This document shows, in pieces, positions 1 to 64,000 of a stretch of DNA of 64,000 bases. Made by a program: the position numbers and the translations under genes. Source of the stretch: Leptodontidium sp. MPI-SDFR-AT-0119 (lineage: Eukaryota > Ascomycota > Leotiomycetes > Helotiales > Leptodontidiaceae); NCBI GenBank assembly GCA_020726505.1, contig JAHLEZ010000007.1:1240001-1304000 (forward strand), in the 5' to 3' direction. The notes under the pieces are model-generated. The model was given only the letters and a program-made list of their open reading frames with translations. It searched no databases and had not been told where the DNA came from. Each line of letters opens with the position of its first letter. Positions within the stretch are counted from its first letter, which is position 1.

Positions 1-737
1 CTAATTACTAAGGAGGGAAGGTTATTTCTTCCTTACTCTGCACGCATATATACAGGGAGTAAGCGCTAGGGCACGTGCCATTACAGCAGCCTCTTTTCAC
101 AACCTGGGGTACTTTTTCAACTATAGCCTCCTTATCATGCTTTTGTTACTTCTAATACTTATTAAATAGTCTTATCCAATCTTTAAACCCTTATTACTAT
201 CTTAGTAACCGTCATCATCTTTATGGCTACTAAAGATCGTAAATTTCGACAAGGCTGCTATGCGGGATAGTACCTCGAATCGAAGTGACTAACGATATTT
301 GGTCAGGGTAACGTCCTGCACTCTTCCCGTATTTTATGACGAACGGAATTGAAAACAAACTACTGCCTAAGATTTAAAGCTAAAGGCTCGAACTCCAAAG
401 ATTGGAGGTAAATTCAGAATCCTAGATTTCTGTTTCCATTGATCACTCTCCATTTCCTCCAGCTTCATTTCCAGCGACAAGAATAAATTATGCTTAATCG
501 AAAGTGGCTTTGAATATCCTATGCCTATGGCTTCCAGAATTCCAGCCTGAGCGACTGGGCGGTCTTGCACGCTTCTAGTGATGTACGACGATGTTATTGC
601 CGCGAGGCTGCCGCTTAGCTAAGTCCGTTAGCATCGACACGACGTCTTCTTTAATCTCACCTCGTACCTATGCTATGTTGACGGCTTATTAGGTACTGAG
701 AATCCTTCCTCCCGCGATCCTCGAACCTAGTCGAATA
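1..737. other. Gene-poor, TA-rich stretch
   Basis: All frames are broken by many stop codons and I recognise no conserved protein segment. Given the decayed HET gene immediately downstream, this is probably the mutated upstream part of the same degenerate region. Confidence 0.4.
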
Positions 738-1500
738 ATGCGTCTGCTGTAGTGCGACAACGATAGTAGCGTTAGCCTAAGCGAGTTCGTTGAGACATCA
801 TACCGAAGTGTGTGGTTCTTTTACACAAATGGGGAGCGGAGGAGGTCACTTTTAGGGATCTAACAACCTGCACGAGTAACTTTAAGGCTAGCTACGGTAA
901 GATATAGCTTTACGGAGAACAGGCGAGGCGTAACGGTCTGCAATACTTTTAAGTAAACACCTACTATATCAATAAATTTAATACCGTCGAGTATCAATAC
1001 GTGGTCAACTCAATGCTTCACTAGTACCGAGATGCAATCAAGTGCTATGTATATCTACCAGATGTTTCGTTACCACGCTAGGATTCCGCCAATAGGCTCA
1101 ACGAGGCATGGGAATCGACATTTCGGAAAAGCGAATAGTTCATTCAGATGAGGCTGGACCCTACAAGGCTTATAGTGCCGGCATTAGTTGACTTCTTCTC
1201 CAAAAGGGGAAGCTACTAGGCAATAAGGCCTCCTTAGAGCAGGATATCTGTGAGGCGGTAGGAATTCCAGCCGCGGCCCTTCAAGGGAGCCTGTTATCAG
1301 CGCTGCTAAGCGAATTTCGTAGACAAAACATCGTGAAACAACCAATAAGACAAGGCATATTCGCTGCTAGGCATTTTAACGTTAACATGCCACTTATCTA
1401 CAGTGAGGGGAAGGACATGGTGTAAGACGCTGCTACGCCCGTAGGGCTCCGAATGATCTCCCAACTTCAAGCTCGCCTGTCTTGTTCCTCTTGTGCAGCA
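738..1500 (+). pseudogene. Decayed HET-domain (heterokaryon incompatibility) gene
   Basis: HET proteins trigger non-self recognition and cell death in ascomycetes. Conserved HET segments can be read here in order, across stop codons and frame changes: a start MRLL at 738, WGAEEVTFRDLT near 840-870, GEQARRNGLQYF then a stop then VNT near 920-965, YRDAIKCYVYLPDVS near 1030-1070, a form of the GWTLQ(E)L motif near 1150, VDFFSKRG near 1190, ICEAVGIP near 1245 and FNVNMPLIYSEG near 1380. Several stops sit where family members have Trp (TGG to TAG/TAA), as expected from repeat-induced G-to-A change. The gene cannot make a full protein. The HET assignment is firm; the 3' end is uncertain. Confidence 0.8.
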
Positions 1501-1958
1501 GCATGAAACACGAGGCTTCTTGGCGAGGCGGAACTACCTATTTTAGGGAGCGCCATTTTCAGATACATGGGCTTTAGTGGCCGGATAATGACATAGAATT
1601 GAAACCTAGGCATTTTGATCATATGTAGGAAGTGGGCAAAGGAGTCACGAAGCCATTGCTGCACCGCCCAGCCCCTATAAAAACAGGTTTTCTGTTCTTG
1701 CGCGATGAAGCAAGCGACATATTATTCGTTGATGGTGAGAAGTTTTCAGCTTCTCCTCGAGGCTGCGTAGCTGTCCAGCTGCAGGTACCCGTTCTCCCCT
1801 GAAATCTGACATTTTCCCTCCTGGTCCTTACATTGAGAATGCCATTCTAGTAACTTATATGTCTGCCTAATCTGCTAGAACTTTGGGTACTCTTTTATTA
1901 TAAATACTTGGTCCTCTACTACGAGAAATCTCACAGTTTTGTTTCTCCAACAAACAAC
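1501..1958. other. Intergenic, no gene seen
   Basis: Nothing recognisable beyond the likely tail of the HET relic. The 3' part is the probable upstream region of the membrane-protein gene starting at 1959. Confidence 0.4.
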
Positions 1959-2924
1959 ATGGGCGCCTCGATGTCTGTGATCAAGAGCTGGAAGATAATT
2001 ACCGAGCCACGATGCCTAGTGCCGTCCAATATAGGGATTTCAGGCCTCTTGGTGAGATTCATAAGCCATCCTCTGTTGAAGTATTCTAAAAGGATTGTCT
2101 AGGGAAGGATTGCATTCGCCATCAACCCGAACGCCGCCATCTTAGGCGCCATCTTGATTTTTTTGATTTCCGAAAGCAAAAGCCCTTCGACCGAAAGCCC
2201 TTCGACCAAGAAGCTCCGAGAGAACTTCACTGTAGCCTTCCAAGATATCACTGGTTTTCAACTCGTCGCCGCCAGCGCTTACTTGGCTACTGCCTTGATG
2301 AATCCGGAAACAAGTTGGTTTCACTACCGGTTTCTTCTAGACCCTGCGATCCAATCTTGCTTGGCGGCAGGATTACTTTCGCTTCACTTCCGGGAGTCTC
2401 GGCGTACTAGTATTGGATTCTGCCTCCACATCTTGAATATGTCGGTCTTCACAGGCCTCTTTGTCTGGTCTGGCTATGTGTACTTGAACAAAGTTGCCCA
2501 AGCAATGGAGTCCGGTTGCTACGACGAGCGATTCCAAACCGCATGCACGCCTGTCGACATTATTCTCGCGGTTTTTGTCATTCTTCTACTCTGGATTCCA
2601 GCTTTTCTTCCAGCCAAGTTCAAGCGCTCTTATTTGACAAGATTTATTCTCTGTGTAACAACAAGCCTCTTCATTATTGCCGATGAATACCTCTCCTTTA
2701 CCGACTATGAAGTTATGAAGGTTATGCTTGACAAGCCCGAGACAGGACTCGATGTTGGACAGTCGTACACATTATTGTCTGCTGTCTTGGCGATGGCTTA
2801 TGCCTTTTACAAGGCTTTTGGTAAATCCCCTCCCTTTTCTTTACTACTAGTATATAGCGATGAGTGGCTTACTTCTAGTCTTTCCTTAGTAACTTTCTTG
2901 GAAAAGCCACAGCCGCCAAAATGA
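1959..2924 (+). CDS. Fungal seven-helix integral membrane protein (unknown function)
   Basis: Exon 1 (1959-2051) starts at ATG (MGASMSVIKSWKI) and ends at GTGAGA. Intron 2052-2102 ends in CTAG, and exon 2 opens in phase with GRIAFAINPNAAILGAIL. About seven hydrophobic helices follow, including AASAYLATALM, FLLDPAIQSCLAAGLLSLHF, SVFTGLFVWSGYVYL, IILAVFVILLLWIPAFLP and YTLLSAVLAMAYAFY. A possible last intron (2821-2889, 69 nt, multiple of three, no stop) means spliced and unspliced forms stay in frame to the stop at 2924. The N-terminal block resembles fungal membrane proteins that begin with a short lumenal segment and then a glycine-rich first helix, but I cannot name the family. The C-terminal exon is the least certain part. 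Confidence 0.6.
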
Positions 2925-3533
2925 TGTTGGCACTTCCTGCATAGTAGGGAGGCCCAAGAACTCGGCTAAGACCCCTTTGTAAGCTTTGGAGGTGGTATAA
3001 GCTCGGTGGTGTAGTTGTAGGAGAGGAGGCTTGTTACGCTATAGAAGGAGACTCTTTGTAGATTAGGCGTGAGGGCGACACGAACGTGATTTTTTTGTTG
3101 GAGGTAGCTAGAGTGTTCGTGAGTGGTCATAGAATATAAACTACAACAAATAATAAGAGGTATTACGGTGTGCATAGATTTTAAGATACTTGAAGTATGT
3201 GTATCTGTTTTTCCCCCCCCCGGTACGTAGGGTTTTCCGTCACGTACGGATGGACGTTACCCTTCAGTTCGTTCCGTATTCAGCCTGACAACGCACAATG
3301 TGTACTCCAGAAACCATCGCTTCCCTCATGATTTATACCAAGTTCTCGCCACCGTCTACAAAAGAAAGTATGATTCAATCTATTGATCACTCCCGACTTT
3401 GCCTGGGCAGCGCTTGGAATTGAACACTCCTTTAATGGGGCAAAAGCGACCCCGCTTCGTCTCTCAAAGAGATTCTCCCACCCCTCTCACTTCTCCAAGC
3501 CACGATTAAAGTCGAGTAGAAAATTCCACTGCT
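2925..3533. other. Convergent intergenic region
   Basis: Lies between two convergent membrane-protein genes. Contains a C-run near 3212-3221 and no supported ORF. Confidence 0.4.
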
Positions 3534-4101
3534 TCAATCAGCAATCAACTCCACACATCCACGCAACCGCCCCCTGAAAGACCCTCCCCAAAAGCAAACA
3601 GGAAATAAAACTTTAAAAAAAGAGGAAGCTAAACTCACCCAGCAAAAATCAACGAAACAACAGTCCCAACAATCCCACCCACCAACCCATGTCCACTCCT
3701 ATTGCCCCAAAAAACCCAACTCCACACCACAAGCCAAACCCACAGAATAGTTACAAGACCCGATTTGATGAGCTCGATGCGGAGAGTCTGTTTGCGTGTT
3801 GGGGAGGAGAGTTTGAGTTGGGTGAGGACGGTGAGGAGGAGTGCTAGTGCGAGGATGGGGGAGATGACGTGTGTCCTGTGGTGGGGGATTAATAATTTGA
3901 ATTGTTAGATGATTTGGTGTGGCTGTGGAAATGGAAATGGGGATTTTGATAGATGGGTTTGAGGACTTACAAGTATCCACTGAGATGACCGCTATATCGA
4001 TCGCTGTTGAAAAAATACAATTGCGAGACTTCGAGACCGGCGATGAAGGCTTGGAGGAGATATGTCCCCTCCAGTAGGGCTGTGTGGATTGAGGATGTCA
4101 T
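3534..4101 (-). CDS. Small membrane protein, 135 aa, three exons
   Basis: Assembled by splice reading: exon 1 4101-3971 (ATG, MTSSIHTALLEGTYLL), intron with GTAAGT, exon 2 3875-3639, intron with GTGAGT, exon 3 3573-3534. The lengths (131+237+40) sum to 136 codons with the stop. Exon 2 encodes two strong hydrophobic segments (VISPILALALLLTVL and LVTILWVWLVVWSWVF), then a glycine-rich third (GLVGGIVGTVVSLIFAGG). The N-terminal part, with GLEVSQLYFFNSDRY, may be amphipathic. No single frame covers the gene, so it is easily missed. I do not recognise the family. It converges with the membrane protein at 1959-2924. Confidence 0.6.
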
Positions 4102-4873
4102 GATGATAACGAAATTCTTGATTCTGTGATTCTACCCTTGGAATCTGAAAACTGGGGGATTTGAAGAATCGAAAAGAGGGGAAGATGGGGGTGGTGTGTG
4201 AGATTTATGTGGTTTGCTTGTGGAGATGGGATGATATGTCGTGGTTGCCTGTCAGATTGCGTAACGAAGCACACCACACGACAGGTTGGCGCGGTGTGGC
4301 AAGATCGAAAACTTGGAAACTCTATAGAGCTTTGGGGTTGACGTCAGATGTTGTTTGAGAGTGTGTTGGTCGATTGAGATGGTATTAACTTTCCGTTGGG
4401 TACGGCTCTGTTTGTTGATTGGAGTTGCTAGTGAGGCGTGTTGATGAGAGTTGTGATGCAGAAGCTACCTACACACCAAGGAGATGGGGTGAGGAGCGAG
4501 ATGCATACCCCGCCATTTACTGTATCACCATACCAAATCGTGACTGGCACGGCAGATTACTCCGTAGTATGCCATAATGAGGAACAATTAATACACTGAA
4601 ATGTCTATTAATTAGGGGCTCGAAAGACGGAAGTTTATTCTCACGAAAGTGTCAGGATAGCCACGTTTTGAACGCAACTAAGGTAAGTCCAATGGAGTTC
4701 CTGTTTTGACTCAAAATAAGTAGCATCTGGGTGCGGGGTGGCTAATACCAAAAGAAGAAATCATTTAATACCAATCTATTCCTCCTTGAATTCTCCCAAG
4801 TCTGTCTGTTGGTTGCAGCTCCACAAACGCCATAATCTAAGCCGATGAGCCTTCCCGGATTTATCAAAGTCAC
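4102..4873. other. Intergenic region upstream of the small membrane protein and downstream of the P450
   Basis: No coding evidence. Holds the 5' flank of the minus-strand gene ending at 3534 and the 3' flank of the P450. Confidence 0.4.
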
Positions 4874-6731
4874 CTACCAACCCTCAACCGCTGTAGTTTG
4901 TACATCATATCCTCTAATTATTCGTGCCGTGATCCCAAACAACACATCAATATCATCGGGATCGGTTCCCGGAACAGGCTTGAAATCAAAACTGCCAACC
5001 AAAGCCGCGAGAATAGCTTTATTCTCCCCAATCGCAAACCCTGCCACCTAGTCAGCACTCTCCCCAGAGCCAGCTCAGTAAAAATTCAAACTCACCTCTC
5101 CCGATACACGCTCTCGGCCCATGACCAAATGTCAAATAGGCCAAACCGTCCGTCGCGCCACCAATCGCTTTATCCTTGCCCACCAACCACCTCTCCGGGT
5201 TGAATTCTGCCGCATCTTCGCCCCAAAATTGCTTCGCTTTGTTCATCGCCCATATATGCACTCGAACGTATGTGCCCTTTGGGATCTTGACGCCGAAAAG
5301 GTCTGTATCTTGAGCAGGTACACGGCCTACGAGAGGAACGGGTGCGTAGACGCGCATGATTTCTTTGCTGACTGCGTCTAAGTATGGAAGTTTGTCGAGA
5401 ATGTCGGCTGTTACTTCCATTCCTGATGATGGACTAGGGATATTGGCTCGGATTTCCTCGCGGAGACGCTCTTGGATGTGCGCATAGCGGGGTTGCGAAA
5501 GAATGTAGATTCCCCATGTCACGGCGGTGGCGGATCTAGAGAGTCAGATGCTAATCGGACGACTTTGGGGTTAGAACTTACGTTTCATGACCGGCTCCTA
5601 GGAGAGTTTTGGATTGATGGACTAGATCCTCGGTGCTAAAGGCTTTCGTCTTCATGGCGGCGGCGATGATGTCTTTCTGGCCGTTCTTCTCCATGTAGTC
5701 TAAATCATCGACGTCATTGTACATGTTAGTCTTGCGCTCTTGAATCAGATTTCGGACCCAATCCGTCACCGATCTGTTCCCTTCACGAAATAAAGCGCTG
5801 TTCTTGCCGGGAAGTAGGCCCACTAGTTTCGGAGTTGTCAACAGAGATAGAATGAAGATGAGCTTGGAATTGTCGTTCGGTATGAATGCTGCTCTGTAGG
5901 AGTTATTGAGGGCGGTATATGGATGCGAGAGAGATGAAAACTCAGAGCCAAATCCTGCTTGGCCGATGATGTCCAAAGATACCCGACCAGCCCAGTCGTC
6001 AATGTTGATTGAAGCAGATGATTTCTCGGTAGCATTTGGCCCCGTCTCTACTTCTTGCTTGATGAGAGTGACCATCTCTGTTGCTTTGGTCCAGAATAAG
6101 GGATAGAGATTTTTGATGACTTTGACATTGAAAGCTGGCAAGAGATGTTTTCGTTGATACTTCGTGTTGAGAGGTTAGGGCAAAGCAACGATAGGAGGAA
6201 GTAGGGGTCAGTACCTTATGATCCATCCCTTCTGACACCACAAGTCCATTCCCCAAGATATTTTCCAGAATCCGCTTGGTTTTCGGATTCTTGACATACT
6301 GATCGGCCTTGACTTGCAGGAACTCGGCGGCTCCTCTTGGAGTAGTTATAGCGACCACTTCCGAGTTGAACAGGTCTAGATACCGGATGAGTCCATCGTT
6401 TGGGATCGTTTCCATCCACTTTAGCACCTGTATTGAGTCCCTCGTCTGGAAGAAAGACTTCCATCCACCCTCGCGCTAGATCCGGGTTTAGCTGAGGCTT
6501 GATGTTTGACATAAAGGATCAACTTACTGGTGCTTGCGGAAGGGATAGAAGAGGGCTGAAATATAGAGGATACAAGAAGAGAGCCCATGCTAAGTGAAAT
6601 GGAATGTAAAACAGAACTGTAAATATCGAGGTTTTGGCATAGGAAAATGACGAGGCATTGTGATTGGCAATATAGACCCCAAGGCTTAGGGATGCCAGAA
6701 CAAAAGTAGCTCGCACCACAGCCGCCATCAT
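4874..6731 (-). CDS. Cytochrome P450 monooxygenase (microsomal)
   Basis: A haem-thiolate monooxygenase anchored in the ER. Five exons join in phase: 6731-6528, 6475-6215, 6159-5582, 5535-5096 and 5040-4874, giving 549 aa, a normal P450 length. Residues 1-65 hold membrane segments (TIFTVLFYIPFHLAWALF-type). Helix I carries AGHET (about residue 344) continuing into SATAVTWG after an intron. Helix K has EIMRVYAPVP, where the ExxR motif reads E-I-M-R. The haem loop FGHGPRACIGR (about residue 483) has the ligand Cys. Exon 1/2 is the weakest join. It is divergent from HGH1 with about 560 bp between starts. No neighbouring biosynthetic genes indicate the substrate, and I cannot assign a CYP family. 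Confidence 0.9.
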
Positions 6732-7289
6732 GAGAAGCAGTTCAGTTCAACGCAAATAAAGACCAGAGGAGAGGAGATGTAAAACAACGCGCTGAGAAGT
6801 TTGTCAAGATATATGGATGGGTGGTTAAACAGCTACACCATGGTCGCCTTTTCGGGCATCGTTCGAATATGCAATCCTCACAGCTTCTGGTTGGCTGGGT
6901 GTACGGGCGGGCACCTCCCTCTCTCGTTGGTTGGCCTTGCACTGGATCAGAGCCTGCCATCTCACCTCAGCAATAGCCATCTAATCCACCTGAAGCCCCA
7001 TCTTGAGCATGATGCGGATAGAATACCCGTTGGGGACCTTGCTGATGGACGGTGTGTCAGCAAATAAATGGTAATTGACTCCGAATCTGACTGATATATT
7101 TATTGCCTAAAAGGGGTTTCGAACGCTGACAGGGTTCGGTGAAGAGAACAGTAGCAGCTCAAATGCCAAGGCTGGTCATGTGGGCGGTGTCTGACGGCAG
7201 AAATGGACCCCTCCAAAATTTTGAGCGGCGATGATGTCGATGTTGAGGGGCGGGGAGAATTTACAAATTTACAACAACATTTGCGCAAA
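6732..7289. promoter_or_regulatory. Divergent promoter region P450 / HGH1
   Basis: A 558-bp gap between the start codons of two diverging genes; it must hold both promoters. No specific motif stands out. Confidence 0.5.
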
Positions 7290-8717
7290 ATGCCTACCGA
7301 ATTAGAACAAGTACGCCAAACCCCGAACGCACAGATTGCGTGGCTAACATGACATACAGCTAGTTGACTTTGTCTCTCATGGCAACACGCAAGTTCGACA
7401 GCTTGGTAAGTTATTCTCAACATCGCCATCATCCATCCAGAGGGGAAACTGACAAAGCCCGCCCCAGCTGTCGAGAACCTCGTCCCATACTCCCTCACCG
7501 ACCCGGCGATATTCAAAACGAACCAGCTCCTTCCCGTGAAAGACCTCAAGCTATTAGTGCGAGATTACGAAGTACGTGAACTCCAGATTCGGAGAATCTT
7601 TGGATGACAAGATGGAATTGGCATTGATACCCATCCCAGAAAATCGCCCACGACGCAACAACAATCCTCATAAATCTTACCTCCGACCGCGAAATCCTCG
7701 AGTCCTTAGCATCCGATAAGGAATTCGTCAAGACCCTCCTCGGACGCGTGACAGTATGTCAGTCTCCTCACCTATCCATCCATCCATCCATTCATTCATC
7801 CCACCGCACACACCTACTGACATCCCATCCCAACCTCCCAGAACCCCTCCGAACCAAACGCGAACCTAATATCAATGCTCCTCGCCAACCTCGCCAAATA
7901 CGACGAACTAAAAGATATCCTTACCGTTTCAGCGCCAGCGCCAAAAGAGCTAGCATCGAACAACAAAGCGATCGACCAGCTACTGGACTTATTCGTCAAA
8001 GGCGCAGACGGGACATACAACAAAGCCGCCGATTTCGACTACCTATCCTACCTCTTCGCAGATCTAGCGAAACACAAAGAAGGACGACAGTACTTCCTCA
8101 CAAAGCAAGAATACGACGGGGTAGTACCTCTCACGAAACTGGTAGTGTTCACAGAACATAAGTCAGATATACGACGGAAGGGCGTAGCGTCAACGATCAA
8201 GAACGTCGCGTTTGAGATCGATTCGCATCCGTCTTTCCTGGACGAGGACGAGATTAACATCCTCCCGTATCTACTGCTGCCTATCACAGGCAACGAGGAG
8301 TTCACAGAAGAGGAGAGTGTTTCCATGTTACCGGACTTGCAACTGCTCCCGCCGGATAAGAGGAGGGATTCGGATCCGAGTATTATCCAGACGCATATCG
8401 AGACGCTGATGTTACTTACCACGACGCGGCAAGGGAGGGATCTGATGCGTGAGATTAAAGTGTATCCGATTGTAAGGGAGACACATTTGCATGTTGAGCA
8501 CGATGAGGTTAGGGATGCGTGTGAGCGGCTCGTGCAGGTTTTGATGAGGGATGAGGAGGGAGAGGAGGTTGGTGAGGGGATGAAAGCTCTTGAGAGGATA
8601 CCGAGGACGGGGAAGCCAAGTCATCCGCAGATTGCGCATGGGGCGGGGAGTTGGGCTAAGCAGGATGTGGAGGATGATGACGATGATGACGATGATGATA
8701 AAATAGTTGAGGTATAG
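7290..8717 (+). CDS. HGH1: HGH1 family protein (eEF2 folding co-chaperone)
   Basis: Hgh1 is an armadillo-type cytosolic protein that helps elongation factor 2 fold (known for yeast). Exons 7290-7310, 7360-7405, 7468-7571, 7640-7753 and 7842-8717 join in phase to 386 aa. The first exon is only 21 nt (MPTELEQ). Family blocks seen: QVRQLAVENLVPYS, ATTILINLTSD, MLLANLAKYDE (DUF383 region), RRKGVASTIKNVAFE, then the DUF384-type end with THIETLMLLTTTRQGRDLMR and HVEHDEVRDACERLVQVL. The C terminus is an acidic tail with a run of Asp encoded by a GAT/GAC repeat (8670-8700). The intron near 7765 contains a CATC/CATT microsatellite. Confidence 0.9.
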
Positions 8718-9280
8718 ATCATAATGCAAGACCTATCCATGTTGAGAATATGCGTTTGCTCCCCCCCTTCTCCCCCTCCTTGCGGCTTAGGGAGAATGAC
8801 TCAACTAATCAAATCCGATATCGTGATATCCAAATGCGGAAATTTTGATTGTACGTAGCTCCTGCGGTTTAGTGACAGTGACTACAAATACTTCAACAGT
8901 TTTCTTCATTCCATATTGAGAACAGGCAATAGCGCCTTAAAACACTAATCATTCCGACGTGGCACCCACCCAAAATACCTTCTATTATTCAACCTTACAG
9001 CACATGTCACCACTTCATCCATCCGTCTGTCCATTCATTCATTCGCAGCCCCCGAACAACACCCAAACAAAACCTCTCGCTAAACAACAACCGAGCCGAG
9101 CCGAGCCCCTTTATTCCCTCACCACTTTTAGGGATCGAAAGATCATTGTTTCACGAGTTGGTATTTCCTTCAGTGTGTCATAAACAATATCATTACTCAG
9201 CTCCATATATAAACCGATTCATTCATCATGCAATACCGTGCCAAGCCATACCATGCAGCTACGCACTCTTACCCTCCTCC
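8718..9280. other. Convergent intergenic region HGH1 / ceramidase
   Basis: 3' flanks of two convergent genes, with a CATC/CATT-rich tract near 9010-9045. No coding signal. Confidence 0.4.
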
Positions 9281-12092
9281 TTAGACAAGCGTGAAATTCC
9301 CACTCGTGCCCGTAAACGCCGTGATCTTACCTCCAAGCACCTTGCTATCCCCGTAGTACTTAAACCTATACGTGCCCTTGGCAGCATAGCTCTCCGTCTC
9401 CCAGCTGAGCACAACATGGGATGATCCAATCAATCCATCGTCTCTGTACCATGTGTACACGAGGAACCAGTCGCTGTCGTCGCGGACTGTAGTCCAAGCG
9501 CCGTTCACGAGCATCTGGACCTCGGCGAAGGTGCCTTCGAGACGAAGGTTGTTTCGTGGATTGGCGGCGACAAAGGTGACGTTCACAACGGAGCCGACGG
9601 TGTAAGAGGCTTTGGGTGGCACCATTACGGCGCCGTAAGATGTGCCTGGCTGTGGAGAGTCCCAGACGACGTCTGTAATGAGCGAGATGGAGCTGTCGTA
9701 GTTGTTTGGTGGGAGGGGACCGGATGCCGGCTGGCTGGTGTTGCTTGCTACCAAGTAGCCAATGTTCTGCACAGAGAGGTACATGTGTGCACTTGATGTC
9801 CAGGGGCCGAATAGGGTCGAAGCTCCTTCATAGCGCTGAATGCCGTATTCTTCTGGGGTGGCGATGTAGTGTGCATATGTGTTTGCTGGACCGCCGAGCA
9901 CGACTTTAGGTGCGGTGGTGATTCCGTTCGAGATTGCTGCGGCAGCGACGGCATCTTTCCAGCGGCGGCCGGTCATAGTTGTTGCTTCTCCAGGAGAGAT
10001 GATCATGATGAGTTGACCGACACGGAAGGATTGGATATCGACGATATTTGGTGACCACTCATAAGGAGTGTGCATCTCACCGACGTCCAGAAGAATGGGT
10101 TTGGGGCTGTGGCAAGCGACTGTCTTCGCAGATGGTGTAGTGAGAACATCTCGGACGAGAACCCAGAAGGGGTTTTGCGTCTGTGAATCGTTGTTTGCTT
10201 GCGTGAAGTCGAACGCTCCCGGCCAATCACTGGTACCGGCAGCAAATCCTGCACCAAGAGCTGCTGGGCAGGTTTGAACAGTGGTTCCGTTGGGGAGTTT
10301 GAACTGGAAATATTGCATGTCTTGGAAAGTCTAGGAAGGAATCAGTATTCATCAGCGAATATGCTAGGGTCGAACTACTTACGTGGTAGAATTTCACGCT
10401 TGAATCGGAAACAGCTGTTCCAACGCTGTCTAAAGAGTCCTATATGCTGTAAGTCCATGCTTCCACATCTCGGAAAATAGACCAGCTTACGTATAGTGAC
10501 TTGGCTCCTGCGAACACTCTTCTGCCGATTTCATAACAGCTGGAGATACCAAGATCGAGCTTCTGGAAAGCAGGGCCTAATTTTGGTCAGTGATGAAATT
10601 TCTCAAGCTGAAGGAATGCATACCTCGGCCATGGCAAGCCTGACTAGTACCGCCACAAGTGCTCTTGTCAAAGGTGCATTGAGTTCCAGTTCCATCATCA
10701 CACCACGCTCCCAAAACATTGGGAGTTGTATCTCCGACACTGCTCTGACTGAAAGCAGCTACGAAACCAGGGGCAGCTTTGGGGTCAGTCAAAGCAGCCT
10801 TTTCGAACAGATAGGAGCTGAGGCCCTTGTTATCTGAACATCAAAATTAGCATGCATGACTTGGTTGTGGGGACAAAAACATACCTCCAGTGACGTGAGT
10901 GTTGTTGGCCAATGCAGAGGTTCCATGAACACTGCTGAAGTTAGCGACTGCCTTTGAATGAAAGTCTGCATCCAATGGCGGCCAGTTCCACAAAAATTGA
11001 TAGTGCTGGGATATTTCTTACCTGTGCCATGCAAGAATTCCAGTATTCAAACCATCAGAAGCTCTCTGGAAACGTAGCAAAGTGAGGGTAGTATCAACAT
11101 TGCTGGCGTACTTGGCTCGCTCCGCAGCTGGGTTGGCGAGATAGGCGTACAGACTGCGGTTGATATTGGCATCCGTGATGTTGGTATCACCATACTTCAA
11201 ATAACCTGGTGCAAGGCTTGCGTGGGCTCTCTGAATCGACAAGATGGTACTAAAACATGATCAGCGATATGCTCCTGTCTCAAGCGAGAAAGTATCCTAC
11301 CCATCAACAATGGCCTGGTAGCTCTGCTTCGAGAATCCCAACGTCGTGATTTGAGGCAGGAGATAGTTGTTGTAAGCTCCAGGTCCAGAATGCGAATGGG
11401 TACCAGTCAGAGCAATGTTGCTCTGATTGTAGATGCCCAAACCAGCACTCTGCAGTCCATTGATAACACCGTAACGGATGGCTGTATCTCCGTTTGCGAT
11501 GTCCAGAACGAGATAGACGAAGCGATCAGATGGCTTGTTCACATTGCCAATGATGTAGGCACGTGAGTAGATGCTGTCCAAATCAGTTACTGACAATTTA
11601 TCAATTTCCTGAATGGAGCTTCTTACCGCTGTCTGAGACCAGTTCCGACTTGTGCAAGGACAGCATATCCCATGAAACCGACTTCAACAACAGGTCTAGT
11701 CACGGTCATTAGTAAATACTATCAATACATTCATTCTCACGCGTCTCAACTAACCCAGTGATATCAGCCTTTCCAACACCCAAAAGATACTGTTGATCAC
11801 CAGCTCTTCCCAAATTAGCTAGGAACTCCCTCGATTCATCATCCATAGGCACGGCATCAGCAAAATCTGGGGGAATATCCGTCGAAGATGTCCATGATGA
11901 AGCAATCCCAACGAAAGCCAGTAAAACCACGGCGATCAACGAAGCAATAGCAATATAGAATTTCTTGCTGCGTCCTTGGCTACGGGGATGGATGGGGAGA
12001 CTCTGGGTTTGAGTCTCAGCCTCAATCTCATGGTCGAACTTCTCCTGCTCAGGGAGAGCCTGGTATTCTCTGTTCTGGAATAAGGATGCCAT
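9281..12092 (-). CDS. Neutral/alkaline ceramidase
   Basis: Hydrolyses the amide bond of ceramide to sphingosine and fatty acid. The multi-exon gene starts at ATG 12092 (MASLFQNREYQAL). It has a short basic cytosolic stretch, one hydrophobic helix (about residues 45-66, FYIAIASLIAVVLLAFVGIA) and then the ceramidase domain: YLLGVGKADITG, a spliced GPVVEVGFMGYA, YSRAYIIGN and the catalytic block GTHSHSGPGAYNNYLLP with the zinc-site His residues and active Ser region. The last long exon (to about 10318) has the C-terminal domain (LDVGEMHTPYEWSPNI, IISPGEATTMTGRRW, YAHYIATPEEYGIQRYEGAS) and ends FTGTSGNFTLV. Exon 1/2 and 2/3 junctions (donors GTTAGT and GTAAGA) were checked for phase. The signal anchor suggests a type II membrane or cleaved secretory enzyme. 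Confidence 0.92.
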
Positions 12093-14556
12093 GACTGACT
12101 ACTGTAGCATCGACACAGGGAACAGTCGGTGAGAGGGGCAGGAGGGGAAATTGATGCGCAGCAGTCCCTTGTTATATATAACCATAGGCAGAGGTAGGCA
12201 GGTAGGAACTCTGGGGGAAAGTTGGTAGGGTAGCTCGGGTAGGCACTAAGTGGCTGCTTGCACTTGCTTGCACTTGCACTTACTTGCCCTTGATTTGGCT
12301 TGATCTGCTCTTTCCCTCGTCTTGACTTCCCTGATCTCAAGCCTGTACAGGGTGGCACTGACCGACGCTTGTCGAGTACTTACTGACCAGGTAGGAGACG
12401 GCATTGCCTGTTTGCGACTCGAAACCCGAAGAAGTCAAGACACGAGACGAGGGAACAAGTCAGTGAACAGACAGCCAGACAGCCAGCCAGCCAGCCTTGA
12501 GCCAGCCCTGAGCCAGCCCAAGCTTAATCTCATATCCAGAAGTGAGGTCCTGTGGTTGTCGAGAGGGGTTGCTCGGCGATCATACCCCCTTCAGACCAAT
12601 CAGCCGGCCAGCAGACAGGCGAAATGAGACGAAACGAGACACCGTGAAGTTAGAACGCCATGGGGACACTGGGGACCTGCCCAACCCGATCGCAGCGGGC
12701 GGCGGGTAGACGATGAACGGGCATGAGCGAGCGTGGCGGTGGTGTGCAGGGCAGTACATTAATTACAGTGCAGGTTGAGTTAGTTGTGTGTGTGACCTGG
12801 TTATGCTATGCTATACCTTGCTGTCCTACCTGCCCTCTCCGGCAATTGTCCAATTGTCCGGCGAGGAGGCCGATTCGCGTATATGGTTTGTGATGATTGG
12901 CTGATTGGCACTTTTGTATATGGGGTGGTTGGGGGGAAAGTAACGGTACAGTACCGTATTATTGGATTGGACGGATGGGAGATGTGCATTGGAGAGAGAT
13001 TGGACCGAGGATGAAATAATCAAGCTTGTCGAAAAGCAGCTGATAGACACAAGATTGCCCAAGGCAGTTAGAGCTGGATGCAGGTACCCCCCCTTGAGAG
13101 ACACGTGAGGTAGATTCCCCAGTCTCCCAGTCTAGCGAGCGGAGCTTACACCTTCTTTAGACCTCTCCTCTCTCCCCTCTTTTTTTCTTATCATGAATTA
13201 ATATATCCTCCCACTTTTCTTTATCTAAGGGTCGGGTTCGCTACGCATTGACTGAATGAGATGGGACTCTCTTCTGATATATCGAATATGATACGAAGCG
13301 TATCGTTTCCATGCTGCTTTCTCACGATGCCGAAGCTATCCTATGTATTACCATTAACAAAAGTAAGGTAACTGGGTACTGGTACCTGCTTACCTTAACA
13401 ACGGAACCACCACTCCGCTCCCCTCCCCCTCAAGTACCGCAACACTATAGGTACTAAAATAAGCAAGCCCCTTTAAAACTCGGTACCGCAATCCGAATCC
13501 ACCACCGTTGTCTGTGTACCAGTAATCGGCTTTGCCCGACCCCTCATGTCGACGTATCCACCAGGATCTACCAATCCTTGTCCCCTCTCCCTTCCTTCCG
13601 TACCTAGCATAGTTCCAATTCACAATAGTCCTTCTCAACTACCGTCACACGAGGGGTTCTTATTACCTACTTTCCAAACTTAGTTCTCATTCCCAGCCTT
13701 CGAATTGTCACTTGAGAAAGTAAGTCGGGAATAAGTAAGGATCGTAACCATCTCTTCTGGAAGATGTGTCTTCCGAAGATTTAGTTAGATTTACGTTACA
13801 TTTTCCCACTCATTCAATAAATCATAAATCAGATCTCGGAAATTCGGAAAGCACCTACCCACTTGGGTAAGTAAAGGGGGGGGGGTAACTTTTGAGCTGG
13901 CTGGGAAGATCGGCAGTCGCAGTCACTATCGCAATCCACAATCACAATCACAATCACAATCCACAATCCACAATCGCTATCGTTATCGAGATACAGTATA
14001 CTCCATAGTATCGATACTGCAGATAAAAGATAATGCATGCATGCATGCGCTCCAGGGATAAGACGGAGGAAGATAAGCTTAAGTGGGCTTCCTAGGCTTG
14101 GCTGGGTTGGTGGAGCACAGCGACCTGCCTGCCATTGAAACAGGGCAAATCCATTTCAGGTATTCAAGTACCGAACATATCCAGGCACAGTAAATGTTGC
14201 TCGATAAGGTACCGTACAGCCGGAAGGATCTCAGGAGATCAAGCACATGTAAAGAAGACAAAGAAGAAAGTCTAATCTTTATTCATAGTATAGTATATAC
14301 GAACGAACTCCAGTAGCCGCCCATCAATCATCCGGCCAAGCTTCTCTCTGGATTCATCATCTTCTTCTTTCTTCCCTCTCCTCCCATTCTTTATTCCCTC
14401 CAGTCTATCTGGCTCAAACCACCCATACAAACAGCTTCATGAACAAATCAATACAAAGTCAAGGTAAGCCAAGTCAACAACGCCAGCTGATATTATCATT
14501 CCCCGTTTAAGCTAGAAAGCAACCCAAAATATACACGAAAGGCTAAGTCTGTCTGT
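12093..14556. other. 2.5-kb intergenic region with simple repeats
   Basis: No gene supported. It holds an AGCC-rich tract (12472-12522), a CACAATC/CACAATCC tandem array (about 13933-13972), a run of G (13876-13885) and a TGCA tetranucleotide palindrome (14033-14048). The left part is the ceramidase 5' flank; the right part is the FAS2 3' UTR side. Confidence 0.5.
13930..13975. repeat. CACAATC-type minisatellite
   Basis: Short tandem units ACAATC and CCACAATC follow one another, flanked by GCTATCG motifs on both sides. Simple repeat with no coding role. Confidence 0.7.
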
Positions 14557-17500
14557 CTAGAAAGAGGCGACGGCAATGGCGATGGCCTGGCTATCAGAGT
14601 GTGAAATGGAAATGCTAATCTCCTTCACACCGGCCTTCTTTGCTGCTGCTGCGGCACCACCGTGGAGCTGACAATTATTAGCTGGGTTTGAAAACAGGCA
14701 GGACGTGGCGAGAACTTACAGTGACGATCGGGGCACCCTTCTCGTTATTAATGATCTCAATCTCCTTCAACGGCGCACCGGCTCCTTTGCTTGCGACACC
14801 AAGTGACTTGAACACAGCCTCCTTTGCACTCCACTTTCCGGCGAACGAAGATTGAGGGCTTGGTGCCTTCAAGCAGTAAGATCGCTCGGCATCTGTGAAA
14901 TTGCGCTCAAGGAATGTGTCGTTCTCGATGTTGATTGATGAGATATCCTCGACATCAACACCGACCTTGTTGTTGGCGGTAGCGGCACCTTTGGCCAACG
15001 ACTCAACCATTTGCTTGGTGGCCTCGGCCTTGGCTTTGTTGGCAGGCTTCTTTGAGAAACCAGGAGCATAGGTCAGAGTCGATGTCTTCTTGTCCATCGA
15101 CACACGGGCATCGGGGTTGAGGAAGACCTCTCCTTGTTGGTCATCGGTGTATGGTGAGTGTGTCTTGGCGACGAAGATGGTGTTGGAGATCAATCCGTTG
15201 TGGAAGTATCTGTAGGCTTTCTTTTGTCTGGACTCAACCTTGGCACAGTAGGTAGCGTAAGTAGCCTCGTCAAGTGTAGCGAACAGATATCTTGGATGGA
15301 TACCAATTACCTGAGCACCCTTCTGACCGAAACCGAACGAGGTAACGGAGAAAGCCTTGACACCATCGGTTTGGATGCTTCGGTTTGGATAAACGATGTA
15401 ATCGAACTGCTCCATGACTTGGTCGACGTTGTCGGCATTTCTGTTGCCAGGAACCAAACCAGTGTCGAGGACCTGCAAACAACCGTTCATCATCCAGGCA
15501 CCAGCAGCACCCTTGGGATGACCTGTGAGGTACTTTTGGAAGATACCAAGAACAGCGTTACCCTTCTTTCTGCCAAGATGCTTCAATTGCTGGCAGATGA
15601 CAGAGGACTCGTTCTTGTCGTTGGCAACAGTCGAGGTACCGTGGAATGAAGCAACGTCAAGGTCGTCAATCGTAAGACCCCAGGTAGCGAGGGCACCACG
15701 GAGAGGTGCGATCGAGGAATCCTTCTTCCAGAATGTGTTGCCGAGACTGTTCAGTACTTCACGTTCTTGGCGGGCAGCTTCGCGCTCAATGTGAAGAGCA
15801 CGATCTTGAGCATACTCGGACTCGTTGAACTCCTGGCCCTGAGCCTTCATAGCATCGATCTCCTCATGAAGATACTCGAGCTCTGACTCTTGCCATTGCT
15901 TGATGTTCTTCTTTCGGAGCTCAATTTGGCGACGGCGGTACTTGATGTCGAGGAGTGGCGAGGGGAATTTGCTTGGGTTCTCACGAGCAGTGGTGAGAAC
16001 ACCTTGTCCAGGAGCTGGAACGGATCGGCCAATCTTGTCAGTGGCGGTAGTGGTCAAGCCGAGGATACCGTAGATGGGAACACCCATATCGAGAGCAAGT
16101 CTGGCTGTCATGATGACTTGCATACCGCAACCTTGGGATTCCATGAAACCATTTCTGGTGGTGGTAGTTGGTCGGGACATCTCAGCTGGGGTACGGCCAT
16201 GGGCGATTTCATCCACAGCATTGCTGGTGGCCTTCATGTTGGCAAACTCGTATGAGCCTTCCTCTTGGAAGTCATCGAAACCACCAACGAAGCAGACACG
16301 AGCCTTGCCCTCGACGATGGTCTCGTAGCCGATGTCGACGGACTCAACAGCAGTGGCACAAGCACCAACTGGGGTCTTGATAGGTCCAGTAGACGAGAGC
16401 AACAACATGTTGACCCAAGCGCTCATCGTGTTAATGAAAGACTCCTGGAGAATATCTTTCTGGAGTGGCTTGTCCAAGAATCGGTCCTTGTACATGCCTC
16501 TCAAAGCGTGGGTACCGCCAATACCGGAACCAATGCAGTTACCGACCTCGGAGATGTGGACATACTTGTAGAACTCGTATGGATCTGTGATACCAGATGC
16601 CAGAAGAGACTCAACAGTGCAAACAAGAACGAAGAGGGTGACGGGATCGACTTGAGAGATGATATCGTCGGGGATACCGTAGTGCTTGGCATCCCACCCA
16701 GTTGGAATTTGACCAGCAACCAGGCGATCGAATTGAAGAGCCTTAGGGATCATGAGGGTAGCTCCCTTTCTCATGCGCACAATGTACTCGCCAGACTCAG
16801 GGATCTCAAAGATCTCAGCTTTGTCTCCATGCTCACGCTGGAACTCCTCAGCAGTCTCCTTGGAAGTCTCAAATGGTTCGAGATCCTCCTGGATGACAAC
16901 CTCTTGAAGCAGTTGCTTCTTGTTAGGGTCGTATCCCTTGAAAAGCTCAGGCTCGATGAGACGGATACCAGAGTGCTCAAGAATGTGCTTCTCGTACTTG
17001 GACTTGATATCTTTGTCGTCGACGGGCTCTCCAGATTTGGAGTCCACCCATCCGGCATATTGCTTGCCCTTGATAGGACCGTTGTGGTTCTTGATAAGAC
17101 CCATGATCCAAGCCATCTCAACACAGCCTTCGAGGGAGAACTTTCCGTGGGCCTCCATCTCCCATCGGGTGCGAGAGTTACCCCACGGTCCAACTTCGGC
17201 GAAACCAGTGACAACTACAACTTTCTCGAGGTCAACCATACCCTTGAGGTTCTCGTTGAGTGGCTCAACTTCTTTCTCCCAGTCTGGGAGACGGGGGAAC
17301 TCAAACTTGATGTTGGCACGGGGTTCGATGGTGACCTTCTTGTAGAGAGCCTCGCTGTCCTCTCCGTTGACAATCTTGTTCTCGATGGCGGTTTCCTTGG
17401 TGACAGCCTGTCTGACCTCACTGGTCTCCATGATGTCCTTTCTGAGCTTCATCATCAGGTTCTGGAGATCTGGAATGAATTGAAGACCACCGTTCAAGTC

Positions 17501-20233
17501 AGCAAAGACTGGCTCTGACTGGCAAAGGTCAACAACCGCGGGCGACATGAGACCAAGCAGGTTGAAAGCCATCTCTTGCTGAGAGAAGGTGCGGACACCG
17601 TAAGCTTCAACTCCTTCGGCAACGATGTTGTTTCCGGACATGAGACCAGTACCACGGGTCCAACCAATGACGGCACCACAGATAGTAAGGAAGTTGCCCC
17701 AGTTCTCTGAGTGCCACCTGTTGAACAGAGTCTCGAGACCCAACTTGGACTCAGAGTAGAGACCGTCGTTACCGAAAGTACCGTGGTTGGGAGACAGAGG
17801 CAACACAACTTGAGCTGGTCGAGTCTCGAATCCGCGCTCGGCCTTTTGTGTCTTGACAGCTCCAAGCATGCGGAGAAGGTTTGTCAACATGATGCGGTGG
17901 GCAAGCTCGGATTTGGAGTCGATGCTGTCAATCTCACGGCCATTCTCGGGAATAGCGGCGAATGGGACGATGAAGTCAAGATCCCATCCAAGACCCTTCT
18001 TGGTGTCGTAAATGTACTCAATCAAAGCCTCCACATCTTGCTTGCTACCTTGGTTGAAAGGCACAACGATAAGTTGGGAGCCTCGGGAACCGAAGCGTGA
18101 GTACATCGACTGGTAGTACTCCGTAACCTCGCGAGAGAAACGGCTGGTTGTGACAACCACCTTGGCGCCTCCACTGATCAGACCTTGCAGGACATCGGCG
18201 CCAATGGAACCGGCACCAGCACCAGTCATCAGAACATTCTTTCCTTGGAAGGTAACACCATTCTTTGCGGCTGTCTCCAAGCCCTCGATGTAAAGACCAG
18301 TAAGCTTCTTGCTGTACTCCCATCCATGCTCGTCCTTTCTCTTTAAGTGCAAGAAAGGAATAGTCTCAACCTTGCCAGTCTTTGCAGGGGGGTTGCGGGC
18401 CTTCTTTACACCGTTAACCTTGCCGGTACCGTTCTCCTTGGGGATGATCTGGCCTTCACTCATAGCCAAAGATCGAATGACATCGCCATAGAGTGCCTTG
18501 ATCTGGAGCTGAGATGATTTTGAGAGCTTGTGTTGTTGCTTGATTAGCTTGTAGATACGGCTGAGATCGTTCTGGACCTTGGTACGGTTGCCATACTCGG
18601 AGATCTTGCCACCATCGGCCATCTCACGAACGTAATGCTCGAGCTTTCGGGCACTGGTTCGTGGAATTTCCGAGTAGGAGAGGTTTCCGCGAGCATCGAT
18701 TGTGGTGTGAGGTCCAGTTGGGATACCGACATCTTTGTAGCATGGAGCGGTGTCCAAAACTTCCCGACAGTTCTCGATGAGCTGTTGGCCGAGCTCTTTG
18801 GCGAGTTGGTATGTCTCGCCACGTTCAGTGGGGCAGTTATCGATGTGATATTGCATGAACTCGAGAAGTGTAGGATTCGATCGGTTCATGATGCGAATGC
18901 ACTGGCTCACAATTTCTCTGTCCACAGCCTTTAGACGACCGAAGATAATGTCGTAAAACATGGTGAGCGCATCTTGGCGTGCCCAATTCCATGATGAATC
19001 GTAGACTCTTGCCTTGAGAGGGGTGAAAACTGGCTCAATACCAGCAGCATAGAAATCACCATGCTCAACGTTCCAGAGATCCAGTTGCGCCTGAAGAGCG
19101 GATTGTGACTGCTGGGAACCAATGAAGGCCTTGTCTCCAGCTCGGAGGTCCATCTTGAGGTATCTGGCAAAAAGTTCGAGTTGTTGCTTGAAAAGTGCTC
19201 GTTGGTCCTTGGTCAAGGCATCGATTGCAGCAGGATCCATCATCATTCCAGCTCCTGCGCCACCTGCATCTCCACCAGCGACTGGTGCAGAGAGACTGAT
19301 GCCCGCGTTTGTAGCGTATTTCTGGGAGACATCGTCGAGGAAAGCCTTGGCATCATTTTCAGATCCCAGACGCGCCGCAGGCTCCATTGTAAGCGCAAGG
19401 AGTAAAACACCATCCTGTCTCCCAGCACCAAGACCCCATCTTGTTTCGAGGTATTTCCTAGCTGAAGTGATGTTGAATCCACCGGGCATTTTCGAGGAGA
19501 TCAAACGGGCAACAAGCGAGGAGGATTGTTTTCCGAGCTGGCCGTTGAACGTGGCCTGCATAGAGGCTCCTAGTTCATCAAGAGGGGTATCTTCTGGCTT
19601 CTCGGGTGTAGAGCCAAACTCCTTGCCCAAATCACCAAGGATTTCGTTTTGGAGGGTGGATTTGCCTGAGAATGTTATTAGCTTCCGCTTGTCCCATGAA
19701 GCTCGGATTTACTTACCACCAACCAAATCCTTAATTGCCTTGCTCAAAGGAATCTCCAAGAGTGGTTTCTTAAGCTTTTGAGCAATCAGTGCTCTCACAA
19801 TATCCACTGCACCAACTGGGGCATCTGGAACTGAAGCAGCTGGACCAGCACTGGGAGGAGGAGGAGCGGCTGCCACTGGGGCTCCGCTTGATGAAGGAGC
19901 AGACGCAGCAGGTGCAGATTCAGTGGCCGCTGGTTCTGGTTCGTCCTCAACTGGATCCACGTCGTAGTAGATCTCCTTTGCATCTTTGTTGTAGCAGAGA
20001 ATCTGTCTCTGGACGGACTTTGCTGCATCGTAGGCTTCGTACTTGGACGCAATTGTCCTCTTTGCCATCACACCTAGGGTATCCGCAGGACCAATTTCCA
20101 CAATACGCTCAGTTGTCTTTTCCGCCAGAATGACATCTTGTGTCTCAATCCATCTCACGGGCGATGCAAACTGATATGCCAGCAACTCCACAAGGAGCGT
20201 ATGGGCGAGCTCTTGCTCGACTTCGGGACGCAT
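14557..20233 (-). CDS. FAS2: Fatty acid synthase subunit alpha
   Basis: Alpha subunit of the cytosolic fungal type I FAS (alpha6beta6), making palmitate/stearate-CoA with the beta subunit. Exons 20233-19717, 19665-14720 and 14667-14557 join in phase to 1857 aa, the usual length. Start chosen at [14 protein letters not shown], the conserved yeast-like N terminus; an in-frame upstream extension lacks ATG. Order: part of the malonyl/palmitoyl transferase domain ([13 protein letters not shown]), an Ala/Pro-rich linker, the ACP with the phosphopantetheine Ser in [10 protein letters not shown] (about residue 175, spanning intron 1), ketoreductase ([12 protein letters not shown]), ketosynthase with active Cys in [11 protein letters not shown] (about residue 1275) and [11 protein letters not shown], and a C-terminal phosphopantetheinyl transferase ([19 protein letters not shown]). 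Divergent from FAS1. Confidence 0.97.
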
Positions 20234-22541
20234 GTTGAAGGGACCAACGTCCGCAGACGTTCGAACGGGTATGGAGGGGTATCTGAGATTCGAGTTTGGA
20301 GGGAGGGAGAGGAATCGATTAAGTTGCCGTCGAGCTGGCAGTTGTAGGTTCAGTCTAATTTGAGGATTCGGAGGAGCGACGGGACCCTTCTGGGACAATG
20401 CAAGAAAACAAGCAGCGACGAATTACAACAGAGAAGGTGTAGAGAGGTAGAAGAGTGAGTGTTTTTGAGGAGGGATAAGTGTGGACAATTGATCTCTGAA
20501 GACCAAAAGTGTGCGGGTATGGTATGGCAGGAGAGAGGAGAGAAATGGTGTGGAGAAGTAGAGAAGGAATGCCGCAGTGATGATCCTCCAACTCGCTGTG
20601 CTCGTTTGGCCTTGTTGAATCGAACAACTTTTGCTGGAGCTCAACGGGTTATCCTGCTCTAGCCATCCTGGGTCTAGCGCGCATCTACCCCCAGTCAAAA
20701 AGTTACTGGGCCGTCATCATGCACAATCCACCCCATCCACCCAGACGGTCCAGCGGCTGCGACGCAATTAGTCCTCAACTCGCACTCGAGACTTTGGCAT
20801 TGGGATGTTTTGAATTTGGGCCGAGGGGTCGAATATCCCGCATTAGTCCGCGTGTGCATCCGCATCTCAGCAATCTGCAGGCTTCCCTCCGGTCAGTTGG
20901 TTATCACGATAATAACGGCTTGGGGTGAGGCCACCTCAGCCTTGACGAGAGTGAGGGAGCGCAACGGGAGGCAAGACAAGGTTGGCTTGGAAATGCCTCG
21001 TTTCGCTTTGGTGACCACCAACTCCACTGACCCCTATTCCGGGACCCTCGTTACTGTGGCTGGGGTGCATACAGTCCCAATCAAAAACAAAAACATGCCA
21101 CTCCTCTCCACAGAACGGAGACACGTCTATAGCCGAGATTGAAGAATCTGTCAGTCAGCCTTTGCAATCCTATCAGCCTCACCTAAAGGACGAAAGGAAC
21201 GGCAAGATATTTGCACCGTCCAGATCCTGAAGCTGATGGATATGATTACAAAATTGGAGCATCACTGGATAATGTGTTCATGATGTTTTTGATACGTGTT
21301 GTCTCAGCATTGTAGTTCGACGAGTAAGACGGCGATATTAATATTGCCTTCTTGTTATTGACCGCCAAGGAGAGAAGGCTGACAGTGTTGCTGTTCCTCA
21401 CAAATCCAGGGGATTTACAGGGTGAACGGAAGCATGATGAACTCTGTGTCCTATGTATGGTGGTACTTCAAACCAAGCCGTACAGTTAAAGTAACTCCTT
21501 TCTTTTCGGCTATTAAACAGAGAGCCGTAAAGTCAACAATGCTCACGCTCTTGACAACTTTTGTAGTTACCCACCCCAGCCTTGCTCCAGTATCTCTCAC
21601 GCTCTCATCGAAACATGTCTCCTGTGTAAATACCGTAAGTAAATCATACCCCTCCATTAGCTTCCCAGGATCTATTATCGCAGCCTGTTCTCTCCGGTCA
21701 ACCTTCCGGTCAATCCTCTCAACTGCAGGATAGGTATCTACGGAGTAGGTAGCTTGTCCTATCACATCCTATTCTTTTTCTATCCTCTCCCATCCTGTTC
21801 TATCCCCCACCCCACCACATCGTGTCTAGTACAAGCCCGAGGCTGGCTGATTCCACTTGGATTTTCCCTACCGCTCACCCGTCTGCACTCGTCAAACAGT
21901 ACTTGCTTTCGTACAGTACAGCACCATGCATGCCATACCGACCCATCTGCTATGCCGATGCCGACGCCGACCCTGCAACAACGGAACGCGACGCGGTGGG
22001 GTGTGGCGTCCCATGCAGCCATGACCGGGGATCTACGCCCAACAGGTTCAGAAGCGACTTAGCGGGTCCATCGGCGCTGCTGGCTTTTTGGCGAGTTGAG
22101 TTTACGTTGAGGCCGATGGAGCTCAATTCTTTCCAACGAAGCAAGTAACCACACCACTTCTTCTGGCTCCAGATATCCCAATTGATTCCCCCTACATACT
22201 TGCAGCAGACAACCCTCCTCCTCTGCTTCAACTCAATCCTCCATACCTCCCTCTACTCCCCATCTACTGTCACATCATAGAACGCTCTTTCCTTTGATTT
22301 ATAGCGACAGTACCCACTACCTACTACTCCCTACCTGTTGATCCAACATCCCTTCCTCCGCTGCTCCCTGCAGCTTCAAATTTTGTGCCCTTCAACTCCT
22401 GCTCTTTGCTGAGTATCTGGAGATCATAGAATAGGTAAGTTAATATTTCTGCGAACATTGGAAATCTCCTGCGCCTGCAAATATTAACTGCTGCAAAAAC
22501 AGACGGCACTAGAAATATCCCCCCCTAAATAATCTCCAACC
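20234..22541. promoter_or_regulatory. Shared divergent promoter region of FAS2 and FAS1
   Basis: 2.3 kb separates the two start codons. It has no convincing ORF on either strand and contains pyrimidine-rich tracts close to both genes. As the subunits are needed in equal amounts, shared control from this region is likely, but I could not identify a specific factor site with confidence. Confidence 0.6.
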
Positions 22542-25500
22542 ATGTACGGAACCTCAACAGGCCCCCAGACGGGCGTCTCGACTCCACGATCCTCCTCCTC
22601 TCTCCGCCCTCTTGTCCTTACACACGGCTCTCTCGAGCATTCCTTCTTAATACCTACGAATCTCCATTTCCACGCCTCGCAGATCAAGGAGCGTTTTCTC
22701 GCTTCTCTGCCTGCCCCAACAGACGAATTAGCGCAAGACGACGAGCCATCTTCAGTGGCAGAACTCGTAGCACGCTACCTCGGATTTGTTGCACAAGATG
22801 TGGATGAGGGGGAAGATGATGCGCAAGGTTCATACGAAGATGTGCTGAAGCTCGTCATCAACGAGTTCGAGAGAGCTTTCTTGCGAGGAAATGAAGTCCA
22901 TGCTTTGGCAGCAACTCTTCCTGGAATCAACGCCAAGAAGCTCGAGGTTGTGCGAAGTTACTATGCTGCTCGAGCAGCATCTGGACGTGCCATCAAACCC
23001 CACGAATCCGCCCTTTCCCGTGCGGCCGACGAGACTGCCACAATTTACAGCATTTTCGGCGGGCAAGGAAATATCGAGGAGTACTTTGACGAGCTCCGCG
23101 AGCTCTACCAAACTTACCCATCATTTGTGGAGGAGTTGATTGTTTCTGCGGCAGACCTCTTGCAAACACTTTCAAGAGATCCAAGAGCCGAGAAGCTTTA
23201 TTCCAAAGGCCTAGATGTTATGACATGGCTCCACGACCCAGAGGCGACTCCTGATGTGGATTACATGGTATCTGCACCAGTCAGTTTCCCTCTGATCGGT
23301 CTTGTTCAGCTGGCCCACTATACAGTCACTTGCAAAGTTTTGGGTCTTACACCAGGTCAGTTCCGCGAGAGAATCAGCGGAAGCACTGGTCACTCTCAAG
23401 GAATTGTGTTGGCTGCTGCTACATCTGCAGCAGATTCATGGGAGTCTTTCGACGACATTGCTTTGTCCTCAGTTACCATCCTTTTCTGGATTGGATCCCG
23501 CAGTCAGCAAACATACCCAAGAACCTCCTTAGCACCTTCTATCCTGCAAGACTCAATCGACAATGGCGAGGGTATGCCAACACCCATGTTGAGCATCCGG
23601 GATCTGTCCCAAGCACAAGTTCAGGAACACATTGATGCCACAAACCAATACCTTCCAGAGGATAGACATATTGCGATTTCTCTGATCAACAGCGCTCGCA
23701 ACATGGTTGTTACTGGTCCCCCGATCTCGCTCTACGGTCTGAATTTGCAACTCCGAAAAGTCAAGGCTCCAACTGGTCTTGATCAGACCCGAATTCCATT
23801 CACAGAGCGAAAGGTTCGATTCGTCAACAGATTCTTGCCGATTACCTCTCCTTTCCACAGCAAGTACCTCGCCGACGCCACGGTTCACATCGATGAAGAT
23901 CTTAAAGATGTGAAGATTCTCAGCAAATCTCTCGCAATTCCAGTCTATAACACAAATACTGGCAAGGACATTCGTGAGGAGGTCAGCGGGAACATTGTTC
24001 CGACTCTCGTCCGAATGATTACCCATGACGCTGTCAATTGGGAGAAAGCTACCATTTTCCCTGGTGCCACTCATATCTTGGATTTCGGCCCAGGTGGCAT
24101 TTCGGGACTCGGTGTTTTGACCAGCCGCAACAAGGACGGAACTGGAGTTCGTGTCATCTTGGCCGGTTCCATTGATGGAACCATTCCAGAAGTTGGCTAC
24201 AAGCCTGAGCTTTTCGATCGTGATGAAGAGCACGCCGTCAAGTATGCCGTCGACTGGGTCAAGGAGCACGGTCCGCGCCTGATCAAGACATCTACTGGAG
24301 AGACTTATGTCGACACCAAAATGAGTCGTCTTTTGGGTGTTCCCCCAGTTATGGTTGCCGGTATGACACCCTGTACAGTTCCATGGGACTTTGTTGCAGC
24401 AACAATGAACGCCGGTTACCAAATCGAATTGGCCGGCGGTGGTTACTACAATGCTAAGACCATGACCGAGGCTTTGAAGAAGATTGAAAATGCCATTCCC
24501 GCAGGACGTGGTATCACTATCAACTTGATCTACATCAACCCTCGTGCCATGCAATGGCAGATTCCCCTTGTTGCTCAGCTGCGCGCTGAGGGTGTTCCGA
24601 TTGAGGGTCTGACCATTGGAGCTGGTGTTCCATCTATCGACGTCGCAACAGAGTACATCGAGACCCTTGGACTGAAGCACATTGCCTTCAAGCCAGGATC
24701 TGGCGAAGCCATCCAAGCTGTCATCAACATCGCAAAGGCCAATCCAACATTCCCCATCATCCTGCAATGGACTGGTGGTCGTGGTGGTGGACATCACTCC
24801 TTTGAGGATTTCCATCAGCCAATTCTCCAAATGTATGGCCGCATCAGAAGATGTGATAACATCATTCTCGTAGCTGGCAGTGGTTTTGGTGGTTCCGAAG
24901 ACACATACCCATACCTCACTGGTGCTTGGTCAGGTAACTACGGGTATCCACCAATGCCCTTTGATGGATGTCTTTTCGGTAGTCGAATGATGACTGCTAA
25001 GGAGGCACACACCAGCAAGAACGCCAAGAAAGCCATCACTGAGGCCGAGGGTCTTGATGATGCCCAATGGGAGAAGACCTACAAGGGCCCAGCTGGTGGT
25101 GTTATCACTGTCAGATCTGAGATGGGTGAGCCAATTCACAAGCTAGCTACTCGTGGTGTCAAATTCTGGGCCGAGATGGACGCCAAGATTTTCTCCCTGC
25201 CAAAGGAGAAGCGTGTTCCTGAGTTGAAGAAGAACCGCGATTACATCATCAAGAAGCTCAACGATGACTTCCAGAAGGTCTGGTTTGGTCGCAACAAGGA
25301 TGGCGAGACTGTTGATCTCGAAGACATGACCTACGGAGAAGTTGTCCGCCGAATGGTTGACTTGATGTATGTCAGACACGAGTCTCGTTGGATTGACAAG
25401 TCCTACGAGAAGCTCACCGGGGACTTCATTCGCCGTGTTGAGGAGCGCTTCACAGTCGGTGGAGGCAAGCCCTCTTTGCTCCAGAGCTACTCCGACCTCG

Positions 25501-28500
25501 ATAACCCATACCCAACTGTCAAGAGAATTCTGGCAGCTTACCCCGAGTGCGAGACTCAATTGATCAACGCTCAGGATGTGCAGCACTTCCTTCTCCTCTG
25601 CCAACGCCGTGGCCAGAAACCCACTACATTCGTACCATCCCTTGATGAGAACTTCGAGTTCTACTTCAAGAAGGATTCTTTGTGGCAATCTGAGGACCTC
25701 GAGGCTGTCATTGACCAAGACGTTGGCCGAACTTGTATTTTGCAAGGTCCTACTGCCGTCAAGTACTCAAAGATCGTGGATGAGCCTATTCAAGAGATTT
25801 TGGACGGTATCCACCATGATCACATCAAGGGCCTCACTCAAGAGATTTACGGCGGCGATGAGTCTAGCATTCCTACCACTGAATACTTTGGTGGCAAGCT
25901 CATTGAGGCTGAACCTGAAGTCGATGTCGAAGGACTCACCATTTCCCAAGATACCAGCAAGACAACTTACCGCCTTTCATCATCCCCCAGCGCCACCCTT
26001 CCATCCCTGGAGTCGTGGTTGACTCTTCTTGCTGGCAACAAGCGATCATGGCGATATGCTCTATTTGCTTCAGAGGTCTTCGTCCAAGGCAAGAAGTTCC
26101 AGACCAACCCCATGAAGCGAATTTTTGCCCCTGTTCGTGGTCTCTTCGTCGAGATCACTAACCCAGACGAGCCTTCAAAGACAGTCATCACAGTCAAGGA
26201 GCAACCAAGACCAAACCACTATGTCGAGGTTATCAATGCCAAGCTTACTGGGAAGAACGAAATCTTGGTCAACATGATCAAGGATACTACTGCTGTTGGA
26301 AAGCCAGTTTCTCTGCCTCTCAAGTTCACCTACCACCCTGAGGCTGGATACGCACCAATCCGCGAGGTTATGGATGGCCGCAACGATCGCATCAAGGAGT
26401 TCTACTGGCGTGCGTGGTTCGGCAACGAGACTTTGGATCTCGATGCCGCAGTCGCCGGCACCTTCAATGGTGGAAAGGCCAAGATCACCAGCGAGGCGAT
26501 CAACGACTTTGTTCACGCCGTGGGCAACACAGGCGAGGCTTTCGTCGACCGACCTGGCAAGGAAGTGCTTGCTCCTATGGACTTCGCCATCGTTGTCGGC
26601 TGGAAGGCTATCACTAAGCCAATCTTCCCGAGAACCATTGATGGTGACCTTCTCAAACTTGTGCATCTTTCCAATGGTTTCCGCATGTTGCCTGGCGCTG
26701 AGCCACTGAAGAAGAATGACGAGGTTGAGACCACTGCTCGCATTAATGCCGTCATTAACCAAGCTTCTGGAAAGATGGTCGAAGTCTGCGGCACAATCAC
26801 CCGTGAGGGTCGCCCAGTCATGGAAGTCACGTCACAGTTCTTGTACCGCGGAGCATACACTGACTTCGAGAATACCTTTCAACGCAAGACTGAGACACCA
26901 ATGCAGATCCACCTTGCTACTACCAAGGATGTCGCCGTCCTCAGATCCAAGGAATGGTTCAGTCTCGATGAGCCAGATCAGGAGCTTCTTGGCCAAACCT
27001 TGACCTTCCGTCTTCAAAGTTTGATTAGATTCAAGAATGAGACTGTCTACAGCAGTGTCGAAACCAGAGGCCAAGTTCTTCTGGAGCTACCAACCAAGGA
27101 GATCATTCAAGTCGCAAGTGTCGAGTATGAGGCTGGTGTCTCCCACGGTAACCCAGTCATTGACTACCTCGAAAGACACGGCTCTTCCATTGAGCAGCCT
27201 GTCAACTTTGAGAACGCAATTCCTCTCAGTGGAAAGACCCCTCTTCTCCTCAGAGCGCCAGCATCAAACGAGACATATGCTCGCGTTTCCGGTGATTACA
27301 ACCCCATTCACGTTTCCCGAGTCTTCTCAAGCTACGCAAGCCTGCCAGGTACTATTACCCATGGCATGTATTCCAGCGCTGCTGTCCGAAGTCTTGTTGA
27401 GACCTGGGCCGCCGAGAACAACGTTGGCCGAGTTCGCAGTTTCCATGCCTCTCTCACAGGCATGGTCCTGCCCAACGATGACATTGAGGTTAAGCTTCAA
27501 CACGTCGGTATGGTTGCTGGTCGCAAGATCATCAAGGTCGAGGCTAGCAACAAGGAGACTGAAGACAAGGTCTTGCTGGGTGAGGCCGAGGTAGAGCAGC
27601 CGGTTTCTGCATATGTCTTTACTGGACAAGGTTCTCAAGAGCAGGGTATGGGCATGGAACTCTATGCAAGCAGCCCTGTAGCCAAGGAGGTCTGGGACAG
27701 AGCCGACAAGCATTTCTTGGACAACTATGGTAAGCGCTCATAATCGATCTCGCTGTTCCTCGTACTAATAATATCTAGGTTTCGCAATCACCAACATTGT
27801 CAAGAACAACCCCAAGGAGCTCACCATCTACTTCGGTGGACCTCGTGGTAAGGCAATCCGCCAAAACTACATGTCTATGACATTCGAGACTGTTGCCTCT
27901 GATGGAACCACCAAATCCGAAAAGATCTTCAAGGAGATCGATGAGAATACCACCTCCTACACTTACCGATCACCAACCGGTCTTCTGTCTGCTACTCAAT
28001 TCACCCAACCTGCCTTGACCCTCATGGAGAAGGCAAGTTTCGAGGACATGCGCTCCAAGGGTCTTGTTCAAAGAGACAGCAGTTTTGCAGGTCACTCTCT
28101 CGGAGAGTACTCTGCTCTCGCTGCTTTGGCTGATGTCATGCCTATTGAGAGCTTGGTTTCCGTCGTCTTCTACAGAGGTCTCACCATGCAAGTCGCCGTC
28201 GAGCGTGATGAGACTGGTCGATCCAACTACTCCATGTGCGCTGTCAACCCAAGCAGAATCTCCAAGACCTTCAATGAGCAAGCTCTTCAATATGTTGTTG
28301 AGAACATTGCTGAGGAGACCGGCTGGCTTTTGGAGATTGTCAACTACAACATCGCCAACATGCAGTACGTATGTGCCGGTGATCTCCGTGCTCTCGACAC
28401 CCTCACAGGTGTTACCAACTACCTCAAGGCACAAAAGATTGACATCCAGCAATTGATGCAAACCTTGTCGCTTGAGGATGTTAAGGCTCACTTGGTCGAG

Positions 28501-28878
28501 ATCATCCAAGGCTGTGCACAGCAGACCGAAGAAAAGCCCAAGCCTCTGGATCTCCAAAGAGGTTTCGCTACCATCCCCCTCAAGGGTATCGATGTGCCTT
28601 TCCATTCGACATTCTTGCGCTCGGGTGTCAAGCCTTTCCGATCCTTCTTGCTCAAGAAGATCAACAAGACAACTATCGATCCCAGCAAGTTGATCGGAAA
28701 ATACATTCCCAACGTCACTGCTCGACCGTTCGAGCTGACTAAGGAGTATTTCGAGGATGTCTACAGACTGACAAACTCACCAAAGATCGGTGCCATCTTG
28801 GCAAACTGGGAGAAGTATGAGGAGCCACACACAAACGGTGTTAACGGCACGAGTGCCACCGCCGTGAACGGTGCATAG
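22542..28878 (+). CDS. FAS1: Fatty acid synthase subunit beta
   Basis: Beta subunit of fungal FAS. Two exons, 22542-27729 and 27779-28878, with a 49-nt intron (GTAAGC ... CTAATAATATCTAG), encode 2095 aa. Domains in order: acetyltransferase with GHSQG (Ser about 285); enoyl reductase region ([53 protein letters not shown]); dehydratase hot-dog regions ([23 protein letters not shown]); and malonyl/palmitoyl transferase with [12 protein letters not shown] and [13 protein letters not shown] (Ser about 1836). The C-terminal Asn/Gly/Thr-rich tail ([15 protein letters not shown]) is typical of variable fungal ends. High conservation favours the housekeeping enzyme over a secondary-metabolite copy; no polyketide synthase lies in the window. 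Confidence 0.97.
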
Positions 28879-30249
28879 GTGGATGGATGGATGATGGAAA
28901 ATGAATGACGTAGATGTTCAGACGGCATGGCGTTCCGGGATTATTTGTAGATTGTTTGTTTTCGGACGATTCCAAGCAGCGTTACATGCTTTGTAGAGTT
29001 TTAATGGCGAGTATTCTTCTCTATAGTTTTTCTACTACAGTAGCTGTACATTGAAAAGGAATATTCAAATAGACAGTGCTTGTATTCCAAATACTTTTGA
29101 CTTTATCTGTGCTTGCGACTACTTGAAGTTTAGAGACAGTGCTTGTTTCCATATACTTTTTACGTTATGGACGGAGTAAAAACAGTACAGTAGAATGCAG
29201 AGCAGGGAGGGAAGGCGATGTGGACGGAACAGACATCCTGTTGGGGGAGATGACATCAGATCAGATCAATCCTTACTCTAACTTTGTTTGTTGGTGTAAT
29301 TTGATTGTGTCATGCAGATGCAGATGCCAATGCCGATCTCACTACAGGAACTCATAGCGATTTGCGATTGAAAGCATAGATACAATTCCACTTCGCTCTC
29401 CCTCCAGAACAGAAGGGAGGTCAAAGTCATATCGGCCATATATATATATATACGCGCGTCCATGTTTATTTTACATAGGGGAGGGAAGGAAGAATGATTA
29501 GTTATCCGGTCGTATTACGAAGTACTGCATCTGGGGGGAGGGGCGTCCCATCTTGAAACTTGAAGGTAATCTGTCGAGTCATGGAAGCCCGGAGTAAAGT
29601 TTCTACAGTAGGCTTTCTAGGCTTCTCAGGGTTCCCCGCCTCCGCCCACCCAGCTACTCCGCCTTGTTTGTGCCTTGAAGGGATAAGATGTATGGAGGAA
29701 CTACGGTAATCATGCATCGAAGCGAGACGGCTAGATGAAGGCTTCAGGGGAGGTTTCGCGATGGACGGCGTTTAATACTTTTTTGGGTTTAAGTGCGGGT
29801 CGACTTTTTGGCATTGGCGCATTGGGTGCGGGGAGGAGGAGGGGGGGAGGACTTGGATCTTGGGAGTTTGACTTGGTCATAGGGTACTGACTGTGGATCT
29901 GCAGGTACGGACGGTCTGATATTACAAGGTATGCATATGTATACGTATACATATCCAAACATCAAAGTGGAGAGCTTGGGAGGGAGGGAGTGGCTCTGTT
30001 TCATATACTCCTTTCCAGTTCCAGTTCCGGTTCCGGTTCCGCCAAATTGACAAAATTGTTTGTTGTTTATCCAGTCAGTTTGTCTATTTGATCTGTGGCT
30101 ACTGTCGTTTCTCCTGCCTCGACTCTCGAGTTACGTTGGGCTCGTATTTGTACCTACTTAGTGTTACGGACTTGGTATCATCTACAGTACCGTACAGCGT
30201 CGACGAGCCATTTTATCTAGACCAAGACGAAGACTGCAAATAGTCCATC
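28879..30249. other. Intergenic region FAS1 / tannase
   Basis: No gene supported. Contains a TA dinucleotide run (29438-29452) and GATG/GGAT-rich sequence just after the FAS1 stop; the right end is the tannase promoter side. Confidence 0.45.
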
Positions 30250-32352
30250 ATGTATCTTCTAGAACCACTCGTCCTCGCCAGCCTCTTAACGGTCTCACAC
30301 GCCCAGTCAGGAATCCTCACCGACCCCTCAGGATCATGCAACTCTCTCTTCGCCACACTCTCCAACACCCTCCCCAACACCACCGTCAACTTCGTGGAGT
30401 ACCTCCCGGCGGGTACGAACATCTCGCTCTCGCAAGATTACAACCTCGCGTCTTGCGGGTATGTGAGCCAAGTGATCAGCGTGGATTTATGCCGCGTGGC
30501 CATGGAAGTCAAGACAAGTAACAGGAGTGCCATTTCACTCGAGGCGTGGCTACCTGGTCAAGACTGGACTGGTAGGTTTTTGAGTACGGGCAATGGAGGC
30601 CTGGGTGGTTGTATTCAGTACGACGATATGGCTTATGCTAGTGGATTGGGTTTCGCTACTGTTGGTGAGTTTGGTGCTCCTACTTTTGTCATTCGTAGAT
30701 AGATGGATGGGAGGGTCTAGAATTAGTAACTAATTGTGGGCTTTAGGTGCTAATAATGGACATAATGGGACGAGAGGTATCGTGAGTCTCTTTTTATATT
30801 CTAATCAAATATCTAATCTTGGACTTACGAAAATACAGGCATTTGGCAACAATACAGAGGTCGTCCACGATTTTGCAGATCGTAGTATGCATACCGGAGT
30901 CGTGATTGGGAAACAAGTTACGGGAAAATACTACGGTAGTGCCCACAAGAAATCATACTACCTAGGTTGCAGTACCGGCGGCCGTCAAGGCTTCAAAGCC
31001 GTACAGACCTACCCGGAAGACTTCGATGGCGTCGTGGCTGGAGCTCCTGCGTTCAACTTCCTCAGCCTGACGAGCTGGAGCGCGTTATTCTACACGTTAT
31101 TCGGCAGTAATTCGAGCAACCCCAGTTTCGTGAGCGTGCAGCAGTGGTCGGGGATCATTCATGCCGAAGTGCTGAGGCAGTGTGATGGGATCGATGGTGT
31201 TGTGGATGGGATTGTTGAGGATCCTGAGATGTGTCGGTTTAGACCTGAGGCTTTGCTCTGTGCGCCTGGTGTGACGAATTCGACGGATTGTTTGAGTAAG
31301 GAGCAGGTTGTGGCTGTGAGGACTGTTTTTACGGACTATTATGGTGTGGATGGCAAGTTGATCTATCCCAGGATGCAGCCGGGTAGTGAGGTTGTGGCGA
31401 GTAGGGTTTATTATACGGCGGGTGCGTTCGCGTATTCGGCAGATTGGTTCCGCTATGTGGTTTATAGTGAGTTTTCCTGTCTCTTCTTTGCCTTTCGGGT
31501 TGTTGTTGCTGTTGTGGTAGTGGCATTATTTCTGTGAGAGGGAAGAGGTTTGGAGAAGCAGGACTGATCTGGTTGCCTGTGTAGATGATACCACCTGGGA
31601 CCCAGCAACATATACCATCGAAGACGCCAAAGTCGCAAACGACCAGAACCCATTCAACATCGCGACATGGAACGGCGATATCTCCGCTTTTCAGAAGTCG
31701 GGTGGCAAATTGCGTGAGCTTCTTCCTTGAGATATTCGATTAGAGAGAGACAGAAGCTAATATATCTGCACTGAACAGTTCATTACCACGGCCAAATGGA
31801 CGCAGTAATAACATCCGAGAACAGCCCCGTGTATTACAACCTCGTCTCTCGAACAATGGGTCTGAACTCCTCGCAGCTGGATGACTTTTATCGCTTCTTT
31901 AGAGTTTCAGGGATGGGTAAGAGAGACCTTCCTCTGGCTGATCCTTGGAGATCCCAAGTCTGCCTTCGCTTGTCTCTGGGAAGTTACTAATGAGCGACAA
32001 ATAGGTCATTGCAGCGGTGGTGATGGCGCTTCCATGATTGGGAACCAGCTCGAGACAAATACTAGTACGGACCCGCAGAAGAATGTGTTGATGCGTATGG
32101 TGGACTGGGTGGAGAATGGGAATGCACCTGACACGATTACAGGGGTGAAATATGTTGATGTGAGTTCTGACTTCTGCTTGATACCGTGATTTCCGTGTTC
32201 AGTTGGTGATGCGTGAATTGTTACTAACTGTATCACAGGATGATGAAACGAAGGGCGTGGATCTGGTTAGGAATCATTGTAAATACCCGAAGAGGAATAC
32301 TTGTGTGGATCCGGCGAATTACAAGACGCCGGAGGCTTGGACTTGTGTTTAA
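30250..32352 (+). CDS. Secreted tannase / feruloyl esterase family protein
   Basis: Serine esterase family acting on tannins or feruloylated plant cell-wall sugars. Seven exons in phase: 30250-30664, 30747-30781, 30839-31466, 31585-31713, 31779-31916, 32005-32159 and 32239-32352 (537 aa). A signal peptide (MYLLEPLVLASLLTVSHAQ) precedes the mature protein. Family hallmarks: GRFLSTGNGGLGGCIQYDD, the nucleophile elbow GCSTGGRQG, the calcium-loop-like CDGIDGVVDGIVEDP, HYHGQMDAVI with the catalytic Asp, and GHCSGGDGA with the catalytic His next to Cys. The CS...HC Cys pair that joins the catalytic Ser and His regions in this family is present. Exact substrate cannot be told from the sequence. It stands alone, with no neighbouring cell-wall genes. 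Confidence 0.9.
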
Positions 32353-32645
32353 GGGGATGTAGATGAGATTGAAATGATGGGGTGTTTAGAATGAGCTGCA
32401 TTGCTTTCTGTACATATCGTTCAAAGAGGTGTGTGTAGGGCAGGATAGGTTACTGAATGTTAGCCCGTTCTGTAAATAAAGGCTCCCTCAAGGCATCTAT
32501 TTGCAGCAAAAGGTACTTCAATACATATCCTGAGTCCAAATCATCAATATGAGCCGCCATTGATGCTATTGCAAGACTCCCCCAATGTCAGCATTATGGA
32601 CTCCCTGTCCTAGCTCCATGTACATGAAACCCAATGCCAAAGGCC

Positions 32646-33182
32646 AAGAGGTTTCCTTTTCTTGGTTACACAATTTTTTGGAATATCATTGGTGTCTCCT
32701 TGGCGCTGGTCGTAGCAGGAAGCTTGATCATAGGTCAGATAGGCCACCTAACTGGGTGTCGGAAGAGATGGTGGTTGATCCTCAACTCTGTTCTTTAGAC
32801 ATCAAAGATTTTTGCGGCATCTGGCTTGTAACATCGCTATAGGGCCAAGGAAAATGAGCATAGCATCGCTATAGGAGTCATCGCTTTGATAGCGCGAGTG
32901 TTGCAGATGACCGAGATTATAACGGCCTTGGCGATTGCCGCATTTGTGGATCTGTTTCTCGATGTGAATCTATTTGGAAATGTGTATCGGTCGAGAGACA
33001 GGAGGATTTTGTTCTTGTTAAGCTTATTTGCCAGAAGCTTTATTAGGGCATTCACATATCCCAGAGTAGGCTCAACCTTTGCCTTGTTGATATCGGCGAT
33101 TAGGAAATTGATTGTTACTGTTGCATTTATTCTGAACAAGAAGATAGACTTGAAAGAGGATCTGGAAGCTGGGAATTTGTAG
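32646..33182 (+). pseudogene. Remnant of a fungal multi-helix membrane protein
   Basis: Two readable blocks in this order on the plus strand. The first (about 32655-32797) reads FLGYTIFWNIIGVSLALVVA, continues to CRKRWWLILNSVL and ends at a stop. The second (about 32850-33182) reads IAIGVIALIARVLQMTEIITA, then AAFVDLFLDVNLFGNVYRSRD and FLLSLFARSFIRAF and ends at 33182. They look like transmembrane segments of one protein, but the 50 bp between them holds stops and no good splice pair, and I find no start. Either a broken gene or one with an unusual intron. Family not named. Confidence 0.45.
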
Positions 33183-34459
33183 ATCCAACCACTAGGAATA
33201 TGCAGAGGCGTGCTTTCAGCATTTGAGCACCTGACAATTTCCTCTTTGATCTGATGATAACATTGAAACTAAGATGCTGGAATTTGCTGAATAATTTGAA
33301 GGTCAAGAGTTTGTATCTCTCAAGTTTGACCTAGTCTTAGCCTCGCTTAATTAGTACTTTCGTACCATCAACGGCAAAGAGAGTCAAAGCTGCCTTCAAT
33401 CATCGTTCATGACATGAGACACCTCATTTGTCAGATCAAATGCCAAGATGCTGTGGAAGGATCAGTGGGCAGCCATGCATGCTCATGATGATCATATGAC
33501 ACTAATTTCCACACTAGGTCTTCTCAGTCAGGTGACAGCTAAACACAACTCAGGACCGTCTTCGGTGACCAACTCAGGAGATTACAAATACCGAGTCATT
33601 CTTACGATTTTCCTCTTAGATAAACAAGAAGAATTCCATTCTCAAAATCTATAATATGCTCCGTAGAAAACACGAACTCTTCCAACAATCTATTAGAGAC
33701 TTCTCGAAGTTCTTTTAAGCAGACGGACAGTCTTCCCATAGACAACCTAGTCCCAGAATGTCCACGCCGAAAAAAATCGTCATTGTCGGGGTGTCGCGGG
33801 TGGGATGTCAGCCGCAACTCGAGCTCGTCGTCTTCACGAGCACTGCACTAATTAGGATTTGCGGTTTCCTGCCATTGTTCGAAGGGATGAATGTGGATGG
33901 GACGGGTTGTTTGGTGTAAGTTTTCTGAACGGCAGTGAGATAATCGAATGGCATACTTGAGAGGGAAGTTGAAATGCATGCAATGGTTTCGTTATTCGTT
34001 TGATCTGCCTCTATGGAGTATGTTCAGGCTATTTCCTTCAACTTCCGATATTTGCAATCTCCAAAATTATGAATCATTCGAAGGAGGAAATGCCAAGAAT
34101 GATGGAGAACAAGAACCAATTCAACCAAATCCAAGCCCGACATCGCGACACATCACACACCTCCCCGTATGTTGGGTTTCGAATCTCTGAAATCTCACGA
34201 ATAGCGCCTCGTTGAATTTCAAAAACAGGTGATGTTCCCCAGGAATCAGGCCACGATCCACATTTTTGGCTTTCTGCACGCGTTTTTTTACATGGATGGG
34301 GGCTGTAAGGAACCGAGATGGGCTGGGAAAGAGCCTCCGCTTTGTTCCGAGTATGTACACTTGTGGCGATTAGGGTATTTAGTATACATATATTATTTTC
34401 ATTTTCACTTGGTTTATATTTTTCTACGTGAGAGAAAGAGGTGGCAATGGGAATAAGAA
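33183..34459. other. Intergenic region, no gene seen
   Basis: All ORFs are short and without recognisable motifs. The right end is the promoter side of the channel gene at 34460. Confidence 0.4.
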
Positions 34460-35818
34460 ATGAGGAATCATCACCATCATCCGTATCGAAGCCTAAAAGA
34501 GTGGCATGCTGGGCAGAGGGAACAGAGGAAGAGAGCTAGATGGATTCCATATTCTTTGAGATGGGAAGGAGGAGGGTTCTTGAGGATTTTCCCGCAGGTA
34601 TATACTGTACTCTTTCTTGATGACGCCCTTCCAGCACGTGATGCCTGTATTAATCTCATTGGCTGACTGTGGACTGGCTTGTGGAAATAGATAATTGTCT
34701 CTGGAATTTTTGCAGCATTGATTTGCCTGGGATTAGAGTTCAAGGGCGATGAGCATATGCTACATTCGCCAATTCTCTTCCCCGTCTTCGGGTAAGCAAT
34801 CCACCACCGATCGCCAGAAAACAGTAAAGTGAACAGACGGAATAGATTCGTTGTAGGACTGGCCATAACATTTCGCATGCAATCATCCTACAGCCGCTGG
34901 TGGGATGGCCGAACACAATGGGATAGAGTCTCCGCCGTTTCGCGCTCCTTCGCACGAACACTCTGGCTTCATGTCCCTGACATCCCCATAACGCCTGAGA
35001 GCAGGGAGACAATAATGAGGAAGGAAGAAGTGATAAGATGTGTACACACGCTTGCTGTGGCACTAAAGCATCATTTGAGAGGAGAGAGAGAATGGCATGA
35101 ATGCCATGATCTGAAACATGGCGTAGACCACGTACCAAATGTGCTGCTCCTTCCTCATTTTCGAAATCCACAGCTAACAAAACTTCCAACAGTACAACCT
35201 CACCGCAACAAACCACCCCCTAACCCTGACCCTCCACCTCTCCACCGCAATCGAGTCCTATCGCACTCTTGGGCATCCCCAAATCGACACCCAAGTCCTC
35301 ACGCACCTCTTAACCCATATCGACACTCTAACATCCATCCTCTCCGCCTGCGAACGTCTTCTCCGCACCCCCATTCCCCTAGGATACAACATCGCCATCT
35401 CGAGAATTGTATGGATTTTCATCTTCACGTTACCTGGCCAGCTGTGGGCGGAACTGAGGTGGTGGAGTGTGGCTGTTACGGGGGTCACTGCGTATGCGCT
35501 CTTTGCCTTGGCGGAAGTGGGGTTAGAGATTGAAAATGCAAGACTTCCTTTCCCTCTCTTTGGCGCGTTTCAGTTGCTGGGATTTGACGCTGACTGGATT
35601 CGTATTAGCCATGGGGCGAAGGACCCAATGATTTAGATCTAGATCGATATTGCAACTTGCTGGCGCTTGACTTAGATGAGATTATGGCGTTTCCGAGGGC
35701 GGGAAAAGCGACGGAAAGCATTGCTAGCTCCAGCTCGACTATTTCGCTGAGGGCTGGGCATGGCAGGGAGAGATTCGGGGACTTGGTGGATGTTGGAGTT
35801 GGAGAGGAGGCGGTATAG
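34460..35818 (+). CDS. Bestrophin / UPF0187-type anion channel-like membrane protein
   Basis: Five exons were put together: 34460-34646 (the donor could also be at 34638, same phase), 34716-34791, 34846-35131, 35193-35537 and 35609-35818; about 367 aa. Family features: RIFPQVYTVLF near the N terminus, FVVGLAITFRMQSSYSRWWDG with the typical R-WW-G block, CERLLRTPIPLGYNIAISR, ALFALAEVGLEIEN and, after the last intron, PWGEGPNDLDLDRYCNLLA. The join EIEN|PWGEGPNDLDLD reproduces the family's conserved EIENPFG-x-NDL motif, which proves that the last intron is real. That intron (35538-35608, 71 nt) begins with GC, not GT: GCAAGA ... CTGAC ... TTAG. The C-terminal tail is Ser/Gly-rich. No single frame shows the whole gene. 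Confidence 0.8.
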
Positions 35819-36163
35819 AAAGTCACACCGAGAATCGTGTATGATAGGACACAGTGTTTTGGTGGGAGAGTTTTGCTTAGTGCAAGGTCTTGTGTTTACA
35901 AACAGGCCCGTTTCAGGTATAGTAAGCGAGGGTCCTTAGAAACCACTTCCTTGTTCAGCAATATCATTTTCAAAATATAATTAACGCCGTACAGATCGAT
36001 CATATCACAGATAATTTCACTCACTCTTTCATAAACATTACTTGTTCTCTCGCTGGAAGTCTAATATCTTTGATTGCTACTAGGCGAATGAGTAGCTTAA
36101 TGTTGGGGGTAGTAAGTCGGATGGCCCAGACAAGAGATCCCCTATTCTAGATCCCTTGGTATA
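35819..36163. other. Convergent intergenic gap
   Basis: 345 bp between convergent genes; nothing recognised. Confidence 0.4.
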
Positions 36164-37448
36164 TTATATCGCTTGAGAGAGATACGTTTCAGTCAAGACT
36201 ACGGAAGCTTTCCATGCCTCCTCTCGCTTCACATCCCAAGAGTCCTCTGCACAGCTTACCGTCGGAAACCAAACTGTCAGATTCCAATCATCAATATGTT
36301 CGGGGAGGCCTGGAATGAAACGGTACGTACTTCTACACTTCATGCATGGTCCGAGACAATTAAAATAGCTTCTTCCGGCAGAAATGTGCATCGTGACAGC
36401 CATTCCGGTGTTTTCGGCATACACACCTCGGTGGCCATCCCAGCATTGCTTCAGCGCTTCCACCGTCATGCGTGGCACAGGTGGAAACGGCTGTTTCGTG
36501 CAACTCTCCAAGAGTAGTACTTTATCTCTGTCCAAGCGCGTCAGCATATCTCTACGTCGATTGTTCAAGTACGCTCGAATATGCTTAGCATTCAGGTTGC
36601 ACCCTTGAATACCACCCAGGGCCGTTCCACCAATAAGTAATCCTAACTCTGAGCGTGAGAAGAAGATAACTCCAGGGCCGTGGCAGAAGTACTTGCCGCC
36701 GTCTGGGGCATATGCTGGGAATCGTTCCTTGACTGTACGGACTACTTCATCTATAAAGTTGAGATGTCAGTTATATGCTTTCTTTGAATTGAAATACAAG
36801 GGAATATCAGAGGTACGTACGGATAGGTGTTTCTGGGTTCATTGTATTTAAAAAACATTGTATAGCGAGTTCAATAACACTATCGATGGACACAGTCGAC
36901 TTTTCGTCTGGCTTGTCCCATTCAGGCTCTTCGGAGTCATACTCTGCAAGGCTCCTGATCAAATGTTCGGAGGCTGTTACGACCGTCTCCAAGTCTGTGA
37001 CCGCAGCTACTGCATTGGGGCACAAATTCTCATAATAGTCAAAGTCAGCATCCATGGGCTGAATCAACTTGGTCCCTTCTTCAACCAATAACTGAAGAAA
37101 AATCTGGCGACGTTTCAAAGTCCAATAGAGCTCTTGTAGAAACGTATGAGGCCCGCCCCACGATGGTGAAGCATTCGACATTGCCTTAGGTAGCCCCTTG
37201 CTCAGTAAGTCATGTACAACTTGATTGTCGTACTTGACCCAGGTGATAAACTTCATTGTGGCGGAAAAACTGAATGTTGACGGCATCACATAAGATTTGA
37301 TTTCCTCGTAATCAAGACTTCGGCGTTTTTCAAGCCGTTGCTGCCAGAACAGGGAATTATAGCCTGCTTTAATTTCTGGTGCCTCGGCCTGCTCGATTCT
37401 CGAGTTGAATTCGCTGTCCGAGACAGTTCCAAGATCCTTCAGCGACAT
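36164..37448 (-). CDS. Hypothetical protein, 404 aa
   Basis: Two exons, 37448-36821 and 36750-36164, joined by a GTACGT ... CTTTATAG intron; together 405 codons with the stop. Starts MSLKDLGTVSDSEF. No signal peptide or membrane helix. The N-terminal half is helical and acidic (FLQELYWTLKRRQIFLQLL, LAEYDSEEPEWDKPDE). The second half has KYFCHGPGVIFFSRSELG, LIGGTALGGIQGCNLNAKH and a Cys pair in CLGPCMKC. A further intron after CMKCR (GTACGT ... CTGACAG) is possible and would change the C terminus. I do not recognise the family. Divergent from the gene at 37958, with about 510 bp between starts. Confidence 0.6.
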
Positions 37449-37957
37449 ATTTAGATGACGATATATTTAGATTGTGAAGAGTAGACTGACGCGACATGCT
37501 TTTTATATGGATTAACATCTATGTTAGAACACTGTTGAGTTTATCTTCTCTACTGTTTTGTAAAGATTCTTTACCTTCTAGAAAGCTAAAGAAATATGTG
37601 GCCTTGGTTTGGAACATCTCAGTTGAAAGTGTTGAGAAGCATAAAGAAGTGAATTAAAGAAATCATGTCTTTGACTCATTGGCGTTTCACCATACAATGA
37701 CCCGATACAATGGACGGCCTATCGTTTCTTTGTTCTTTGTTGTTGTTCTTTGTTATTCTTCTTAGTCATTATTCTTAGTTATTGTTCTTTGTTCATTCTA
37801 TGGACGCTAGTAGAATGCCACGTAGTATAAAATAGGCCCCCATTTCTCCGATTCGAAACACAGCGCAGAACTTCTCAACTTGTACCTGTTCACACTACAA
37901 CACATCTTTGGTCCTTCTTACAGCCCCTTTTCCTTGACGACAGTGTTCACCCGTAAG
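37449..37957. promoter_or_regulatory. Divergent promoter region of two unknown genes
   Basis: 509 bp with a TTGTTCTT / TTCTTTGTT simple tract near 37728-37795; presumably promoters for both flanking genes. Confidence 0.45.
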
Positions 37958-38749
37958 ATGGCAGACCTGGCTTCTCAAAATTTGCGTAAGTATTCACTTT
38001 CAGAGTTTCAGTGCCGCGAACATGTTCTAATAGATTCTTTAGGCCAATCCCAAGACAGCCAAGCTAGCTGCAACAAAGAAACGATTCTGAAAATGTTACA
38101 GGAGATATCTCAAAGAGATCTTCAACTCAGTACCTTTGCTTGCTTCGCAGCTGGTTATCTGCTCGACAAGTACCACGATACCGTTGGTGATCCGATTCAG
38201 TTACCGCAAAGCTTCCTCCTCCAACCCTATCCGATCGGTCCAGGCTCTCTTCAGCTTCAATCTGGACACAAGGGCTCCGCGGATAATCTCCTCTACAGAA
38301 TCACTCTTCGTACGGCGGACGAACATGAGGAATTCTTGCAAGGCCTTTTGGTTGGACGCCTGATGAAGAACCATATGGCGACACACTACGTCATGTTCTT
38401 GGCATCTGATCATCGAATTTATGCTTGCCTTTCGTCGGCCGTTGACAAGTACGAAATGGGTCCTTACCGCGACTATGACGAGGACTACGACGAGGACGAC
38501 TGGGAAGACAGTTATGAAGTGGAGGAAGACATATACATGGATGACAAGGATGTCTTCGGTGGAAATGTTACAATGGTGGATTTCGGTACGCTGAGTGATT
38601 TGATCAACAACAACGGCAACTGCAAATACACTATTATGGACAACATCACCAGTTGGGTGTGCTTTGGATACGCAGAAGGAAAAAACGATCCGACTTTCAA
38701 CAATGATGCCGTCCTCGCCAAGTTATCCCGGTCCTCTTCATTGGCTTAG
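37958..38749 (+). CDS. Hypothetical protein with optional 57-nt intron
   Basis: Starts at ATG 37958 (MADLASQNL). An intron with perfect signals (37986-38042: GTAAGT, branch TTCTAAT, TTTAG) is exactly 57 nt and has no stop, so splicing gives 244 aa and retention gives 263 aa in the same frame. The protein is soluble, with ETILKMLQEISQRDLQLSTF, FACFAAGYLLDKYHD, DEHEEFLQGLLVGRLMKNHM and an acidic patch rich in Asp/Glu/Tyr (YDEDYDEDDWEDSYEVEED). No family recognised. Divergent from the unknown gene at 36164-37448. Confidence 0.6.
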   Translation: MADLASQNLRKYSLSEFQCREHVLIDSLGQSQDSQASCNKETILKMLQEISQRDLQLSTFACFAAGYLLDKYHDTVGDPIQLPQSFLLQPYPIGPGSLQLQSGHKGSADNLLYRITLRTADEHEEFLQGLLVGRLMKNHMATHYVMFLASDHRIYACLSSAVDKYEMGPYRDYDEDYDEDDWEDSYEVEEDIYMDDKDVFGGNVTMVDFGTLSDLINNNGNCKYTIMDNITSWVCFGYAEGKNDPTFNNDAVLAKLSRSSSLA

Positions 38750-39831
38750 TAATATCAACTACTAGCTCTGGCAGCTCCGGACGCACTTCTATTCGGAAGT
38801 GAGTGGTCAAAATACAAGTCTGGCCTGAGCATTGGGACGGCGGTGGAAATGTCAGTCATGGGACGGGCCATGCCGAGGCTGTGGATTTGCATTTTAGTTT
38901 GTTAATGGCATTTGGGGAATTCCAATATTTTTTTGAGCCTGTTTTAGTTGTGCCGTGCTTGTAGTTTCTTGATTGCTTAGGTTTGGCGGATTGGATTATC
39001 CGCAAGGGCGTGTCGACTCTCTTTAGTGAGAGAGTAATCCCAAAAAACCTCTGCATTGCAATACACCACACACTTCGTTTCCCGTTGGTGTTGTCCTGGC
39101 GAAAAGAAACGATTCATACCGCAGAGAGCTCGGAGAATTGTCCTTGTAAGTAATATGCAATACCCTGAAGTACCTTAACAAATGCTTCCGGTGTAAGGTT
39201 TCCAAACTAAGCTGGAGGGTCTGCGTTTGTTTGTGTCCGTGGGCTCGCTGCTCGTAAATGAAGGAGTAGGAGCTTTTGTTTTTGATTAGTCTTTTGATCG
39301 TGTTGAGCATAGCGTAGGTTTCTCTTATTGTGTGAACGCGTGTGACGTCGTAGTTGGTAGAGATGCGAGACCTAGTGCTGGAGGAGAAGTTTTCTCAGGA
39401 TTAGCAGGCGACGTGAGATTGTTGATTTGGATCCTAGGAGCTTCGCCTAACTTCGTAAGAGAGGAGGTAGTTCAAGGCTGGTATATTGCTAAACCACGCC
39501 CTGGGAAGTCATCAGAGGTATGAGATCTTCAGCTCAAAGCCGTTTTATACCACCCCAAGTAGAAACAAAGCAGCTCAAAAGCATTGGTAATGGACAATGA
39601 GAATTTGTGAATCAGCAAGTCACGTGCCACTGACTAAATTTGCCGCCAAGCCAGGTGGAAACCGTGAGACGCGATGCATCGCGACTTCAACATCTCAAGT
39701 TTAGCAGCGGTTCAGAAGTTGGACTCTCGCCTGCAGAACCACCACACTTGATCTCGGCTTGCATTGTTGAATCTGCAGTAGCCTAAAGACAACAAACTAT
39801 CCGCCCAATCAATCGAGCCGCACCACCCAAA
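38750..39831. other. Intergenic region, no gene seen
   Basis: About 1.1 kb of low-complexity non-coding sequence ahead of the ARP9-like gene. Confidence 0.4.
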
Positions 39832-41920
39832 ATGCCTCCTTTCAAAGATGACCACATCCTCATTATTGCGCCAGGGTCGCAAACAACCCTCGCGCAACTC
39901 GGCCTCCCAGAATCATTCACACCCGCCTCGCATAGATTCAGGACTCGGGTATTCCTTGCGCCTGATGGAAAGAGTTACGAGGCACATAAGATCCGCTCCA
40001 GGAAGAAGGAGTCGGTGATGAATGGGGATGTTGAAATGGGAGGAGCGGGTGAGGGTGAGGAGGAAGAGGAATTGGTTGAGCTGCCAGAGGATGAGGAGGG
40101 TGCTATTTGGCCATTGAAAGGTACATTTCCAATTGAATGCTGAATTGGAGGTGTGGACAAGTGCTAATGTTTTTGCAGAGGGTCGAATTGACGATATGCC
40201 TGCCTTTTTCGCCTTCCTGGAACACGTCAAAGCTACATTCAATGCCCCACTACACACGCCAGTCCTATTTATTGCGCAGCCTTGTTGGACGGCGAAGAAT
40301 CACGAGGATATTACACAGTTTGTTTTCGAGAAGTTCAAGACCCCAGCCTTGTGCATCATGGATAGCGCATTGGCAACCTCATATGCATTTGGAATCCCAA
40401 GCGCAACAATCATCGATGTTGGTTTTGAGAAGGTGGACGTTACTGCTATCACGGACTTCCAGATATCGGGGAGGAGCACTGTTCACGAGTCTGGAGGGGA
40501 GGCGATGACCATGAAGTTGGTGGAGTTATTGAAGTCCAAGAATTTCTCCCGAAATATGGCGGAGCAGTTGAAGAAGAGCATGATTTGCGAGATTCTTCCT
40601 CCTGGAACACCATTGCCTGGGACGGAGGCCGCCGATGTTCTTGTTGAAGGAGATAGCAACCCTGCAGCTGCAGCCACCACTGGAGCATCTTCTTCTGGGC
40701 CAGATGTGAAAATCACTGAGCCACCTCGGGTTCCTCTCCTCGATGACGTGGATGAAGAATATGGACTTGATGACAAGCCTATCGAGGATGATGGAGTGTT
40801 GGATATTGCGACGATTGTGACGAGTGGGAAAACACAGGACTTCTTGGCGAAGAAAGAAAAGGAGAAGGCAGAGAGAGCAGCAGCACGGAAAGCAGATCGT
40901 GAGGCAGCAAAGGAGGCTGCTGCGGCTGCTGCTGCGAGACCTTTACGACTACCTAACTCCAAGAGACCACGGGCTACTTTCCATTACGAAGAAGCTGTCA
41001 AGGATGCACCAAACGCCAAGAGACAAAAGACCCCAGAAATTTCGGCTGTTGAAGAGCCTGCTTCTGCTGCTGAGCCCAAGCCCGATGATGAAATTCCACC
41101 TGTGGATGGTGCGCCAGTTACAGTTGAGGATGAGGCCACTCGACGTGAGAACACCAAAGCTATTCGAAAAGAGGAGAAGCGAAAAGCTTTGGAGGACAAG
41201 GATCCTAGCATCATCCGAAAAGACATCGAGATCGGGACCGAGCGTTTCCAGGCTGCAAGTGAGGGTTATTTGGATGCTATCGCAGACGCTGTCTACAGAA
41301 CTGTTCTTTCGGTCAATGAGATTGCAAAGAGGCAAGAAGCTTGGGATGCATTGGTCATTTGTGGTCAGGGCTCGAAGGTTCGGGGCTTTAAAGATGCGCT
41401 GGTCACGACCCTCAACAATCGGTACTTGGTATCTCCTAGCTCCGCGACGATGTTCATGAGCGAACTCCCTTCAAACCTCGCAACACCGAGCGGTACAGGA
41501 TCCATGACTCCAACCGCCTCCTTCTCTTCAACTCCCCACGCTCCTCCCACTGCGAGTGCTGTCAATCCCCTTCTCCTCGCCGCCACTACTGCTTCCCACC
41601 AAGCCCTCAACCCCAACATGTCCACAGCATCCTTCAGCGGCCAACCAACCCACTCCTCACATTCGCAATCGCCTACGAGTATCAAGGTCGCCGGTCCTCC
41701 CACCTACTTTCCAGAATGGAAGTCCTTTGATGAGGCAGTGTTCCTAGGTGCTCAAGTCGCGGCGAAGGTCATCTTTGTAGTAGACCAAGGCACGTCTAAG
41801 GGGTTCCTTTCCCGAGTTGAGTTCAACGAAGAGGGTCCTACGGCTATCCATCAAGTGTAAGTTATCTCCTCTCCATGCGAAGAACTCCCACTGACTCATT
41901 ACAGCGGACTGTTATACTAA
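39832..41920 (+). CDS. ARP9: Actin-related protein, ARP9-like subunit of SWI/SNF-RSC remodellers
   Basis: Three exons, 39832-40120, 40179-41856 and 41905-41920, in phase, 660 aa. The third exon is only 16 nt (ends GLLY). The start MPPFKDDHILIIAPGSQTT and TLAQLGLPESFTPASHRFRTR match the fungal Arp9-type actin-like N terminus. Actin-fold blocks follow: FIAQPCWTAKNHEDITQF, PALCIMDSALATSYAFGI, ATIIDVGFEKVDVTAI, a long charged Ala/Glu/Lys insert with a likely nuclear-localisation stretch (SKRPRATFHYEE), then TVLSVNEIAKRQEAWDALVI and CGQGSKVRGFKDAL. A Ser/Thr/Pro-rich insert precedes YFPEWKSFDEAVFLGAQVAA, the actin C-terminal block. Nuclear. Arp8 is the main alternative. Confidence 0.7.
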
Positions 41921-42691
41921 AGTTTTGATTGGGTGGCGTTTGCTGGTCTGGATGTATGATACGATGGGTTGGCTCTAGACAGGTGTTGCAGGAATCAAGA
42001 AGTATACCCTTCTTAAAAAGTTAAAGCGCTTTCTTCTCGCTTTGGAATGATTTTGAATCAATGACGTATCATAGCAATAAAGCTTGCTGATGTACATTGC
42101 CAGGTTTCATGTCCTATCCATTGTCTTCGTTGCGTTTCCCTACATGTTGGCTGCCGTTGTTGTTTGATTGCGTTTGTTGACTTTCCTAAAGCTGAAACCA
42201 TGTGACTTGACTGTCCTTACAACTCAGAAACATTCCTTTATTACTGGCAAAAGAAAATGTCATTACGATCTCATGTTTTAGACTTAGTTCACATTTGTTG
42301 TCCATCTCTTAACAAGTCAATTCGCCTGAGCGGCTTCCGTTCAGTCTCAATGACGACGAGGAGGCCTTTGGGATCGATCTTTGGATTAAGCGATCACGAG
42401 TGCGCTATTGCACAAGCCGCAACATCCCTGCCAGGTTGCCTACCCGCTCCCATTATCAATCGCTCCTGCCTTCCATTCCCAAACTCCCCCCCTTCTTTAT
42501 CTCCACCGCGACTTTTTTCAGACTGTTGTGCGTTCCTCTTCCTTCAACCACAACATCTTTTCCCTACGAGCTCTTGGAGCTTTGATAGATATCAGAACGC
42601 GTGCCCCAAGAGATCTTTCATAGCTGTATCAACGTTCGTCGGTCCATTTCCTCAATCCCATCTCTGCTGATCTTCAAGCTCAGCTTTCGGC
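41921..42691. other. Intergenic region ARP9 / 2EXR-like gene
   Basis: No gene supported; the pyrimidine-rich right half is a typical fungal promoter/5' UTR. Confidence 0.45.
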
Positions 42692-43937
42692 ATGGAGGAC
42701 TCCACTCCCACCATGCGCGTCACCCGTGGCCGCACCGGCAAACTCCCTACTCCTGCTTCGCGCAGAGGATTCGTGACCGAGTTCGAGGAGGATGGAAGCC
42801 CACCGCCCAGCCCATCCCGCAAGAGCCTCCCCAATGCTGAGAAGGAGCCCGCCCAAGTCCCAGAGGAGGTCCTTGAGGTTGTCCCTGCCAAGAAGCCTGG
42901 TCCCGTTTTTGTGGTCTTCAAGAGCACGAAGAAGCTGCCAGATGGACTGTGTATCGTTCGTGCTTTGGGGGGAGGTCGGTATGAGTTTGTCAACTTGACG
43001 GAGGTCAACCAGGAGCAGTTCTCGTCGGAGGACACTGGTGCTGCCATCAAGGCTGATGAGGGCCGTCGCAGTATTCTGGCTGTTGATGATAAGGAATGGG
43101 AGGCTGCGAAGTTCACTTGTGGTCAGGCTGTCCGCAGTGCTGGTAATTCTTCTTGCATACCGCTCCATAATCAAGGCGCTGACGGCCATTCTAGATAAAT
43201 CCATCTTCCGCATCAGAAAGCTGCCCCTTGAGCTGCGCTACCTGATCTATGAGTTTGCAATGGTCGCATACAAGCCCCTTCACCACACCAGCGGAACCTC
43301 TTCGCCAACACTTGGATTAGCGTTGATGCAAACCTGCAAAGAGATGTTGGAGGAGGCCAAGCCCTTCTTCTACAAGAACAGCTTCCGCATTGACAGTGTC
43401 GATAGAGTCATCCCTGATCATTTCGTAGCCATTCGGGAGAACTTGAGAGAAGTCACCTTCCAATGGCACGGTTTCAGCAGAAGAGATGGCAATGCCATCA
43501 AGTTCTTCCACTCCTGCCCAAACCTCAAGATCTTGAACCTGGTCGTCACCCAGTGGGGCTCGACTGATGCCAATCACTACAGACGTCAAAGACACCACCA
43601 AGATGTCGTTGCGATCAAGAAGTTCAGCAGGTGTGTTGGTTTCGATGAAATTGTTGGTCTGAAAGGCTTGGACAAGGTTAGGGTTCTGGACTCTGGACAT
43701 TCGACCTTCACCGTCGCTGAGCGAAAAGCTCTCAGAGACTTCCTCACTCCAATCTTGACAACTCCAAAGTACATTCCGCCTCCGGTAAGTTTTTACCTAC
43801 TGTTTTTCGTGATCATAACACTACTAACACTCATCCAGATGCCAGAGAAGGTTGTCAAGGGCGCTCGGGTCAAGAAATCAAAGAAGTCAAAGAGATACGA
43901 CAACTGGGAGGATGACTCTGACTATGGCGGAAAATAA
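42692..43937 (+). CDS. 2EXR-like (F-box-like) hypothetical protein
   Basis: Exons 42692-43142, 43195-43784 and 43839-43937 encode 379 aa. The N terminus is disordered, with Arg and Pro/Ser (MRVTRGRTGKLPTPASRRGF; SPPPSPSRKSLP), followed by a basic/hydrophobic block (PVFVVFKSTKKLPDGLCIV). The middle opens FRIRKLPLELRYLIYEFAMV, which has the 'F..LP.ELR..IYE' signature of the fungal 2EXR/F-box-like families, then LMQTCKEMLEEAKPFFYKNS and a leucine-rich stretch. The C terminus is Lys-rich (VKGARVKKSKKSKRYDNWED), suggesting nuclear location. Possible substrate adaptor; function unproven. Confidence 0.65.
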
Positions 43938-44602
43938 GTGCTCTTAGGCTTTCGGACTCGACTTTTGAAGTGTTATTGGTGGTATATTCTGGGTCGTTGA
44001 GCTTGATCGATGCTTTTGCACATCGTCTGGGGGTGGCTGGAGTACGCAGATTTGGTGGTTTTGCTTTCCACACTTTCAACGTACTCCAGGGTAGCGTTAT
44101 GGTTAAGGCTCGTTGAGCTTCGGATATGGCTGGCAGATCGTGTCTCTTCTTCATTTACAAACACCCGAACATGGGTTGCATGCAGGTCCGGTTGCAGCAT
44201 GGTTGTGTTTCTTTCCTTTCAACGGCGCAATATCTTTGTTTGTCAGTGGACAACATCAGGGAGGCGACTATGCGGATATAGATTGTTTCTCCTATCCGTC
44301 AAGGGGTAAATGGTCCAACAATCCGAGCCATAGGAAAAGATACTGTTCCGCCAGAGATTCCTCTTTTACAGCGCGATGTCAATAAATGGATTTCTTGCAG
44401 TCATTACCAACTGATTGAATCGTGCTTCATTAAGTATCTAATTGCTTGTACTGCCGTTTCCTGTCGATTCCCAACCGGCCCATTACCCCATATGCTCATC
44501 GAATCCTTTCCAATCCTTTGCCACGTCCCAGTTCCACCCGATTTCATACAAACAGTCATTAAACATAATGGTATCAATCATCACACATCCATTCAATCAT
44601 TT
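43938..44602. other. Convergent intergenic region
   Basis: 3' flanks of two convergent genes, no gene seen. Confidence 0.4.
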
Positions 44603-46174
44603 TCATCGCCTCTCCTTCTCAACCTCCCGATCCCTATCTCGCCTCCTGTGCTCCTTCTCCTCGCTCCTCTTACTAGTCGGCCTCCTATCCACATGTTCCC
44701 TCTCCCTATCGTGCTCTCGGTCCCTCTCTCGTCGCTCATGGCGATGCTCCCTATCTCGCTCACGCTCGCGACTCGACTGTCTGGAACGATTCTCGCGGCT
44801 CGATCCATGTTCGCGATCGCGCTCATGGCTTGAATGTCCAGATCTGTGCTCACGGCTTGATCCATGTTCGCGCTCACGCTCCCGCTCGGTATTCCTCCGT
44901 GATGTTGAGGGTCGTGAGTGACTTGAGCTTGATTCGCCGTTAGGTCTAGGCAACATCACGTCGTCTTCGAGCTCGATTATACGTCCTTCGCTGTCCACCT
45001 TTGCTTCGCGCTCTAATCGAACTTCGCGCCCGCGTTTATGACAGTACCAGAATACGAAGAGGAGTACTGGACGGGTGTGAGTCACAATCTTGACTGTGGA
45101 GATCGGGGTCAGTGTGGGGTAGAGGGGTAGCAGGAGCTTACCAAATAATCCAAGACTGAGCAGGACATTCGTTCCCATGAATGCGGGCCATCTGAGCTTC
45201 AGTGCATTCATAATGGCTTTCAACATCGATACTACAGCTCCAGGTTTCGTCACCAAATCCTTCAAGCTTGTAGGCTTGAGGAACTTCATTGCTGCAGCTC
45301 CAAGTCCGGCTGCACCTCCAGCAGCTTCTGCACCACCACTAGCAGCAGCCGATGCGCTATTGAAAGCTTGTGCCTCAGTGGCTACGGCCAGCAACTCAGG
45401 AGCTAAGTTTTTCGTCAATTTATCTGGCAATTGTGTGACTAGCTTCTGCAAGAAACTGGGCAGGTGATCGTAGCTCTTCGCCAATGTGCCTTGCGAGTCT
45501 TCAAGCAAACCGACGAGATCATCGTAGGCCGTGGGAACGCCATTGACGAGGTCTTTGAGGACGACTGTGAATTTCTGGAGGACTTGTTGGGATTCGTCTG
45601 AGATGGAGAAGGCGCGGTTGTTGATCGCGGAGAGGTTAAGGTCTTCGAGCACTTTGTTGATGTCGTTTTCCTCTGCGGCTGCTTCGTTGGGTGTGACTAC
45701 TTTGGTATCGGGTTTGAGTCCGTCTTTGTGCTGGTTGGCTGTTAGTCTTTTGTCCTGTCTGGGAGGTTTGGTTCGACCGTGGAGTATTAAATAAATGGAT
45801 GGGCTTACCTTCTTAGTACCAACTCGAGACAGAAACGCAAATCTCCCATGCTTCTTCCCATCGGTCTCAGCACTCTTCTCGTTCTCCTTCTCCTTGCCCT
45901 TCCCTTTATCCTTTGAGCTTCGTCTATGTCCCTCCTCCTCAGCTACTGTATTCCCATCATGCACCACCATCTGCGAGGCATTTCCTGTGAAATCCCCCGC
46001 CTCGGGTAATCCATGCGGTCGCGCAGGTAGAGGAGGAGGTGTACCCTCTGCAGAGATGACTCGGCGGAGGAAGGATTCGTCTTTCTCGTCGAGGAGGGGT
46101 GATTGTTGGACTGCTGCTGCTTTCTTCTCAGCTTGGTGTTTCTTCACTTTCTTGTAGGCGAAGTATTCCATCAT
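44603..46174 (-). CDS. Membrane-associated protein with Arg/Glu/Ser-rich tail
   Basis: Exons 46174-45809, 45730-45142 and 45093-44603 encode 481 aa. Both introns are multiples of three without stops (the second is 48 nt), so an unspliced frame also reads through. N terminus MMEYFAYKKVKKHQAEKK, then a charged linker with a Lys/Gly/Glu run. The central part is helical with DESQQVLQKFTVVLKDL, an Ala/Gly-rich stretch and hydrophobic segments (FMGTNVLLSLGLF and THTRPVLLFVFWYCHKRG). The last ~110 residues are almost only Arg, Glu, Asp, His and Ser (RERERDREHRHERRERDREH), an RS/RE-type tail. Conserved fungal protein of unknown role. Confidence 0.65.
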   Translation of the reverse strand: MMEYFAYKKVKKHQAEKKAAAVQQSPLLDEKDESFLRRVISAEGTPPPLPARPHGLPEAGDFTGNASQMVVHDGNTVAEEEGHRRSSKDKGKGKEKENEKSAETDGKKHGRFAFLSRVGTKKVSPSIYLILHGRTKPPRQDKRLTANQHKDGLKPDTKVVTPNEAAAEENDINKVLEDLNLSAINNRAFSISDESQQVLQKFTVVLKDLVNGVPTAYDDLVGLLEDSQGTLAKSYDHLPSFLQKLVTQLPDKLTKNLAPELLAVATEAQAFNSASAAASGGAEAAGGAAGLGAAAMKFLKPTSLKDLVTKPGAVVSMLKAIMNALKLRWPAFMGTNVLLSLGLFGKLLLPLYPTLTPISTVKIVTHTRPVLLFVFWYCHKRGREVRLEREAKVDSEGRIIELEDDVMLPRPNGESSSSHSRPSTSRRNTEREREREHGSSREHRSGHSSHERDREHGSSRENRSRQSSRERERDREHRHERRERDREHDREREHVDRRPTSKRSEEKEHRRRDRDREVEKERR

Positions 46175-47295
46175 CTTGCCGGTATTTCGAGGGGTTTCGT
46201 GTGCAAGGCGTTGATCTGAGATGGAGAGAGAGTTGTTGAGAAGTTGAAGAGGAGAGCAGAGGAGTTGGCACTGTTTCGTTGATGTTGGATGTTGATGTCT
46301 TGTTTGAGCACAGCCACACTTGGAGAGCTATCGCCACACGTCATCGTTGTCTTTGCCACCCTTGTCAAGTCTCGGCTCGTCCCGGCCAATCATTAGTATG
46401 GACCCAGTCCTGGATTAAACCTTACTTTCAACTTACTTGCCTCTTGATTGTTTATACTAGGATGTCAAATATGACGATGAAGATCTAGAGAAAAGAACGG
46501 CGGTTGATGATATGCCAGCTTCGACTTGGTTGATATAAACACCCACTTTTCTGATGTTTTGGGTCGAGGACAGTAAGCAAGCCCTTACCTCTGCTAGGAT
46601 CTGTTTCTTTTCTTCCTGCAGCATTTGCTCAGGCTTTAAATTATGAAGTAGGAGAGCTACAACGTGATAAATTCTAAGAGCAGATATGTACGTCGGAGTT
46701 CTAATTCTCATAAGGCCTAGCCAATGAAGTAGCTAGTTCAATATCCGGGGAAATACGGTGTAGCATGATAGTGGCACAGCCCCAATATAGAAGAGCGCAG
46801 AGAATAAATCCTCGTTCCAATCTTCCAAAGTACACTCACTGCGCTCCAAGGCTTTTCCAAACCTTTAAAAGCGCTTGCAATCCTCTAGTTTTATTCCCCA
46901 TGACTTTGAACGAAAAGCTCAGAATAGTAGGGGCCAATCTAAATGCGCGCTAGATCCTGGCGTAAGACGGCCCAATCCCTTCCCATTTGGGACCAGGAGG
47001 CTTGTCATAATCTCGGGGGAGTGCCAAATGGAGTCGGCCGCTAAATGATTCGAGTGATATACCCGTAAACAGGGGACTTATTAGCTGATTTTAGCTTGCT
47101 TCACGTTTGAATGCCAAGCTAGACTTGTCACAAGGGGAAGGACGCACTCGCATTCCAAATATAGATCCAGGGCTTCGTAAAGAAGTTAATACCTGGTGCA
47201 GCTGCAGGCTGTCTCTCAGTATGGAGCATCCTATGTCGGGACATATAGTGACACGCTTAAGTATTTGATTTTTGACCTTCTACGAACTATTCATA
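46175..47295. other. Divergent intergenic region
   Basis: Promoter region for two divergent genes; no supported ORF or repeat in the 1.1 kb. Confidence 0.4.
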
Positions 47296-49122
47296 ATGCT
47301 GAAATCGAGGCCCTTGGGGCATCGAAGATGGGTGCATTGGTCACATAGTATCTTTTACATGACCCCACTCCTCCTTCTCCACCTAGGTTACATTGTTTTC
47401 CTCGCCATCATCATACAAAAATACAAAAAAGAAACCGCCAAGGTCTCTTTGGTCGAAGAGAACCCAACCGTCATCCCCTCCTCCGCGAGTATCTTTGTCT
47501 TCCGGCAACAAGACACAACAGCCTACGCATTATGGCAATACCTTCCAACGACATTTGCCGTCCTTCTTGGCCTGCTCTGGGAATCAGTGGATGTTGGTGT
47601 GAGGCTTCTGGAACCGTATATTCAGATGGCGAAGGAAGGAGGGGCGACGGTGGATAATTCGCTCACCCTAGACTACATTACGATGTTCACATTTTATGTG
47701 CCTTTTAGATCGGCATTCCGCGGTCATCGAGTTGTTCTGTTGAGTTCTTTGCTCTATATTACTGCTTTCACAGTAATTCCAGCCATGAGTGGAGCATTGT
47801 GGACTATTAACTGGGCACCCGTTGACTCAGTTACTGATGGACCACTCTATGCAACTTTACAGATAAACGAAAGAGTTCTTATTGCAACCTGCGCTTTGAA
47901 CGGACTCGTTGTCCTCTCTGGAGCCATATTGCTCTACACATTCTTTTCGCGCGCCCTTCCACTGTCCCGAAATCCCAAATCGATCGGCGGCGTCGCCTCC
48001 CTCGTCTGTGAAAGTCCCGGAGTTCTCAACCTCTTCCATCAGATTGACTCTTGGGGTAGTACGAATCTGATCTCCTCCGCGTTAGGACAAGTACGATTTT
48101 TCTTACAGCCAGAAACCATCACCGATTTCAACGGCACCCGATACACACGGCTGCAGATCACTACGAATGTCCCGCCCAACTACCAAATTACACCCCTCCA
48201 GGAATCTGGACAGACAAGAAGGCAAGCTCATGGGAAATGGTTGTCAGCGAAGAGGGTGTGGGCATCTGAGATCTTCTTCCTCATGTCGAACAGCATTATT
48301 GTGCCGGCTATTGGAGCAGGGTCGTATTTCGTGGTCGACCATGACGATTACGAGAAGAATGTCAAGCCGCAAGTAATCAAGATCACATACGTGGTTATCA
48401 TTTCCATTTCTGGGGCGCTCTTCCAGTGGATTCATCGGGATATTCAGATTTTCCAGCCATACCGACGTTTCCTCTCTCCAACCCCGTATCAGAAATTCTA
48501 CGACGCCGTCTCACGAGAGTACATCACACTCGGCCAGCCACTCACGACTATAAAGGGATTGGCGACACATTCATACATTGTCTTCATGACAGCATTATCC
48601 AGTATTATTTTCCTCATTGCCACGATCTTCTTCCCGATAATCTTTGAACTCCTCTTCAGCATCCTCAAAGAACTGGACCCCACCAATAATGCCGACCTGC
48701 CAAGACTGACAGACAATATGATGGATGCATACGACCAACAACTCCCTGCAGGGCGGGTCTCCTACTACAGGAGCCTCTATTATTGGGCTATGGCCATCCA
48801 CGCTCTTCTCCTGATTAATTTCATTTCGATCTTAGCGACACGACAATGTCGACCTTTTATGCCAAGACAGCCGACTACGATTGGGAGTCAAATTTTGTAT
48901 GTGTGTAACAGTCGCAGGTTATTAGGACTGATGATGGCCACGAGCTGTATGAATGGGAAAGCGTGGAAGGAGTCTGCGGGGAGGGTTGAGAGAAGTTGTT
49001 GGTTTGGGTGGTGGGGGGATGAGAGGGGTGCCTATTGTGGAGTGGAGATTGTGGATTCAGTGGTGGATAACAGGATTCAGGGATTTGTGTACAGTGGGCA
49101 GTTGCCCTATAGTGCGCATTGA
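47296..49122 (+). CDS. DUF3433-family multi-spanning membrane protein
   Basis: Single-exon reading, 608 aa from ATG 47296 (MLKSRPLGHRRWVHWSH); upstream codons in frame lack ATG. Helices: FYMTPLLLLHLGYIVFLAIII, QYLPTTFAVLLGLLWESVDVG, a segment around RVVLLSSLLYITAFTVIPAM, LIATCALNGLVVLSGAILLY, IIVPAIGAGSYFVV, VVIISISGALFQWI, SYIVFMTALSSIIFLIATIF and YWAMAIHALLLINFISIL. The LW..LPT..AVLL.LLWESVD..V..LEP block is the DUF3433 signature. Many family members are about twice as long with two such domains, so this copy may be short or may have unrecognised upstream exons. Function unknown. Confidence 0.75.
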   Translation: MLKSRPLGHRRWVHWSHSIFYMTPLLLLHLGYIVFLAIIIQKYKKETAKVSLVEENPTVIPSSASIFVFRQQDTTAYALWQYLPTTFAVLLGLLWESVDVGVRLLEPYIQMAKEGGATVDNSLTLDYITMFTFYVPFRSAFRGHRVVLLSSLLYITAFTVIPAMSGALWTINWAPVDSVTDGPLYATLQINERVLIATCALNGLVVLSGAILLYTFFSRALPLSRNPKSIGGVASLVCESPGVLNLFHQIDSWGSTNLISSALGQVRFFLQPETITDFNGTRYTRLQITTNVPPNYQITPLQESGQTRRQAHGKWLSAKRVWASEIFFLMSNSIIVPAIGAGSYFVVDHDDYEKNVKPQVIKITYVVIISISGALFQWIHRDIQIFQPYRRFLSPTPYQKFYDAVSREYITLGQPLTTIKGLATHSYIVFMTALSSIIFLIATIFFPIIFELLFSILKELDPTNNADLPRLTDNMMDAYDQQLPAGRVSYYRSLYYWAMAIHALLLINFISILATRQCRPFMPRQPTTIGSQILYVCNSRRLLGLMMATSCMNGKAWKESAGRVERSCWFGWWGDERGAYCGVEIVDSVVDNRIQGFVYSGQLPYSAH

Positions 49123-49589
49123 TAAGCGGTTTTGGTGTATATGTTATGAATGTGTTGAGCTGGCAAACAGAACATTATCTATTTTCTCTATGCTTTGAAT
49201 AGTTCTAGACTCTTATTTGGTGCTTTTGCAATGGTGCGCCTGAAGCTTGTGCCCTGAGTGGCCGATCATACAAACGAATGCTCAAGTGTCAGTGATCGTC
49301 ATAGTGTTTTAAGGGCCTTCTGGTCTGTCTCTTGAAGCATTTGAAAGTGTATATCCCCTGTTCAAGTTTCCCATGGTCTATCTATCATTGCCACGCATGT
49401 CAACTTTAATCACTTAATTCTCTTAGCGCTAGGAAAGCTCTCTTCTTGTTTTGGGGGTCATTGGCAGAACACGCAAGACTTTTCACAATAACTATACATC
49501 CATAGCTCGATCGTGCACAGCGTGGGGAGCGGCGATCCCAGAGATTTGACCAAATGTCGCCGCTAGCTAATGGACCAGATCTAGACCTA
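49123..49589. other. Intergenic stretch leading into decayed island
   Basis: No gene seen; the right part probably contains further decayed TPR-gene sequence. Confidence 0.4.
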
Positions 49590-50340
49590 GTCTCAAAAAC
49601 TCGTCTCCGGGTGTTCACCCTTTTCCCGCGGATCGTGGCTTGGACCCAATCAAAACTCGTGCGAGGTAGACGAACCCCAAGTTGATGACCGTCCCGAGCG
49701 TCGAGGTGTGCTCTGTACCGAGTGCCTTCTCCTTCCTTCGCAGCGCCCGCTGGTAAATCTTTTTGGCCTCGCCTAGCTTGCCCTAGAATCCGTACAAGAG
49801 CCCCAAGTTGTGACACACCCATGCCATGCCATCGTCCGTAACAAAGCTGTTCAACACCATATACGAGCATCTAGCTGCATGCTGGAGAAGCCGTCGTTGT
49901 GTCAACCACGGCCGATTAGCCTGCTCTAACGGGACATGGGATCCTACAAACTTCACAGCTACCCTAATTAGAATATAATTCCACTCCTGGTCTAAAACGT
50001 GAACTATCTACGAGTGAACACATTTATAAATGCAGTGCCCTCGTGACTCAACTAATTTCTGCGAAGACTTGTCTACCTCCACAAACCCGTAGTCACTTAG
50101 GACCTGCGCCGCGCTGTGGAAGTTTGACTCGTCTTTAATAAGCTCTCGTACCTAGTCTGGGTCCTCGGAATCGCTGTGCCAGAGAAGCTCGAACCAGAGA
50201 TCCTGGTTATTAAAGTATGCCCACAACCGCAGAAGGCCAGCTGAAAGTCCATTCCGTTGTTCGACGTGGTCAAACGAACGCTGCCATGTAGAGTAAAGCG
50301 GTCGGTCTTCGTATGAGCCATTCGCGATGACAAATGTGCA
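49590..50340 (-). pseudogene. Decayed NB-ARC/TPR (NLR-like) gene fragment
   Basis: Read on the minus strand through stops and frame changes, the order matches the region after the NB-ARC domain in fungal NLR-like proteins. It has YEDRPLYSTWQRSFDHVEQR, LLRLWAYFNNQDLWFELL, then a stop, VRELIKDESNF, AAQVLSDYGFVEVDKSSQ, then VHS-stop-IVHVLDQEW, WLTQRRLLQHAARCSYMVLN, and TPR units with GKLGEAKKIYQRALRRKEKAL and GTEHTSTLGTVINLGFVYLA. Two of the stops replace Trp, consistent with RIP. The NB-ARC nucleotide-binding motifs are not visible upstream, so the piece is also truncated. No product is expected. Confidence 0.65.
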
Positions 50341-51597
50341 ACAAAAGGCTATGCAATCATGGGGCGTTCCACAGGAATAGGTGCCTCGCCACACCCCGGG
50401 TGGCATTCGGAGCAGCCACCAGAGTTCATTGACCTTGAAATCAACTGTCAAAGCTGGGGGGTCACATGTTGGTCCCCGGAGAGGTTCTGATGTCTGCAAT
50501 GTAGCGCGAAGAGTGTGTCGAGATCGGAACGTTCCTTCAAGTAACCCACCATCGCGATTTCATCCACACCGAGAATGAGCGAGCATTATACAAGGATAAA
50601 GGAAAACACTGCCTAGAATAAGCTCCCTTTGTCTTATAAGAGGTCGCCCCGTTTGCTATTCAGATTTTCACTTCACCACTTCACCACTTCACTACTTCAC
50701 TACTTCACTACTTCACTACTTCACTGCTTCAAAATGCAAGCCCTCAGGTCCAGATCTATCCCAATTTCCGTTACAGCTTCAACTCGGCCTGTTCGTCTTA
50801 CCGCGGACCTGCCCCAAGCTGATACATCACCCGCGTTACTAAACCCCGCTGAAGTAATTAGAGGTGGCACCATCTACTAGTAAAATTCCCACCACGGAGG
50901 ATAACAAGGCAGAAACACTAGATGCACTAATAACCGAAGCAGTCAGCCAACTATCACTCCAACACGGAGCAACAGCCCCTTCCTTAGTGGCAGAAACAGG
51001 TAATCCCACATCGGAATATCGATATGAATATGTTCTATTTCTCCCTTTGGACCCGAGCTATTGCTGCTTTAATCTGAGCAAGGGGTGAGCCACGCTGGGC
51101 AAGTGAGCCATGGGATCAGCGGAAAGCGACCGTTTGTAATCTTCGGCTACGACTGCCACCTGGCAAAATTAGAGATATAATCTATCGATGTACTAGTGAT
51201 AGTCTCAAGCTCGTACGCTTGGCTATATCAGAGGCATCGGCTTACTGGTATACAATTTTTAAGAAGTCGGATGTTGAAATGAAGATATGCACAAGAGCCC
51301 GAAGAATATTTGACGCAGGAACAAGGCTCCAGGAAGACGTGCACGGAACTTTTTAGGGCCAACTATTTAAAATTGGCCGTGGAAGAGGAATGCCTGAACA
51401 AGACTCTTCAAGTGCTAGCGAGATGACTAAAATCAACAGCAATGATGATATTTCAAAGATGCTATCGAAGAAAATTTACTAGGGCCCTCGTGTTCTTGTC
51501 CTAGAATATGCGAGTGCATACTCCGTGACGGGAATATTAAATAGTCAGTTCATTTGCAACAGCTTAGGCTACCTAAGAATATAGATTGCCGTTATAT
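50341..51597. other. Decayed sequence and microsatellite, no intact gene
   Basis: Broken sequence. Short open stretches near 50733-50877 (MQALRSRSIPISVTAS) and 50879-51010 could be exons of a small gene, but I found no splice pair joining them convincingly. From about 51080 on, TA-rich decayed sequence prevails. Confidence 0.35.
50669..50730. repeat. CTTCACTA-type 8-bp microsatellite
   Basis: Tandem units of ACTTCACC/ACTTCACT run for about 60 bp directly upstream of an ATG at 50733. Confidence 0.8.
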
Positions 51598-53475
51598 TTA
51601 GACTAGAGTAAGTTTTCTTGAATCCATGTCTTGGTAAAGCTCTCCATGCATAATGCCATGGACATAGCATTCGCCAATAACCCCCCACGAAGGCCCGATT
51701 TCTCTGAGCATTACTGGATATCTTTCTCCCTTGAGTAAGGCAACACGATCCCCTTGGAGAGTGTGGCTGGGGACCAAGGCAAAATATTCCTGGTTCGTGA
51801 CGCAAAACCGCCTTCCTACAGTGTGTCGGATGTGCTCGAACAAATGTTCCATCTCATCATCTTGGGTAGTGCTTATATAACTATCTTCTCCCAACAGACT
51901 TTGCCTCTGTCCCTCCGTGTGAATTATTCCACAGCTCTGCCAAAATGCAGCAGGAAACTCTGTCTTAGCCTTTCTATACGAAGACAAAAACTGCCGCTTA
52001 ACGATGGAAAAGATCCCCAGTGGAGGTCCCGTAAGTACGGCGTTTATAAACGCATCGATTATGCTTCCACCAGAAACATACTTTTCGATATGTACTTTCC
52101 CTGCAACGGCTTCCCAGTCCTGGCAAATCTTGTCGCGGTCCTTAGGGCCTGCAACAACCCCTATATTAGAAACCGTGTCGATGATCGTACCGTCGGTAAT
52201 TAATTGCTTCCCATCTGGTGTGAATGCCACGGAAATTCTCATTGTACCTCCGGCGCAGAAGTTGGTTTCGCGTCTATGTCCGAGATGCTGGGGAATTTCA
52301 CCTTCAATGGTCCAGTCTGGTACCCAAGTAGGAGTTCCTTCCTGTTGGACGCGGCACCAAGGTTCTGAAAGATGTTGAAGTTCTTGTCTCTCTGTATGAA
52401 TGCTTTTGCTAGATGGGTATAGAGTGTGATTACGTTCTGTTCGTCGTTCACCTCCATACCAAGTGAATCCACATCCACTGGATCTGCTATGTCTAAGATA
52501 GCAAACACCTTGTCTCGAGGATCTGTTGATTTCATTTCTCGATAAGCCTCCAAAAGGAATAGAAGCGAGTGAAACTCCTTTCGTGCGAATTTTGCAGAAG
52601 TTTGCATTATCTCAAGGAAGAACCCCCAGGGCCGGCGAGAAGCTCCCTCTCCCAGATGTAGGCGATAGAATGTCGCAAAGGCGAAAATAAACATATCTTG
52701 AGAGATCTCATCAGATCCGCAAAGGAATTGCGTATTGTTCCCAGATACAACGAGCTCTTGAATAATCCACATCCTGGAGAAATACGGCAACCTGTCGAGT
52801 TGTCGAAACGCAGAGTACAGATCCCTCCGGCTTTGCAATGCACCGAAATTCGGATATGTCAAGCGCCGTTCGAGAAACGGGCTGTATCCGACGGGCTGCC
52901 GCCAGGATTACACTTCGCTTACGGGCTGTTGCTTCAGGGACCTTCAGCGTCTTTGCAGCGTGGCACTCAGACCACTGTAATCCTGGCGGCAGCCCGTCGG
53001 ATATCAATGGCTGGTTTTCATCAAAGGCGAGTAGGAATGGGACGAGTTCAAATCCCTTTCTCGTTCGGTCAGTGTCTGGGCCAAGCCATACAAGAGTTCG
53101 GCTTGCAGCTTGGTAAATATCCTTCATTTGTCGGACTTGATGGATTCGCTCTGAGTCGTCACCCTGATTAATACAAATAGCATCGACCCAAAGCGTACGG
53201 TGTTGTTGCTTCTTTCGGAGTCGTAAAAGCGCAGCGTATAAATTTTGTGTAACCAGAATCGTACCAGTATCGCATTGAATTGTGACTGGATTTGAATTGT
53301 CTCCCCAGCAGTATCTAAGAGCTTGGTAAGGTGGATTATCAGCAAGAAAGACATGGATGAGACGGCACTTGAGGGCAGCGGCGGTGGAACATGGGAGCAA
53401 TTCCAGTAAACGGATCGGCTTTCGGCCGTTGTCAGGACTCAAGCAATAGTATTGCAAAGATAATGAGGGGGCCAT
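51598..53475 (-). pseudogene. Frameshifted HET-domain gene
   Basis: Starts at ATG 53475 (MAPSLSLQYYCLSP). Frame 1 carries the HET N-terminal half: PPYQALRYCWGDNSNPVTIQ, LRKKQQHRTLWVDAICINQG, RIHQVRQMKDIYQAASRTLV and WLGPDTDRTRKGFE. The next block (LDRLPYFSRMWIIQELVVSG, FLCGSDEISQDMF, STDPRDKVFAILDIADPVD) is in a second frame. Near 52335 one base appears to be missing and the third frame continues with PTWVPDWTIEGEIPQ and ISVAFTPDGKQLITDGTIID to the end at 51598. The first frame change (52870-52990) might be an intron; the second looks like a deletion. Unlike the 738-1500 relic there are few stops, so loss is recent or the gene may still be partly expressed. Confidence 0.75.
52885..53003. repeat. 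Perfect 28-bp inverted repeat inside the HET gene
   Basis: Left arm 52885-52912 and right arm 52976-53003 are exact reverse complements, with a 63-nt spacer. The 8-mer ACGGGCTG also occurs at about 52877, 52891 and 52920. The arms can fold as a hairpin in DNA or RNA. Confidence 0.9.
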
Positions 53476-53996
53476 CTTGGCACGTCGAGGGAAAGGTACA
53501 GACACTTGAGAGATGATTTCTATTGACGAATACCGTGTTCAATTACAAAGACAATGGAAGGCTGGGATGGCAGCCTAATCTTTAGGGCCGGAATTATCGT
53601 ATTGCCAGAACCGACCTGCAGAAGGTTTGCTGCACGTCGCAATCCGCCTTTTTCTTCAATAATTAATATCTTTATACTACGATAGCTATTACAAACCTGA
53701 ATGGTGCATTTTAAAGAGCTCAATTCAGCGATCAACCCCCCCCCCCCCCCCACATTTTATTTTATTTTAGTATAAGTTTTTAACTCGTTTCCCTTGTGCA
53801 GCAAGCCTACAATCTCGCGCCATAATGTCCGAAGCACTTCACAGCTCGTGTGCCGCCATCTCAGTCATGCTACTGAAAAGCATCCTCCTTTTCCTCTCGC
53901 TGACAAAGGTGGGATTGAAGATGCTCTTAAGTAGAGAGAGACCAGAATACATTAAAAGCATCAAGCAGCTGCCTGCAACGGAGCGATTCGAAGTTA
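53476..53996. other. Non-coding flank with 16-nt poly-C run
   Basis: A run of 16 C lies at 53736-53751. A plus-strand open stretch begins at ATG 53825 and runs into the MITE at 53997. Confidence 0.5.
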
Positions 53997-54476
53997 CGGA
54001 GCACGCGGTCAAAGGTATTGGTTTTTCAGGAGGGTGCCCTGTAAATATACCCTGTAATTTACTGGCTGCCTGTAAATAGGCCCTGTAGCTATCTCACTCC
54101 ACTGTAAGCCTCCTGTAAAAGTCGCTGAAAGGGCTGGCAGGTGTTTGGGATCGCGTAACTAAAAAGTGGAGAAACCCAGGAGGGAGCCCTGTAAATATGC
54201 CCTGTAATCTACGGGCTGCCTGTAAAAAGGCACTGTAATCAACGGACTGCCTGTAAATAAGCCCTGTAATTGTCTCCCTCTCTTGGAGGACTCCTGTAGA
54301 AGTTTAATCACGTGTAAGCCTCTTAGCCTCCCATAAACTTTAATATAACCAGTGACAGGGAGCTTTACAGGGGAGTAAGACAGCTACAGGGCTTATTTAC
54401 AGGCAGTGCGTAAATTACAGGGCAGATTTACAGCCCCCACCCCCTGAAAAACCAATACCTTTGACCGCGTGCTCCG
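53997..54476. mobile_element. 480-bp MITE with long inverted ends and TA duplication
   Basis: The outer 34 nt (53997-54030, CGGAGCACGCGGTCAAAGG...) is a perfect inverted copy of 54443-54476, and similarity continues inward to about 120 nt on each side. TA dinucleotides flank both ends (53995-53996 and 54477-54478), the expected target duplication of Tc1/mariner-pogo type elements. The interior repeats CCTGTAAA/CCCTGTAAT many times. There is no transposase; it would need one supplied by a full-length relative. Its ends do not match the neighbouring pogo-like element. Confidence 0.85.
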
Positions 54477-54785
54477 TAGATTTGGCCGTCGGAGCTTCGT
54501 GACTGAGAAGGAAAGGGAACAAGAGAGACGAGCAGCACCTGAAAGCGGAAAAAGAATTGGAGATCCTGTTGATGCCATATTCTGTGGAAGAACAACTATT
54601 GAACTTAAACCTGGCGAAAATAACGGCCGCATTGGATCAGCTCAAGCCGGAATTCAACACCACTGGCAGATGGCTCACGATGGGGGAAACGGACGGAACC
54701 CTACACTGTGGGGCTGGCACATTACTTTAAATTGCGGAGAGAACTATGTGAAGGACTCTCTGCTGCTAAGCACTTTGTCTGAATA
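54477..54785. other. 309-bp spacer between MITE and transposon
   Basis: Plus-strand reading is open in the frame containing RFGRRSFVTEKEREQERRAA; see finding on the interrupted ORF. Another frame (EKELEILLMPYSVEEQLLNL) looks like a coiled coil. I cannot tell which, if either, was coding. Confidence 0.4.
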
Positions 54786-57231
54786 CCGTATTAATTGGCA
54801 TATAGCGCCACTCTCGCTGAACTCGCCACCCCTAATACAGCGCCAGGTCCAAAACTATCACCTTGACACGAGTTATGTTATATCGCCATGGCGGATTAAA
54901 AATCCTAGGTCCGGTACATGAGATCTCGCGTAATTTGAGTGTAAACAAAGGTACCATTTGTGTAACTAATCATCTATTATTCCTTTATAACATCTGCCAT
55001 ATCTTAGTTCTCGTCTCCTGACTCCTCTTCTGACGAATCAAGCTCTAAATCGGAGTCAAAAGCGTCCTCTGTATCGTTGCCTATATTTATCGTAATATCG
55101 TCCTCTCTCTCTTGCCACAGAGCCTCCTTCTCTTCCACCAATATATACGTCCCTTCAACTATAATTGTATCTACTCGTCGTCGTTGTCAAGAATAGGTGT
55201 GAGGTTCGTAGGGGAGGAAGTATAATCGCCAACAGCGATATTTGGGAGGTCTCTGATCTTTAGCTCACTGTCTTTAGAGCCGTCAAGGTTTAACGATAAA
55301 CTAAGGTTTTTAAAGGTCTTGACGATAGTTTGCTTGTGCTCAGCGTGAATACGTAACTAGGCTTCTCCCACCCATTGTGTAAGTAAGATTCTGCGATCCT
55401 CAATAGAATACTTATTATTATTCTATTTCTCTAGGTTCTAATCGATATGAATCTCCTCTAGCTCCTTGATTATCGCCTTCAAAAGTGAGTTGATTGCAAC
55501 ATCAAGCACTTGGACGTAGCCTATACAACCTCCGGGGATAAGAGATAAGGTGACGTTGAGCTTCTTGAACTTAGCTCGAATCTACTGATTTAGCTTCTTT
55601 GCTTCTAACCTTCTTGCCTTCGCCTTCGCAGATTCGTTCGTAGGGGCCTTCTTTCCAGTGTGTTTATGAGGGGCAAAAGCATCAAGGACGAGAAGACGAG
55701 GCTCTTGATCTGCGAGAGAGTAACTTATTCTGAAGTATATAAGTAGTCGTGTTTAATCTAATTAATGAAGTTCTCGGAGTTGGCGTATACTTTATCGTTC
55801 TAGATCACCTTCACAGTAGAATGATATTTAGCTATCTCAAGGCGTTGATTCTTGTTTCCTTTGCCTAGTTTACCTTTAAATATAAGGAGAGGCTTACAAC
55901 GATTAACACCATCTGCGAAGACAATAACTTAGAGAGTAGCTTGCCGTTTGTCCTATCTACTTCTTGCTGTCCTTAAGGTGACAGTACGAGAGCCTTTGTC
56001 AGCGTAAGTCCTGCCTTTCTAAAACTCAAAAGCGAGAGGTGTTTAGTCCATATTCGCGATTTCTAAGAGCTTATATCTTCCCACAATAGGTACAAATACA
56101 GGGCGAGGCTTCCCACAGTCAGATTCGGAGGTGACGACAGTGTTTCGACAGTTAAATTAGAGCTAGTTAACGATCACATTCCGAAGCTCTTCAGGTGCCT
56201 TTTGAGCTCGTTTAGTGCTTACTCTAAAGGAGATTCTATAGCGGTGTTTAAAGCCGTTTAGCCAGCTAGGGGACCATCGAAAGCCAAGGTATAAGTTTAA
56301 ACCTCCTTCCCTTCAAATAACACGCTTAGGATGAAGCTCACCATATATTTGCCTAGCATTCCGAATCAACCATTTGGCAGAAATAGCACGTCCCTTAAGC
56401 CTAACCTCGTCGAACCTCACTTTCAGCTTTGTTTCTATCTCTAGCTCCTTGACTTTACCCCACGGCTTTCGGATACAGTATATGCCCTTCTTTTGCTACA
56501 AAATATCCTTCTTTTTCTTGATCTAACCTCAGAATGTTGACCTCGGGATACAAAGTTTGCGTGCTGCGTATCGAATAGTAATACACTCGTCGGTGCCGTC
56601 CTTGAGTTGACGATAAGTAGACTCCCAATACGTGATCGCTGCTAATTTGTATTCTCGAGAATAAGAGTATCGTTTCCAAGTAACGTAATCGTCGAATTCC
56701 GAATCTACGAGATCGTCGAGATCGTCGATATCGTCGTCGTCGATTCCTTCCTCAATTAGAAGTCGAGAGGCACGCTCTTGATCCCCAGGCTCCCCGACAC
56801 CTTGAGCATCGTTCTAAATCCGCCATTAAGCCAATTGTTTAATCGTCTCTTATTCGCCGATTTCCCTAATATACCTGCGTCCTAGAACACGTTAAGAGCA
56901 AGTCGTTATTGCCTTCGCAACAGCTCCAGGTCGAGAGCGAGGCTTCGGAGGTTGTAATAAGCTTTGCAGATTCAAGGTAGCTTGACCGACTGGCAAAGGA
57001 CCTATAGGAATACGCGGAATTGGAGGCATATTCACGATACCATATAAAAAGAGGGATCAAAAGTGTAGTTAGAGTTGGCAAAGAAGTCATTATAAAAGGT
57101 GGTGTTTTAGTAGGGATTTAGGGGGAAATTATGATTTACAACGCTATCCTTGACCATAGCGCCAGGTCTAAACCTATCGATTTACCACCAAAAAGATATC
57201 GCGCCATGGCGCTGTATTCCAATTAATACGG
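54786..57231 (-). mobile_element. Fot1/pogo-type DNA transposon, inactivated
   Basis: A 2446-bp element with 25-nt ends (54786-54810 and 57207-57231, starting CCGTATTAATTGG) that are inverted copies with two mismatches, flanked by TA on both sides. The minus strand encodes a decayed DDE transposase: a start MPPIPRIPIGPLPVGQATLN near 57030; an acidic Asp/Ile run; a helix-turn-helix region (YKLAAITYWESTYRQL, ITIRYAARKLCIP); then the DDE core with EIANMD, KGRTYADKGSRTVTLRTARS, DKRQATLQVIVFADGVNRCK, PLLIFKGKLGKGNKNQRLEI and YANSENFIN. Trp positions of the family read TAG (before DKRQATLQ, before NDKVYANS, after ENFIN), so it cannot be translated. Confidence 0.9.
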
Positions 57232-57769
57232 TATCTCGAGCCTGCAGAGAATCTGGAAGGTCTTGGTAGCAGACAGGAGATGATACCTCACCAAAGACCA
57301 CTTTTGAGGCAGAGCAGCGGAGATTCGGTTTTGGTTTTGAGTTTGATGCTTGTTTGGAAGTGAAAAGGGGGGTGTTGGGTATGAACTAGGATCATTCCTT
57401 ATTTGTGAAGTGACCCATTCAAGATTGTTTGATGCCAATTCTTTTGCTGCGAGAACCGCGTAGGGAAATATCGAAAATGATAGATATCCATGTATCTTCC
57501 AAGCAGCCGCATTTAACGAAGAATCGCATTTCTTTGATCTTTTCTGCAAGAAATGCCATGCTGTTACCCGAATGGATATATCTGGCACTGTCAAACCTAC
57601 GGAATAGAAGTAAAGGACAGGATCACGAGCAGCAAAAGATGACCAGGAGTGATGAACTGGGAGGACATTACTTCATTAACATCATAGGGAGAATTCTCCC
57701 ATGCCGCGCTTTTCCATCTACCAGGGTATCTCCAACGGTGACATATATTTACAAACAATTGTATCAATT
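57232..57769. other. Flank of the transposon, no gene seen
   Basis: Includes the right TA duplication (57232-57233). A minus-strand open stretch (ALAAKELASNNLEWVTSQI-like near 57410) is unrecognised. Confidence 0.4.
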
Positions 57770-58846
57770 TTACAAGATCTCCTCCGGCAAGACAACGACC
57801 CAGTTTTTGTCTGCGGTGACAGCAAGACCATTTGCAGCCTGACCTTCAGCAGCCTCAGTGATCAGAGTCTGAAGCTGCTCGTACTTCGCAAGCGTACGGT
57901 TGACCCAAACGTGCACACCTCCCTTCTCTACATCCACATTGAAATGCATGTAAGTGTCCGAGCCTGGAGTATCTCCAGCTGCGAGGACAGGCTTCTTCCA
58001 CATGTCGATGTAAGTCAAAACAGCCGCCCATTTGCCGGCGTACCAAGTGGCAGGTGTCCAGAGATATGTTCCGAAAACCAGGTCCAGGTTGGCAGTTTGG
58101 TTGTACACACCGTCGGTAATTTGCTTGCGGGAGGTAGTGAGATCTCCGGTGGTGGCGTTCTTCATCACGATCGCCACTCCGAGAACATTCTCAGGCTTGA
58201 TGTTGAAACCGTACTTGGGGTCTGAAACGACCATTCGTACAACTTCTTCGTTGGAAGCACTGACGACGTAAGGGGTGATGCCGTTTGCGGCAAGCTTGTT
58301 GATGAGCTCAACTTGACCTGTGTAGATCTTTGGTGGGTTGATCTCCTCCTGTACAACCACATCGCCATCCCAATATGACGTTGGGATCGTGGTATTTAGG
58401 ACCATTAAGTCATCAATGTGTGCCTTCAGCTCACGAATTGTGAGTCCTGCATAGACTTGTGCTGCCCAAGGATAGCAGACTGCAGCATCTATCTCACAAA
58501 GACGGCTGTAGTAACCGTAAAGGGTCTCGGTGTAGTTGGCGGTATCCTTGAAATCGATTAACTTCAGCGAAGGATCGAGGGTTTCGCGAGTGACGACTCC
58601 CAAATTCTCTAGGTAAGGTAACGAGGACTCCTCGATATCGTACCGCCAGATGGTATTGTCGGCGTCGAAAACGGCGAAGTTCGACTGATTGGCATTGAGA
58701 GTGATCATGCGGTCGAGTGCTGTAGCTTGTGCTGATGGCCAATGTGCCAGGTCAAGCTCATCGGTCTTATTTTGGCATGAGTATGGTGCAGCGTGAACGG
58801 CCACAGCTAAGGAGCCTGCGGCGATTGATCGGACGGCGAGCTTCAT
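57770..58846 (-). CDS. Secreted HAD-family phosphatase, phosphorylcholine-phosphatase-like
   Basis: Single exon, 358 aa. The first ~20 residues (MKLAVRSIAAGSLAVAVHA) are a signal peptide. HAD motif I is FAVFDADNTIWRYD (nucleophile and general-acid Asp). EESSLPYLENLGVVTRETLD, LKLIDFKDTANYTETLYGYY and SRLCEIDAAVCYPWAAQVYA closely resemble the bacterial phosphorylcholine phosphatase PchP. Motif II is PYVVSASNEEVVRMV and a later AGDTPGSDTYMHFN holds motif IV acids. Reaction expected: removal of phosphate from phosphorylcholine or a similar ester outside the cell. The absence of introns, in a window where most genes have several, fits possible ancestral transfer from bacteria, but does not prove it. 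Confidence 0.85.
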   Translation of the reverse strand: MKLAVRSIAAGSLAVAVHAAPYSCQNKTDELDLAHWPSAQATALDRMITLNANQSNFAVFDADNTIWRYDIEESSLPYLENLGVVTRETLDPSLKLIDFKDTANYTETLYGYYSRLCEIDAAVCYPWAAQVYAGLTIRELKAHIDDLMVLNTTIPTSYWDGDVVVQEEINPPKIYTGQVELINKLAANGITPYVVSASNEEVVRMVVSDPKYGFNIKPENVLGVAIVMKNATTGDLTTSRKQITDGVYNQTANLDLVFGTYLWTPATWYAGKWAAVLTYIDMWKKPVLAAGDTPGSDTYMHFNVDVEKGGVHVWVNRTLAKYEQLQTLITEAAEGQAANGLAVTADKNWVVVLPEEIL

Positions 58847-60139
58847 GATTGACTAGAGATGTCTTTTGAAGTTAACAGGAGACAGGTGGGGAGACAGAAA
58901 CTTTCTCGTGAGTGATGGCTACTTATATATACGAATGTTTATCTTTCGAACCTTATCTAGGAGCCGATAAGATCAACATTTTGACAATCTCAGCCAGGTA
59001 CGTAATTGATAAGATGTGGATGCGAAAGGTACGAGTACCCAGGTGCGAGGTCTTGGGATTCTTGGCTTATCATCATGACGATTGGGAAACCGGCCGTGCC
59101 GAAATCATTGTGCACTTCGGCTCCTCCGCTTCAAAGTCAAATCGATGCAGGGTTGGAAGCCGAATAAGAGCCGGGCCGTGTAGATCAGCCTCATGGGTGG
59201 GATTCGGGCTTTGAAGGCATGATGAAGAACACAAACAGCTTTCTGTATAAATTCAGTGAGCGGTATTTGGGACTTTGATGCTTCTCATGATCTGAATTAT
59301 GTCCGACTTGTACACTGGTGACACTCGACTTGTTGATTTAATAGGGGGCTGGTGGAGAAGTAGGTTTGCTAAGCGAAGATCATCCGAAGTACAGGCGCCC
59401 CACGCGAACACATCTCATCTCCTTGCTCCATCCCCATGGATATGAAGGAGCATGTACGAGTAACATGGGTGAAGAGATCTCGGTTTACCAGTAAGACTAA
59501 TCATCAGCTCGAGTTCTATGGCAAAGTGCACTTTGGCTGCTGGGTCAACCATCTCCAAGGTCAACATCGCTTCGGGACAGACCATACCCCCCCCCCCCCC
59601 CTTTATTTGATCTTGCTGCCAGTCTCCATTTCATGGTGATTTACCTTCCGGCCACTCCTTCTTTGTAAACGTTCACTTGGTTTGTATTACCTTCTCAGCC
59701 TGGGCTTTTGGTTTCCTACGTCAAATACACACAGTGTTTTAGCTAGAAAAATCGTTGAATTGCAGTCGTCCCACATTTTCTGTCATACTTGGAGTACATT
59801 AGAGCTGCACAGCTAGCTCTATCTCAGCCCTAAACAATACTACATATTTTTACTTCTGCTGAAATACTTCTTTCCATCCCTGCTCGTCCCTTTCATTCGT
59901 GCTTAGCTGAGAAGCCCACTCATTGGCCAGTTTTAGCAGCAGCAGGTGAGCTTGAAAAAAAAGGCCACTGACATCGAAATGTAGTTGCAGCAAAAGGGCA
60001 ATACCTTGGTTTAAGTGAATTCTATGTGCAGAATGGAGGTCTTCGCTTCACTCCCGTGTGCGGTTGCTCCTTCCCTTCAAAATCGCTATCCCTCACATCT
60101 ACCAAAATAAGAGAATTCAATGCATCAAAAACGTGATGT
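58847..60139. other. Intergenic region upstream of the tRNA locus
   Basis: No ORF supported. Holds a 16-nt poly-C run at 59587-59602. The 60060-60139 part directly upstream of the tRNA contains no obvious Pol III element outside the gene. Confidence 0.4.
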
Positions 60140-60144
60140 GGCTC

Positions 60145-60196
60145 GTAAGTCTCCTCCAAGCACCGTTAAATCGTGACTTGTCTAACAAATTCACAG
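60145..60196 (+). other. Spliceosomal-type intron 1 in the tRNA (after nucleotide 5)
   Basis: 52 nt. Donor GTAAGT, branch point GTCTAACA about 12 nt before the end, acceptor TTCACAG. These are the canonical signals of fungal pre-mRNA introns. It interrupts the 5' strand of the acceptor stem between nucleotides 5 and 6. No tRNA-endonuclease bulge-helix-bulge is apparent. Confidence 0.8.
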
Positions 60197-60198
60197 TG

Positions 60199-60209
60199 TG
60201 GTCTAGTGG
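60199..60209 (+). promoter_or_regulatory. Pol III A box
   Basis: TGGTCTAGTGG matches the A-box consensus TRGCNNAGYNGG closely and doubles as the D-arm sequence. Confidence 0.75.
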
Positions 60210-60227
60210 TACGATTCTTGCTTCGGG

Positions 60228-60254
60228 GTTTCCCTGAGTTTGTATACTCAAACA
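60228..60254 (+). other. Canonical tRNA intron (37/38)
   Basis: 27 nt inserted one base after the anticodon, the site cut by tRNA-splicing endonuclease. Contains a small TGAGT/ACTCA hairpin. Confidence 0.75.
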
Positions 60255-60263
60255 TGTGAGAGG

Positions 60264-60314
60264 GTAAGTACATTCCTTGAAGAAAGTTCGAAATTGCAGT
60301 CTAACCAGTTACAG
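60264..60314 (+). other. Spliceosomal-type intron 2 in the tRNA (variable loop)
   Basis: 51 nt. Donor GTAAGT, branch point GTCTAACC 10 nt before the end, acceptor GTTACAG. It splits the variable loop AGG|TC between nucleotides 46 and 47. Its 3' end closely resembles that of intron 1. Confidence 0.8.
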
Positions 60315-60320
60315 TCCCGA

Positions 60321-60329
60321 GTTCGAACC
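60321..60329 (+). promoter_or_regulatory. Pol III B box
   Basis: GTTCGAACC fits the GWTCRANNC consensus within the T arm. It lies about 110 nt past the A box because the canonical intron and intron 2 separate them. Confidence 0.75.
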
Positions 60330-60358
60330 TCGGCAGAGCCCTACGCTTTGGGGAGTTA

Positions 60359-60365
60359 TTTTTTT
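60359..60365 (+). terminator. Pol III T-run terminator
   Basis: Seven consecutive T lie 17 nt after the tRNA 3' end, long enough to end Pol III transcription. Confidence 0.7.
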
Positions 60366-61610
60366 GTTATTTGGGAGACAAATACACTTCTGAGACTTTA
60401 TCTTAGGAGTATATATTTTCGATATTTATTTATCTCGGCAGTCTTGACGTATGCTTTTAAGGTGCGTGTGCATCTCGGGGGTAAGTGTGTGCTTCAAAGG
60501 CAGCCAGCCTTATTTCGCGGGGATCTTAAGCGAGCTCGGAGCTACTTCAGGTTGACAACAATAGCTATTGTTAATCAATAAGAACTTGTGTTTTATAAAA
60601 ATGAATTCCAGTCCGCTTATAGCAAAGGATAAATTGTGATGTCTTCTTTTTAAATTGCTTAAACCCGGAAAGGTCGTTGAGTATTACTCGCCAGCGTTAT
60701 GTGAGTTCAAGTCGGACTGAAGTCCTTGTTCAACTTCATTTTGTGCTACTTGACCATTCTTCAAGACTGATATGCTGCTCGCCGTAAGATGTCTTCTTTT
60801 GTTTGAAGCCTGTCGCGAGATTCCCTAGAGCTAAGATCTCCCTTAGCGAGGTTTGCGGGGAATGTTCACTGGAATTTTCTCACCCCACTTTCGAAACACC
60901 TCAAGATATCAAATCCCGAAGATGTTCTGATTACATGCTAGTAAGGTGGCTGCATTCATAGGTAGGCTGTTTTTATTTAAAAAGGTTTGTTCAGCGACTC
61001 CAGTCATCATCGTCAACACTTACACAGAGCCATTTAAGAGGTTCCGCGATGTCACTGCATGGGTAGTGACAGGCCGGATGAGGCATGTCGGTCTGAGTTT
61101 CCCGTGCACTCGTGTTCCAAGCCAACCAGCCAATGGCAAACACCGTCGCTGAAATAAATCGTACCTGCATCCTACTCAATCCGCTTAAGGAAGGCGAGCT
61201 AAATGGCCAAGCCAACCCGCGCAGGACAGTGACATCTGGCTTGCGTACCATCTCTTTTACCAACGCCAATCGCTCGCCACCATTGTACGAAAAAGCGCGC
61301 ATGAGTCGGTGGCCAGAACCTGCGGTTCGGGGATCTTGTGGGAAATGTACGACGTGTGATTCGCCAGATCTTGTTATGAGGGTTGCACGAGGCGAGGCTC
61401 TTTGCCATAAGAGGGGTTGTGGTTCCCTGGTTAAATGCTGAGAGGCTTTTGGAAATTCGAGTTTTTCCGCGTGCGTGGTGTGGTTGTTGAGAGTTGGATT
61501 TGAATCGCTGTGTAAGTTCTGTCGAAAGCAAGATTGCTCAAATATTGACAAGTCCCCAGGGAAACTCAATCACGTTGTCGCATCTGCCGGAGGGGAGACC
61601 CGAAGTCACG
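60366..61610. other. Intergenic region upstream of phosphoesterase
   Basis: A 192-codon open stretch on the minus strand (60991-61569) lacks an ATG start, recognisable domain or introns, so I do not call it. Otherwise nothing seen. Confidence 0.4.
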
Positions 61611-62859
61611 ATGTGGACTTCTCTTATCGTTCTTGGCTTAGCGGCGTCAACAACCGCTCAAACACAATATACGGGCACAGCTGCATCAGAAATTGCGGAG
61701 GCGCGAGCTGCAGCATTGACGTTGAGTCCTACGAGTAACATTGTTGGCAAGAAATTCGATAGATTTGTGACGATATGGTGCGAGAATACAGATTTTGCCA
61801 TGGCAGCTGGAGATCGTTCGTACCTTTTCTTCTTACCCTATGCATCTATCTCATTCAACCTTGAATTCCTGATCCAACTCTCCAAGAATACCTGTGAACT
61901 AACTGTCCCAGCCAACTTTGCCTACCTAGCGACACTCGGTATCACTCTCAGCAACTACGTCGCCATCACACACCCATCTCAACCCAACTACGTAGCTGCA
62001 GTCGGTGGCTCTACCCACGGTGTTAGGAATGATGGATTTTATCGAATTTCGGCAAGCAGTAAGACGATTGTCGATTTATTAGAAGCGAGAGGCGTGAGCT
62101 GGGGTGTTTATGGCGAAGATGCGCCGTACAGTGGCTTCCAGGCGAATTATGTCAATCAGAAAAATGGGAAAAACGACTATGTGAGGAAACACAAGTGAGC
62201 CTGACCATTTCGAACTTTTGTTAAGTCTGGCTGTTCGAAGATGGTGTCTTGAGCAATACTTTGAGGTGGATTTGAGACCAGGCGGGAACAGGAACTGACG
62301 GTGACTAGTCCACTCATGAGCTACGATTCAGTCACATCAGACATCAATCGCCTTGCACAGAACAAGAACTTCACTATGTTCGAACGAGATTTGGAAGCAA
62401 ACAGATTACCGCAATGGATGTTCATCACGCCGAACATGAGTATGTTCTTCCATCCTCCCCAGACGACGCCTCGAACTAACCTCAACAGCCAACGACGGGC
62501 ATGATACATCTGTGACCGTAGCAGGAAAATGGATGCGATCGTTCGTCGAGCCTCTCTTAAGTAATCCACATTTTCTGAAGCGAACACTCGTTCTCATCAG
62601 TAAGAAAATTCCCTTTCTCAAATTATACCAAGGCGAGTTGAGCATACCTAATAAGCTGGTAGCTTTCGACGAGACAGCGAATTACCTCAGCAACAACAAA
62701 GTCTTCTCCCTGCTACTAGGCGACGCAGTACCCATAACTGCGCATGGAACGACGGACAGTGCTGCTTTCAATCACTACTCGCAAATGGCCACAGTGGAGC
62801 GGAACTGGGACCTGGGGGATCTGGGGTTGGGGGATAAGAAGGCCGCAGCCTTTTATTGA
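61611..62859 (+). CDS. Secreted acid-phosphatase-like phosphoesterase
   Basis: Phosphoesterase family (PF04185-like), related to fungal acid phosphatases. Five exons in phase: 61611-61815, 61912-62194, 62309-62439, 62489-62599 and 62663-62859; 308 aa. A signal peptide is seen in MWTSLIVLGLAASTTAQ. Blocks: FDRFVTIWCENTDF, then GDPNFAYLATLGITLSNY across the first intron, ITHPSQPNYVAAVGGST (metal-site HPSxPNY), DLLEARGVSWGVYGEDAPYS, NPLMSYDSV, MFITPNMTNDGHDTSV across an intron, and LVLITFDETANY. The first donor is GTTCGT, unlike the usual GTRNGT, but is the only one giving the family motif. Secreted phosphate scavenging is the likely role. Confidence 0.85.
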
Positions 62860-63183
62860 ATTTTGCGCGCCCATTTTTGTTTTGTCGTAAAATACCCATG
62901 GCGTAGGAGCATAGAAGGTTAGATTTTCATTTGGAATATGGCCGTGCAGAATATGCAAGTTTGAAGCGTTGTATCTTCATCTCAGTCCGGTGCCAGCAAA
63001 CTCTTCCCACGACTCGTTCTACAACCGCAAAATTCTTACAACATCCCCGAGGAACAATTCGTCTAATTTTGGGTCAGCATTCAATCAAACAATTTTGACA
63101 TCTAGAATACCCGATAAGTATGCAGGACATAAGAATGGGTTGACTTGCTTACCCCTGCGTCCATCGCCAGCCATCCATACCCC
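62860..63183. other. Convergent intergenic gap
   Basis: 324 bp; nothing recognised. Confidence 0.4.
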
Positions 63184-63525
63184 TCAACAAAATGCCGCTC
63201 CAGCACACAAGATAACCTTCTCATTCCTGACAACATCCTCAGCACAGCTCTGCGGACGCATCCGATAATCAACACCATCATGCGCATAAGCAACCAAACG
63301 GCCATCATCCGTCCAAGCTGCAAACCCGCGAATACAATCGAACCAGAAGTGGTTGTCGAGTCCCCTCGCCTTGTTGCTCGCTGTGCATACTTGCACGCCG
63401 TTATCTTGGATGAAGCCTTCCATGAGGTTGCTTTGAACTTTCGTGAAGGAATTGACGCAGCCTTTGACTGCCGGGATGAGGGTTAGGAGGGAGAGAGTGA
63501 GACTGGTGGCGGGTTTGAGATACAT
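63184..63525 (-). CDS. Small secreted Cys-containing protein, 113 aa
   Basis: Start chosen at ATG 63525 (MYLKPATSLTLSLLTLIPAV), which gives a clean signal peptide; an upstream in-frame ATG at 63633 would bury it. The mature part has six Cys (GCVNSF, VCTAS, FDCIRG, SCAED, ILCAG and the final FC), an arrangement able to form three disulphides. ARGLDNHFWFDCIRGFAAWT and VAYAHDGVDYRMRPQSCAED are the most structured parts. No family recognised. Size, secretion and Cys content fit a candidate effector or a small extracellular protein, which is inference only. Confidence 0.55.
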   Translation of the reverse strand: MYLKPATSLTLSLLTLIPAVKGCVNSFTKVQSNLMEGFIQDNGVQVCTASNKARGLDNHFWFDCIRGFAAWTDDGRLVAYAHDGVDYRMRPQSCAEDVVRNEKVILCAGAAFC

Positions 63526-64000
63526 GGTTTGGTATTGAAGGATGAAGGGAGTTGAGGGAAGTATGTTTCTCAGGAAGGAGATCTTGAGGATAGATGGGAC
63601 TGATGTAGATGGACCAAAATCACAGACAGACATATCCAGAGTTATTATAATCTATTGATCCAAGGATCAGGAGACCTTCTTCATTTTATTATATTAATTT
63701 TGTGCCTAAACTCCCCGTCACCCACATGCCAAGCATTTCCAGCTTTTAGGCGGCACTCTCGCTGCCGTTCTGGGGACTTTGCCTTGAAAGTGTCCCTATT
63801 AATAGTTCACTTCATAGCTTCAAGCTTTATTACCTGGAGGCATGTGAAGAAGATTATGAGATTCGAGGCTGGTTGAATATTGCTTCGCCACCATGGCAAG
63901 TTCGTCATGGCATGAGTCGAGGAGGGAATCACTTGACGGTATCGAGCTCGTCATAAAATTCATGATCAATCTAAGAAGTAGAAACGATTCCGGTACCGAA
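63526..64000. other. Window end, no gene seen
   Basis: Upstream flank of the small secreted protein; no further gene can be supported before the window ends. Confidence 0.4.

Follow-up and report, generated by a model that had tools for sequence, protein, structure and literature searches.

The gene at positions 60140-60341 is, to judge by its sequence, very probably a working nuclear tRNA-Pro(CGG) gene interrupted by two U2-type spliceosomal introns and one canonical tRNA intron, whose transcript would mature by a mixed pathway. It lies within a window of 64,000 nucleotides (the whole stretch of DNA analysed, G000:C67:1240001-1304000), part of a genome of 77 Mb in 69 contigs, and it has company: at least 22 tRNA genes in this genome carry 28 spliceosomal-type introns. 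A single protein, with 93% identity to one of Cadophora sp. and 85% to one of Oculimacula yallundae, suggests a Cadophora-like member of the Helotiales. A mixed pathway of spliceosome plus tRNA endonuclease had been proposed in a preliminary description of this DNA, and it remains the best account of the sequence, supported by the 22 genes and their 28 introns, by intron-less paralogs, by decoy controls, and by a promoter element placed by exon 1.

The gene consists of four tRNA exons and three introns, all on the forward strand. Cutting out 60145-60196, 60228-60254, and 60264-60314 (52, 27, and 51 nt) leaves a 72-nt tRNA-Pro(CGG) in which 7/7 pairs form in the acceptor stem, 3/4 in the D stem, 5/5 in the anticodon stem, and 5/5 in the T stem; in the three sets of coordinates, the product, and the perfect acceptor stem, the preliminary description was exact to the base. 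Exon 1 (60140..60144) provides nucleotides 1-5 of the acceptor stem, which pair with the acceptor 3' strand in exon 4. Between mature nucleotides 5 and 6 stands a 52-nt spliceosomal-type intron (60145..60196) of the form GTAAGT...CTAAC...CAG, with CTAAC 10 nt before its end. Exon 2 (60197..60227) carries the remaining acceptor 5' strand, the D arm, and the anticodon CGG to nucleotide 37, and within it lies the A-box-like TGGTCTAGTGG (60199-60209). The canonical tRNA intron of 27 nt (60228..60254), which ARAGORN calls after removal of the other two, occupies position 37/38, as the 52- and 51-nt introns do not. Exon 3 (60255..60263) runs from nucleotide 38 to the variable loop, where the 51-nt spliceosomal-type intron (60264..60314) follows mature nucleotide 45 (46/47 in standard numbering), again as GTAAGT...CTAAC...CAG, with CTAAC 9 nt before the end. 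The motifs and the lengths of 51-52 nt claimed earlier for these two introns are thus confirmed. Exon 4 (60315..60341) supplies the end of the variable loop, the T arm, the acceptor 3' strand, and the discriminator C, and includes the B-box-like AGTTCGAACCT (60320-60330). Outside the gene, a TATA-like element CAAAATAAGAG (60103..60113; motif score 9.9) starts 37 nt before exon 1, and a T7 run (60359..60365), a candidate Pol III terminator, lies 17 nt past the mature end. Once spliced, then, the gene has what the sequence of a nuclear tRNA gene should have: a cloverleaf with the invariant bases, and promoter and terminator sequences.

As had been foreseen, standard tRNA finders miss the gene. 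The raw window yields no tRNA to ARAGORN (introns off) or to Rfam (at the gathering score), nor does ARAGORN with introns allowed report one in the unspliced gene with its flanks. When both GT-AG introns are removed, ARAGORN calls tRNA-Pro(CGG), its anticodon loop holding an intron of 27 nt; with the last alone removed it gives no call, and with the first alone removed it places a 67-nt intron in the anticodon region of the tRNA it calls. A covariance model ranks the unspliced place first in the window (20.5 bits), which is no independent evidence, because the 18 tRNAs of the genome from which the model was built include the spliced tRNA-Pro(CGG). The folding energy of the precursor has a z of -0.09, and an exact search of viral and prokaryote contigs with part of exon 2 gave no matches.

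A custom scan was more informative. It removes up to two GT/GC...CTNAY...AG introns of 40-90 nt and then demands a strict cloverleaf (the donor list and length limit were widened after the first run, new genes having GTCAGT and GTTNGT donors). Applied to both strands of the window with zero to two introns, it called only the tRNA-Pro(CGG) gene, in two variants, one with a poorer second intron start. From 813 dinucleotide-shuffled windows (104 Mb of strand), there were no calls with one or two introns and one call without. Across the genome, an uninterrupted cloverleaf is absent from 40 of 91 loci; with the real motif 21 of them are rescued, with any of eight decoy motif sets none, and the decoy result is the same when run on the 21 interrupted genes alone. 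The shuffles and decoys rule out chance as the origin of the split tRNAs.

The 91 loci were gathered from a genome tRNA search (46 good and 11 weaker matches, with 63 of 2877 first-look candidates scored) and from short patterns, and some of them are chance pattern matches. In one short-pattern search 11 of 26 places were read, and in another, 12 of 15, the remaining 3 being Gly-type. A cloverleaf is obtained from 72 of the 91 loci: 51 without spliceosomal-type introns, 16 with one, and 5 with two. The 22nd interrupted gene, L097, was added by hand; it is a Pro(AGG) gene with two GT-AG introns that fails the scan's D-loop rule. Because the way in which the loci were gathered biases the sample, the proportion of 22 in 73 is not a genome-wide rate. 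ARAGORN calls a tRNA in all 22 spliced sequences, although its name for three (L053, L126, and L137) is ambiguous or different from the one assigned. From the 22 unspliced genes, it gets nothing in 16 and six misnamed or mis-ended calls. With all 22 thus missed or misnamed, the numbers of tRNA genes counted in related genomes may well be in error; according to excerpts of PMC12352066, one such genome was annotated with tRNAscan-SE.

The interrupted genes have Pro, Ile, Arg, Met, Ser, Thr, Ala, and Leu identities, and their introns fall in the acceptor stem, D arm, anticodon stem, variable loop, and T arm. If each place is given as the mature nucleotide preceding the intron, those of Pro(CGG) follow 5 and 45, and those of the Pro(AGG) genes follow 6 (L057), 26 (L094), and, in L097, the places equivalent to 26 and 45, so that this paralog shares the site of the 51-nt intron of tRNA-Pro(CGG). 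Further introns follow 6 in both of two Ile genes, 7 in Met, 7 and 42 in Ser(GCT) L117, 58 in Ser(GCT) L121, 9 and 64 in both of the Leu-type genes L126 and L127, 10 in Ser(AGA), 10 and 52 in Thr(AGT), 16 in both of two Thr(TGT) genes, 47 in both of two Arg(TCG) genes, 52 in one Ala(AGC) gene and 57 in three, and 58 in Arg(CCG). Three loci stand outside the count: L086, where Gln(CTG)-like tRNA pieces are split by intron-like stretches and the 5' end is not placed; L051, a tRNA-like gene with a 96-nt GTATGT...AG insert near the canonical place; and L136, a truncated Ala copy. No call was made for L040, L052, L056, L088, L095, L096, L098, L099, L102, L108, L110, L113, L123, L128, or L135. Chance pattern matches account for several of these, and two escaped for other reasons: L040 is an uninterrupted initiator-like tRNA, and L102 is cut at a contig end.

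Spliceosomal introns normally reside in Pol II transcripts, as is generally known, so one might suppose that each tRNA is embedded in a Pol II transcript, spliced like mRNA, and then excised by RNase P and RNase Z. We consider this very improbable in view of the surroundings of the genes. An upstream motif, (C/T)NAAATAAG, was learned from 44 tRNA genes without spliceosomal-type introns, 33 of which have their best match 28-53 nt upstream. In the 12 interrupted genes with a first exon of 16 nt or less, the best match falls 32-43 nt before exon 1 in 10 (the exceptions are L117, at 62, and L083, with a weak match at 85), and when the intron was also allowed as a place for the motif, in 11 of the 12 (not L050), it was never chosen. 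The spacing between the TATA-like element and exon 1 thus resembles that in uninterrupted tRNA genes, A- and B-box-like sequences are present, and a T5 run occurs within 110 nt downstream of 17/21 interrupted genes as against 48/51 others (leaving 4/21 and 3/51, respectively, without one over that distance). Depletion of T runs was considered as proof of selection by Pol III and set aside: none of the 21 interrupted genes has an internal T5 run, against an expectation of 18.9 of 21 without one, a difference that is not significant.

If the extra introns are not spliced as in mRNA, they might be cut non-canonically by the tRNA splicing endonuclease, as in the red alga Cyanidioschyzon merolae, their GT-AG ends being incidental. 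The idea has precedent, since introns occur in the D, anticodon, and T arms of C. merolae nuclear tRNAs (excerpts of PMC4090602 and PMC9602550), and the fungus should in any case possess the endonuclease for its 37/38 introns. Indeed, the excerpts of PMC4090602 describe a close likeness, with several ectopic introns per nuclear-type tRNA gene, in the D and T arms, in C. merolae and cryptophyte nucleomorphs. According to the same excerpts, bulge-helix-bulge motifs are thought to decide the matter in C. merolae, and the inserts of the Guillardia nucleomorph are 3-24 nt; the introns of the fungus differ in being 49-79 nt, GT-AG, and equipped with a branch-like motif. The statistics of the intron signals, taken from the 26 introns of the 21 script-called genes (the two GT-AG introns of L097 being kept apart), make the endonuclease very improbable as well. 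Donors are GT in 25 and GC in one, with GTAAGT in 13; all 26 introns end in AG (14 CAG, 8 TAG, and 4 AAG); and the branch-like motif takes the form CTAAC 17 times, CTAAT 6 times, and some other CTNAY 3 times. The mere presence of GT/GC, CTNAY, and AG is not independent evidence, since these were search criteria, but the branch-like motif lies 9-13 nt from the intron end in 26/26, though 4-30 was permitted (where an intron had several, CTAAC was preferred and otherwise the last match taken). When the removed segment is slid by up to 8 nt, some offsets keep the cloverleaf, and offset 0 is best or tied in 26/26; the ends there are GT..AG in 25 introns and GC..AG in the remaining one, and no genes but the two Ile genes have another GT..AG offset, which scores lower. 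Median intron length is 52.5 nt (search range 40-90 nt) as against 55 for eight predicted mRNA-type introns of the window, which bears out the earlier remark that the tRNA introns are sized like its mRNA introns. Decoy ends, as noted, rescue 0/40 loci, and the real motif 21/40. The argument against the endonuclease comes from motifs only, because the strict bulge-helix-bulge (a 4-bp helix and two 3-nt bulges), found in 0/26 of these introns, is found in just 2/28 canonical introns as well, and so does not discriminate. Taken together, the GT/GC-AG ends, the distance of the branch motif, and the lengths all point to U2-type spliceosomal introns. No shared family emerged when the 26 were considered as introner elements, long similarity being confined to the paralog pairs L049/L053 and L126/L127.

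Under the mixed pathway, RNA polymerase III would start from the TATA-like element about 37 nt upstream together with the internal A and B boxes, and would stop at the T7 run. The spliceosome would remove the two GT-AG introns in the nucleus, presumably before RNase P and RNase Z trim the ends, because a full acceptor stem needs the first intron gone. The Sen endonuclease and a Trl1-type ligase would then remove the 27-nt intron, since it is in the canonical 37/38 position. Canonical nuclear tRNA introns, the substrates of Sen and Trl1, are therefore represented in this very gene; the other two introns differ from them in being elsewhere and in carrying spliceosomal signals.

Perhaps, however, the interrupted copies are unused pseudogenes broken by insertions. 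Two genes do look degraded: L126, with one acceptor mismatch and the anticodon CGG in a Leu body, and L097, which has lost a G in the D loop. Still, removal of the introns restores the acceptor stem to 7/7 in 20 of the 21 script-called genes, and in Ile, Met, Thr(TGT), and Ser(GCT) the mature sequences match those of paralogs exactly. Of the four Ile(AAT) genes detected by BLAST, two are whole (L013 and L014) and two (L048 and L050) match from nucleotide 7 on at 100%; in the latter, the missing GATCGC precedes an insert of 55 or 62 nt that starts with GTAAGT and ends with CAG, and the 74-nt product is the same as that of the uninterrupted pair. Met L081, with its early intron, and L100, without it, have the same mature sequence, and the Thr(TGT) genes L083 and L085 have identical products. 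Ser(GCT) L117 and L121 give identical 81-nt products from introns at different places, so each serves as the other's empty site. Ser(AGA) L082 is near but not identical to the uninterrupted L027 and L028. In L057, the broken acceptor stem predicted an upstream GGTCTTA, and GGTCTT/GTAAGC...CTAAC...TAG/A was then found there.

The supply of tRNA also speaks against the pseudogenes, which we judge the least probable of the alternatives. The searches turned up no intact Pro or Ala(AGC) gene. All four Pro genes found are interrupted, as are all four complete Ala(AGC) genes found with an exact D-arm pattern (a fifth is truncated). An intact second tRNA-Pro(CGG), which in the preliminary description formed part of the case for a pseudogene, did not appear when the genome was searched, though not exhaustively, with patterns of 30 and 19 bases, with the spliced tRNA in BLAST, and with a TGG pattern. 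Pro(TGG) was not found with the TGG pattern, whose two matches are the known AGG gene and L141; the latter, considered as Pro(TGG), is by eye not a tRNA. Five coding pieces of the window (4696 codons) use CCG 13 times, CCT and CCC 131 times, and GCT and GCC 287 times. The genes of the window thus use Pro and Ala codons often, so some of the interrupted tRNA genes should be functional, provided that no intact ones were overlooked. Among the genes found, seven isoacceptors have interrupted complete genes only: Pro-AGG, Pro-CGG, Ala-AGC, Thr-AGT, Thr-TGT, Ser-GCT, and Arg-CCG. We infer strict dependence on these genes from a tRNA census that is incomplete. On balance, we lean toward the view that the seven are made only by way of the spliceosome from Pol III transcripts, that common codons obligately need the spliceosome, and that the introns were gained so recently that paralogs giving the same product differ in having them. 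With at least 22 genes interrupted, a good part of the tRNA supply of the fungus should depend on the spliceosome.

Structural RNAs of fungi offer parallels. Fungal U6 snRNA genes can have spliceosomal (mRNA-type) introns, and there too a Pol III gene bears a GT-AG intron; the difference is that the host here is a tRNA, with its own needs in folding and end processing. This genome has two U6-like genes, L140 (70.9 bits) and L139 (40.8 bits, the Rfam cut-off being 44). The first is uninterrupted. The second (G000:C13:138532-138689) contains, after AGCATGGC, a 49-nt GTAAGT...CTAAC...CACAG insert; across the split it reads CACTAAGG, and L140 has CACAAGG at the same place. By its sequence signals, the insert is of the same kind as the putative spliceosomal introns of the tRNA genes, and it counts in favor of the spliceosomal reading. 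Reportedly, Rogers et al. described mRNA-type introns in nuclear 18S rRNA genes of ascomycetes in 1993; these likewise interrupt a structural RNA of filamentous fungi, although in a Pol I transcript and not in a tRNA.

A nuclear tRNA that depends on the spliceosome appears, as the preliminary description held, to be undescribed: among the open-access titles and beginnings of abstracts that were listed, none reports one. The excerpts of PMC4090602 call non-canonical introns in eukaryotic tRNA genes rare and have no word beginning with "spliceosom". Passages of a further paper link tRNA with introns of group I and of the archaeal type but not with spliceosomal introns, and those of PMC4424553 and PMC12352066 hold nothing against spliceosomal tRNA introns. 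The splicing of nuclear tRNAs and that of pre-mRNAs are taught as distinct systems; if the reading is true, a living fungus unites them, Pol III transcripts with 5-16 nt of tRNA in the first exon are substrates of the spliceosome, and a spliceosome defect would strike translation directly. The presence or absence of introns between tRNA paralogs with identical products also provides a clean natural record of intron gain.

Several features of individual loci deserve mention. In L084, L087, L089, L090, L091, L126, L127, and L137, the B box is split by introns that lie at the T loop or within it. In those at 53/54, the terminal AG adjoins TTCGA as the GG of a B box does, and in those after TTCGA, the donor GT continues it. 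L126 has a Leu-type body, the anticodon CGG, and two introns at the same places as in L127 (CAA), and may be either a decaying copy or a case of changed decoding. The Arg(TCG) genes L049 and L053 lie in duplicated segments, their similarity spanning the 150 nt fetched on each side. A short-pattern search found TGGTTTAGTGGTTATTAG eight times in the genome, and it is perhaps a repeat. Finally, a 3' trailer, CAATTCCCGAGGTTCT, is conserved among the four tRNA-Lys(CTT) genes L032, L033, L035, and L037, and it could pair with the CCTCGGG in the 3' portion of the tRNA itself.
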